Of a stretch of 64,000 nucleotides of DNA, positions 1 through 64,000 are shown one piece after another. The DNA comes from Heliocidaris erythrogramma. Its lineage: Eukaryota; Echinodermata; Echinoidea; Camarodonta; Echinometridae. The position numbers were made by a program, and so were the translations under genes. Positions within the stretch are counted from its first letter, which is position 1. Every line of letters starts with the position of its first letter. Location: contig CM046853.1 of assembly GCA_025617745.1 (NCBI GenBank), forward strand, positions 55,704,643-55,768,642, written 5' to 3'. Below the pieces are notes generated by a model. It did not search any database. It had not been told where the DNA came from and saw only the letters and a list, made by a program, of their open reading frames with translations.

Positions 1-3000
1 ATCAGAGAATTTGAGAACACTTACACCTTTAAAATTGCTTCACAATCTTGCGAGAGGCTATATGATATATATCTGTTTTTAGAATCACATCTTGGTTTCA
101 GATTTACTCTTGCTGTTGGAATATTAAAAAGTTCACAAGTTTGTGAGTACAAAATAAGGTGAAACAATGAGTCATGTGACTATATAACTACAGATGTCTC
201 ATTGTTCTGTGCTTTGGCTGTATCACATGTCAAAAGTAGTTTGAATTCATTAATGTACATGTATAATTTGACCATATTTTTTTACTTTATCCTTTTCTAT
301 AAATATACATGTATGTCTTGGCCTCAAAAAAGACAATGAATTCTTTCAACCAAGCTTTAAATCCATACATTATTGTTGTTATTTTGCTTTCTCCCATGAA
401 TGTTTCCCAAGTGATTGATTTGTAATTTCCCCTTAAAATTTTTGTTAAACATTTTATGCCAGGTCATCTACCTTTTACTCAAAACTCTTAAATCTCATAA
501 ATATCTAACTTAATTTCAATCATGAATTCCCTTCCAATTTTTGGTACCCAACAATGATTCATACCATACCTAACCACAATCCTAATACAAATACCGGTAG
601 ATCTTACTCATTACAGGCTACATCATGTGGATTAATTAATTTTCTTTAAGTACAAATATGTCCAAACCACAACATGGTCTATGGAGAGCAGTGGCACTCT
701 CTAACAAATTGAAACAAAGGACCAAGCAAGCAATTTGGTTTATGAGGGAAGAGCTGTGGAATATGACCACAACTTTCAATTCATAAGACCTGCCTACATG
801 CTACACTGCATAGATATTACTACCAGCACTTCATAAGTGGTAACATTTTTCATTTCCTGCTGGTATATCTTCATCAGTATTAACTCCATGCATCAATACA
901 CTGGAGGTTACATGGCAGTGGTGTAGGCTACCACTTGGAAGCCACAGTAAATTAGTCGAAAGGGACTCAGATAATTGAATATTGATCGACTTGACTGGTT
1001 TGATGGGCAGATGCTCCATTTTATTAGGGTCAGGAGAGATAAACATGGGGATGGACTGTGAGAGAGATTGATGACAATCACAAAAATAGAACCAAGAAGA
1101 TATTAAAAGCTTCTGTCATTTAAATCTGTATATTTTCATTATTATCAAATGTCAGTGCAATTGAAATCTTGTTGATCTATTTACCTGGCATAAACGCATG
1201 AGATTGGACTCTCATATTGACTTATTCCCTATCATTTCTTACATATTTCCCTCGTCTTCAATAAATTGTGATTTTTTCAAGTTTTTGACACTGTCAAATG
1301 TTGAATTGAAAAATAATGTAATAACTGAACTCACTGGTCTATATAGACCTATAATAGCTATGTGTGTGAAGCTGACATATGGTTCTTAGCCAACAGTATC
1401 ATCCTCATTAGTTCCATGATATCTCTGTGTATTTGTAGAGAGGTAGCATTGATGGACACAGTTTAAGACAGTGTATGCCAGCAGCTTTCCTCACCTAGAC
1501 CAGGTGGTGTGCTACAGATTAATTGACTTTTCTATTCTTATCCAGAAAAAAAATAAATTTTACAGTCCTAATGATGGCATGGTTGAGTCCTTCTGACTGC
1601 GTCTGCTAGAGCCAGGAGGGCATTAATTAATATACTTTAACACAGAGATAAGGCCCTTTTGGCTCTGGACAAATGATGCGATGTATGAAAACTCGGGCTC
1701 TTTCATCATATGACTGAGCAGTAGAGCATTACCGTGTGCATCCAGTATATCAGATAAAGGGACTTGATGAGAATAAAATTACCAGCTAGAAGACAAGAAT
1801 TCTTGTGCCATGAAAATCAAAGACCAAGACAGGCCATCCAAAGTTCATCTTGACCACAAAAAAAGAGAATAAAAAAGCACAGACTGTAAATGCTAATTTT
1901 ATATTGCACTTTACACAGATGACTTCATTTCTCCTTGACATTTTCAGAGGCAGATGAAATTAATATGTGACGATAAACGAGTATTCAACGACATGTGCAT
2001 ATATTTTAAGTAATAGTACAGTGATGGAGGATGTTTTCACATAACTCCCTCTGCATTAATTAAAAACTATAATAATATTTTGATAAGTATTATCTTTGAA
2101 AACAAATTTCAGTTACTACTAAAATCCATACTAACCCAACACATAAGATAAGAGACGGACAAAAGGCCATCATTTCTTCCCTTGAACATGGACTATGGCT
2201 TGAATTAGTGAAATGTATTGTATTTTATGCACAAAACATTAAATCAAGTTTCAACCATGTGCATGTATGGTAAAATGAGTATTTTTAGAGCCAAAAATTA
2301 TTTTACACAAAAGTTGAAACTTTTTGACTCATTCCAGTTCCATGAACAATGACAGAAAGTACAAGAATGTGGGAGTTGTCTCGTGTACAAAGGACAGACC
2401 TCAATACAAACAGACATACTGTATGGTTCGGTTCTTTTGGTTTGACCCTGTGTATACGAGGTGCATGAAGAATCTTAGCTTCTTGATTCAGGGAAAAAAG
2501 GAAATACAGACATCTTAAAACTATGTTCATATGACAATCAATGATTTAGACATTTTGAAAGTTTTCTACATAACATAAAGCACACATTTTAAGAAGAAAC
2601 CTTGCAAAAAGTGTCAGGCAGTGTAATATGAGAGCAGGAAGAGAATAAATGATAAATTGATATATTTTAACACCACTGGGCTTAAACAGATATTATGGCA
2701 TTGAGTAACGACTAATCCTTCTATCTATTCATCTTTGTGAATCATAGGTATATTTCAAACAGCAGGCAGGTTGATTAGAGGATATAGGCCCTAATACATT
2801 AGATCCTAATTGTATCATCATTGTATCACCTGCTCAGAACAAGAAGGCCATTAAATTGTATCATTTAACACAGAATTAACATCCTTCTAGCTCTCACATA
2901 CTACATGTATGTAAACAAAGCTCACAAGGGTCATATCTAAAATTAATGAACTCATGAAAAACTCAATCTCTTCTATGATTTAGAGGACATATTTCCCAGA

Positions 3001-4579
3001 TAAGGACAGGATCAAACCAGATTAATTGAAATATGAGTCTACATTGTGATTTATAAAAATAATCAAAATGACGAATGTCTTCATTTTTCACAAGCAGTGA
3101 TAGAAATTATAGAATGAATGCTATGCTATCCTATTTAAAATTGTCATTATTCAATTTCATGGTTTTTTTTCATTTCAACAAAAAATGATTATCAAATTTT
3201 AACTTCTCACAATTTGTCTTTATTCCTTTCTTAAAACAAAGCAAGTTTGTTACATTGTTCAAGACAGGTCAGCATTATTATTTTGTGATAACAATGAGAA
3301 AACATAAATACATGTAGCATATTCCTACAAATAATTTTTATTCTGAACTTCCTGGTTTGATGCAACCTATTTTTGTTAAAGTCATTTCATACAATGTTAT
3401 ACATTTTGTCCAATTTATCTGTTCTTCTATTGAAAGTGGCTATTCACAATTTACTGATTATTTTTTTGTCACTGTAAAACAAATGGATCATTTGTTTCTG
3501 TACTAAAACACAGACAAAAGGACTAATTTAGCAGTCAGTCGGTCAAAATTAAAATTCTTTGGTTTTTCATATCACCGATGAACATTAAATTTGTCAATTC
3601 ATTGCATAGGCTCTATTAATGTCATATCACTGACACACATCCAGTTTGTGAATTCATATATTTAACCACAAAAAAATCATGATTACGTGCAAGATTCCTG
3701 TCTCTTGAATAACATATATGTCATACATACATATCAACCTTTCAATTATTAACTTTAAATTTATTTACATCCTTCTCTTTTTATAACGATATTCATGTCT
3801 ACTTGTACATTGCTCCCATTATCTCTCTCTACGGTATGTACTGTGTAGTGAAATGCCATGTATATTTATCTAGTGATAGCATTATCAGTTATGTATTTTC
3901 CCATGTCAGAAGCTACAAGTGCACAGTAATTATGCTAAACAGAAGGCCTACATGTAATCTTAACAGTAATATACTATAGTATTATATTATATTATTAGTA
4001 TATATTATCTGCAATCACAACTAGAAGTAAGTTTAGAAGTTGGTTTTAGTGCTGACACAGACCATAACAATCAAAATTATCATTTTGGCCTCATAAGATA
4101 GATACATGTAAGGCATATTACCAAAAAGATAAACCATTTAATGAATATAAAAACAATACAAACACGACTACAAAGAATTAAAAGCAGCGAGAAGACAAAA
4201 AATGTGACCAGATATTCAACACAAATCAGGCAAATAAATCACGTCAAATCAATGTGCAAGCTCTACACTTTTCAACAAATTTTCAGAAAAATCAGCAAGG
4301 GCCATTTTAGGAGACATAAATATGTGGGATATAAATAATAATTGCTACAATTACATTCACCATCCTCTCATACTATCAATATTATTATTCCCTCACTCTC
4401 TTTAATACATATCATCTAAAAATATTCACATTTCACTTTATTCCAACTGTTTGCTCATTCTAATACATTACCATTTATCCAGAAGCAATAAAAAAAGACA
4501 ACAGCATGATGCTATACTTCAATTTCTAATCTTGTTATCCTTGTCTCTCTTGGTAACCATGTTCAATTTTTTGACTTAC
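1..4579. other. AT-rich non-coding flank, probably intron
   Basis: No convincing exon was found on either strand. The stretch is AT-rich with scattered ACATGTA motifs. If the exon at 4580-4850 is real, this is at least partly the intron following its donor on the minus strand, so later exons of that gene lie here unseen or beyond the left edge. The only structured element noticed is a short hairpin repeat near 1.6 kb, listed separately. Confidence 0.5.
1608..1668. repeat. Short dispersed hairpin repeat, copy 1
   Basis: An imperfect inverted repeat opens with AGAGCCAGGAGGGC and closes with GGCCCTTTTGGCTCT around a short AT-rich loop with a TTAA-like core. The same hairpin recurs near 7.8, 9.0, 11.4 and 63.3 kb. 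No coding potential. Confidence 0.6.
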
Positions 4580-4850
4580 CAAGAGCCTGTTTCTCTAGAT
4601 CCAGATAGCGGAATGGGAGCTCGAGCTGGTTCTGGGATCTCGAGATTCCATCAAAGGGCCAGGAATAGACTGTCCCAAACCAGTCTACAAACGATGACCA
4701 AACACCATCTTTGGCTTTCAAAAGCCAGCTCGACATCGAGATCAACGTGCCCAGACCAAAAGCGTAACCAATGCGTTTCAGAATCATTTTGGTATAGAGA
4801 TGCCTGTCTTCAGTTCCGATGAAATCTTTGAAGCAAATGGAATTATTTGT
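4580..4850 (-). CDS. Probable coding exon of an unrecognised gene
   Basis: The minus strand is open from a good acceptor (pyrimidine-rich run ending CTCAG, just above 4850) to a consensus donor (G|GTAAGT, just below 4580). It encodes 90 codons plus one base: phase 0 in, phase 1 out. The peptide has an internal Met at 4787 in a fair start context (ACCAAAATG), a hydrophobic stretch around IGYAFGLGTLISMSSWLL that could be one membrane segment, then an aromatic-rich part (VDWFGTVYSWPFDG). I do not recognise the family. The Met could be the start if the upstream exon is untranslated; otherwise this is an internal exon. Neighbouring exons of the same gene were not found. Composition and splice sites argue for coding, but a chance open stretch is possible. 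Confidence 0.5.
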
Positions 4851-6230
4851 CTGAGGATGAGGTATAGATAGCTATCTTCACAGTCCTTAGTGTGGCCTCC
4901 TAATACACTTTTCTAACACATGGATGGCAGCATGTGATATTGTGGTCTACTCTCATTCACGCACACTTCCGATCTAACTGAAATCCAATACCATTCAAAA
5001 CATCACAGCCCACTCCTCCTCTCCTGTCGACTTCTCTTCTTGCATTGCCAACAGCATAAAATTACCCTCAACTGGGCATGCTCAGTGGGTGTTTCACCAC
5101 ACAACCAATCACAGCTTCTGGTTTCCCACCATGCAAATGAAATTTGGAGGTGTGTTAGTGCAATCTCAATCTCTATTGGTTAGTTGCCAACTTTCCAACC
5201 CTCATACATATTCACCAGTCCATTACACCTCATGTTTATTCACAAATCTCTCATGTATATTCATTTCTTTGGTATGACTCATCACTGCAGTTCCCAGAAT
5301 TCAGTGCGATAGCAAAGGCCAATTCATATCATTAAAATGATATTATCATAAATTTATTACGCTCTCGCTCCTGGCTGCACTGCTCCAGCGAGCTGCAAAC
5401 AAAAGAAAGGATGTCTGATGGGTGAGTCATCGCTCGATATTGCCAACATGGAAGTTATTGCATCATCCCTTGTATTCCCTTGTTACCTGTATATTCTCAC
5501 CCCATTTCAAGCCCCATATGTTCAATACAATAGAGGGCTGATCAATAAACTGATGTATGTCAATAAACAGGCAGGCCTGGATAGTTGAATGTTGAGGAAG
5601 CAGTGGTAAAGATATTATGGTCGTAGAATAGAATTATGAATAGGATAAGGTCTGGTCCGATAACCCCTTGGTCTAATCAAGCCAGAAGAAGAATTCTAAT
5701 TCTTAATCACATCTGGAATTTATATTTTAGATTTTCAAGATAGAATTGTTGTTGTCTTGTCTGTTTTCTGTCTATATTAATAAATTTCCAACAAGCTGAA
5801 TTTCTTGATGGAGAACATTATATTTTGTTCTCCAAATGTAAAAGCTTTAAAATCTCAATCCTGATTTTCTCTATAGACCCCCATAATAATAAGACTGTTT
5901 ACGGTAAATCCATACCATTGAAATGTATAAACTTGATATAAATGATTATGCAGTCATCTTTCTTCTTTCTATTTTAGCGTATGATAGGCTTTAATAAGGC
6001 TAGCTTAAATGTACAATAAAATCCAAAAAATAAATCTTTTTTTACATCCCATAACTGCAACTGTGGATAAGTGGTCATGTTAGGAGAATTTTTTTTTTAA
6101 ACCTAATACAACATGTAGACATCAAAAATGGAATATATTTGCATTGGCTTTTCAAACAATACTGCTTTAATTATTGTGACACACTTAATGTGTTTTCAGT
6201 TGATTTCCTGCAAAATGATAATGGATGGGG
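4851..6230. other. Non-coding stretch, possible upstream region of the 4.6-kb exon
   Basis: No supported gene. The part around 4.9-5.4 kb is less AT-rich than its surroundings and lies on the 5' side of the minus-strand exon, so it may hold intron or promoter sequence. No clear promoter motif was identified. Confidence 0.3.
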
Positions 6231-6236
6231 AAAAAG

Positions 6237-6435
6237 AAAGTCGGGCGTTGTGGGCGTTGTGGGCGTTGTGGCGTGCGCCTGTAATCCAGCTACCAGAACT
6301 GATTCAGCGGACCCAGGTTCGAGACGGAGTCACGTCTTTCGGATGGTGATGTTAAAGGTCGGTCCCAGACGTAAATAATCATATCTGATTGATACACGTC
6401 TGTAAAAACCCAATTACACACACACACAAAGTCGA
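6237..6435 (+). repeat. SINE-like repeat with pol III-type boxes
   Basis: It starts with three tandem GTGGGCGTT-like units, then GGCGTGCGCCTGTAATCCAG and a B-box-like GGTTCGAGAC about 60 bases later. A tail follows that contains GGTCGGTCCCAGACGT and a short CA run near 6415. The order looks like a pol III-derived short interspersed element. The first segment resembles the 7SL/Alu motif around GCCTGTAATCCCAGCTAC, which is unexpected in an invertebrate. A tRNA-derived origin is the alternative. Confidence 0.4.
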
Positions 6436-7818
6436 ATCTATTATAAAAAGAAAGAAAAGCCAACAAAACAAAGCAATTTTAATGAAAAAAACCCAATAAA
6501 TAATCTATAACTTCCTTTATTTTTTAATATATATATTTTTTAAATTTATTTTCTTCTTTATTTTTATTTGTTTATTATTATTATTATTTCTATTTTTTTT
6601 TTGGGGGGGGGGCTTTTGCAAAGTTAAGAATATCATACTATACATCACATGATCTCTTGTTTTTCATTATAAAGTAAAGTATTACTTGGAACAAGTCATG
6701 CATGCATGTAAACATGTCATGGTTCTATTTTGGTATTGTATCCCACTTTTCTTTACCTAAGAAAATATTTGAACAAAATCCCTGGGTTCCTCCGCCCATT
6801 TGCTGACAATTTTGTGGCTCAATAATTTCTTTATTCTCTTTATATCTATAGTCCAGGTATACAGTGGGCCATATTTATAACATTATGTCATCATATACAC
6901 GTAAGCAAGGCCTTGAAAACTCAATAAGGTTACCCTGGGCAAAATTGGCCTGACATATAGTACGGTAAGTGTTTGACTATAGTGTTTTTAACCATAGAGG
7001 GAGCTATTAATCTTACTGCACAGCTCTGGGAGGTTGCCTCAATGGACAGGGCCAGGGAGACACATGCTGAGCGTCTCTCAGTCTCAATAACTAATGGCTT
7101 TATTGATTCACAAAATAATCCTGAATGCTCTTTAAATTGAGATAGTTAGTTTGGGATAAAACTAAGCTTTATCATCTTAACATATTAAGTATTTAATATG
7201 AAGTATGTAACAACTGAATCACATTGTAAAGTACAGTGAATATAGGGACAGTCACAAACTGACAAACAGACAATTTTCCCCTTCAAATTGAGCCAAATTT
7301 CTATAAAATCAAGAAGGCACTAGGCAAGCTACCTCCTTAATATAAATCAAAATCAAAATCAAGCATACATGTCGCTTCTCCATAATTTTATTTCTCACCT
7401 ACTTTCACCACTCTCATTCCTTCTCTTTCTCTCTACATCCACTTTTCACTATATATTCAAAAGTCCCCATCCATGCATTCATCTGCCTTCCTGCTCATGT
7501 CCGTACACTACATGTAGATGTAGGCCTACATATCCACAAAGGCATGACCACTGCATAACAAGGGATAAGATTCAATAATATCCCCATCTCTTGCCATCAT
7601 ACCCTGAGGCAATACAGTAATAGCAGCAGAATAACAACATCTGCTCCATGCAGGTCCTCGTCTGAAGATGGCACGATTAGGACAATCCAATCATCAGACT
7701 ACCTTGAGTTCCCTTTTGTTCCTGATGGACACAACGCAGTATCAGACCAGAACTCTTTTAGAGTGCATTAACTCGTGCTTGCTTTGAAGAACAATCAGAC
7801 AAATGTAATTTAGTCTAC

Positions 7819-7882
7819 TGAGAGCCAGAAGGATGTTAACTGGTATACTTAACACTGAGCTTAGGCCCTTCTGACTCTCAAC
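7819..7882. repeat. Short dispersed hairpin repeat, copy 2
   Basis: Inverted arms TGAGAGCCAGAAGG and CCCTTCTGACTCTCA surround a loop with a TTAAC/GTATACTTAA core. It is the same family as near 1.6, 9.0, 11.4 and 63.3 kb. Confidence 0.6.
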
Positions 7883-9045
7883 CCATGATATACAGAGTTC
7901 TGTGTGCATGTACATGTACTTCTCTGAAGAAATGGAGTAGAACAAACTAACTGGAACAAAGCAATGATCATTTCGAATCAAAGACTGCTGAAATATTCAT
8001 GTATTACCCCTGTGGCTGTTGGCTGGGGTCTGTGGAAAATGTGTGTTATACTAAAATTTCATTGCATCCAAAAGGTGTTTTTTTAAAGAATTCTCAGCAT
8101 CACTTGAAGGGATACATAAAATATTTTATTGCATTTGCTAATTTGCCATGACTTGATATGATTTAGGTATGTCCAAAATGAACCAATATCCTTGTACGCT
8201 TCTACCAATTAGGATGGTAGTATAAATATCCTCTAAAATGAGGCATAAAATATATTGACTCATATACATGTACATACAACAATACAGACTTATTATGCAG
8301 TATGCTCAGAGAGTAATGCATATAAATGTACCATTATAACTTCTGTTTTCATAAAAAGAATACCGACTGAATACAGCAATCCAATGCTTTTAGCTACTGT
8401 CCATTTAAATGCATCACTCTGCTAGAAATAGAATAAATCCTATTGGTATGATAGGCATCTAGTATAGAATCCATGCATATCATCATTCAGGCTTGCATCA
8501 CTGACCTGGGATTTTATATCGCTACACATGCAGCCTGGGAATAATTTGGATGCATGAGTAGAAGAAATACATACTGTACTTGAAGTCCATAGTGTTCAGA
8601 AACAAACCGCCACAAAAATCTAAGCCCATTTACTAAAGACGAGCAGCATTATTATCAAATATAGGCCATTTCATAATTTGAAACATTTTTCAAGGGGTCA
8701 TAAATTATAGATATCTTTGTACCCCGAAGCTCCATACCTACATGTAATGCCCTTTATACGATAAAAAAGGAAATGACAATGAAGAAATCAAAAGTACTGT
8801 CTATTGTCTAATATCCTTTTGCATGGTAATGAACGATGTGAAGAACATGTAGACATCTAGGCACATGAGCATACACAATAACCAATACATTTTTTTCCCC
8901 AATAATATACATGTAGGCCTACTTGTTGTAATGATAATATGTACTAAACAAAATTCACTGACAAACACACTGTACTTTAGTTGCTGTGCCTTCTAATAAA
9001 AAAAAATATATAAAATCAATATCTCCTATGTTTGTGTACATATCA

Positions 9046-9103
9046 TTGAGAGCTAGAACGGTTCATTAGAATACATAGAGATAACACCCTTCTTACTTTC
9101 AAC
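9046..9103. repeat. Short dispersed hairpin repeat, copy 3 (decayed)
   Basis: A more diverged copy of the same hairpin: TTGAGAGCTAGAACGG in the left arm and ACCCTTCTTACTTTCAA in the right arm. Confidence 0.5.
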
Positions 9104-10192
9104 AGATGATAGTCTATGTGTACATGTATCTCTTTAATGACATGCCTGAATCAACTAATACCTAATTTGTACAAAGCATGTCACACGGTTTTCATGGTCA
9201 TCTCAGACCTGAATGTCCCTCACATACCTTCACATACACTGTAAATCCTTGTTTATAACAAATCAATGTACATTTGTTGTCAACCCTGACTCATGAAGTT
9301 AACAAACACTATTGTACCTCCTGATACTGGTTTCCTCGTCTATGCACAAACAAGGAACCCTGAGAATAATGACACAGCAAGTTGAATACAAAATGGGAAT
9401 AAGTACAGGTTCCCCTGGAATATTCATGAACAATGAGCTATAAAAGCGATACTTTACAACTCAGCAAAGAATCATCATGAAGAAAAATTGGACCCTACTG
9501 ACTGACAGTTAAGCATGAAATGTGCCATTATGCTTGGGCGGTAAACTGAAATGAAGGCAAATTTCCAGATATAATGTATGCTTGTACTGCTCTTTGAAAT
9601 ATAAATGAAACTAAAGGGGTTTGGGCTAGGATAAGAGGCAAAAAGGGTAGGGCTTACATCTAGTCATGATGAAGGAAGCTTTTCTGCTACAGATTTTTGT
9701 GATATTCTGCCATAGTTGGCAGTTCTACATGGAACATCCTACATGTATCTACTACTTGATAAACAAAATTCAGATTTACTATAAGCAAGTTTCTATGGAA
9801 ATGCAATAGACCAGGGCCCCATCTTATAAAGAGCTGTGACTGATTCAAATCAATCGCAAGTCCTCCAATCAATTGCAAATTTTCTGCTATGCATAATGGT
9901 ATCTATATGGAAGGAATCCATTTTGCATATTTGCATATAGTTGTTGCTATGTTGGGCAAGCCTCTGGCAAGCTCTTGAATTATCAAGCGAAACTTTTGTT
10001 CACGTAGTATGCATAAAATTAATAAACGGGTCTATTCCAACAGCAGAACTCAAGTTTTGCGTAAAAAGAGAAATTTGTTACATAATAGGGTCCATCATAA
10101 TTAAGTACCACTTCAAATCGAACGAGCTGAACATATTTCAAGAGTGGGAACAATGAATAAAACATTTTTAAAAACGTTGAGTGATATACTGA

Positions 10193-10339
10193 TCAGGGAT
10201 GCCACTAAGAATTTATAAAAAAGTAGGAAAAATCATCTAGAAATGGGCCCTTGTATACATAAAAAGTGGTTTTCTATGGCCAAAAAGTATGTTCAAAAAG
10301 TAGAAATTCCTACTTTTGTCTGAAAAGTGGCATCCCTGA
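10193..10339. mobile_element. MITE, 147 bp, TIR TCAGGGATGCCACT
   Basis: The left end TCAGGGATGCCACT is matched by AGTGGCATCCCTGA at the right end, a perfect 14-bp terminal inverted repeat. The interior is AT-rich with repeated AAAAAGTA words and no reading frame. The superfamily is undetermined; no clean target duplication was seen. Confidence 0.7.
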
Positions 10340-11370
10340 TTGATATAATCCCACGAAAACCCACAACTATTTCCAAATTTAACTATCAATTACGGGTTGA
10401 TTTGCATCTTGCAAGGATCTCCCATTGATGATGAAAAACACAAACAACACAAACTGTATGCTCCAGTCTTGCTACTGCAAGGATGCAGCATGCACATCTA
10501 TTGTCTACACCTTTGCCTATTAAGCCTATGACAGTTAAAAAATTCAGTAGTCAACGGGTTAATACCCATATATATTCGCTTATTTAGGCATCTGCACAAG
10601 CAAACCATGATTTGTAAGAATGCACTCTCATTACCATTTATTTTTTATTGTTTGTTTTTTACGAACAATAAGCTATCACTAGCCATTTGAGGAGATATAC
10701 CAATTTTTCTTGGCAGCTCACAATCCTTATAATACTCAACAATCTCTACAAGAATTTTGCTCCAAAGCTAAGATCCAAGCTGAAGTGAAAAACTACATGT
10801 AGTTTTCCATGCCATTTTTCTGCTAGAAATCAGATACAAACTTTATTACATGTACCTCACTATACAAAAAAAAAAAAAAAAACATCTTCAAAATGAAAGA
10901 GATTTTAGGAAGTGCACAGAGGCACGCTGTTTCTTGTGACAGATGAAATCAGGAAATTATCTGGCACAAAGCACTGACACAGGAAGAGAGAATTGCCAAG
11001 AATATTATTGTCCAATGAAATTTAACTCTTCATGTCTAAAGGTCATTAGCATCTCAAGTGTCTTCATGTAATCTAACCCAAGCACGCCATTTTAGAAAGT
11101 AGGCTGCATGTTTGTATTCACTGACTTTGTTAGCACTTCAATATATTTATACACACATTTATTCGCTCGATACTCTAGAACTGCAAAAACAGAAATGACC
11201 GTTTGTGTGTGTACAACATGCTTTGTAAACACTTTACTCAGCCAGAAAATTTGCATTGCTCGAGACTAAATTGTCAGTGGCATAAGGTAATATTACAAGA
11301 CGAGATTTATAAAGTTCTGAAGACAAAAGTAATATTTCTGAAAACTAGATACTCATCCCAAGATGGTACA

Positions 11371-11445
11371 TATCGTGTGTTGAGAGCCAGAAGGGCGTTA
11401 ACTCTGTGTTAAAACATACAAGTTTCTGGCTCTCAACACACGATA
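11371..11445. repeat. Dispersed hairpin repeat, copy 4 (near-perfect palindrome)
   Basis: The best-preserved copy. TATCGTGTGTTGAGAGCCAG at the left is the exact reverse complement of the right end, giving 20-base arms around a loop containing GGGCGTTAACTCTGTGTTAA. It could fold into a long stable hairpin. The family consensus was inferred from the five copies in this window. Confidence 0.7.
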
Positions 11446-11854
11446 TATAAATATAAAGATAAGCTACTAGTTCCATCATTAAATCATAAAAACTGCCTAC
11501 ATAACTGTTTACTATGAAACCATGTATGTATGTTATTGCAATTTAAGTAGGCCTACACTTATCAATGATGGATGTATCCTTGAAATATGGCTAAGCATTC
11601 ATTTTGCATTCCCAGAAGAAGATATGTAACAGCGTCACAATTATTCATTGGAATTGTGCCCAGTCTGATATTCCCCAGCTCATTCGGTTTTCAGTCGTCA
11701 TGGTGACCTAACAACATCCATCGAGACCTTCAACCTCACATGTATAAAGGTCAAGAGAAGGGTGGTTTTTGGGAGCATACATGACATGTACCTATCTAAG
11801 TTATTCCTAAAAATTAACATTATTTTTTTTGTCCACACATAGATTTAAATGTTA

Positions 11855-11945
11855 TAATAATAATAATAATAATAGTGGCTACTTGTATAGCGCGCAGGTC
11901 CGCCTTTCGACGCTCATGGCGCTGTGACTATACACACTTACAGGA
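11855..11945. repeat. (TAA)n plus dispersed repeat fragment
   Basis: A run of TAA units is followed by GTGGCTACTTGTATAGCGCG and a GCTCATGGCGCTG segment. The abrupt GC-rich block after a microsatellite looks like a fragment of a dispersed element rather than host unique sequence. Family unknown. Confidence 0.35.
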
Positions 11946-12364
11946 TGCTCTTTTTTTTAAATGTGGAATTAATTTATACCTCTTATGAAGGTGAAGCAAC
12001 AAAATTATTACATTTCAAGGAGGCCTAGGCATATCATGATAATGAACTACATATGAAATACATTTTTTCATGATACTGTACATGTAAGATACTACCTTAT
12101 ACAAACTAAATGCATCAGTGAGGTAGAAAAGCATTTGATAGGAAACATAGTGTTTAATAGACAGAGTACCCTTCTGTGGAACAGAAAGGGTCCTGGCTTC
12201 ACAAGACATGTTTTCTCCATGTGAAATGCCAGATGCAATGTGCTTATGTTTACATTTCTGCAGAACTCCATTACCACATTCTCAAAGAGTACTGATGTTA
12301 AACATTCACACAACAGCCCTTCCCTTGATCTCCACTATCACTAGTAATGTTCCAATGTGTTCTT

Positions 12365-12846
12365 TGACCCCATTCTCATCACATTTCCTAAACTGGTTTC
12401 CACTAAACCAGTTTTCAAAACCAGTTTAGAAGATCGCTTCGTTAGCATTCACATTACGCTCCCCTGAACTGGTTTCCAAAACCACTTCACCGAAAGTGAT
12501 CTTGTTGCTATGGGAACACTCTAAGCGGGGTCAAATGTTTCGCACGGAATTTGAAACCGTCGAGCGTTACGTACATTAGCGCGGATCGTATACTGCGCGC
12601 ACAATTGTACTTCCGGGTGAAGATCGGTTTCCGAAGAACGGTTGTGTCCACATTACACGTAAAACCAGTTTAACAAGGAAAGTGGTCTTGAAAACCACAT
12701 CGCGAGGTGGTTTTCAAAACTGGTTTCCAAGACCACTTAAGATCGCTTCCAAGACCACTTTGAGCGTTCTCATTACACCCCAAACTGGTTTCCACTAAAC
12801 TGGTTTCCACTAAACTAGTTTAAGGATGTAGATGAGAACGGGGTCA
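12365..12846. mobile_element. MITE, 482 bp, TIR TGACCCCRTTCTCATC
   Basis: The left end TGACCCCATTCTCATC and the reverse complement of the right end TGACCCCGTTCTCATC form a terminal inverted repeat that extends, with mismatches, through CCTTAAACTRGTTT. The interior is packed with direct and inverted AAACTGGTTT / CCAAGACCACTT words and is richer in CpG than its surroundings. No reading frame. Flanking triplets are CTT and TAA, so a target duplication is not clear. The termini resemble those of the 131-bp element near 29.1 kb, which has a TAG duplication; a PIF/Harbinger-like origin is therefore possible. Confidence 0.75.
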
Positions 12847-13112
12847 TAAATGCCATCATATGTTCCAGACATGCCCCTCTCATAATCACTTTCAAGAGAA
12901 CCCATACTGGGGTAATCCATACATAGTACATGTTGGCTACATTCTCTGCTCACATAATATTCCACTTCCATCTACATTGATTCAACCTATTTTGCTGAGG
13001 TTTTGCTCTTGTGGTAGTACTAGGTCTAAGGGGTTAAAAAAAAAAAAAATGGACACTATTGATCATTAATAACTCAAAAATTGTGCCTCATAATTATCAG
13101 ACTGAGGTTTTT

Positions 13113-13216
13113 ATGTTGTAAAGAAGAAATACGTAAAATTTAACGGGAGCAATTTCATGACGTTTCTCTAAATGCTTTTCGTAAAATATTGCTCTGAATA
13201 TTTAAAGGAACTACAG
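13113..13216 (+). repeat. Left inverted repeat of the two-gene unit
   Basis: Pairs with the inverted right arm at 24411-24828. Differences are scattered substitutions plus a poly-purine expansion in the right arm, so the two arms have diverged since insertion. Weaker inverted similarity continues inward to about 13498, covering the presumed promoter of the THAP gene. Confidence 0.7.
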
Positions 13217-13404
13217 AATACAACGTCTTTTGGCACTTATTCCATAGTTGATGACTTGTAAACTAGGTCTGCCGAAAAAAATTTCAATGAAAATAAACAC
13301 AGGAGTGATTTTAGTCTAATTTTCTGATGTCAATTCTCACTTAGCAGCCAGTTTACGCCCCGCCCACATTTAGGGTCCAAAATCGGCGTGATTGACACTT
13401 CATC

Positions 13405-13430
13405 GGCCTACGTCATCTAGAGAAGTAAGC
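13405..13430 (+). promoter_or_regulatory. Candidate promoter motif shared by both ends of the unit
   Basis: The stretch around TACGTCATCTAGAGAAG, about 120 bases before the THAP coding start, matches GACGTCATCTAAAGAAC on the opposite strand near 24220-24236, upstream of the P2X7-domain gene. The right copy contains a full CRE-like TGACGTCA. Conservation at the same relative place at both ends suggests a transcription signal or transposase site. Confidence 0.35.
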
Positions 13431-13537
13431 TAGCGGTAGCTTCATACTAAATATATTGATAAGTGTGTTTTGATGCTTTGAGCCTGGAAATAACTCGCGT
13501 AAATGTGTTACTTTCTTGCGTTATTTGAGAAACGACG

Positions 13538-16130
13538 GTGTCAATATGCCTACGTACAAGATGCATTGTTGCAGGCTGTAGTAATACAACTAAAGAAGGT
13601 GTCAGTCTTCATAGATTTCCTAAGGATGAGAAAATAAGGAAAATATGGACGTCTCGGGTGAAACTGACTCGTGGAAAATGGCTAGGACCAACCGACAGCA
13701 GTGTCATTTGTGGCGATCACTTTAACGAATCCGACTTCGAGGAGGAAGGATTGTGGTCGGAGTTTGGCATGAAAAGACTGAAAAAACTCAAACCAAATGC
13801 TATCCCAAAGATCAAAAGCACATTGGAGAAGAGCAGCACTGAGGAAAAAGGGAGAAAGAAAAGCAGACCTGGCTCCGAAAAACGGAAGAAAAGGAAGGTA
13901 AGCCGCTAACGAGTGTAACACGCGTGATCTATGCCAGCGCTCTGGCAGGGTCCTGCTTCAGCGCGCCGCTGAGCCAGCTGTGCCACTTGCATTCTGTATG
14001 TCGCCGGCGCTCCCGCAGGGCTTTGCTGTAGCGCACCGCTGAGGTGCGGCAATTTGATGCATACAGTACCTGGAAGAAATCTTTCATACTTTTCACAAAA
14101 TTCTGTCGAATTTCTTTCTGGGGATGGCTTCAGTAAATATACTACTAGGCCTAGAAGTCTACCGTTGGACTTGGTCATCCTCCAGAAACATATTGCCCTG
14201 GGCTGCGCAGACGATTATTAATTTCAAAATTTTAATGTCTAAATTACATACCAACAGGTAGAATATTTACTCTTTCTAAATACATAAAAGACGAGCAAAA
14301 CTGATATGACCGAAAATTAAGAAATGAAGGTTGAAATTTGTTAGATTTTGGTGAGCAATTTCAGTATTTTTTCATTCTAAACACAAAATACCTTTGTCCT
14401 CAAAGAATTTCGCTTTGTAAAATGTCACTAAAATATTTCCATTTGGTCAACAATGTCTTTCTGGAAAAATGGATGGTTTTTCTGGAAAACCAGCTTAAAA
14501 AAAAACAGTATGAAAACACGTACTTGACTTGCATTTTCCTTACCGTGCTAGCAAGCCAAACAGTTGATCATCTGTGTGGCCTAATGTAGGGCAGAGGGCA
14601 ACATACATACAGTAGGATATATATATATATATTTTTGTAATAGATCATTCAGTTCAAAGAAAGGTTAGGGTACAAAATTTAGCAATGTTATAGGATGCCT
14701 AAATTTCTAATGATTATGTCCTGCTTGCATTGTGTCACAGATGCTTGACGAAATGCTGGAAAAGCATGAGAAACAAATATCACAGACATCTTCGACTACA
14801 GAAGAGGAGACGGAACAGGAGGAAACTGCGATGGAACTGACAGACTCACCAGCATCTCAAGACATAGACCAACCGGGCCCCAGCTGGATGTCTATATCGA
14901 CAGAAAGAGATCAACCAGAACCTAGCTGGAAGTCTGTTGTAAGTGTGATTGTAATGACTGCACACTACCGGTAGAGTTTAAAAAATTGGTGCTAATTTGT
15001 AGACATTGAAAACTCATACTGTATGTTGCCAATATTTTTGTGATTGGATCTGATTTGGTATATTCACAAGGTGCTAAATTCAAGATTTTGATGGCATTCC
15101 TTGTGATACAATAGCCATAGGCCTGCACTGAAGAGGAAACTTTTGGGATGGTGGACTCGCAAAATTCACGAAAATAAAACTGTCACAAAAATTTCAGCTT
15201 ATACATTTCTCTGAAAGATGTCTGTGACATCTAGATACTGATTCAATTGGTTACTTCAAAGTTATATTAATGACATAAAAGTTAGTAATCATTACCAACT
15301 ATATTCATCACACATTAATATTTTTATTTTTCATTTATAGGGAATTCCTTCTGCACCTGCTATGGACATGGCGTTAGAAACCCCAAGAAGAACAAGATCT
15401 TTTGGTACTCAAACTCGGACCGTTGCTACAAGACTCAAACGTAAGTGCCCATATAATAATATTCTTGCGTGTGTTCATGTGTACAGATGTGTGCAAATGT
15501 TCTGTGAGTGTGTTTTAGAATTGGTAGACAGAGCTAAGTACGCAAAAATAGATTTGCCGAGTACAAACCTTATTTTGTTAGTACTAGATACCCATAATTT
15601 CATCAGAATGATTCATACTTTGTTTGTTCAAGTCCCATTACGTTACGTTACAGTAGTTACCCATTTTGTCTTTGTAGATTGCATCTCATCATACTTTCAT
15701 CATACATATTTCAGGGATAATGAAAATAATGTCGGTTTCCTTTCTTTCTTTGTTTACTTTTATCGTTACAATAGATGTCCAGGCTACAGTGAGAGTACAT
15801 GAAAAGGGAGTCTTGACACAACTGCAGCCAGAGTGCACATCAAGAGGCACAATGACCAGTAAGCTTGAAAAAGAAAAAGAGGAGGAAGAGAGTCCCAGCT
15901 CCAGCTCCAGCAGCCACTCGCCGCCAGAAGCACCACAATCTCCAGAGTACGCTCCAAGCAGTGACAGCTCTGATGACGACTACAGGTCACCTCATAAATC
16001 TAAAAAAAAGAAGTGAGAAGTTTTTGTGTTTTTTTTGGTTATTGTTATTGTTGTAAGAAAGTGTTGTTGAAAAATGAATCAGTGATATGAACTTACAACT
16101 AAATTCATAGGCAAAGGAGCACCATGCTCA

Positions 16131-16180
<50 letters not shown>

Positions 16181-18147
16181 GGGGAATATGTAGGAGTTTT
16201 GGCCGAAAATATTCTGCTTGCCCGAAAATCACTATCTGGGAAATCTTGGAAGCCCCCAATTCCCCCCCCCCCCCCCCCAATGTCTCAGTACTTAGTGATA
16301 CAAATTATTACATTCTTGTCACAAAGTTCTATTTTAAAGAAAGGAATGTGTATAAACAAAACATAATTACGGATCAGGTGTACAGAGGCTTTTGTTATTT
16401 GTGTTTTATTACTTTTTCTTTGTTCTTTATGTCTGGCAGGACTGGCACCAAAGCAAAGGCACCATTCCAGCAACGAGACATTCCATCCCATGAAGACACC
16501 AAATATATTGTGTTCGAGTCACAATTACTTGAACTGATGAACACTTGTGAGACATGTGGCTCTGGAGATGTGGAGCTGACCAAGAGAGTAACGGGAACTC
16601 ACCTCAAGGTTGATAGAGAGTGTAATACATGCAGAGCACAGTTTTCCTGGCAGAGCCAGCCCTGGTATGGGAGATATCCAGCAGGAAATATCCTCTTATC
16701 TGCGGCCATTCTTTTTGCCGGAGCAGGTCCCGCCCAGGCACTTCGACTCATGAAATTTCTCCATTTAGCGGTGATTGAAGATTCTACTTTCTTTTCTCAC
16801 CAGAGAAAATTTTTGCAGCCGTCTATCGAGAAGGTGTGGGAATCCCAACAGCTGGAACTTGTGAACGAGCTGAAGGAGAGAGGGACTCCCATTACAGTTG
16901 GAGGAGATGGGCGGGCAGATAGCCCAGGCTTCTCTGCAAAGTATGGGACATATTCTGCCATAGAGCTGCATAGCAAAAAGATCATTGATCTTCAACTTGT
17001 ACAGGTATTGTTTGATTTTCCCTTTTGTAAAAATTCTAGAGTATAGTTTTCATAATTAATACAATAACAATGATCAACATTTAAAAGGGCAATGTAATGC
17101 AGTAAGACTTTTGTTATCAATAAATGTTATTATTTCAGGATTGCAGAAACAAAAAAATACAAAAGAGTTGGTGAATTTGGGACCAGAAATATAGCAGTGT
17201 TCTTTACAACGATAGTGCGCTGTATTAAATTTATGCAAGTTATTTTTTTCTTTCATTCAAATGCTTCTCTTTTCACAATCGAAATGTTATTCTGAGGACT
17301 TTCAGTTCACAAAGCATTCACAGGATTGTGACTATAACCCTTCACTTTTTAAATTTAAAAAAAAATGGGAAAAATGAAATATTTCTTTTACACCTTTTAA
17401 ATTTAATTCTTGTTTATCTCTTCCTTCTTTAGAGCAATGAGGTCAAGAACAGTTCACATATGGAACTGGAAGGCTTCAAGAGGGTCAATCAGAAGCTGAC
17501 TGATCTTGGACTGGTCATTGGCAAGCTCATTACGGATCGTCATAGGCAGCTAGCGAAGTATGTTCGGGAGACCACTCCAGGGATCGATCACCAATTTGAT
17601 GTATGGCACATTGCCAAAGGTAATTTATGTTCTTGTCTGATCAGTCAGTGTGATGTGTACTTAATTTAGTATGTCAGAAAGAAAATATGAGAATACAAAA
17701 TGCCATTAGTATGGAATTTTGTTGTTGCTGTTGTAGATGAATAAAGTTCTGTACAATTGGAGTTTATCTTATATTTTCCCATATTCATTATTTGTATTAG
17801 GCATCAGGAAGAAGATCCATGCTCTTTCCAAGAAGAAAGGATGTGAAGTGGTCGGACAGTGGGAGCAGAGCATCTGCAATCATATCTATTGGACTGCATC
17901 ATCGACCCCTGTGGATCAGCCTGAGCTGCGCATTGCCAAGTGGAGATCATTGTCCAATCATATACAAGGTGTTCATGAAGGTCACAGCGAGCTGTTTCCC
18001 AAATGTCTACACGGGAGCTTGGATGGAGAGAGACAGAAAAAATGGCTTAAACCTGGTAATTGTAGCTTGAATTGTTTCATTTGTTCATGATTAAAGTGTT
18101 TGAATTGTATTCAGGCCCGTACGCAGCTAGGGTGGCATATAGGCAAG

Positions 18148-18220
<73 letters not shown>

Positions 18221-20023
18221 TAGTTGAAAACAAATAAAAAATACCCATTGATGGATGCACCGTTTTATCATAAAAACTTTGAAGTGCCCCCTGGGTAAGA
18301 AAATCCTGTGTACGCCCCTGTTATTTGTTTACATAGGAGATTAAATTTACCCTCATATGAACATTTTACTGAAGTGCAGGAATTTAAATATTTTTCTTGT
18401 TTTTTTAAGTGTATGAATGACAAAATGACAAATATTTAATCCTTCGATACTAAATAGTAACTTTTCCTTTTTACAGGCACATATGTATGTGAGAAGTTGG
18501 AGGACATAGTAAACAGTGGGACTCTACTGAAGGATGTCAAGAAAATGTCAGATGACAAACAAACCTCTGCCCTTGAATCATTTCACAATGTGATCAATCA
18601 GTTTGCGCCAAAGATGAAGGCGTACAAATATCACGGCATCCTCAGTAGGTAAGTATTGTTTGCTTTATTTATTTTCCTCTTTAATATAAAATTCCTTGTT
18701 TTTTCTCTTCAGTTTTCTTTTTTTTCCTTATTGTTTTCCTCTTCAATTTTTTTTTTCAACCGTAAAGTTACTTGTTTTTCCTGTAAGATTACTTTTACTG
18801 CAGTAATTGGGGTGAAGATCAAGCTTCGTATTGCCTTATCATATTGCCATATGTGTGTGGAGTGTGGACAAAAATAAATATAATCAAAACATACACAAAT
18901 CATGAGAATTAATTTAGTTTTGTTTTAAATACCGGTAAGTTTAACAAGATTATTTCAAAGACACGATTCTCTGTCCTTTCTCAGAGTTCATCTTGCTGCC
19001 ATCCATTTTAACTGGAACGCTGATCGCCCGCAGGCTACTACAAAGTCCGGGAAGAAAGCTTACAAGGTCAGGAAATTGAAATACAAGCTTGGGAGGGCTT
19101 CAGTCACCGAAGTGAAAGGACCAAGAGATTTTGGTTAGTTGGTATACAGGGCTCAAACATTTTTTTTTCTGCTTGCCAAGTAGGGCAAGTGCCAACGAAT
19201 TCCACAAAAATCTTTTCTCTTTCATGAGCTTTCAAATGGATATCTCTAAAGTGTCTTGAGTCAAAATGCTAAAAAAGATAGTATTTGACAGTTTATAAAC
19301 GAATCAAAATGATATTATTGCATTCAGAATAGCAGCCCTTCTGGCCAAATGCTTTGAAAATTTTGTTGAGCACTGGATACAACAGAAAAATTACCATTAA
19401 CAAATTAAGTTATTTTTTTGTAGACAATGCAATATATTATACTAGCCTGCACCCTGCAAAAGCAAACACAATAAACATAGATTGCCCACCAAGAAATATT
19501 TACTTATAAATGCATGTATACATCACAATGAGCATGCAATGTACCCTTGTGTTCATGCACCAGGCTACTTGTTTCTATTTCTTCAGAGCCTAGTGAAATT
19601 AGAAATAAGACATTTTTGTTGATTTGTTATCTTCATTCTAGTAGCTGTTTTGTAAAACAAATAAGACACTGTCTTATTTCGTACACACTTGAAAATGCAA
19701 CATCACTTGATTTTTTCATATTTGTGCAATTAGATCTTGCCTGCGCTTATTCCCTACTTGCATTCTGGAAGAACTCTTATGCTTGCTGCATTTCCTAACA
19801 CACTTCAATTCGTGCAATATATTTGTAACTGTGTTTTCTCATCTTTTTTTCTATAGGATACGTCGCAGAGTTGGTAAAAGAGGTTGTGAAGCGAACAAAG
19901 GAGAACAAGAGATCACCCAGGAAAAGAGCAGCACCTCCTCCTTTGACCAGTGGCTTTGATTACCCCAGCAAGGAAGAACTTGTCCAACAACACAGAAGCC
20001 GATTTAATGACAACAAGGATTGA
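13538..20023 (+). CDS. THAP-domain DDE transposase-like protein (Kolobok-like), ten exons
   Basis: Exons: 13538-13897, 14741-14938, 15341-15440, 15775-16012, 16440-17004, 17433-17619, 17801-18055, 18477-18648, 18985-19133, 19857-20023. All junctions are GT/AG and phases agree, giving about 796 codons. Residues 9-61 form a THAP zinc finger (C9, C14, C58, H61; NAIPKI replaces the usual AVPTIF). A Ser/Glu-rich linker follows (about 120-300). Then comes a CxxC...CxxC cluster (335-363) and an RNase H-like core with D455 (GGDGRADSPG), D522 (ITDRH), D543-V-W-H546 (the DxxH motif of several DDE superfamilies) and E668 (LESFHN). The C-terminus is basic. The inferred role is DNA binding and transposition, nuclear. 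Odd: the obvious ATG at 13546 reads MPTYK and is one base out of frame with the finger; the in-frame stretch before the finger has only GTG and a TGA stop at 13526. A domesticated gene is the alternative reading. Confidence 0.88.
16133..16177 (+). repeat. G homopolymer, 45 bases, in intron 4 of the THAP gene
   Basis: An uninterrupted G run within the intron between the linker exon and the catalytic exon; a C run follows at about 16262-16278. Its length may be unreliable in an assembly. It could form G-quadruplexes. Confidence 0.8.
18148..18219 (+). repeat. C homopolymer, about 72 bases, in intron 7 of the THAP gene
   Basis: An uninterrupted C run inside the intron, flanked by GTACGCAGCTAGGG and TACGCCCCTG words of the kind seen at repeat ends in this genome. 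The true length is likely polymorphic or mis-assembled. Confidence 0.8.
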
Positions 20024-20068
20024 TATGTCTCAGCATTATTTCAATGTAGGAGGCCTAACATTGTTTTG

Positions 20069-20753
20069 TTATGCCTCCGCCCACCGAAGATGGTGCCAGA
20101 GGCATTATGTTTTCGGGTTGTCCGTCCGTCCGTCCCGCTTTCTCGTTCTAACAATAACTCATGAGGTATGAACTTTAAATTTGGTACTAGTATGTATCAC
20201 CATAGGAAGAAGATCTGATTAGATTTTGGGAGAGTAGGTCAAAGGTCATAGAGGTCAATTCTGAATTTACGTGATTTCTCAAGAACTATTTGATCCATTA
20301 ACTTCAAACTTGGAACTAGTATGCATCACCATAATGAGACGAACTGATAAGATTTTTGTTCACGTAGGTCAAAGGTGACAGGTGTATGTGAAATTAATGT
20401 TTTTTTACCTTTGTTATCACCATATCTCAACTATTTTGTATTCATGACTAGGAGGAGATAAATTGATCAGACTTTGGGGTATAAGGTGTAAGGTCAAATG
20501 TCAAAGAGGTCAATTAACATGTAATTAGAGGCTTTTTATTCTGGTTTACTTAATTGTTATCACCATATCTCAACTATTTTGTATTCATGACTACGAGGAG
20601 ATAAATTGATCAGACTTTTAGGTTCTAAGGTGTAAGGTCAAATGTCAAAGAGATCAATTAACACGTAATTAGAGGCTTGTTATTCTGGTTCAATCAAAAT
20701 TTAAAACAAATCAACATGAACGTGCGATGGATCTTGCAATGGCGGAGCCATAA
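20069..20753. mobile_element. Non-autonomous element, about 685 bp, ends TTATGSCTCCGCC
   Basis: The left end TTATGCCTCCGCC and the reverse complement of the right end TTATGGCTCCGCC form a terminal inverted repeat with one mismatch. The interior begins with a TCCG-rich run (GTCCGTCCGTCCGTCC) and contains a direct duplication of about 143 bp: TTGTTATCACCATATCTCAA occurs at 20411 and 20554. No reading frame. It lies in the gap between the two convergent genes and may be a later insertion there. Confidence 0.6.
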
Positions 20754-20999
20754 ACTTTGACTGCGTGCAGTCGAGAATTCATCTAGTTTTGTTTGTTTCC
20801 CCCTTATGGATCACATGTCAAAAGTAAAATGTGCCCTTCTGTATTGGTCAGTATGTCTATTTTTTATTGGATCCCTCTGCTTATAAAACATTGATATTAA
20901 AGTAAAGAAACAAAGATTTAGTGAGGTTAAAATTGCTTCATCCTTTGAATTACAGAAACACTCATTTCATTAAAACCTCTCAGGGAACGTAAGGACATA

Positions 21000-22100
21000 G
21001 CTTCAGTGATGCAACAATTTTTTTTGTATAACATAACTTTGAATTTACTGTAAAAGCATTTGTATGTAGTCCAACAGGCCCTACATCATATAAAGAATGT
21101 AATGATTTATTGAAATGAGATTCCATGTGTGTTTGCCTGCTCCTTTACTAAGCATTGATGTGTCTGTTTTAGTGCATCACAAAATACAGCATGACATTCT
21201 CAAACATCATCAAACATCACGGGCACATGGGCATCAACAGGTGGGACATATCACATACACTTTCAATGGGGGGGGGGGGCATATCAAATGTCCCCTCCAC
21301 TCTTGGTGATATTGTGCTAACAAAATAAAACACCATTTCTATCCGGTGACAATTTTCTGATCGCTCACAAACACCACAATCTGATGAAATTGCCCCCCCC
21401 CCACCTAGTCAGTTGGTAGAAACAACCTGTCTGCGCAGAGCATCATGTTATGTTGGCATATTGGTTGTCAGTTCACAAAAGATGTTGGCCTATCCACCCC
21501 CCCCCCCATATTAAAATTCTTGCTACGCCACTGAACATGAACAAAATTTTATACTCGCCAGTAAATACAATGTACTATACTGTACTTTGCTTGATTTTTA
21601 CCTTACAAAACCCTATGCTGGACAGACTAGTCCTCCTTCATACTGTCCCCTCCACTGTTGAAAACCTGTTGATGCCCTTGGACTTTTATTAGGCTAATTT
21701 CATTACTTACAAATTACAAATAATTGTAAACGATTGGGAAGGAGTTAATACTGATAAACGTCTTTTATTTACATTTCATTATACACTTCAGTTTACAGCA
21801 TGTCCAACAAGTTAGGCTGCTCAACATAATCCCATCTTGTACAGTTGACTCGCGTTCTAACGATGTCAGAACCATCAATTTCATTTTGCTATAACAAAAT
21901 GTTGTAATAAGTGGACATTTTATTACATGCCTGAATAGCGATGTGACTCAAAATCTGTTTCGATGTACTGGGAATTTTGTTATATCTGTGTTCATTTTAT
22001 TGAAAGTCGACTGTATTGTCTCAAATTCCAGGAAAAATAATTTGTTTTTAGTATGCATGTATGTTGTGAAACAGCAATAAAGGGTTTTTGCCAGAGTGTT
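21000..22100. other. Intergenic gap between the convergent genes of the unit
   Basis: No exon. It contains short C/G runs near 21270, 21400 and 21500, and a GCTACGCCACTG end at about 21522-21533 that looks like the right terminus of a hAT-like fragment. A minus-strand AATAAA (plus-strand TTTATT near 21766) could end the P2X7-domain transcript, and a plus-strand AATAAA near 21325 could end the THAP transcript. Both are weak evidence because the DNA is AT-rich. Confidence 0.3.
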
Positions 22101-23805
22101 CTAGGGCTCCTGAAATCCTTGATATGCATCGGATGGAAAAGCCTCTCTAATCTTGGTGACGGCACACGACGGGAGGGGTACACGAATTGATCTTCCTAAG
22201 TATTGCCAACACCACCTCACCAGCTGTCTGTAAGCGACGTGTCGGTTCCTCCTGAATGATAGAGGGGGAACAAAAAATGGGGGAAAGGATATTTTTTAAC
22301 AAAAAAACATTGACATTTTTATGACTTAAATACAATCAACTTGACTAATGTCCATATTCACAACACAGTGGGAGTAGCCAGATGGGGACAAGATGAGTGG
22401 GGGATTAACACCAAAATATAACCTTTTCTAATCATTTTCCATATTATAATCCAATTACTTTTATACATCAAATTGGCTGTTTTTAAAAAGAAAATATGAA
22501 TTTTTTGTTTGCTTGCGCGCTCAAAAAATTTTCAGGTCAGTACGGTTGCCCCCATGAAATAAATCTTGTCCCCCTTCTGCCCCCTGCCAGTCTACCCTGG
22601 CTACGCCACTGAAACAATATGCATTCAATTTCTAAGATAACTTGAGTATCTTGTAAAACTTCAGAGTAAAGATATTGAAATTTATCCAGGTGTTGCTTTT
22701 CAATACAATATTACTTCATGCCAGAGTAATGAAAGAGTAAACTCATGGGCTAGGCCTACACTACAGTATGACAAACTTCAGACAAAGACCAACTCACTCA
22801 TGTTCTGAGGCATCAACCTTCTCCATTCCTCTATACTGACTTCTGTACTGGTAGTACGCAATCTCGAGGACGTATCGGTCGAGGCAGCCTGATGGAAATC
22901 CATGGTGGTGCGTGATGCAATCTAGCTCCTCTTCAAAACTGTCCATCTTGTCAACCACTCGCTGAATTTCCTTGCAACAAACACTCTCCTTCACAGTTGC
23001 CATCGGAAAACACCTTCCACTGCATGAGCACCTGCAAAAAAAGGGACCCTAACTTAGTAAACATTTGTCATTTTCAAACTTTGTATAAATACATGGTACA
23101 GTATGTGTAGGTCTACGTACGTTACACACCGTATGTTTCGTGTGGTGGCTGGTCAGCTAAGCCTAAGCTGTAGTGGTACGCAGTACTTGCTCAGTGGCAC
23201 ATACTAGTAGTATTAGCTAGGATTTTTTTATAGGGGGGGGGGGGGTCCTTCGTGTCGACAACTATGTACCGACGCAATGCTCTGCACAGCTTTCTCAATA
23301 TTGGGTGGGGTGTGCAAGCTTGGGCTGCTGTGTTGGACAAGCAAGCGGATCAAAAATGATAATTTATATTATTATTATTATCATAAACTAAATTATTATG
23401 ATTATCAATATGAGTAAAAGTCTAATTTCCCCATCAGCCCATAAACTGTAAAATGTACTAGTACTAGATACAAATCAGGGTATTTAGTTCATTTATTTGA
23501 TTCTGAAACATGAAAGAATAGTTGATAGTGAATGATACGCACCACATATTGTTGCCAAGACGTCTCTCTGGGTCTTCACCCTCACCATCCACGCCTGCCA
23601 TCGGGGCAGCGTCGGCCTCTCCCTCCTCGACTTCTGGCTCGAAGCGGTAGGGTCGAAGCCCGGCGGCTTGGCCTTCCTCACCCTCTTGGCTTTGTTCGCT
23701 CACGTCAGGGGAACTCGGGCCCTGTGGTAAATCCGAGTCCGAATAGGAAATCTCAGAACCTGAATCATCACTTCCAGGAGAGTCTGTGTCTTGGGAAGAC
23801 GCCAT
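22101..23805 (-). CDS. P2X7-type intracellular (ballast) domain protein, 215 aa
   Basis: Exons on the minus strand: 23805-23543, 23031-22798, 22251-22101. Both introns are GT/AG and phase 2, giving 215 codons plus TAG. Start MASSQDTDSPG. Residues 1-80 are acidic and Ser/Glu-rich, ending with RPYRFEPE, a motif typical just before this domain in animal paralogs. The rest is the P2X7 C-terminal intracellular domain: WCSCSGRC, then CVCC-like VCCKEI, then EELDCITHH..GC, then AYRQLVRWCW..LG and LPSCAVTKIR near the end. The Cys/His pattern matches the zinc-binding module of P2X7, but there is no channel part and no membrane segment, so it is not a receptor. Function unknown; it is likely a soluble DNA- or protein-binding partner of the neighbouring transposase. 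The exon 2 donor (GA|GTGAGT) overlaps an in-frame TGA, so intron retention would truncate it at 166 aa. Confidence 0.88.
22366..22611. mobile_element. hAT-like MITE, 246 bp, in intron 2 of the P2X7-domain gene
   Basis: The left end CAGTGGGAGTAGCCAG and the reverse complement of the right end CAGTGGCGTAGCCAGG form an imperfect terminal inverted repeat starting CAGTG, as in hAT elements. Flanking octamers TCACAACA and AAACAATA agree at only five of eight positions, so the target duplication is decayed or absent. No reading frame. Confidence 0.6.
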
Positions 23806-24130
23806 GGTTGTAAGATCAACGTTTATGTCTGAAGTGATGTGAAAATTGTACTCAACGAACTCGACTGAAACGAGCTAGAGTACCGTAGCAGTCGAAAGTC
23901 AAAACAAAACTTTGACAAACTGGCGAACAGCTGATCGAGGGTCGACGTACTATCAACAACATCAGGCTTTCTGCGCACGCGCAGCTAGCTGGAATCAGCC
24001 GTGATGCTATTTTGTGATTGGCCCGTTAAGGAAGCTAGTGTAAAATTCAACCAAAATCCATTTTTTTAACCAAAATTCGTAATTTTTATTTTGCTCATAT
24101 GTAAAAAATCCCAAATCCGAGGTAATCATG

Positions 24131-24290
24131 CACTTGGGACATCAAAATCTGTGATGAAGTGATCACAATAACCGTTTCACATTACGTCGTATACAGAGAC
24201 TATGGGGCGAAGTTCTTTAGATGACGTCACACCAACAGAGGGCAGCATAATCGATTATGGCGATTTAAAAGGGGCGTTCCCAAGGCAATG
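24131..24290 (-). promoter_or_regulatory. Presumed promoter region of the P2X7-domain gene
   Basis: Lies upstream of the minus-strand gene. It carries TGACGTCA near 24224-24231 and inverted similarity to the region upstream of the THAP gene, including a TTTTGATG...ACTCG-type block near 24131-24165 against 13471-13498. This fits terminal repeats that each drive one gene. No TATA box was assigned. Confidence 0.35.
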
Positions 24291-24399
24291 AGATATTCCC
24301 TAATTACTAAAAAATGGATGGATTTCATGGAAAATGACTGCCAAATTCTTTTTCTTGAGGAAAAATTACAGAGAGAGAGCTCAATTGTGAAAATTAGGC

Positions 24400-24828
24400 C
24401 ATCTAGACGCTGTAGTTCCTTTAATCAGATTTTTCACTTTTTGAAATATCAAGGCCGCAAAATCTCTGTGTGTCAGTAATTAATTCAGAACACAACTATC
24501 GCCATTGTGTGTTTGCAGTTGTCACTTCTGCCAACTTTTTGCTGTCCAGTTCATTAATGATTCATGAGTCTGGGTTAAAAAAATGTATTCTGGAATTTCA
24601 GCTGCAATGCACAATGGCAATTGTTGAATTCTGAATTAATTACTGATACACATAGATTTTGGAGGCCCTGATTTTTCAAAGAGTGAAAACCTAATGAAAT
24701 ATTCAGCGCAATATTTGCAGAAAAGTATTCAGAGAAACGTTATGAAACTTGCTCCCAATAAATTTTTACATCTTTCAAAAAAAAAGAAAAAAAAGAAGAA
24801 GCCCATTTCTCCTTTAGTAACACACTAA
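24400..24828 (-). repeat. Right inverted repeat of the two-gene unit
   Basis: Counterpart of 13113-13216, interrupted by the nested 274-bp MITE and by an A/G-rich expansion at about 24778-24800. The innermost part carries CTGTAGTTCCTTT, matching the left arm in inverse orientation. Confidence 0.65.
24423..24696. mobile_element. Inverted-repeat MITE, about 274 bp, nested in the right arm
   Basis: Arms of about 100 bases are inverted copies of each other. TCACTTTTTGAAATATCAAGG and its surroundings pair with the sequence before 24690, and both arms share CAGTAATTAATTCAG. Comparison with the left arm at 13.2 kb shows the insertion point cleanly: TTCCTTT before it and AAATATTCAG after it are contiguous there. 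A TAA or TTAA-like target is possible but degraded. Confidence 0.65.
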
Positions 24829-24974
24829 TCACTGATTTCCAAGCACTGACTAATGTAAAATTCAACCACTTTCATTTTCACTTGAACAGTTTAAACAGAA
24901 TCCTCCTTAAAAATCACTTTTGCATAGAATTATGAATCATAGAAATGGTATCCCCACTGACTGGTCCAACTGGG

Positions 24975-25110
24975 GGGTGTTTCATCAAGTGTCTTGTCGG
25001 TGCTTTTTACTGACAAATTTGCTCTCAGCCAATCAGATGCAAGGATTTCAGTAGCTTATAACCATTATTGCAACCTGTCATTGATAACAAGTTTTATGAA
25101 ACAGGGTCCA
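24975..25110. mobile_element. Small MITE, about 136 bp, ends GGTGTTTCATCAA
   Basis: The left part GGGGTGTTTCATCAAGTGTC and the right part, read inverted as ACCCTGTTTCATAAAACTTG, form imperfect inverted ends. The interior contains TGACAAATTTGC and TGTCATTGATAACA inverted words. It lies just outside the right arm of the two-gene unit. Confidence 0.5.
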
Positions 25111-26035
25111 GATTTGACCTCTGCATGACATCATACCACCCTATTCCAACTGTGTCATCCTACAATGCAAACAACAGTTTTCTCAGAACCCAGTAGGTTA
25201 CCTCAGGTCACAATGACCTCAGATACTAAAACAAATTCACCATGGCAATGAATAGTAGAGTTGAGGTACAAGGGATATATCAGAGTTTTAGTCGAAAATT
25301 GCTCCTTATTCTAAAATTGAGACTTGTCACAACAGATTATATCAAAGTAAAGGAATATACTGCCAGTGTCGGCAGAAAACAGTCACAAAAACGTCGCTGG
25401 TTTCGTGAACCGACGTATCTCCTGTACTTAAGCCTATGCCCGTGTGTCAGTTCGCGAGCCCAGAGACGAAATGTAGGAATCTTAGTTCTCTTTGGTCCCC
25501 TAACTGCATGGTTTTTATAACTGAAGGAAATAGTGGAGATCAAAATTAGTATTGTATCTAATCAAGGAGTTCTAATCCAGTGGAAGCTTGTGTGCAAATA
25601 TAAATATTTAATTTGGTCTTCAGTATTCATTAAACATTATGACACTATAAATCGCTTGATTCATATGAGGAGAATAGTTTCTTCCAAATTCAACGCCATC
25701 ACTTCCACCATCTTAAATACACTACTGGGTACAAAAGAACAGCTTTTTTTTCATTTCACTATTCAACAATAATTTCATCATGATTTCGCCTGTAACCCAC
25801 TTTTGTAATAAACCAAAATGTCTAGTGGGGCTATTTGATTAAAGGTCAATCTAGCACTTATGAATGAAGGAAGTATGCATGAGCAGTTTAATTTCAAGCT
25901 CATTTTCTTTTGACTGCCAAGTGGTTATATTTCCTTATTACCAACCAGCTGTTTCAGCATATCAATGGGCACTGTTGGGCAGGTATGTACAGTACAGTAA
26001 GTCCTGCATTTTACCCTCCATCACCTCTCGTAACA

Positions 26036-26115
26036 CTAAACCTAACCTTAACCCAAAACCTAGCTGGAAACCAAATCGCACCCCTAACCCTAAAGTCCCA
26101 AATCCTAAACCTGCA
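26036..26115 (+). repeat. Degenerate CCCTAA-like repeat
   Basis: Irregular runs of CTAAACCTAACCTTAACCC, ACCCCTAACCCTAAAG and similar words resemble a decayed interstitial telomere-like (CCCTAA)n tract. The units are not in a regular array. Confidence 0.35.
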
Positions 26116-27397
26116 TCTTTGACAAACTATAGCCCATAGCAAATTTCGCCAGAGCATGTGTGGGATCATGGATGATTCTAGGAAAGTTACATTTCTCTGG
26201 ATGATTCAAGACTTTGTCTATATTCCACAGATTTCACACCATCGTAGTTACCGACCGTGTAGACAGAATAAACCTTAATGTTTAGCAAACTCGTTGTTAA
26301 CGATATTCTCTGTTCATGTTAAATGACGATCACTCAACTTATAATCTGAGAACAAGCATCATTGTTTCGGGCCCATGCGAACTCTTGTCGTTGTTTTGCT
26401 AACTTAAAGTTTTGAAATCACAAGTCCGTATGAACGTAGCTAATATAGACCTAGTTGATAATGCTCCGCTGGCACATACATGTATATGTGCACTCATACA
26501 TGAACCGAGACAGACACAGCATGTCTGCCTGTGGTAAAGAAAAGGTGGAGAAACTGGACAAAGAAGATCCATTGACATCAGGAAGTTCAGTGTACTTGGA
26601 CAATGAATAAAATAACAAACATCTTTCACAAGACTAGAATTTTGTACTATATTCTCCATGCAATATGAAATTGTGTTTTCCATAACCTTAGCAATGTCAG
26701 CTTGCCTGGTATTTTAATAAGCAAAGTTAACCAGTTTGGGGTTTAATAAGAATAATACAGTACACACAAGAGAGAGAACATATTACATGTACAACATAGA
26801 TGCACATTGTAGGCCAACATGTACACAGAGGGGAGATTCCAAATCCAATCTTCATCAGAAAGATCAATATATGTTCCAGTCACAATAATGTTGTATTAGT
26901 TAACAAAAATCTCAGGATTTGACACATAATACTTCACAAAGGGTGAATGAGATTAGTCATAATATGACAATACATTGATGGCAATGATTGAATGAATTAT
27001 TACAATAACCAAAGTAATTGTGCATTGACTCACTGCAAATTGGTTCCTGGAAACTGCACTATATCATGGAGGTACAATGTACCTCCTTGACTACATGTAT
27101 ACCAATAGAAAGTACTTATCGTGACATTTTGTAATTTGTCCTCAGATTTCACCCAACCATTTGAATGGTTTTATTGAATTTTAAAAAAATTCCTCCACAC
27201 TACTTCATGAATGCCAGAATGTTAAGAATGTGTCGCTTTCTTCACAAATTCTTAAAACTGAATGGCAAGAGGTCACCAAGAATTCTATAAGGGATAAGAT
27301 GAATCACATGGAGTGGAATCAACTTTGTTCAGAAAGTCTACATAAAGTAACTGATACACTGATGAAAAAAAATAGAAAAGGGGCTCTTGTCAGAATC

Positions 27398-27471
27398 CTC
27401 CCCCCCCCACCCCCCCCCCCACCCCCCCCCCCACCCCCCCCCCCCCCCCACCCCCCCCCCCCCCCCCCCCC
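27398..27471 (+). repeat. C-rich run with single A interruptions
   Basis: About 74 bases of C broken by a few A residues spaced about ten apart. Low-complexity; open frames across it are composition artefacts. Confidence 0.8.
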
Positions 27472-28481
27472 AATGAACATCTATCTGCAAACAAGATAGC
27501 AAGGTCCAAATTAAGTTTTCCCTCTTTTGGTTTGCAGTGCACAAGGAAACTCATGTTCACAGTGATCCATAAAGACAACAATTTAGAAATAAAATAAAAC
27601 TGAAGAAATACATGTAGAAGTCTGTCTGCAGTGGCAAATCTCTCGACAATTTGAAGACATCCAAGACCTTGTTATTTTTCAGATGGCAGGGTCTCTTTTT
27701 TAATACTTTAAAAAGATTTATGACAAGAATTGACCTGATAACAGTCCACAAAGGGAAACCAATCAAATTTGTTTCTGTTTGCAGAGTTCAGATTGAGCAA
27801 ATTTACCTCTTCACTCTGTACTTTGTAATTTTTTTCTCAACAATAAATCCCAAAGAGTGCAAAGGTCCATGGATCACAGTCCATTCAGGAAATCCTAAAT
27901 TATGACATGTTAATATTCCCTCTTGCAGCAGCTTATCCGGATCCCTTACAAATTATGAGCTCACCTGCTAACTTGCTAAGTCAAGTTACATGTATAGGAC
28001 ACATATATGGTTTGACTTTGAACTGGAAATATTACTCTAAGAAAATACTCATATGGAGGATGATTTTGAAAAATACATAAAATAAATTGCCATTAAATAT
28101 AAGATTTTTTTTTTTAAATTCCTTTTTTGTTCATTATTTTCAAATTGTGATTCCAACTTGAAAAGTGCATGTAAACAAATCATGAGATATTTGATTCATA
28201 TGTATTTCCTTTTCTATACATGTATGTATTTACATGTACATTGATAAAAGTTTATTACATCTATATACATTCAGATTTTACTGAATTAGAAAAAAATCAT
28301 TAATGTCAAATCACTAGTCTAATTCTATAATATCACAATTGTGAAGATAGCTACTTAATGTGTAAACATACATGCAAGTCTTGAATACGGTTAACATAAC
28401 AGTACATTTTCCTAAATTCCTAAAACTTCTTTTTGTGTGTATAGGATACTTGCGTTTCTATTTCGATCCTTTTCTATAATA

Positions 28482-28677
28482 TACTGTAAAACCAGAATTT
28501 TTTGTGTGCATGAAACTTTCGCGAGTGGTCGAGATTTGCGAAAGTTTAATGCCGCAAAATAATAAAATCACAAGTGAAACAACATTAAATTATTGCAATT
28601 CGCAAAAGTTTCTTCCTGCAAAATTGGCTGTCATTAACAATTTGCAAAAGTTTTATTTAGTTTCTGGTTTTACAGTA
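28482..28677. mobile_element. MITE, 196 bp, perfect TIR TACTGTAAAACCAGAA
   Basis: The first 16 bases TACTGTAAAACCAGAA are the exact reverse complement of the last 16. If the outer TA is the target duplication, the element ends are CTGTAAAACCAG, consistent with a Tc1/mariner-type MITE. The interior repeats GCAAAAGTTT and CGAAAGTTT words. No reading frame. Confidence 0.75.
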
Positions 28678-29114
28678 GGTTGATTCCAAAAAACGTTTTT
28701 ACAACGAAGTGTCCCAGAGAAAGAGTGATGTGTCAATATTTGTTTAAAGAATATTCTCCCCATTAAGGAGCCAAGTAAATGTACATATAATCTTAGGAAA
28801 ACAAAAAATTGAACATTAAAGCCCCAAAAAGAAAGAAAAAAATGTCACAATGGCGTTTCATGATATCAGCATAATCCCCAAACAATGTTTGCAAACTGAA
28901 GCCAAGCCATGTGATTTCCTAAAGCAAACAACGCCTAATGGGATAACCTACAGGAAGTCAATTCTTTCCTCTTAGATCTGGGAAATTTTCATAATTCTCT
29001 TTCAAATAAGCTGCATCAAATCTTTCTTTCAGTTTGTCTGCATCTAATGTTGTTGACATGGTGAAAAAACATGTGCCCTGGGCTTCATTTCATCAAAAAT
29101 ATACATGTATATAG

Positions 29115-29245
29115 ACCCTGTTCTCATTACGAGAATGGAAAGTGCATCGCGCTATCGTGGACCGTACTGAAAAGACGTCACCCGCGTTCTCAACTTAGAG
29201 GTGGCGCAATCTAGATCGCGCTATCCTTTGTAATGAGAACAGGGT
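29115..29245. mobile_element. MITE, 131 bp, TIR ACCCTGTTCTCATTAC, TAG duplication
   Basis: Left ACCCTGTTCTCATTAC is the exact complement of the right end, with further inverted match ATCGCGCTATC inside. TAG flanks both ends (29112-29114 and 29246-29248), a 3-bp duplication as in PIF/Harbinger elements. The right flank continues as GGGTTAGGGTTAGGG-like sequence. Confidence 0.75.
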
Positions 29246-29742
29246 TAGGGTTAGGGACTTTGGGTTGCTGTTTGTTTTACATTACGTTAGGTTAGAGTTA
29301 GGGTAAGGAAGAGTTTGTTCAAGGTTTGAACTTTAAAATTAGGCAACAATAGAAATTGGATAAGGAGAAATTGGATAAGGAGCAATTGTCTCCGGAGAGC
29401 ATCATAGAACCTCTTGACATTCACTGATTATTGATCAATGATGTAGAAATATGAATAGCAGCAAAGAGAGTTGATCTTTAAATCAGGAGGTCCTGAAACC
29501 AATCCAATGTAATGCCCCTCGGCTGGGTAAGCCGTAAGGCATTAATGCTCAACTACATTTAATTACTGCCAGTATATGTACCACAGATAGGACTTTAAAC
29601 ATTGTGTGGAGGCCCCTTCATCATGGACATAGATGTACAAGCCATCAACTTTCTATTAAAGTGCTAAGGTATTAACATTAATCAGGACTATACGAATAGT
29701 TCCAATTCAGCTTCTCATACTAGTCATCCACAACAAAGATGA

Positions 29743-29916
29743 CCAGGGCCCCATAATATTATCAACGGTTGCGATTGATCCAAATTGATCATACATCCTC
29801 CAATCAATCACAAAGCTCCATTGCCTACAGCGTATCTGCGATGGTAAGATCTTCGATTGATATGAAACCGTGTTGCAATTGATATCAAACTGAACTCTCA
29901 TAAGACAAGGCCCTGG
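29743..29916. mobile_element. Probable MITE, 174 bp, ends CCAGGGCC
   Basis: Ends CCAGGGCC and GGCCCTGG are inverted, with weaker inverted matches inside around GTTGCGATTGAT and GCAATTGATATCAA. A related left end (CCAGGGCCCCATCTTATAAA) without a visible right end lies near 9811. The terminal repeat is short, so limits are less secure. Confidence 0.45.
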
Positions 29917-31141
29917 TTAAAGTGATATCACTCATGCTGATAATGGTATGCATCATTGTTGAAATATAATCATACCAGCAGATAGATCCTTTACCTTAGT
30001 TTCATGATTTACAAGGAAAACACTGTACCAGGACATCATCAATTTTTAGGCCTACATGTACAATATTCCAAGATTTGTGTTCTTCATACATGTAACTGTA
30101 ATAATGAAAAGCTCAAATAAAACTAGTAAACTACCATACATGTATATCCAGACATACATATTGCTTTGAAAAAAAAATTAGTTATTACGTTCATTTTGAT
30201 GGTTTGTTTCATTCTTACAATCTACAAAGCAACACTTGAACACTGCATCCACAAAAAAAAATATCACAATACTGATCATTGTTGATATAATTTTTCTCTC
30301 AGAATGTGCGAAAGTACATGCTGACCAGGGGCCAGTTCCTAAACAGTCGAAAGTCGAAACCACCATAAATCTGAGTTCTTGGAAATGTCATTGAAATGGA
30401 TGTTAATTTGATAATATGCGTTTCTATGGGGACATCCAAGAAGTTAGACTTTGTGATGTTTCGAGAAACTGTCTCCAGTATGTCACTTCACCTCGATCCA
30501 AAACTAATACACCTACATGTACATGTAAAAACAAACACTGCCTATATTATGTACATTATGCACCTGACCTGTACAGTAGGCCTACCATCACAATTATGAA
30601 GGCAGTTTTGATACACCCCATTTTCTTGAAATGTGATCTATGAATATGGTCACGAAGTCAAGGCCAAGATATTGAGGCTATCTCTACAGCAGGGTGTTTT
30701 CAGACTTGCATGAGCTGTGTAATTGCACTTTTCAAAGTTTGGATGTTTACTCTGTAATACTCACTGTGGCAGATATATTGTTTTGATTTTCTTCTGACAC
30801 ATTTTTCAAGGTCTGCTAATGTACATTTACATGTAATAATAAGAATAATAACAATAGACACAGATAAAAACTACTTTCGAAAAATAAACTCAAGGGCAAT
30901 TTCAAAGGCCTATTGTACTGCCCAAAGAAATCAATTTCGGATTATGTAATACGCTATTGTAATGTTCGCACCTTTCTAAAGGTGATAGACTAGGCTATTG
31001 AAATTGGCTTTAGCTGATTTTTTTGCAAGTCGTTTTTATTGTGTTAATAATAAACCGTTCTTTTATAGCACATATCACGTCCCTATGTGCTTCCAAAGGA
31101 TTTGGATACTATTACCCTGGCTGTTCTCATTTGCAGTCTTA

Positions 31142-31317
31142 TGGGGTGTTGCAAGAAAGTTGCGATTGATTGCAAGTTGCAACTGATCGGTACTGACCAA
31201 TCAAAATCATTGTTGCAAGCGCATCTTCTTGAATGGGCAGACTCTGAACCAATCAGAATGGTTGTTCTAAATTGCTGTACAATTTGCAATTGATTGCAAC
31301 TTTCTTGCAACACCCCA
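31142..31317. mobile_element. MITE, 176 bp, TIR TGGGGTGTTGCAAGAAAGTT
   Basis: The left 20 bases match the inverted right end exactly, and similarity continues through GCAATCAATTGCAA-like sequence. Flanking triplets are TTA and ATA, so a 3-bp AT-rich target is plausible but not identical. No reading frame. Confidence 0.7.
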
Positions 31318-31509
31318 ATAGTCCCATACTATCTCTCTAGCCAGAACGCTTAGTCCCACCCCTGATATTTTGCAGGGCTCAAATAATCCGGTACTATCAT
31401 GGAGTTAGGCGACTTTGGTAAAATGCAATGTGAACAGAAAGTGGGCTAAGCTTAGTCCCCTACTATCGGTGGGGCTAAATCCTCGTTTAGCACAACCAAT
31501 ATGGGACTA

Positions 31510-31845
31510 AGCAAAATTTTGCAAGTGTAAAAAGCATACAAGAGACACATACATGTACTTTGCTATTCTGGATTATAATACTGTTTTGTTGACATGCTGC
31601 GCTTAACAAGAATTTGCGCATCTACATTTTCAAGTTTGTTAGGATCTGGTAGGCATACATGTACATGTACAAGACTAAACAAAAGTTTGCAAGTGTAAAA
31701 TGCATTATAAAGACAAATACTTTACTATTCTGGATTATAAGATCGTTTTGTTGGCATGTTGCGCATAACAATAGTTTGGAAGGTGCACATCTACCGGTAT
31801 ATATCTTCATGTTTGTTAGGATCTGGTAGGCATGCACATACATGT
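31510..31845 (+). repeat. Tandem duplication, two copies of about 168 bp
   Basis: TTTGCAAGTGTAAAA occurs at 31518 and 31686, and TTTGTTAGGATCTGGTAGGC recurs at the same spacing. The copies have diverged by scattered substitutions. Non-coding. Confidence 0.65.
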
Positions 31846-34230
31846 ACGGACATGTATCAGTATCTTATTACTTTATGTAGACCTACATGTACATTCTTTT
31901 TGTTCTAGAGCTCAATGTAGTGTCCATGTATTTACAAAAACAAAGTCCATATGGTTAGGCATGATATTGCAGGACTAGGCCCTAGATATTTGCCAGTCTT
32001 GAAATGTACAGTTAATCAGTAACATTCATGTAGTTTATCAACTGATTAAAGGTCTCTAGAATATGACAATGACATACAAATATACCAGTAGGTAAAATAT
32101 AGATTGAAATAAAAATTTCAAAAAATCACCCAGAACAATTGTAGCCACATCTACAAGTAAGTAGGGCGTCACATAAATATATTATATGTTGTATAGACGA
32201 TAACTGTGGCGGCTAGAGCTTGCGAAAGGAGACAATTATGATGCATATCTATACTACAGTACAAACATAAATTGTTTTCTTTGGTTGTTCTGGGTATAGA
32301 CCTACAACTGTATAAATGTACAAGCCTGATAAACCTCACAAGCAAGTCTTATCGAACTAGCATTCAAAACAGTTTCCACATATAAAATCTAATTTCATCT
32401 TTTTCAGGAAATGAAACCTCTTCTGAATATTCCTGTATATTTGATCTTCCAGAGCATGATACTCCATTTCCTTTGGGCTGTGATTGAAGTGAGAGTAAAT
32501 CTGAATTATAGTCATGCCTTATCACTGACACACAGCTAGACATAATGGGAGACCGGTCCATTGAAAATAACCATGGTAACCGGTATTTTTAACTCTTACG
32601 TCATTCAAACAAGTGCCTGCCTCAAAGTTGGACAGATAATGATGCACGGTATAAGCAGCATGCTGATATACAGTAATTCTGTACATGAGGACACATCAGT
32701 TGTGCTGTTATATGTACTGGGGTAACTGGAACTTTCTGTTCCAGTTTGAGAAAAAACTGAAGAAATAAAAATTTACAATCTTATTCAGAATAAATGATTT
32801 TGCAGGGAACACTTGGGTTGAATTGACACAGTGACTTTTCACACATTAGGCCTCGAGATGGTTGCCAATGTTTGCATAATAAAGAACTTAAATAGTAAGT
32901 ATGTATATATGTGCACTTTATGCACATACATGTACATGCAAAATTATGAATGTACCGGTAGCCTACAACAGCAGCAAGCTAAATTTCCATTGTACATCTT
33001 GTAAATCACAAAATTCCCTTTCTTCAACCATCCAGAGATACCTAGCAGAAAGTTCAACTCGAACTTCTAAGGAATAAAAAGTATTTAACCTACCCTGTAT
33101 AAGAAGCTGTATTACATGTAAATGACGGACTATAAATGTAACATAAAGAAGATTTTTTTAATGGTTTAGAATCAAACATCAAATACTAAAGGATAAACAT
33201 GTACCACACAGGTCTACATGTACTGTATTTGCAATTTTAGCCTGTGTTTTCATATACATGTGTATGACACTATAAGCCAATTTGTAATTAGTACATGATG
33301 CACCACGCGGTACCCCGGGGTAGCGTTGTACCCCAGGGTACCACGTTGTGTAGCGCCATCTCACGTCCACTCGAGTACAACCCCAGAGTTATGAATGCAG
33401 TGCGTGTACGTAGTCACAATGCATGTTAACAGTGCAGTGTTATTATGCATGGTGTGCATGCACTGTACTGCTGCTCGCGCGCTAGCTGCTAGCAGCCCTC
33501 ACAAGCGCAGTGGCTATAGCGTTAGCTCCCGCGGCTTTAGAACTTGATTTTATTTCACTTCTTCCTAAAAAACATCACTTCATCGTTACTGTATTTTAGC
33601 TGTCAAACTTTCAAACTTAGACAATGGTGGAAGGTAATGGTGGATACGGAAATTTACTGTAAGGGAAAGGACGTAAAAGACGGAAGATTCCAAGGACCGA
33701 GAAAGTTGAAAGAGCACGATATCGTGCAATACAGAAGTTGGGGGACGAGCAGGCCGCTGATCTGTGTACATGGTAGCGGTTTTTAGGAAGGCGAGTAACG
33801 GGGGAGACAAGGAGCAGGCTGATTGTGTTATTATGACACTGCTGGCCCAATCCCTCTCTCAAATCGAAGAAATAGAAATCAATAATAGAATAATTACTCA
33901 CAACAATGAATTTGAGAAAAATACATGACTTATAGGATGTTTTACAAGAACATGGGACACAATTGAATGTTGAACATGGGACACAATTGAATGTTGAAAA
34001 AATCACACCAAAATAATTTCCCACTTTTTGGTAACCCAGGGTACAGCCCTAAAAAAAAATTAAATAATTCAAAAAAATGGCCGATTTTTTTTTGGTACCC
34101 CAGGGTACGTACCATTTATGTCATCACATGTACATGATACAAACGACCATGACATGAACCCAAAATCTACACCCACGCGCATCTGTTTTGGTGCAAAGCT
34201 GCTTGTTTTAACAACTAGATTCTCATTTCG
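31846..34230. other. Non-coding stretch with GTACCCC/GGGGTAC words
   Basis: No supported exon. From about 33.3 to 34.1 kb the sequence is less AT-rich and contains repeated near-palindromic GGTACCCCAGGGTAC words at 33.31, 33.34, 34.03 and 34.09 kb, plus a 24-bp direct duplication (ATGGGACACAATTGAATG...) at about 33953-34000. This could be an unclassified insertion of about 0.8 kb. Confidence 0.3.
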
Positions 34231-34603
34231 ACCTATATATCTGCACATGCTCAAATTATAACTTTACGAACTAGAATCACATTTGGTGTGCGCATCATGG
34301 TGCGCAACTATGAAAGCGTATTAAGGACAATTTTATTCAGTACAAATGACCTATATATCTGCACATGCTCAAATTATAACTTTACGAACTAGAATCACAT
34401 TTGGTGTGCGCGTCATGGTGCGCAACTATGAAAGCGTATTAAAGACAATTTTACTCAGTACAAATGACCTATATATCTGCACATGCTCAAATTATAACTT
34501 TACGAACTAGAATCATATTTGGTGTGCGCGTCATGGTGCGCAACTATGAAAGCGTATTAAGGACAATTTTACTCAGTACAAATGACCTATATATCTGCAC
34601 ATC
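34231..34603 (+). repeat. Tandem repeat, 118-bp unit, about 3.2 copies
   Basis: ACCTATATATCTGCACAT begins units at 34231, 34349, 34467 and 34585, an exact 118-base period. Units differ by only a few substitutions. Each holds GTGTGCGCRTCATGGTGCGC, a partly self-complementary word. Recent expansion is likely; no coding frame spans the units. Confidence 0.9.
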
Positions 34604-35690
34604 CATTCCCATATAGTCCCTTTAAACTCAGTGAAGCCCGTCTGGTGAAAAAAGGGCAACCTGATCGATGGGTCAACACAGGGTGAAGACAGAGAAAATG
34701 CATCTTGGCTGTCAATATATGCACAAGCACTCAACCAACTCAGGCATAATATACACATGGTCATTTACCAGCATGGCACACAGTGGGAGCCATTTTTAAC
34801 TACGTTTTTCTCTCGATGTGAAAGGAGCCTTATGATAACTTCAAAGCATACACACCCTGTAGCTTGAACATGAAAGCAGCCATGTATGTAAAGCAAGGCA
34901 TAGCTTGAAGCTGACTCGTTTTATAATATATATCAGTTTCATAGAGCCTCTTTTGTACATTACATGTAGTCATGAGATGGCAAATGGTTAATGTATTTAT
35001 CTAGGGAAAATTACCATACATAGGGCATAATGTAATTCACACATACACTGTAATGATAACATGTACAGGAATAATTTATCTGGTATGGCATAGCAATTTG
35101 CTACGCATTTCGGGTATGATAGCTACACAAATTTACAGGTGTGTAGCAGTTTGTTAAGTTGAACTGTGTAGAATTTTAAACAAAATATTGGTCTAATCCA
35201 TGAATATTTCCCCCAAATCCAAATGTTCATTCTCTATAATACATTATACAATACAGGATATATTGTAGCCCATGTACTTGAAATATATGTTCACTGTAGG
35301 ATACTACACTGGGTTCATTACATGTTTACTTTAATGTTTACACTTTCATGGTCATGTACAATGCTCTTTGACACATTACAAGTAGATTACTGCTTCACTA
35401 ATTACTCATGTGGAAACTATGGATCACAGTTCATTTAACCCTTTGTCTCATCATCCATTACCAGTAACATTTCGGCCTGCAAACAGAGCAACAAAAAGCC
35501 TTCACAGGCAGGTTGCAAAACCACATGGAGTCAGCTTTACACACCACTCTATTAAAGCACATGGGATGATCTTGTGGTCAGCCCCATAGACTATGGATTG
35601 ACTAACCCCTTTAAACTTGGTGGGGAAGAGATCAAGGATTAGCCCTGCCTTACAACATGGACTGGGGACAAAAGTCAACAGGTCATACTA

Positions 35691-36408
35691 CAAGGCGAGT
35701 CAGAAAAAAATGTTACTTTTAAATTGACTATTGTTTAAAAAATTGTGGGATTAACAGAGTATTTTTAGCTTGTGTAGATAGAGTATATATATTCCTTTGT
35801 TATTTGGTAACATTTGTTTCAATGTTGCTGTTACGGTTGAGTGCACAACAGTCATTGTTTGAAAGATAGTCAAAACTCATTTGCGCCAAGTCCTATGATT
35901 ACCTGCTGAAACAGAGACAACAACATTCACACAAACAATGAGCATAAAGTTATGTTTAACCAATAAATAAATGAATATATAAATAAAGCCAGAAATCATA
36001 ACATTCACTGATCTTCACTGAAAAGTTCATAGTAATTTTGGGCATTTGGACATAGCTTTCAATCTTCCTCATGGCGTCCATTTCTCTTGGTGCATTTCTG
36101 AGCTCGATGGAGCATCACTGCAATGGCCCTACGAAGTGTCTGCCTGTCTTCTCGCAGGCTTTCTTGCTCACTGTGCAGTGGAATCCAAATCAGGCAAGGC
36201 ATTGTTGACATTGGCGCAAATGGGTTTTCACCCAGACACATTAATTGATTCCTATCCAGTAAATTCATTACTGATTCCCCACAAATGTGGTATCAAATAA
36301 AACTGGAAGAGTTATTCTATCTAACTGTGGTGCTAGAATTATGATATTTCTATCACATTTGTAATATAAGCATTTTAAAAAGTGTAACATTTTTTCTGAC
36401 TCGCACTG
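35691..36408. mobile_element. Mariner-like non-autonomous element, 718 bp, TA duplication
   Basis: Ends CAAGGCGAGTCAGAAA and, read inverted, CAGTGCGAGTCAGAAA, followed on both sides by AAAATGTTAC-like sequence. TA flanks both ends. The end structure fits Tc1/mariner. Open frames of about 70-85 codons near 36.05-36.30 kb on both strands show no recognisable transposase motif and may be relics. Confidence 0.7.
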
Positions 36409-37000
36409 TATAATGCATTAATTTTCACCTCAATTTCGTCTAGTACAGGCCTCCTGTATTGAGAAGTTCTTTGTTCAATATTAGCCTGTTATACTCTGGT
36501 TTGGTAAAGGACAGGAAGTCAGGATGTATACAACTGGAAGCATGTATTGAATAAAGGGATGGGAGGGAGAATTTGTATTTCTCAAAAATTTTGACAACAG
36601 TTAAAAATCACATGGAAGTGATGGAACCCTACATGGAGGTCTAGAGAGGCCAAGCATTGCTGTACATTTTAGTTAACCCAACATACTACACGTAGGCCTA
36701 TGTATATTGTTTACTGTACAAGTTTTTTACGAATTTCTACACTGCATGTTCACTGATGACAAATTAATGTTTACATGAATGCCCTACATGTACATGTACA
36801 TGTACACATGGAATGTTCATAATTGTAAATCATAAGAAATTAATACTGTAATGACACTATATGACAAAGGCTGTATGCTTTGTCCCCCAATATGAAGTAA
36901 GGCCTATTGATAGTGTAAGACACTATACAAATAAAATCATGTGTGCTTCATGTTGTCCATCCAAGAGAATCAGTTTCCAAGAATACTGAAATAGACCTAT

Positions 37001-37150
37001 TTGTAAACGTGGAATATTTCGCATATTTCGTGCCACGACATTAAAGTTGCGCAAAAAATAAAGACACATGAACAGTTTTGTATATTGTATTCTTTTGCCC
37101 ATGAGCCGAGTGTGAAAAATTAATCACATGAAAATTTCCACTTTTACAGT
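37001..37150. mobile_element. Small MITE, about 150 bp, ends GTAAAMGTGGAA
   Basis: Left GTAAACGTGGAATATTTC pairs with the right end, read inverted as GTAAAAGTGGAAATTTTC. The interior is AT-rich with TTTCGC words, similar in style to the elements at 28.5 and 45.1 kb. Confidence 0.5.
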
Positions 37151-37912
37151 ACTCCATAGGCAAAATCTACTCATTTAGAATATTGGATCATTCGGATGCC
37201 AGTATTGACATTCTACATGCATTGCAGCACTATATACATGGAGCTTGGTAGAGTTCTGTGTAGTACACCTGAAGTACATGTACATCTCTAAAATTGGCTT
37301 TGAGTCAGAAAACATTAATTACATTCTACTGATCACTGTTGAGGAGGATACCCCTTCCCTCCTCAAATCATCCAAGAGAGGGCCTCCTAAATCCATTATT
37401 CATCTTGGATGACTCATAATCTTATATTGAGGCTTCTTACGTCTCTCCTACGTCTCTCTCTCTCTCACCTACGCACCATCCATCTTGCTCCCAGAAGTGT
37501 TTGCGGTAGATGATGCGATCCGGAGACTAGTCTGTCTCCATGCAGTCCGTTGTTATCATCAAGGATCGTCGGTCATTCTGGCGTTACCCCTAATAAGCCT
37601 ATCAATTACAAAATAGCTTCTAGCCATTACAGACAGCGGACTGTGTCTATTCTTAAATACTGCATTCTTAATAAATTTGTCAACTTGCAGCTTCCAAAAA
37701 AGAAAACATAACAGACTTTCCATCAAGGCACCAACTTATAAAACATTTCTAGCTGAATCTACATGTTTGATGTAAAATTAGCTTACCCTATAAAAAAAAC
37801 ACGAAACTATTAAAAGAATTGAAGCCAATTATGCTTTGCAAGACTTTACTATGAGCTAAACCCATGTAAATGAATGCTATTATTCGTATACCTGATAGAT
37901 AGGTGATGTTAA

Positions 37913-38516
37913 AGGAGTATTCCGGCCTGAAAATAATATTAATTCAATGAATAGATTAAAATTAAACAAGCAAAACAATGAAAATTTCATCGAAATCCGA
38001 TAAAAAATAACGAAGTTATTGAATTTTTAAGTTTTGCATTATTTTGGGAAACAGTTCTATGCATGTCATCATGAATATGTAATGAGTGAGCTGATGATGT
38101 CACGTCCCCACTTTCCTTTTTTAACTATATTATATGAAATCTTCATTATTTCATTTTTTCATACATATCTATAAAAAATATCTCCCTTGTAACAAAAAAA
38201 GTTACAGCAATGATGAACTTACACATTAAATAAGGAGTCGGTCCTTTTAGTTAAATAGGCTTGGAGCAAAAAAAATGAATAATTGCAATTTCATATAATA
38301 AAATACAAAAGAAAAAGTGGGGATATGACATCATCAGCTCACTCATTGCATATTCATGAGGACGTGAATATAACTGTTTTACCAAAATAATGCAAAATTT
38401 AAAAATTACATAACTTCATTATTTTTCATCAGATTTCGATGAAATTTTCAGTGATTTGTTTGTTTAATTTTACTCTATTTATTCAATTCATATTAATTTC
38501 AGGCTGGAGTACCCCT
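37913..38516. mobile_element. TTAA-flanked non-autonomous element, 604 bp, long TIRs
   Basis: TTAA flanks both ends exactly. The ends are AGGAGTATTCCGGCCTGAAA and, read inverted, AGGGGTACTCCAGCCTGAAA. The inverted arms extend about 220 bases with good similarity (for example ATTTCATCGAAATC against its inverse, and GATGATGTCA near the inner ends). No transposase frame. A TTAA target is used by piggyBac and Kolobok, so this is a non-autonomous member of one of those groups. Its ends do not visibly match the arms of the 13-25 kb unit. Confidence 0.85.
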
Positions 38517-41500
38517 TTAAATTTCTTCATGATATTGAGTATGTAAGTCTGATATCTTTAAATGACAAGAAACAGGTATCAGCAGGGTGCTTTTACATGG
38601 AGCCAAACCCTTTATTCTGTCTGGTATGGAATTATCACAGAGAAACTGGAAATATGCCAGATTTTGCTGCATTTGCAATATTTGTATAGTCTAAGAATTC
38701 CAACATTGTGAACCCATATTACAATGTATGTGGCGCAATAGTACACAGCATGCATTGTCATTTTCTAAGTGTTCTAAATGTACAATGCACATTGTGTAAA
38801 TGTTTGCTAAATGTTGATGGGTCTCTTTCAAGAACTTCACAATGCGTAGTTATCACCATGTATATAAACAAAAGTTTATGAATATAATATTATATGGATT
38901 GCATTAACAATGTATTCAAAGTTTCAAATTGAAACTACATGTATAACATTGAACTGTATACATGCATGGTGTTTCAGACAGAATTATAATTCATCAAGCA
39001 TACCGGTAGATTGGAATAATTTACTGTTATCTTGGTTCACTATAGGATTAAAAAAAGAAAAACAACAATCGTTCTACATACAGATTGAAAAAACTTAAAC
39101 ATGTATGTATGATAATTGTTTTTATACAAATTTGAAATGTTAACATGAACATGTATGCCTTCAGGCTTCATCTACATGTATACCTTCTAAGAAGCCTATT
39201 TTTAGCAATTCGTTACATCACCAAACAGATAATAATTAATTTTGCCCATATCTAAATCATAATAACACATTTCTGTTTCACTCTGTTTATCATCAACCTT
39301 GTCCTTGGATGATTGGATTTTTAGTGTTGGTTAAACACCAGCTATTTCCTATAGCTATTCCAATGCCAATTGCACCACATGACAAAACTGAAAAAGTACA
39401 GTTAAATCATCAATTAAATCATCAATCTAAAATAAATACTGTACTACTGTATCAATTAAATATCATACAAAATTTCTCCTCTAACATACTGTACATGTAA
39501 TGTACCCGCCAACCATTATGTAAACCGTGATTAAACTAGAGGATGGGAAATAGTTAAAGAGGTTTGGGCCTCCCAGGCTCCAAAATGGCTCCAGATGCTG
39601 TGATCTCACCACGGCATCCCTTTAACCTCAAGCTCTTGAGGAGCCAAGGTACCAATGTTCTAAAAACTAAATGTACAAACATGTAGGGTCCGATGTTACT
39701 TGCCGTGCATTGGCCAGGCTTGTTATGATCTGTTCCGTCAATGAGTTTTCACAAATGCATGCATTGAATACTGTTACATAACTAATCTTTTAGAAATCTC
39801 AGATTTTGGTGAAATGAAATGAGAAATCTACATTCAGCAAAAAATTGCTGTTCCTTTCAATATTCTAATATCTGAAAAAGAAATCCAGTTATCATACATG
39901 CAAATATATAATAATAATAATAATAATAATAACTCTTTTTCCAGCGTTAGGGGGAATTCTTTTCATTTCAGCCTATTGTTATTATTCCCCTTAACGCACG
40001 GTTTCTTTCCCCGCAACGTCGAATTTCTTTGGGACGGAATAAACCGCATTGTTAGGAAATAATGTTGTAATAATAATAATTATAATAATAATTAATAATA
40101 TGTCTTGTTTATCCAGGGTAGCCTCATCAGTACTAAATACTGTTCTACCTGAGGGCCCTGCATATGAGACAGGAAAGTTGGCATGACCCATTTTACTCCT
40201 CAATCTCAATCCTATCAACTTACTGCACTTTTCAAATTTGTTCATCAGTTGATAACGATACCAACAAAATTAACCTATAAACTATATATGTATGTGCATA
40301 TAAATGTGTTATACAATACGTCTGCATCATTTCCTAAAGCATTATTTTTAAAAGAGCAAAGGCACATCCCTTTCTATTTCTAATGAATTAAGCAGATACC
40401 TATCTGGAGCCCTTCAAAGCTGACCGCACACACATGGGAAAGAAACTCATGGACAAACTGTTGATCTTTCATGGTCAGAATATGAATAAAGGCATGGAAA
40501 GTCCTCACCTATTATGCATCCATATATGAGCTCATCTCTAAGTTCATGGTTAGGCTGCAGACTAGGGATTAGCAATCCATCATGGTGTGTTGATAGAAGT
40601 GCCAAAAATATCAGACAAAAATGTTGTATGGAACATGAACTGTACTTCTGAACAGCATCTACAAATACTATATCGATCTATCAAGTTTCTATAACTTATA
40701 TTTGTACACGATCAAATACAGTATCCAACATGAAGACCGTAAACACGCTGTATTTATGCACATATGTTGCGTTAAATGAATAAGAGCATGATCACCAGTA
40801 ACTCATAAGAAAACAAATCATGAAGGCCTGGCACATGTACATGTACTATAGTCCAACCTTCAAGTATTCATGCCATTTACATACACTGTACATTGTATGT
40901 AGGCCTATATAATTGATACTATCCGTAAGTGCAAATTTACACAAATTCTCAACAAAAAAAAATTATACAACATATAGACTATTCCTGTTTAACTCATTCA
41001 AAACATGATCTCTGTGGGTCTCTGTTACATACAATGTCTTGAAAGGGTTAAACACCACTGCATGGGAATCGCCATCTCAATACACCCAAAGTGCTACACA
41101 ACAAGACCTGTCTAGTCCACAGGTAATTAGCAATTACATCTGATTGATTGGATTAAGGCTAATGAGGTGAGGTGGGCAAGACTGTAATGGTTGGACAAAG
41201 CAATGAAATCCTAAGTAGGAAATCCGGATGATCTAATTGCCAATTGGATTTGAATCTTTGATACCTCCTGTTTCATTAATGATCTATTAAAAAGAACAGA
41301 AGACTACTGTCATCTGCAGTTACAAAGTGATAACTGCATTTGTTATATAGCAGACTAGCAGTGATGTCTTGATGCATGTTAGCAGCTAGTTAGTTGATGT
41401 GAACAAATGATGAATGTTATTTTGATTTTGGAATGATAGCATAATTTGTAAATAAAATAATGATAGTGATGTGAGAATGGTAATATGTTATTGATTATTG

Positions 41501-41767
41501 AACATTTGTTCAAGCTTGAATAAATGTACAATATATACATTGTATATCAGTTGAGATCCGCAATAGAAATTTCAAGTTGCAAATAGGCCTTGCAGGTTCA
41601 AGGAGGCAAATCAGACACAAAAATAAATATCATTACCGTAATTCAACTTTTAAAGACTGATATGTAATCATACCCTTAAAAAAAGACTTTCAAAAGGAAC
41701 ATGTAATTTCAGGATTTTAACTTGCAATAACTATTTACAAATTTAATATTGGAAGCTGATACATGTA
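38517..41767. other. Non-coding stretch with (TAA)n runs
   Basis: AT-rich, no supported exon. TAA microsatellites occur at about 39909-39932 and 40069-40100; the second is followed by a less AT-rich block around 40100-40190 that looks like a dispersed-repeat fragment. Confidence 0.4.
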
Positions 41768-42247
41768 TTTCGAATAGCTGTATGAGCTCCTTGGCTTATC
41801 AATCTGGTACTGGCCTACGGAGCTGTACATGGGATCCATATACTGTGTGTGGAGAGAGCTATCAACAAAAAAAACGATCTAGGTTTTATTTACCTCGACA
41901 AGTCACCTATATATATATGGGACTACACAAATCTTACATCACATGTGTAGTCCCATATACAAGTTACATGTACATGTCAAGGTAAAAAAAACCTGCTGAT
42001 TTTTTTCTTTTTGTTTTTCTTTTTTATTCATTCAATTTTTACAATCTTAGTTGATCCTGGAAGGTAACCCATTTAGCAAACTCCGAGGGTGGTTTGCATG
42101 GCTAACAGTATGTGGGAAATGGTGATATTTAGATCTATTTTTTTTTTGTGATAGCTCTCTCCACACACAGTATATGGATCCCATGTACAGCTCCGTAGGC
42201 CAGTACCAGATTGATAAGCTAAGGAGCTCGTACAGCTATATTTCGAA
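41768..42247. repeat. Foldback element with arms of about 113 bp
   Basis: The arms at 41768-41880 and 42131-42247 are inverted copies with very few differences, including TACTGGCCTACGGAGCTGTA and ATACTGTGTGTGGAGAGAGC. A second smaller inverted repeat (TATGGGACTACACA and its complement) sits inside near 41917-41960. No transposase frame. The whole could form a cruciform or a long hairpin RNA. Confidence 0.85.
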
Positions 42248-42907
42248 TATAATACAATACCAACATGGAACAAAAAAAGTAAATATAATGTACCGGTATA
42301 CAGTAAAATCATTTTTGGTAAAGGACAAATCACATATTCAATGTTAAAAGTTTCACCTGATGTTTGATCTTAAGCATGTACAATATTTATGTTTGAACTT
42401 TGATATGTGAAAATAATGCAGTTTTATTTCTAATCAGACCTTTCAATCATATCAGAAAACAAAAATTACCAATGCAGTAGCTACTTTTAGGTCCAGAGAT
42501 GCAGGCAAGATGCAAAATTATTTGCACTGATTTGAAATACAAAATGTACCGTAAATCTGAATATACTTGTATGCCATCATACATATTATCTGAGTGTATT
42601 GCATACAAGTCTTGTCCACATTCCTGTAAGAAGCTACCATTATACAGTGTACATGTAGGTCTATAATTGCATTGTCATAATGATGTGATACTGAAAATGA
42701 GATGCATTAAAAATAATAATAATCTTCTAAAGTCGTAGTAAAGCAACAAAAAAAATCCATCTTTTCTCCCATGATTTATTAATGCAGTAATGAATTTTTT
42801 ATTCAAAAACAAAACAGAGGAAAGCGGTTTTCAACGTAAAAGTATTTTTTTTAAACTTGAAATGTTACCTGTAGTGCAGGCCTGTAAACATCATAGTATA
42901 TACTTAC

Positions 42908-43683
42908 ATGTACATCGAAGGCACTGTTTATAAAATCCCCATATCAGTTCTCCACATTTATCACACCACGTGATGATGTTCAAAAGTTGCGTCGGCACAA
43001 ATTTGTGTCCTTCACCAGCATCACCTTCCCTTCCATCGTCTACATATACCCCTTCCCCATTCATACTTTCATTAATCAGAGGATAGGGTTCACAAAACGA
43101 TGTGTGGTCTTGAAAAGATGAAAAGGAATCGTTACTGAGATCTCCATCAACACTGGAGGAGTTTCTTCTGTTGTTGTTATCATTATGTGTTGGCACCGGT
43201 TGGTATTTTTTCCATGGTTGAAAGTAGCTGCTTATTCCTGCAAAAATTCCTCGTCTCTGACCGTTACTGTTGGCGTTGGACACAGGATGCCCTTCAAGAT
43301 GGTCTATCGAGTCGAAAAAGTCTTCGTCATAGTCATCCGATGACGACTCCCCAAACCCCTTGGAGTTGGAAATAGTCTGCATTTCAAAATACTCTGACAT
43401 CCTGTTGAACATCCCCCCTATTGAACTGACAACAAAGTTGGAGGATGTTGCGGCGATGTTGCCGATTGGGCCCCGCTGACTTGCAAGGAGATTGCTGTTG
43501 TCGTTGGCGACCGTTTCTGGTCCTACTCCTACAGCTGGCAGTGATGTTGTTGTTGTTGCTGCGGCTGGAGCTGCCGTCACGACTGCAGCTGCCTGCCGCT
43601 CGGTACTCATAATTTCCGCGACCTCTGTGCGCCTAGCTACACTACACACTTCCTCTCCTGAAAAATTTGTTGGCCTAGAATCG
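42908..43683 (-). CDS. 5' coding exon of a C1-domain gene, RASSF1/5-like (partial)
   Basis: The exon lies between an acceptor (TTCTATTTCCAG, above 43683) and a strong donor (ACAT|GTAAGT, below 42908). The likely start is the Met at 43610 (MSTERQAAAVV), giving 234 codons plus one base. Residues 1-50 are Ala/Thr-rich, 85-190 are Ser/Asp/Asn-rich and probably disordered. The end, about residues 205-234, begins a C1 zinc finger: HKFVP...TWCDKCGELIWGFYKQCLRCT, broken at the exon end. TWCDxCGxxIWG is characteristic of the C1 domain of RASSF1/RASSF5 Ras-association proteins, which act in Ras/Hippo signalling. The rest of C1 and any RA or SARAH domain must be in downstream exons at lower coordinates, which I could not find. 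Other C1 proteins are possible. Confidence 0.7.
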
Positions 43684-43801
43684 CTGGAAATAGAACAGAG
43701 AAAAGGTGTCAATTAATCAATAATAATCTTGATAACATTACGAAATACAACCGCGTGTAACATACGATAGTTAGTTTCCACTAAATCTTGTATTTACTCA
43801 C

Positions 43802-43870
43802 TTTCAGTTCGTGTTCAGCGTCGGTTGTCTGAAATATCCTCCATGCCTCTCGATAAATTTCTCCGATTTT
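43802..43870 (-). other. Candidate 5' UTR exon of the C1-domain gene
   Basis: On the minus strand, GACGCTGAACACGAACTGAAA is followed by a GTGAGT donor at 43801-43796. It carries a nine-codon upstream frame (MEDISDNRR then stop). This fits an untranslated first exon spliced to the acceptor above 43683. Its 5' limit is a guess. Confidence 0.4.
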
Positions 43871-46800
43871 AATCTTCAGAAAACGTGCTTATTCTCTATT
43901 CAAGGCGAATGTCAAGATAGTTATCTGTTCTTCGAGCAAAAAATTACATGATAATTCGTAAAAAGTATTTATTTGTATGTTTCGGTATCACAGATTTATT
44001 ACGAAAGCAGATAATTTGCAGATGTTTAATATTTAACCGTTTTAATGAATTTTATTGGGTGGAAAATTTAATTTTCTAGCTAAAAGACAACTTGAAGGAA
44101 GAATATTGTAATGCAAGATCATAACTTTTATCATTTTCAGGATATGGAAATCAATATCATGGTTCCACTCATATATTTTTTCACAGTTTTAGAATGTATT
44201 TGAGTCTTGACGTTAGCTAACTGTAAGAAGGGTTTATTTGGCTGCAGGAGAGGAAAATCAAGTAGGAAGAACCATCCGAATGGAATAAGATTAAGTGAGG
44301 ATCGAAGAGAAGATAGGTACAGAGTGATCAGAAAGAGGATTAATGAAGATAACATAAGGGATAGAAAACACAGTTGTTAATGACAGATCTCTTCCTTCAA
44401 TGACAAATTAGCTTTCTCCACTGCAGTCCTCCCTTTATTCCTTCCCTTTATGGTCTTTATTTGGTCTATTAAATACCCTTTTTTTTCTATCTGAGTTCTG
44501 ACTATCATATGACCGCTTTGTGGGAAACTTATCATGACATGACTTGATGACAATAATCTTACCCAGGCCTATTTTATTCATGTTTTATTGTTTCCTTGAG
44601 TGTATAGCCTCCACGTTCACTAATAATATGTTATAGTTATCGGATCAGTCTTTTTCTTTTTTAGCATGCAGTATTGCATGCAGTTTGGTTTCGAAGCGAC
44701 TGTCATTTATATCGCTGCTCTCAGCGATATAATCTTCCAAAACTTTGCAATGGTATAATTATGTTGTCATTTAATCTCTCATATTTTTTCCAACAGTTTA
44801 GATAAAACTGGCAACGGTACGTTGACAGATTCAATCATGACAGGTTAAAGAATAATATAATGGATTTCATATTTTAATCATACCTGTCATGGTGAGATTC
44901 CTATGGTGTTGAGACTTCATTAAGGCTGAAATAATCAATGCAATTAAGTATCTCAGTTTTAATAAATACAAGTACTTCGGTGCTCTGTTTATTTCTTCTT
45001 CTTTTTTTTGCATGAATTTATAGGACTGTATAGTATATATAAGTGGTTATTTTCGCGGTGGTTTTATTTTCGCGATTTTTGCGAGTCAGTACTCACGAAA
45101 ATTTCCACTTCGATATATCGATGTTTATAGTAACAAAAATATCACAAAAATTGCGAAATTAAATCCTCGCGAATTTCCAAATCGTGAAATAATCTGTACG
45201 CGAAATATATGCCGTATGATATTTTGAACATTTGCAGAAACATCCGGTAAATGGTTTTATGCCAAAATGTATTTTATTTTCGTGCATGACCAATATAATT
45301 GAATTTAATTTAATATAATTGATAGACCTAAGACCTTGGTTTCAGAATCAGTTTTGCATACTTACGCAGATTTTAATTGTCTAGGTATATTATGTAACTA
45401 GCCATGATTATTTTGTTTTGTAATGCTGCATATAATTATAGTCCCTTGCAGGCGCCGCGTGGATCACAGAAGCCTTTCTCTTTCTCTATACAATGAGCCT
45501 ATACAGTAATTTTCTGACAAGCCACTTTGTGTTTTTCTTCATGTTACCCGCTTTGGGCCGATAACAATATACTTCATATTTTGATGTTTAACGTGGTAAA
45601 TTGGTTTCATTTTATATAGGGGTATTCTACAGTATAACCAAACACTCACAAGCCCCCCCCCCCCCCCCCCCGCCCAAAAAAAAATACAACATATACGATA
45701 TAGGTCTATACTGATCTGAACCGTTTCAAAATCAGTGGCTGCGTAGTTGACATCCCAATCCCACAGTGGAAGAATTCTGCCCCTGTTTTTACTTTATGGA
45801 TACGCCATGCACTGTGAAAAGATGAAGTGCATGCAGGCACATTGGACGTTCTGGGCTCTGCGGACCAATTTTAGAAGTGGGGTGCTTAAAGTGAAGGGGG
45901 TTCCTATATAGCGGATGGATCCATGCAGTCAATCGGTTTAGAAAAAAAAGATGCCCACACACATATTTTACTCTTCTACGAACATTATTTTTTTTTTGGG
46001 GGGGGGGGGAGTGGTGCAATGACTTTGAATTCAAGCGTTTATCGAGGCCGATTTCCAAATTCGCTCACTTGCACATTCGCTCGCGAATATTAATTTTGTC
46101 CCCTTTTTATTTGGTTGGTTTACTTATTTTGCATTTTGAAGGGTACAGTAATGTATGAATGGCAGTATCAGAGAAAGTATCAACCTCGCTTTGCTTGCTG
46201 GGATTATTACCATTTTCATAAAATTATGATAACATATCAAAAGAAAATTCCTTAGGAAAAATATAGTGTGACAGTATACTGCGTTTCGACGCAAGAGGAC
46301 GTACTTCAAACAAAATCCATGCTCGCTTCAAACGTATGCTATTTCAATATGAATGAATAGAGTTAATTTATTTATATTAAAAAAGAGACTTAAAATGATT
46401 GATATCTACAAAATGGGGTGTATACAGTGACAATTTTGACAAGGGGTAAAGTGGCTGAAAGCTCATTCCCGAATATTAACTTTCCTACTTGTAGGTGCGA
46501 GCGAGTCAAGCGATCGAGCAAACTTACATTTTATTACGTGGTGGAAATGTAATTTTGTCATTAAAATATAATATATATCAGATATATTTTTGAAAATACG
46601 AAAGACCACCTCACTGCCCGAATATACAGTAAAGCTTGAGCAAATACGGTCATTTGGAATTCTCGGGGGGGGGGGGGGGGGGCTGCAGGTTCCAACCTCT
46701 TGCATGCCCGCTTATAATGTATCAACAGGACTTGTAAACCTTCAACTTTGACTTTTGCCGAGGCCGAGTTCAATTTTGAAGTTTGTAGTAGGCTTACCGC

Positions 46801-47040
46801 AAAATCATCCTCTCATTTCAGTCGTGCTAAAAAGCAAGCTTATATGTTACTTCTTTCATTTACCAGAAATGTCACAGCAAAGAGACCTTTCAACTTTAAA
46901 ACGGTGGACCTCAGTTCTTTGGTTCGTTAAAATACCACTTAATAATTCATCATTGAGTTTCATTGTTAACTATAACAATTTCCCTGCTCAATAAAATTGA
47001 AATTGTCTAATATACTATACACGATGAAAGTACAAAATGT
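43871..47040. other. Intergenic stretch
   Basis: No supported exon. It includes a MITE-like block at 45.05-45.21 kb, C or G runs near 45655 and 46666, and ordinary AT-rich sequence. The part just above 43.87 kb should contain the promoter of the C1-domain gene, but no motif was identified. Confidence 0.4.
45046..45215. repeat. MITE-like block rich in TTTTCGCG words
   Basis: Repeated and inverted TTTTCGCG, CACGAAAATTTCC and CGCGAATTTCC words in about 170 bases, similar in style to the elements at 28.5 and 37.0 kb. Ends and duplication not defined. Confidence 0.4.
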
Positions 47041-47068
47041 ACTATCCATCATCCCACTCTCGTCTCCA

Positions 47069-47070
47069 CC

Positions 47071-47133
<63 letters not shown>

Positions 47134-47137
47134 CTCT
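47069..47137 (+). repeat. (CT)n(CA)n microsatellite
   Basis: About ten CT units followed by about twenty CA units and a short CT tail, abutting the left side of a dispersed repeat block. Confidence 0.9.
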
Positions 47138-47655
47138 TGATAAGATAACGGCTCGCACCTTTTTTTTTTGGCAGAAAGTTAGTTCGACCAAGGAACTCCT
47201 TGGTTCGACACCCTTACTGCTTTTCAATTATTTGGAAGCAATACTCATGTAACAGGAGTGGGCGCAGGGAGGGCGCCTTTTTAGCATAATTTGAGAGAAA
47301 GATATAACGGCTCGCACCTTTTTTTAAACAGAAAGTTAGTTCGACGCCCTGACTGCTATTCAATTATTTGGCCGCTATTGCGCTGTACATAACAGGAGTG
47401 GGCGCAGAGAGGGGAATTTTCACCATCCCGCGCAAAGCGCGAAAGCTTCAACGTTTTAGCAAATTTTGAGAGAAAAGTCTAATGGCTGGTATCACCTTTT
47501 TCGCCTTTTTTTTCTCTCACCCCCCCCCCTCCCCCCCGCTTTTTCGCTCTCGCTTTTTTAAATTTTATTTTGTAGTTGGCGTTTTTTTTTGGGGGGGCGA
47601 CCGCCCCATCGCCCCCCCCCCCCCCACCCCCGGCCTGGTTATACACGCCTGACAC
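47138..47655. repeat. Truncated hAT-associated repeat block
   Basis: Three diverged units begin near 47146, 47305 and 47479 with TAACGGCTCG-like words and share AAAGTTAGTTCGACGCCC and CAATTATTTGG with the complete element at 48.4-49.1 kb. It ends at about 47650 with GCCTGGTTATACACGCCTG. No matching left terminus is seen next to the microsatellite, so it looks truncated. Confidence 0.55.
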
Positions 47656-48379
47656 CACAACCAGCTTTGTCTTAGTTTCTTCATCAACTTTTTTATTACC
47701 CATGTTACCTTAGTAATGTTTCATAGTTTTAGATGCAGTTGTGTGTGTTTTGTGATGTTCTGAGGAAGAAAAACAAAACATGAGTGGAAATAAACGAATC
47801 TTGAATCATGAAATTGGACGAAGTGTAAAGCTTGCTTTCCAAATGGGGTTTATCAATATTAACATAATCTTTCAGTTTCGGAATCCGCCTCCTACGAGTT
47901 ATTTGCATTGATTCATTGGAAGTCATATTCTACAAATTTATTAAATACGTACCTCACTTTCATCACAACGCTGTGAAAGGGCTTAAGGAAAGTACAAATG
48001 ATCGGACACTTTCTTGTGTTTCAGAATAATAAGTTTGCCTCTTGTTCTTGCACATGTATTTACAGGGATTTACAAATCGATTCCATTGTTTTAATGATTT
48101 TATTCATTCAATCTTTATGCTAATGAGAATGCTTAGCGACACCAGCTATAAACAATCACTCATAAGATCGTTATCTATATTTAGGGCCTATTAGAGTGTA
48201 TGAGTTTACATGTTTTTGCTTTTCACGGCAGGCCAATGACCTGAAAATGTTTACTTTTATGGAAATTAAAAACCCACTTGATAACTAAGAAAATTCATTT
48301 AGAATTTTTTTTTGGTCCAATGCCTTTACAAAGTTGAGTGACAATACTCTTTGCAGACACATGTCACAACTTTCTAGTT

Positions 48380-49225
48380 TGGGTAAAAAGGGAACATGCA
48401 TGTTTGCAGTGGCGTAGCCACGGTTTTTCAAGAGGGGGGGGGGGGCAGACGTGACGGATCCAACCGCGTAGCCAGGATTTCATTTTAGGGGGCGGTTGTG
48501 AGCACGCGAGGCGTGCAAAATTGGTGATCAGCACGCAAATCGTGCTCCCGGGGGTGCAGGGAGGGGGAGTTTACCCCTCAAAAGCTCTGACGTTTTATAG
48601 AAAATTTGAGAGAAAGATATAACGGCTCGTATAGCACCCTTCGTTTAGGAGGAAATTTAGTTCGACGCCCGGACTGCTTTTCAATTATTTGGACGCAATA
48701 CTGCACGGTAACTATGTAACAGGGGTGGCTGCAGAGAGGGGGAATTCCCCCTTCCCGCGCGAAGTGCGAAAGCTCTGACGTTTTAGCAAATTTGAGAGAA
48801 AAATAACGGCTCATAGCACCTTTTTTTAAGGCGGAAAGTTAGTTCGACGCCCGGACTGCTTTTCAATTATTTGGACGCAATACTGCACTGTATGTAACAG
48901 GGGTGGGTCATGGAAGGGGGAGTTACTTTCCTGCGCGAAGCGCGAAAACTTTGACGTTTTAGCAAATTTGAGAGAGAAAAGTAACGGCTCGTAGCGCCTT
49001 TTTAGGCCTTTTTTCTCTCACTTTCCCTGCTTTTTCGCTTTTTTTTTAAGGGGCTGAATGGGGGAGGGGGCCCCCTGTGCTCCCCCTGGCTACGCCAGTG
49101 TATGTTTGTTAGGTAAAATCCTACACAATATTGGGTAAAATGTACCCCAAAATGGGTAAAATTTACCCACTATTGTGTAATATTTTACCAAACAAACATG
49201 CCTGTTCCCTTTTTTTTTTACACAA
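48380..49225. mobile_element. Older hairpin element split by a hAT-like insertion
   Basis: Sequence left of the insertion (GGGAACATGCATGTTTG) pairs in inverse with CAAACATGCCTGTTCCC at 49195-49211. Between them GGTAAAATCCTACACAATA pairs with TATTGTGTAATATTTTACC. Removing the 48407-49100 insertion restores an about 150-bp palindrome. Confidence 0.6.
48407..49100. mobile_element. hAT-like non-autonomous element, 694 bp, 8-bp duplication
   Basis: Ends CAGTGGCGTAGCCA and, read inverted, CACTGGCGTAGCCA. Flanking octamers CATGTTTG and TATGTTTG agree at seven of eight bases. These are the hallmarks of hAT elements. The interior consists of tandem 178-184-bp units (TAACGGCTC at 48620, 48804, 48982) and no transposase frame. 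Confidence 0.8.
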
Positions 49226-50820
49226 TAATAGGTCGATTTTATCCCACTTTTTTAGATGAAAATACTGGATATGTCATAAATGGTAAAAACTGATGTGCTA
49301 ATAATTGATATATTTTCCACGTATATACAAACGGGAAACTATAAACGAATTTTGTTCATGATCCCATTCGGATCAAAACCTGTATTCAATGGTATGTTAT
49401 CTCGAGCACTATCATTTAATTATTTCGGTGGATATTATTTCATGCTCTGTCGATCATCTACATGTATCATTTAGTGGGCGGAGCATGAAGCAACGGGTTG
49501 TATAAAAGAACAACCAATACTGACGTCGTCTTGACAATTATATCCCATAATAATAATGTATGATGCGTAATAAGCTTCTGCACATGTATCCATTTTCTAT
49601 ACCATAATCATCAAAAATTCACCGTTCAGTATGTCATTACCCTCTCCTATCTCTCTCTCTCTCTCTCTCTCTCTTTCTTCTCCTTTCTCCGATATTCTTC
49701 AAAGTGCTGTGCAGCCTATCATGAAGATGAGCTCCTTATTGTTTCTTTTCTTTATTACTTTCTCTCTTCCTCTCTCTCTCTCTCTTATTGGGAGTCTATA
49801 TTTAATACCGAGTCACGTTTTCCATGAAGGAAATACGGGTGTAAGAAGGTTATATTTTTATCTAGATCTTTTTGGGATGCTATTACCTCCACTACCTACT
49901 CATATTTTTGTCTTGAGGGCATTTCATCGGTGTGCATCTCCTGAGGAAATACAAATTTTGCTTCAATTTGAGGAGTGCTTATTTTGATATGATCGGTAAC
50001 AAATTTTACAGAAAGGTATAAAGAGAAGCTGTCTTCCTGAGAGAAAAGAACAGCCAAACAATTTTTATCCCTTTACCCCCCCCCCCCCCCAACCTTTCCT
50101 CTGTATATAGGATGCTCTCCAGTTACTAAGTGATAGTGACCGGCTACAGCCTACGAGACTGATGGCCCATGAAACCGATGGCCTACAACTCAAACAGCAC
50201 ATGAGACCGACTAACGTCAGTCTGGCAGGCTTTCCGAAAGTTACCAGAGGGTTCATGAGACTGACATTAGTCAGTCTCACAGCCTTTCTGACCACTTTTC
50301 TGAGGATTCACTGGACCTACATTGCTGGTCTCATGGGCTGTCAGTCTACTGGGATGTCCCGTATACAATTTATCTTCCTTAATCTGAGAAAATATTCTTA
50401 TAAAAAAACACTCTAAGAGTGTCAAATCAACATTTCGAGTGGCCGACAAAATGACAGCATTTTCAAAATGGAACCATTTTAACCTTTATAATGTTCGATG
50501 GTGATGATGATGATGATGATGATTCACATTTGTGTAGCATCGTATTTCTGTTAACAAAAATCCAATTAAATCCAATTAGATCCAATAATATAGAGAGGCA
50601 CAACATTTTGAGAATACTGTCACTTCTAGGTCCTTTTAAATGTTGAATAAACACTAGTTTTTAGAGTACTATCTGTAAACATCAGCATTACACATTATAT
50701 AACTATCAACCTTACACACCATTAACTAAATAATGATATAAATATATATCATATTGCTGCACATTAACAGTATGAAATTACATAGAGGAGAAACAGCACA
50801 CTATCAAAGGTTATTTTTGA
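49226..50820. other. Intergenic stretch with an inverted-repeat block
   Basis: CT-rich low complexity occurs near 49652-49680 and 49771-49786. At about 50143-50353 CCTACGAGACTGATGGCCCA pairs imperfectly with the inverted right part (CAGTAGACTGACAGCCCA), with internal CATGAGACTGAC words: a probable MITE of about 210 bp. A GATGAT microsatellite lies at about 50498-50522. No supported gene. Confidence 0.4.
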
Positions 50821-53800
50821 CATCTTTATTAAAAATTCTCACTGGGAAGTACAAATGATAAGCACTCTACTACAAAAAATGTAGGTATAGAACATCAAGT
50901 TAAAAAAAAAAAATGGCAAATACGTACACCTACAGTTTAGCTACTAACAAATTTGACAAGCAATTGCGACAATGAACAGATATTAACAAAATAATTTGTT
51001 AGGACTGTGGCCATTGAGATCGGTAACCGAGACATATCTTATTGTCAATGAATGGAATCAAAGGTAGTACATATCAAATCTATGTAATCAAATACCACGG
51101 TTATATATGAGTAAAGACTTGACTTCATTTCTGAAATAATCATAAAAGATCAAACAAGAAGGATGCAAATACTGTGTAGTATTTCATTACGTGTGATGAA
51201 TTTCATTTCAACAATGATGTACTGAGAAAGACAATACTATTAACCAGACCTTAAAATATATGATACAAAATGGCCATTTACAAAATTATTAGATTCAAAT
51301 GACTACATGATCTTTGAAATTGATTTACATGAATACATAATTTCCACATTTGAACGATTGGAGAGACTAAAAATGCATCAATTGATTGTTGCAGGACAGC
51401 ATTTTTATTATTTTTGAGAAATCTGAGGAAATCCTCATGATAGAGATGACTGGATTATATCAATTGAACCTGTTACAAAATATATGAAAATTCATTTGAA
51501 AATAAACGCCCCTCTCTTCGCAAATTGATAATGGTTTTCTTGATTATTTCATTTATAGCAATGTAGAAGAACGTTTTTTACATTTCATTCCCTCAGGATA
51601 GCTACCTACAAGAAATACAAATTTTCACTTTGTACAAAAGATGTCAACTTAGTTACAGCTTTTACAAACACAGAATATTACATTTCTTTGAATTTGTTGC
51701 GTGGAATGTCTTTCAATAAAAGACATTTGGTGAGCCAAATTCTAATAGTGCATGATCTTAACGGTGCATATGATTGTTTGCTGTACATGGGACCAATACT
51801 ACATAATACTAATTCCATATCTTCTATCGATGAAATGGACTGTATTTCAAGGTAGGACATTGAGGTCTTGAGAAAATTTGGACGATTTCTGTACATTTTC
51901 AGGCAATCTGAACTGTAATAATAATGCATATTTTTCCAGGAGGAAGAAAGAGAATTCATATACTGTTTGAGACAGGTATAGTAATTAATTTCCACAAAAT
52001 TGACCCTTCAGCCGTTGAAGTAATGCTCCTAACTCGCAATTACTTTTTGTAAAATCCCCTTTCTATGGTTCTTCAACACTTTACCAGCTTTAGTCAACTA
52101 ATGGAACAAACAGTGGACTGCCATAGTCGAGTTTTGGCACACATACAGTGTACATATACCATATACTCCAAACAATATGGCAGTCCAGGGTTTTGATCCA
52201 TAGAGATTCAAGAGTTAAAGTATCAGAGTCTACAGAAAAAAGATGAATTATGATTCTATCCGAAAGTTGTTCTATGGAAAGCATCAAGCACATAGACACA
52301 AGTAATGGATCAGATGCCATCATCATATCTATGCTTTAATACCACCAATGATACAAGATTATCATACCTGTAGGGGAGGAATGAGCAAATTGGCTTCACA
52401 GGTTTTGAATTAAATCTGGTTCTCATGATTATATTTTTAACAAGTCGTTTTCAGCATAATATTCAAGGTAATTGCTGCCAAAAAGAGAGATGTGTCGTGA
52501 AATTTCCCTATTCCTCATTTATAAATTATGCACGTTGAATTTTCCCTCTCTTTATAGTGCCTAAGCGCATTAGGATGCACACTGTAACTGGATTCAAGTG
52601 GACATATAATGATGTTATATTTCAACTCGATAAATTTCTGTTGTAGTCGGAGGTGGTTATAAGAATTAAAATCTAATGAATTGAACTGAATAAGGCATTA
52701 ATATCAGCTACATTTAGATTACTAAGGTACAACATCTGATTTAGAACGGAAATGATTATACAACAACAATGCATATGTACGCTACAATGTGCTTGGCATG
52801 AACTGTAAAAATAAATAAACTACACTGCATTACATACAGCAACATACCATATTACAGGGTTTGGTTTCTTACATTTCAATACACTTACATATACAAATGA
52901 ACAGCCAACATAGCAAATAAGACTTAATTTTGAACTCTAATGTTGTATTTTTACCAGAAAACCCTGTGCTGTAGACAATCACGGTTAAGGAAAAACTACA
53001 ACGTAAAGAAACACATATGGGAGTGAATGCAATGTGTGTTACACGGTGTCTGGCTTAACTAATTATTTATGTGGACAGGGAAAATAATGCTACAACCGTT
53101 TAAAAAACATTTAAAGAGAATGCAAACAACATAAGGGTTCATTACAAGGAAAAGGCCTTTTTCTTTTATGTCTACAATAGAAAAGGTGCATTTCTAACAT
53201 CTGAAAATATTTGTACGTCTTACAAATGTAGTATTTTCAGATCATCAAAATGCATGAAAAAAGTAGTTTATTTCAAAAATTATTAAGAAGGCAGACAATC
53301 TTTGTAAATATAATGTCTGGCACTTCAGGCTAAAAATGCTGTATACAAGTTGGTCGTTGTCAAGTAAGGACTTATTTCTCTCATTATGAATACAATAAAC
53401 ATTGGACATACTTTATACACAAGAAAACATAACTGATTACCTTACATTTCAACTTGACTGGATTTGATACATCAGTCAATGTATTATTTTTCTTATAAAT
53501 AGTACAAAAATGCCAATAACTTAGTTTATTTGGCAAATACTTTCATAACAATACAGGATCGGTAAAGAGAATAGGAATCATTTGGCAGCTAGCTCGAAAA
53601 AAGATGATTTTGCAATACACCTTTTTTTTCAAATTTCATGAAAAGTTGCCAACTATATTTTCCATAGAAATCCTTTCAAGTTGGACATTTTCCTGTCACA
53701 TGCCATCAAAAAGTGACATACTTTATAAACCAAATGGACACTACTCTTGAAAGATTATTTCTAACTGGAAGAACTAGAAGTAGTCGTGTTGTATCTACAT

Positions 53801-56800
53801 GGTTACGCTACCATAAAGGCTTACAATTTTGTGCATTATATTTCATACAAAGTTCATCAAATAGTTGTTTTTCTCTTCTTCTTCCGCTTCACTAAATGGA
53901 ACAATCCCAAAACAATTCTTTATTCTTACAGAGGCCCACTCTTTACACCGGGAGATTTCTTCCGTTTCATTCTAAACTGAAAAAATTGAATGAAAACAAA
54001 AACAGCAACAATTAAGGAAGTGAAAATTGCTTGGAAAGCTGGGTGCATGCAAGCGCGTATATAATCTCCTTCAACAACTAAAATGCAAGAGATGTAGCAT
54101 GGGAACACAATTTTCGTCTTTTTTCTAGATATAAGCAGGATGTTTCATTTGAAGATAGGAGCAGGGGTTTGTTTTTTTTTAACGCAAAGGTATAAAGCCA
54201 CATCAAATGGTTCTTTCCTGCCTTGTAATAAATATCAGCAGGAATTCTGGGATACATAAACAGAAACACACTTTGTTATAAATGACTACAAGAGGGAGAG
54301 ACCACCATTACCATGCAAGCTACAAACCCATCAACAATTAACAGCCTAAGAATTGCCTCAGCTTCAAACTAGGTTGTTTGTTCTTGGGAGTATTACATCC
54401 ACTTAGGAGATTCTGCTTGCAAAACAGAAGATATATCTCCGCTTCTCAAAAACCTACAGAGAGACACGAAGCTTAAGGGAACTACTGAAAATTGAACAAG
54501 ACTTGATCTTTACATGGAAATCATTGATGGAATGGAATGACTAAATATATATTGCAAGATAATCTCTCTAAAAGAAAAAAAATGTGCAATTTTACACAGC
54601 AATCTAAAAGAGTAGATGAAACTGTTTTTATGAAGGAAAGGTGATGAACTGATGAATTCAATAATACTCTGCACATAATTTGATTTGATCGATCCTTGGG
54701 CAAAACAAAAACAAAAAACATTTTTAAAAAGAAGAAAATTTTGACAATATTTAAATAACAAGAACAGTCTGGATTTACAAAACGTTTGAAATATGTTATC
54801 AATAGTTGTTGAGGTGTTGTTTTCAATGAATTTAAAAAGGTAAAAAATAAAAGCTTTTCTTCAAGTTGATCCTACGTTTTTTGAGGGAGTTGTTATTTTG
54901 GCAAGAGTTGTAGAATCTATATATAAGAAAGCATTGCTCCAAAGAAACTTTAGACAAACTAGGACTTCGATCATGGAAAATGAATGAATATTCAAAATCT
55001 TTTTGCTACTTAGTTAAATAGCAGTAGAAGTAAAATAAGTTGAACATTACATTGCAGAGATCAAGGAGATTGAGTTGAATTTTTAAAAAAATGGCTTGGG
55101 TTCTTGTATACACTTCATTAAAAGACTGAAGAAAAAAAATACTAAGATTTGGTTTAAATATATTATACATAATATAATATATATTAAAAAAAACCCAAAA
55201 CACTATTTTAATAATGCATAAAGATATCACATGAAGTGTGCAACTGTGGCTCCAAGACAGCAAGAGAAAAAGCAAAAGAAAACTGAACAAAGAATAAGAG
55301 AGGAATGCAATACTATATAAAGCTGCCTCATGGCCGAGTTGAAGAATAAAATAATACGGGTTGGCACAATCAAACTGATCATAATAAAGATCATTATAAA
55401 GTTTACACAAGGTAGAGTTTTAAAAATAGAATAAAGAGACATAAGACAGCCACATTAAACTAGTAGTGAAGATGGTAAACTAGCACCTTTTTCTATATGA
55501 TCATCATCACGGGGTGATTTTGACGAGATCGAAGGAAACGTTCATCTAAACGGAGACACACAAAAACCTCTTCAAAAGCATGCATTCGAGAACAATTGCG
55601 ATCACAGTGATACAACTTGGCACTGTACAGAGACATCATTATCAATCATTTAAATAAGATAAAATACTACAGGACGATGAAGAAAATAAAAACAGATAGG
55701 TGATAAAAATTAGTTACTTCAGATTGCAGATACTACTCCACGCAATGGTTATTCAAACTTGAATACAATACTAATACTGTTCTCACATTTTTGGACGCCT
55801 TTAATTTCTTTTATAAGTTGATTCAATATCTGAAGCCCACGACTAAGACATAGCCACTGAATTCTTGATTTTCTCTTACAATCTATGACTGTACTCTTTC
55901 ACACTCAACATAACACACATGTACACTGACGTACTGGATATTTTCTACTAATCTCTCTTTACAGGTATCTTTAGGTCTTCTTCATATGTCGCTTTAAGTC
56001 TAAACACTTTTTTTTTTTTACTTACATGCCATTTCATGAGAACAGTCGATGGATGAAAACAAAGTTAACCATGTAAATAAGATAATAATACAAATAAAAT
56101 GCTAGATGTACATCAAGGCATGCAGATGTGTTAAAATTCTCACAAAAACCTGTGACCAGCTTCAATCAAATGGACAATTTCCTGTACATGGATTTGGAAC
56201 AGGACTTTAAGTAGTAATTCATTAATACCTCAATAATCTCTATAACCTTTTTTTTTCCACAATCAAAAGATGCTGTTTCTAACTGCTGGCATGTAAGCGT
56301 TGGTCTAAGTTGTTCACATTAATCATACACATAACATACGTGTTCACAAACTTCCTTGCAATAATACAAGGCTAATCTTCATTACAAAGGGAATGTCAAA
56401 ATTCTACCTTAAAACTAATTTATGTATCATCAATTAAAACTTGAATGTATGGGTTGGATGTTTTGCCAAGTACAGGCAAATTAAAATATCATCTTTGGAT
56501 TTTTACAAATATTCTCCATCTTTACAATAAGGAGAACAAACATAAGGAAATGCCGGTGGTGATGCTTGGAATGTACCTTCTCAGGGGTTTATGTGTATGT
56601 ATGTTGAGTTCTCAAGTCATTAGAAAGGAAATATGTCCCATTTGCATGGAGCTGGTCACATCTGTCCAACCAATGAGAGAGCTACTTCTACTTTTCGCAC
56701 ACAGCTGTCGCGTTACATTTATCTTTCCATTTTTAAGATCTGTACAGCTCGATTATTCACTCATTGTATTCTACAAATTTCCTGTTTCCAATTATCTTTA

Positions 56801-57592
56801 GGGTTATCAACTCTTCCATGTTTTCTTTGCTCCTGTTATGGAAGTAGACAAAAATATATTCATTTTTCCATCCACGTAGAGGAAAAAAAGTTTATTACTG
56901 TACATCAAAATATGCAGATATCTTGCATACAAGTTCTGAAGGTATCTAGTTCTCCACCATTGACTTGAAGATAGAATCTTAAGAAGAGAGTAAGAGAGCA
57001 AGAACTTCTTTCAAAAGTGCATCATGACAGTCAAAAAATACTGTTGGATCAACCAACCAAATGCTGTCGAAAGTTTCAATTTAATTTATATCAGTATCAT
57101 ACATACTTACAAGAGTTCAATGAAAGCACCCAATACAAACTTGGCTTCATTTGAGTTTTAACTCTCTCTTTACTCTAGTATTGATTTGTTTGTAATTTAT
57201 TTTATTCACCAAAGAGAGTCTTCGGAGAGTACCTTCACAGGAGACTGCTTAAGAATGGGAGAATCCAAAATGTTTGTAACTCCAAATGTAGGAAAATATT
57301 TGTCAATGCAACACATTATGCTCATATTATGGGGGCTTTTTACACCATATTTACAGCACCAGCCCACCTTCAGTCAGCCTAGTGCACTAAACAGTTGCCT
57401 GCTAAGCTTTGCTTTCTCTCATTTTTTTTAACCAACAACTTTTTCCCAACATGGCATGTTTTGTATTTTTTTTGTGTATGTTAAAATGAAGCTATAATAC
57501 AGTCCTTGCTTTCCCCTTCATAAGGGGTATTTCATTTTTTTTCTTTAACTCCTCATGTTTTTGGTGATGTTGGCTCTTTGATTCCTGGATGA
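50821..57592 (-). other. Long repeat-poor AT-rich region, possible 3' UTR of the HMG-box gene
   Basis: No exon or recognisable transposon was found in about 6.8 kb directly downstream of the HMG-box stop codon, in contrast with the repeat-dense DNA around it. A minus-strand AATAAA (plus-strand TTTATT at 50824-50829) lies at its far end, and others occur near 53524 and 53919. A very long 3' UTR is a reasonable guess; a gene desert or unseen short exons are alternatives. Confidence 0.3.
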
Positions 57593-60500
57593 TCACTCAT
57601 ACTCATCACCGTCGTCATCGTATTCCTCGTCGTCTTCCTCATCGCCTTCATCGTCGTAGAGAACCTGTTGGTGGGAGGAAGGACCTTGCAGCTCGCCGTT
57701 GTAGCTGGCCTGGGCAGCCTGTGCCATGGCCATCCCGGCCATCATTCCTGGCTGGGGATTGTGGGGGACCATGGTGGGTGGGGCATGATGCTGCACTGGT
57801 GGTGGCTGTGCCATGGGCTGGGGAGCCGGCCTTGGGGTACTTGTAGCTGCAACCAGACCCTTCTGTGTATACACAAAGAGAAACAATGCATTGGTATTGA
57901 AACGTGATATTCTACATTATGGTATTATGATCTCATTGATTTTCACAATTCTACTGCAGCATGACTTTTGCTGACAAAGAACTGCATTAATGCATTTCTT
58001 GAAAAATGTTATCCTTCTGAAAGAAAAATTTGACAATTTTTCCCAAAGATTTTTTTTCTTCTCTTACAAAAAATGTCCACCTGTCCACCTTTCCACCTTA
58101 TGACAAGAAACTGGCATCACCAGAAACGGCTTTGAATTAAGCTTTCATACATAAGCAGCAGTTAGAACCATTGAGTGCAAATTACATGTGGTTATAATTC
58201 AATCTTTACTGTGTCTCCTATTTCTTCATGTTTTTTTTCAATGCCAAAGGATGTCACCGTGGATCCCAAACCAAGTTTCACTTCTCACCTTCTTTCTCCA
58301 TTCTTCCATAGCGCTTTGGTAGGTCTTATACTCCGTGGCTACCCTCTCCAGGTAAGGTTTCTTCTGTTCATCTGTCAGTTTGTTCCATTCCTCACCGCAG
58401 ATCTCTGTCAGACGTCGCCCCTTCTCTATTGTCTTTCCCTTCATCTGCTCGCGGAAATCCGTGAGAAAGTAGAAGTATGCTGTGGGGGGCTTCTTGGGCT
58501 TGTCTGGGTCACGGACCTTTCTGTACACAGAGATCTGCAAAACAAGACAGATACTTATCATTTCAATATTACTCATGTACAGAAAAAACAATGGACCTAT
58601 GTTGTCCTCTAATAGCTTTCAAAGATAATTGGAGAAACTGGACTACCAATTTAGCATTAGACATTTAGATGCAACAAGACTAAATCCCTGACCTTGGCCA
58701 AATTGTCTGTTTACCAAAGGTTTTGATCGCAAATTTCATGAATCACACATAATACATGAGTAGAAAGAACAAACATCACATTAATTTTGACTTTTTTGTT
58801 GTTTCAATACACTGTGGCATCCATGAATAAAACAATTTGGAAAAAAAAGCAATAAGGTCTCTAAATAAATGGCAACGTGGAGTGGATTTTATAATCACTA
58901 TTTTCAGGTACAAATTGGCAATTTTTGGTTGCATTTTGTAATCTTCAGTTGCTATTGTTCATTTAATGGACATTTTGATTTGCCTAAAACTATGTAAGAG
59001 TACAAATGGAAACATCAGGTACCAATTTGAGGCATCAAAGCTGATCCACTTAAACCTCTCCTCTAGGAAATTCTGAACTGCTATGGGTTAAAGCTAGTAA
59101 ATGTATTTCTTTTTCTCACGATTTGGTTTGCCGAATGATTATCTTATCAATTTTTGCACACACTTACATTTAGTCATTGCCATTATGCACATTACAAAGC
59201 CCTAAAACAAATAAGATTTTTTTTTAAATCAAAATTTTTGTTTATTAATTCACGCACAAGTTTGTTTACTTCGTTACCCATTAATATAAGAAAGAGAAGT
59301 AAACATGCTGTAATAAGGGAAGCAAAAAGATTTTAAATATTACTATTTACCTCTGCCTCATATCTTTTTCTGTCGATGCCTGCCTTCTCCTGGTATGGTC
59401 CCTTCTCGGCGTCCGTCATCGAGCTCCATTTCATACCACATGCCTTTGTGATCTCACTCGCCTACAGCCATGTAAACAACAAATAAACTCAAATGAGATA
59501 TATATTTCTTCCTTCAAACTCAACTATTTTCCTTCTATCAAACGTAGGCTGACTATACATGCTCTACATCACAAAATAGGTCAATTTCTAAAGTATTGCA
59601 TCTTTTAATATGCCTTTATTCCTTGTGGCAGTATTTGTTACATTGAAAAGTAGAAAAAATATGATATCTACTTTTGCTTTGAACCAAGTCTTTTTTCCTG
59701 CTACAATACTTGTGCTGATATACATAACCCTTTTCTTGGAGATGAATTAGGTCAATTTCAATAATAGCAAATAAAAAATGCATTTAACTCATGTTATCTT
59801 CCTTGTGACAGTATTCATTTACTACATGATTTCATATTCTATTGAAAAAAACATCTTTACTCCAGATTTTTGTCAGGTCCTTAATGCAGGGTGCTTAAAA
59901 TGTCTTCCACATGAGCAGAAATGACATGTTTGCAATTGACAAAATGTTCCCATCTTCCCTTGTTGGTGAAACTACATAGCTTTCATGTCCACAGGGTTTG
60001 GAGAAGCTGCTATTCAATCTGTCACATGACATCATTCACTGTGGCAAACAATGAATAATTCAACAAAATATGAAATGGATTTTTAACACTAAGTACCAAA
60101 CACATTCTTTCAGACTCTACAAAAAAGGAAGGAAAAAAAGACTTCAAAACCTGTTTGGTCAGATATTCAAACAGACAAATATGATTGTGACTCACAAATA
60201 ATCTTTTCCCTCAAATTTTGGATTGTTTGGCTTGTACATGTATTTTTCAGCATTTCCCCACATTTAGATTTACAAGTTGTGAAGGGTGATTTATCTATCA
60301 TGCAACTTGTAATCAATCATCTGTCTTACTTTGATTTGCTAGCTTTTGGAAGAACAACTGTGAGACTCTATGACCTCAACTTGCAATGACAGCTTGTATA
60401 AAACATTGCTTATAAAAAGACTAAACACTAATAAAAGAACTTGTTCTTTCCACACAAAACTTTTGAGTGCAAATCTAAGCTGGATTTTCTCATATTCCTT

Positions 60501-61807
60501 ATATTTCTGAATAATGTAGTGGAATTAGTGGAAAAAATCTCTACTTAATGACTTTATGGACTAAAATCCTCAAAGAAGTACATCAGCCAAATGAATAAAA
60601 TATAAAACAAGAAAAAACAAAACAACAAATAAGACAAAAACACAGAATGCTCTAGCAATAGGAAGAAGACAAAGCCAGAGAAACGACAAAAATTCTAAAT
60701 CTGTATTTCAGTGAGATTCCCTACGGAGGCATTTAGCTGGATCAGCAAGTAGAATAATTGATCAAATCTTGAGATCTGGCGGGAAGCAACTACAGCTAGT
60801 GTAATTTCTTACTTCCTCAATTCCATCCGCTAAGTCAATGTACACTGAGTGACAGATTCAACAGCCTGGATTTGATTAATCAAGCCACTTGGTGCTTAAA
60901 ACTCAATTTCAGTTTTATCCCATAAGCCGTAAAGGTATTTCTTTTTTTGGGGGGGAGCAGAATAAAATAATGTGTCTTTCGTATTCTAATGCATAAATAT
61001 GGTAAATGAAAACTATTTTAATTGTTTACACAGATATTCATTTAATTCTACCTCAATATTTTGTCATGTTATTTAAGACAACATTTGACTCATATAACAC
61101 ATGAACACAGAGGGTTATAACAAAAATATAAATGTGCTTTGAAATATTTCTCAATCTTTCAGATTTGCAAAAGTCAGAATTATTTCCAACTATCATCAAT
61201 CTATTAATAATATTGCCTTGTTTATTTATTAGAAAATTCATCTATAGTTCATTTAAATCAAATTTGACAATTTTGACATCTTAGGAATTTACCAATAAAC
61301 AAACAGGGATGTATGAAATGAGAAAAATCTGTGCATCTGCAAAGAAATGACTACTCTTGGGAGAGAATACTCACCCTTGGGATCTGGTCACCATCCTTCA
61401 CGTAATTCTTGCGGAACGTGTCGAGAAAGAAGAAGTACGCTGTTTTTGCTCTTTTCACGTGGGATCCAGGCCTGTTCCTCTTTCGCCTCTTCTTGCCCTT
61501 GTCCGCCAGAGGCTTGCGTCCTCGCTTCTTGGGGAAGTACATCGCCGAGGGGTCCGTTCCTGACAAAGGGAGAAACTCTGCAAGAGATGAATATGCCCCA
61601 GGGTCGGGGAAGAGGCGATTGGGATTAAATTTGGAAGGGGGTGTGCCGAAAAAGAGTTTGTGACCCACCACCTTGGTTTGTTAGCATGCATTTTTGTGTT
61701 TTACCTTGCGATGATACCATGAGGTTCTTCGCCACAGCCTGGGGGTTTGTTTGAGTGGGTCTTGGTCCATATATAGGATAGACCACATCTACTCCCTGGT
61801 CGGACAT
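57593..61807 (-). CDS. Two-HMG-box protein with acidic tail, 304 aa, HMGB-like
   Basis: Minus-strand exons: 61807-61705, 61559-61375, 59461-59351, 58534-58289, 57862-57593. All junctions are GT/AG and phases agree (1, 0, 0, 0). Start MSDQGVDVVYP. Residues 1-45 are unlike HMGB. A basic AT-hook-like KKRGRKPL lies at 45-52 and a KGKKRRKRNR cluster follows. HMG box 1 spans about 68-137 (KRAKTAYFFFLDTFRK...KWSSMTDAEKGPY, split by the first long intron). HMG box 2 spans about 146-215 (KPKKPPTAYFYFLTDFRE...EEWNKLTDEQKKPY). Then comes a Pro/Gln/Met-rich linker and a C-terminal run of about 20 mostly Asp/Glu residues. It is a nuclear DNA-bending chromatin protein by family. An alternative acceptor at the second exon (CAG at about 61582) would add a few in-frame residues. 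A 5' UTR exon may lie upstream. Confidence 0.9.
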
Positions 61808-63073
61808 TGTTGGAACACGTCCTGCTTCACTGATACTATATACCTGTGCATCAGCTAATCTCCCTGGTGTTATGGGAATAAATAAATTGATGTCAAATGG
61901 CACGCAAAGATAGCATTTTAAATGTGTCAACAGTCATTGTTCCTTCATACATGTAAAACATAAGACAGGAATGATTAACATATTCCCACTCGTACAGGAC
62001 TTGCTTGGCCTAGGGATAGTTCACATTCACAAGTAGAATGTATCCACCAAGGCTCTACACCATTATGTGCCCAAGCATCCAGGACAACTAAATTCGTCCA
62101 TCTGGCAAGCAAAATTCAGCCAAATAAAACAAAAGGAAAAATATTTGCCTGACCAATGCACCAAATAATGTGGCACACTAGTAGTAAATATGTGCTACAA
62201 AATGGCCTCATTAATTAGATAGTTGCACAGAATGACACATCATTTGATGATTCATTCTACATTACACTGTTCGGCCTACAAGCAGTACATCAATTAAAGA
62301 TTACATTTTTGCAATGTTTATTATTCCCCATCATTAATAGATGCAAGACTTTTTGACAAATCATTTCAAATCCTGTTTAAGGGTCATTCTCAAACCTAAT
62401 GCCTTACATGTTAAAAATGCTATGATCCGTTTTTCCATTTTAATTTTAGTGAAGTATAAAAACAATAGAATACAAAAATCAATTCGAAGACTTTTTCAGT
62501 GAAACCATATTAATGCTTTGGGCAATTCAATTTTGAAAAATGAAAATAGCACATGGGTTTCTCTGCTGGGCAATAGAGAAAGTAAAGCACAACAGAACAA
62601 ATACTTTTCATTACTTGATTCTCATACTGCATAAAAAATAATGTAGTTCTTTTTCATGTTTACTTGATAGAAATCTTGAATACAAAAGTTTCACATTGGA
62701 TTACAAGGACTACATGGATGTTACATTAAAAAAAATATTCAATTTTTGACGACAGATCAGAATGATTTTCAGCTATATGCTATCAAGCATCTACATGATG
62801 CTTGAAGCACACCCATTCTTTCAGATTTTAAAAATGAATGATTCAGAAGGAGGCTTGAAATGCACATTCATTTGGTGATGTTCTCAGGAATAAATATTTG
62901 TTTTGCTAAACTGTTCAAATGTCCTACAGCAATACATGATGTATCAGTCATATTTCCCTTTCATTCAACTGCCTCAAGAAAGAATACCTGCAACGATTTC
63001 GGTTCTTGCATATATTCACATCACATCTCTACAATGGAGAATGTAACAAACACCACCTTGTGAAAAACAACTT

Positions 63074-63075
63074 GA

Positions 63076-63110
<35 letters not shown>

Positions 63111-63112
63111 TG
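63074..63112 (+). repeat. (AG)n microsatellite
   Basis: About eighteen AG units with one CAG interruption. Low complexity. Confidence 0.85.
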
Positions 63113-63270
63113 AGAGGGTGGAATAAAGAGAAGAGAATGAATGAATAGAGTGAGCATTAGGAGAACATAGTCAAACAAGATTCGGGGAGGGGGGGATACA
63201 TGTAATCACATCTAGAGAAGAAGAAAAAACAGAAAAGGGTGTAGGCCCTCCATGCACTGAATATACTGTC

Positions 63271-63340
63271 TGTTGAGAGCCAAAAGGGCATTAACTCTGT
63301 TTTATAAAGTATATGAGGTAACGCCCTTCTGGCTCTAATC
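63271..63340. repeat. Short dispersed hairpin repeat, copy 5
   Basis: Left arm TTGAGAGCCAAAAGGGC with TTAACTCTGT next to it; right arm GTAACGCCCTTCTGGCTCT. Same family as the four copies in the first 12 kb. Confidence 0.6.
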
Positions 63341-64000
63341 AGATGAATGTAAATGGATAAATGTTATAAAGAAAAAAAATCTTTAAGTTTAAAAAGCATT
63401 AAAAATTTAGAGTTCTCTCAATACCTGATCAAGATACAACTAATAAAATATAAGCTTTATGAATTGAAATTTCCATCATGGGCAGAGGAGGTGTTCTTTA
63501 TACATGTACCTACATTTATGTAAATTGATTTTCTTCTTAATCTGTAAGATCTATCTTGCAATAAATCACACAGAATACCAATTTCACAGCAACCCCCAAT
63601 AAAAAAAATAGATGTACCTGCAATAAGAATTTGACTGTCGAAGAAAACATAAATCTTAAGAACGCAATACACAGAGAGATGACACAGCGTAGTAAGTGGA
63701 AATAATATTCATAATATGTATGCATTGCTATCAGCCGTCACAGAGAAAATATCCTATTTCCATTCATTAGGTATGAGTGAGGCAGTGGGGGAAAAAAACA
63801 CATAAGAAGCTGAAGATAAAGGTTACAAGAGAGAGGGCAAGAGACAGCGAGAGGAACGATGATGGAGAGAGATTTTAAGAGAAGGGGAAATACACCTACG
63901 ATAATAAGGACGGTGATTTGTAGCTAACGATGGGATGGATTGAGAGAGATAGAGGGTAGAGGAATGAAAGAGAGAGATGTACATCATGTAAGGAAATGCA

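Follow-up and report, generated by a model that had tools for sequence, protein, structure and literature searches.

The 64-kb window of Heliocidaris erythrogramma DNA analysed here holds a transposable element of 11,215 bp that, judged from its sequence, is very probably (about 0.9) a recently mobile or active Kolobok DNA transposon of the Kol0 type, which has two genes. It encodes a THAP/DDE transposase on the forward strand and, convergent to it on the reverse strand, KolX, a stand-alone protein of the P2X7 cytoplasmic ballast domain (P2RX7_C). A sequence-only reading of this stretch had proposed that two convergent multi-exon genes belonged to one transposon, with TTAA at its ends should it be a Kolobok. 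The TTAA is present at both ends, and four other full-length copies in the genome hold both genes with TTAA on either side, while divergent subfamilies also keep the gene pair. That reading had left open whether the pairing had been described, and it is already published in the available text of PMC9587614.

Element ends and the interrupted MITE

13206..24420: Kolobok (Kol0-type by architecture) element, 11,215 bp without the flanking TTAA duplications, delimited by inverted ends and copy boundaries
13202..13205: left TTAA target duplication
24421..24424: right TTAA target duplication
13206..13216, + strand: left terminal inverted repeat AGGAACTACAG, 11 bp
24410..24420, - strand: right terminal inverted repeat, reverse complement of AGGAACTACAG
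13126..13201: foldback MITE, left piece (left repeat of the sequence-only reading)
24425..24776: foldback MITE, right piece (right repeat of that reading plus a palindrome at 24431-24689)
13410..13419, + strand: subterminal motif ACGTCATCTA, 204 bp in from the left end; a candidate site for transposase binding (lead only)
24218..24227, - strand: subterminal motif ACGTCATCTA, inverted, 193 bp inside the right end

TTAA followed by AGGAACTACAG occupies 13202-13216, with the reverse complement at 24410-24424; TTAAAGGAACTACAG is likewise present at each end in opposite orientation. This 15-mer of TTAA and terminal repeat occurs 19 times in 1.06 Gb, compared with 6 times for its reversed control. 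The five other near-identical left ends start at query 102 or 103 of 601 (103 being 13202). Near-identical right ends likewise number five besides that of the window copy, with the match ending at query 865 of 881 (24424) in three and at 872 and 878 in the other two.

The ends had originally been placed at a longer pair of inverted repeats. Such repeats do exist, at 13126-13203 and 24697-24776 (84%, E 2e-16), but they are not the ends of the element. When the flanks of the element are fused over a single TTAA, a 432-bp palindrome is obtained (77%, E 8e-87), and 33 of the 52 rows in the left-end genome search are MITE only, with genomic MITE matches extending at least to 13100 on the left side. 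The element entered an older foldback MITE at TTAA, the repeats of about 80 bp are the arms of that MITE, and the empty site is the MITE restored by joining the flanks. Flank joining and MITE dispersal together rule out these repeats as element ends. Dispersed MITEs were an outcome that the sequence-only reading itself had named as fatal to its proposal, but the transposon conclusion still stands, as the element has its true ends a short way inside the MITE repeats.

The subterminal motif ACGTCATCTA is found once per strand across the 64-kb window, and the pair scored E 1.6 as a 15-base match in the inverted-repeat search. Scans for tRNA and Rfam families gave no match.

The two genes and their copies

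13546..13897, + strand: transposase exon 1, ATG at 13546, THAP domain (PF05485)
13554..13557, + strand: 4-bp insertion in the window copy, which shifts the start codon out of the reading frame of the THAP domain
14741..14938, + strand: transposase exon 2
15341..15440, + strand: transposase exon 3
15775..16012, + strand: transposase exon 4
16440..17004, + strand: transposase exon 5, with a zinc-ribbon-like CxxC...CxxC region and the first D of catalytic type (16906 or 16918)
17433..17619, + strand: transposase exon 6, containing the second D (17535-17537) and the C/DxxH signature in the form DVWH (17598-17609)
17801..18055, + strand: transposase exon 7
18477..18648, + strand: transposase exon 8, final E (18575-18577)
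18985..19133, + strand: transposase exon 9
19857..20023, + strand: transposase exon 10, stop at 20021-20023
23543..23805, - strand: KolX exon 1, acidic N-terminal part, ATG at 23805
22798..23031, - strand: KolX exon 2, cysteine motifs CSCSGRC, VCC and DCIT
22101..22251, - strand: KolX exon 3, RHVAY and LPSCAVTKIREAFP, ending at 22101

The predicted transposase gene (13546-20023, forward strand) has 10 exons, with nine GT-AG introns across which the phases join, and its model matches the THAP domain in Pfam (PF05485, 1.3e-15). The exon-5 open reading frame gave a Mutator match (PF20700, 6e-8) that was absent from the whole-model result. Both genes had been taken as intact. KolX is, but in the transposase the 4-bp insertion leaves the ATG at 13546 out of frame. 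A missing upstream exon was considered as the cause, but all five other copies with exon 1 are free of the insertion. Three of six other copies have a transposase that reads through from ATG to stop, and the remaining three are without some exons. The window copy could make KolX, but with the insertion just after the ATG it would probably yield no full-length transposase.

The KolX gene is predicted to have three exons and 215 aa (23805-22101, reverse strand). Its profile match is to PF20478 (E 4.7e-13) and its phmmer matches are P2X7 chains (best 5e-5), with an alignment spanning P2X7 469-594. Seven conserved zinc-site cysteines are present when compared with published ZCD motifs (WCSCSGRC, VCC, DCIT and PSC), the W preceding the first cysteine being split by an intron. 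KolX shares the motifs WC.C...C, CC..CIT and PSC...IR..FP with the P2X7 ballast domain and ZCD proteins, including nanor, as given in the available text of PMC7016195. However, its first cysteine cluster is one residue longer than the WCxCx2C of these proteins, the CC-to-CIT spacing is longer than in P2X7, and Ala stands where the last ballast/ZCD motif has C or S. Three of the five GDP-site positions of P2X7 are kept (R546, H547 and R578), whereas R574 and K583 are not. Unlike the P2X7 receptor, KolX has no channel domain and is encoded by a transposon. In IMG/VR viral contigs neither protein had relatives, nor did the transposase, the only query used there, in GTDB genome contigs.

The genome contains five full-length copies, the window included, and two one-ended copies, all at different sites. 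TTAA is found at both ends of the five and at the sole end of the two, in a search whose words included TTAA, while the DNA beyond it differs among them. The sequence-only reading had proposed a search for further copies, and all four other full-length copies hold KolX and the transposase gene between the same ends, although the transposase of one (C12) is without exons 3-4. The KolX exons are open in all five other copies that hold the gene; the near-identical copy C5 showed neither KolX nor a right end within the 21.5 kb read.

Pairing, selection and the role of KolX

Of 60 transposase loci across the genome, at least 27 are followed downstream by a convergent KolX (null mean 0.13 and maximum 2 in 1000), compared with none on the same strand downstream, none on the same strand upstream and one divergent upstream. 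The other 33 had no KolX among the matches listed. When five of these apparently unpaired loci were read directly, three had a convergently placed KolX of divergent sequence, and two had none within 9.0 and 9.6 kb. The exon-5 protein at paired loci is 32-56% identical to that of the window, and in the divergent element C11:20.39M the same gene order is found inside TTAAAGG ends about 13.3 kb apart. Divergent subfamilies retain the pair in the same orientation.

Between subfamilies the constraint on KolX is strong: between the window and C11:20.39M, pN is 0.23 and pS 0.88 for KolX, and 0.27 and 0.82 for the transposase. Close copies compared with one another give a pN/pS of 0.40 for KolX and of 0.38 for exons 2-10 of the transposase, both being values without an interval. 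In these copies KolX exons differ at 15 of 3240 positions (0.46%; exons overall 0.44-0.46%) and introns at 0.79%. The within-family test is not clear, however, because the other non-coding DNA of the element, at 0.48% (70 of 14464), nearly equals the exons, so that this comparison would be a weak sign of selection.

KolX-bearing repeats without a nearby DDE match are numerous. For 16 presumed DDE-less copies the pN/pS of KolX is 0.79 (interval 0.44-1.73), a value that selection of copies by protein similarity pushes down, and one of the 16 has a stop. They were drawn from 19 top rows at least 90% identical over at least residues 2-78, leaving out C12:31989299, C6:26759454 and C6:26767631, each with a score equal to another row. 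DDE absence was read from the surroundings for three of them and judged for the other 13 from there being no nearby transposase row, although a DDE row lies 3 kb from one of these 13 (C13:30607716). Comparing three copies gave too few changes to decide. These derivatives seem to lack DDE, and their KolX may be neutral.

The two-gene unit inserted as a single block into the TTAA inside the foldback MITE, with the transposase (THAP plus a DDE core with DVWH) and KolX convergent between short inverted ends. By analogy with the family, the THAP domain would bind the element ends and the DDE core would cut and rejoin them at TTAA. The constraint between subfamilies suggests that KolX would be a zinc-binding accessory protein serving the transposase-bearing element, and our best guess is a role in protein interaction or complex assembly in transposition rather than in catalysis. 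Tentatively, at somewhat under even odds, we put forward a joint reading in which KolX is a required partner of the transposase, remaining convergent across very divergent subfamilies and decaying after loss of the DDE core, and in which DDE-less KolX elements have scattered more than 100 whole or partial ballast domains through this one genome as raw material for ZCD genes or P2X7.

A less likely explanation is that KolX acts mainly outside the transposition reaction, against the host (for instance against silencing) or as a regulator such as a transposase brake. According to the available text of PMC7016195, the zinc-coordinating P2X7 ballast domain binds guanine nucleotide. In addition, KolX is a gene of its own at the far end of the element, and many KolX-bearing repeats have no DDE match close by, all of which would suit such a role. 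Nevertheless, KolX in these repeats is not clearly under selection, and a selected brake is therefore not suggested. We consider it improbable that KolX is a mere passenger of host origin, a gene or a fragment captured a single time by the element and of no help to transposition. The two of five loci that lacked KolX, window-family KolX exons hardly better conserved than non-coding DNA other than introns, and a KolX indistinguishable from neutral in presumed non-autonomous elements would fit a passenger, but same-orientation pairing at loci this divergent, the strong constraint between subfamilies and the span of KolX-bearing Kol0 elements from vertebrates to sponges (PMC9587614, available text) argue against it. 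Chance bracketing of a transposase and an unrelated P2X7-domain gene by two MITE copies is refuted by the further copies sharing ends and both genes and by the MITE halves being pieces of one copy split at TTAA, even though the repeats truly belong to a dispersed family.

If the joint reading of KolX as partner and scattered ballast domain is true, KolX elements without DDE would have supplied the material both for stand-alone ZCD genes and for the capture event behind P2X7, and part of the 'ancestral synteny' that the available text of PMC7016195 gives for ZCD genes could be the transposon itself. The clean insertion, with its empty site in the MITE, and the several recent copies with readable KolX and transposase make the role of the ballast domain before the channel approachable at the bench. 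The finding also suggests that invertebrate genes annotated as P2X7-like are worth checking as transposon genes.

Comparison with known systems

The element has the TTAA target duplication of Kolobok, a THAP domain, usual in Kolobok transposases, and a DDD/E core with C/DxxH (D 16906 or 16918, D 17535, DVWH and E 18575), assigned by motif rather than by profile. PiggyBac elements use TTAA with 5'-CCY termini, and the window element begins AGG. Mutator/MULE elements make target duplications of 8-11 bp, and this class is rejected, despite the Pfam Mutator match on one open reading frame, because the duplication here is the 4-bp TTAA.

The termini AG...CT fit the Kolobok rule 5'-RR...YY-3' (PMC9587614, available text), and the element encodes a KolX, which in Kol0 is similar to P2X7 residues 476-595. 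The element is placed in Kol0 by its architecture. An H2CH putative zinc finger is named for Kolobok in the available text of PMC6004289. Like the Xenopus Kolobok (XKol)/T2-MITE system described there, the window element combines THAP and DDE, AG termini, recent activity and a related MITE family. The XKol transposases were, however, taken from long single open reading frames, whereas the window transposase has ten exons, and the word KolX is absent from the available main text of that paper. Kojima and Bao (2022; PMC9587614, available text) recognised the P2X7 ballast domain in the KolX of the Kol0 lineage, which occurs in vertebrates, annelids, cnidarians and sponges. TTAA, 5'-RR...YY-3' termini, a C/DxxH DDD/E transposase and KolX with a ballast domain are common to that lineage and the window element. 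To Kol0 as described in that text, the present analysis adds an empty site, a fixed convergent gene order and KolX derivatives seemingly without DDE.

The inserted element and its two genes

13126-13201 and 24425-24776: pieces of a dispersed foldback MITE family, 75-88% identical (33 of 52 listed rows)
13206-24420: Kolobok (Kol0-type) element, flanked by TTAA duplications at 13202-13205 and 24421-24424
13546-20023, plus strand: THAP/DDE transposase gene, 10 exons
minus strand, convergent with the transposase: KolX, a stand-alone P2X7-ballast-domain gene, 3 exons

The transposase gene has GT-AG introns whose phases join unbroken, and its product carries a THAP domain (PF05485, 1.3e-15, Pfam) followed by a DDE core; read by motif, the core offers two candidates for the first aspartate, then the second D, DVWH and the last E. 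The 215-aa product of KolX scores 4.7e-13 against PF20478, the P2X7 intracellular domain, and aligns with four distinct P2X7 sequences of solved structure, the best over P2X7 residues 469-594 (phmmer E 5.1e-5); the cysteine clusters WCSCSGRC, VCC, DCIT and PSC are all present. The sequence-only reading had called both genes intact. This holds for KolX but not for the window's transposase, since a 4-bp insertion at 13554-13557, absent from all five other copies that bear exon 1, shifts its ATG out of the THAP reading frame. Two transposase introns contain long runs of poly-G and poly-C (16133-16184 and 18148-18219), and diverged direct repeats (73%) lie just past the transposase stop (20168-20690).

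The same reading had the two genes bracketed by inverted repeats. The repeat is real (13126-13203 against 24697-24776, 84% identity in the self-comparison of the window) and both genes do lie between its 80-bp arms, but the arms were rejected as element ends: copies are bounded just inside them, and the MITE exists without the element. The true left end, TTAAAGGAACTACAG, is at 13202-13216, with its reverse complement at 24410-24424. When the element was excised in silico and one TTAA kept, the flanks rejoined as one 432-bp foldback MITE (77% self-pairing, E 8e-87), and it is therefore a single MITE that was split by insertion into a TTAA. In a genome search with the left end (query 13100-13700; 52 rows from the best 40 of 751 candidates), five other near-identical left ends among the matches listed start at query position 102 or 103, the latter being 13202. 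The 33 rows of MITE without element are confined to query positions 1-108, and 20 of them make up ten pairs in inverted orientation, with a few hundred bases between partners. That the repeats might be dispersed MITEs had been named as fatal to the proposal; they are such MITEs, but the ends that matter lie inside them. On the right (query 23560-24440), three of the five other near-identical copies end at 24424 and two extend 7 and 13 bases further. The ten-base word ACGTCATCTA lies 204 bp in from the left end and, in inverted orientation, 193 bp in from the right, and each strand of the window has it just once; with its 15-base form scoring only E 1.6 in the window self-comparison, it is no more than a lead to a candidate binding site.

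Elsewhere in the window, a 612-bp self-inverted element (37909-38520, 78% palindrome) starts TTAAAGG, finishes CCTTTAA and could pass for a short foldback MITE of Kolobok type. Open stretches on the minus strand at 58241-58618 and 61354-61680 resemble HMG-box exons by eye.

Copies of the element and pairing of the two genes

The genome searched (1.064 Gb, 26 contigs) holds five full-length copies including that of the window (C1:55.7M, the window's own copy; C1:72.1M, C4:20.85M, C8:9.3M and C12:45.5M, by contig), together with two that are one-ended in the stretches read, C5:3.41M (left end) and C8:2.6M (right end). Genome-wide there are 19 occurrences of the 15-base end word, against 6 for the reversed control; five inverted pairs are the full copies, two occurrences are the one-ended copies and seven are single places. 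Each end found has a TTAA with unlike DNA beyond it, the search word itself containing TTAA. Both the further copies with the same ends and genes and the TTAA duplication of a Kolobok, as anticipated from the sequence, were thus recovered. KolX exons are open in all five other copies that hold them; KolX was not found in the 21.5 kb read at C5:3.41M. The transposase is open from ATG to stop in three of six other copies (C4, C1:72M and C8:9.3M; 792-794 aa) and lacks exons 3-4 in C12, 8-10 in C5 and 1-4 in C8:2.6M. Mismatches against the window, summed over six copies, were 201/25437 in introns (0.79%), 55/12561 in transposase exons (0.44%), 15/3240 in KolX exons (0.46%) and 70/14464 in the remaining non-coding DNA (0.48%); divergence this low points to recent activity. 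Within 170 kb at C4:20743988-20910159 sit five transposase loci with exon-5 identities to the window of 45-99%, perhaps a nest of insertions.

A protein search with transposase exon 5 gave 71 rows (82/82 candidates scored), which merged to 60 loci; the KolX set comprised 232 rows from two listings (best 150 of 984 and best 150 of 463 candidates). At least 27 of the 60 loci are followed within 16 kb by a KolX on the opposite strand, at exon-5 identities to the window as low as 32%. Among the matches listed, KolX was in same-strand downstream or upstream position at none and divergent upstream at one, and pairings in 1000 random placements averaged 0.13 and never exceeded 2. Five of the 33 loci without a listed KolX were read downstream: three hold a divergent, convergently placed KolX, and at two it was not found within 9.0 and 9.6 kb. 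In total at least 30/60 are paired, and at three (including C5:3.41M) KolX was not found in the stretches read. Together with the other full-length copies, which hold both genes, this supports the proposal that the P2X7-domain gene is part of the transposon.

Selection on KolX with and without its transposase

The element at C11:20.39M has the gene order of the window between TTAAAGGGTCTC and TTAAAGGTTCAC ends ~13.3 kb apart (two further TTAAAGG words, both upstream of the chosen pair, were set aside), with transposase segments 41-71% and KolX 65-71% identical to the window's. Between it and the window family, pN and pS were 0.23 and 0.88 for KolX (125 codons) and 0.27 and 0.82 for the transposase core (354 codons). 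Against C11:1.46M they were 0.14 and 0.65 for KolX (41 codons) and 0.27 and 0.81 for the transposase (387 codons), and against C4:20.74M, where KolX was not found for comparison, 0.30 and 0.82 for the transposase (234 codons). Since synonymous change is near saturation, both genes are, judged by these codon comparisons, constrained between subfamilies. Among close copies the two genes gave pN/pS values of 0.40 (KolX) and 0.38 (transposase), from few changes and with no interval; we place little weight on these values as a sign of constraint because, introns aside, the non-coding DNA is almost as similar between copies as the exons.

C6:52416068, C10:53579796 and C16:16819981: examples of KolX-keeping Kolobok-type repeats, with or without a THAP exon

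These further KolX-bearing repeats have Kolobok-like ends on different copies, never both on one copy. The left end TTAAAGGTTCCC is found at C6:52.4M and C16:16.8M, and the KolX-side end is TTAAAGGTTCCC at C10:53.58M and TTAAAGGTCCCC at C7:4.3M. KolX exons 2 and 3 are kept in both the C6 and the C16 copy, and C6 has a THAP exon as well. Measured from the left end, the C6 copy spans ~4.85 kb up to where it aligns with the right end of the C10 copy, and the C16 copy ~2.65 kb up to where its C10 alignment stops; no DDE match was found in the C6, C10 or C16 copies, the three read. A tandem array of ~120-bp units, about 3.2 kb, occupies the left side of the C10 copy (C10:53574060-53577315). A search with their KolX exon 2 listed 150 matches (best 150 of 608 candidates), of which the top 19 are 90-100% identical over nearly the whole exon, while many others keep only its second half. 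Over 16 of these 19, in three of which DDE absence was read directly, pN/pS was 0.79 with an interval of 0.44-1.73, from which neutral decay and mild constraint of KolX cannot be told apart. Set beside the constraint between subfamilies, this would fit a KolX that is of use only alongside its transposase, although the samples differ in age and size.

Proposed mechanism and known systems

The element inserts as a block at TTAA, several copies carry the same two-gene convergent unit, and both genes are constrained between subfamilies. By analogy with the superfamily, the THAP domain would bind the element ends and the DDE core would carry out cut and paste. From the constraint between subfamilies, KolX would be an accessory protein. 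Xenopus Kolobok, in the portion of PMC6004289 considered, likewise has THAP, and AG termini.

The pairing of transposon and P2X7 domain is already in print. Kojima and Bao (2022; PMC9587614), in the portion considered here, describe the Kol0 group of Kolobok as encoding a transposase and KolX, equate KolX with the P2X7 cytoplasmic ballast, derive P2X7 from a P2X4-like gene that fused with KolX, and regard nanor as a likely domesticated KolX; the main idea of the sequence-only reading had therefore been published. Aligned with rat P2X7, KolX has counterparts of three of the five GDP-site residues (R546, H547 and R578) but not of R574 and K583, the site positions being those given in part of PMC7016195 (Rump et al. 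2020). That portion also reports that ballast genes standing alone are spread across animals, at under ten per species and with two shared neighbours; the matches listed here for this one genome include more than a hundred ballast domains, whole or partial. As a conjecture, those shared neighbours might be Kolobok transposase.
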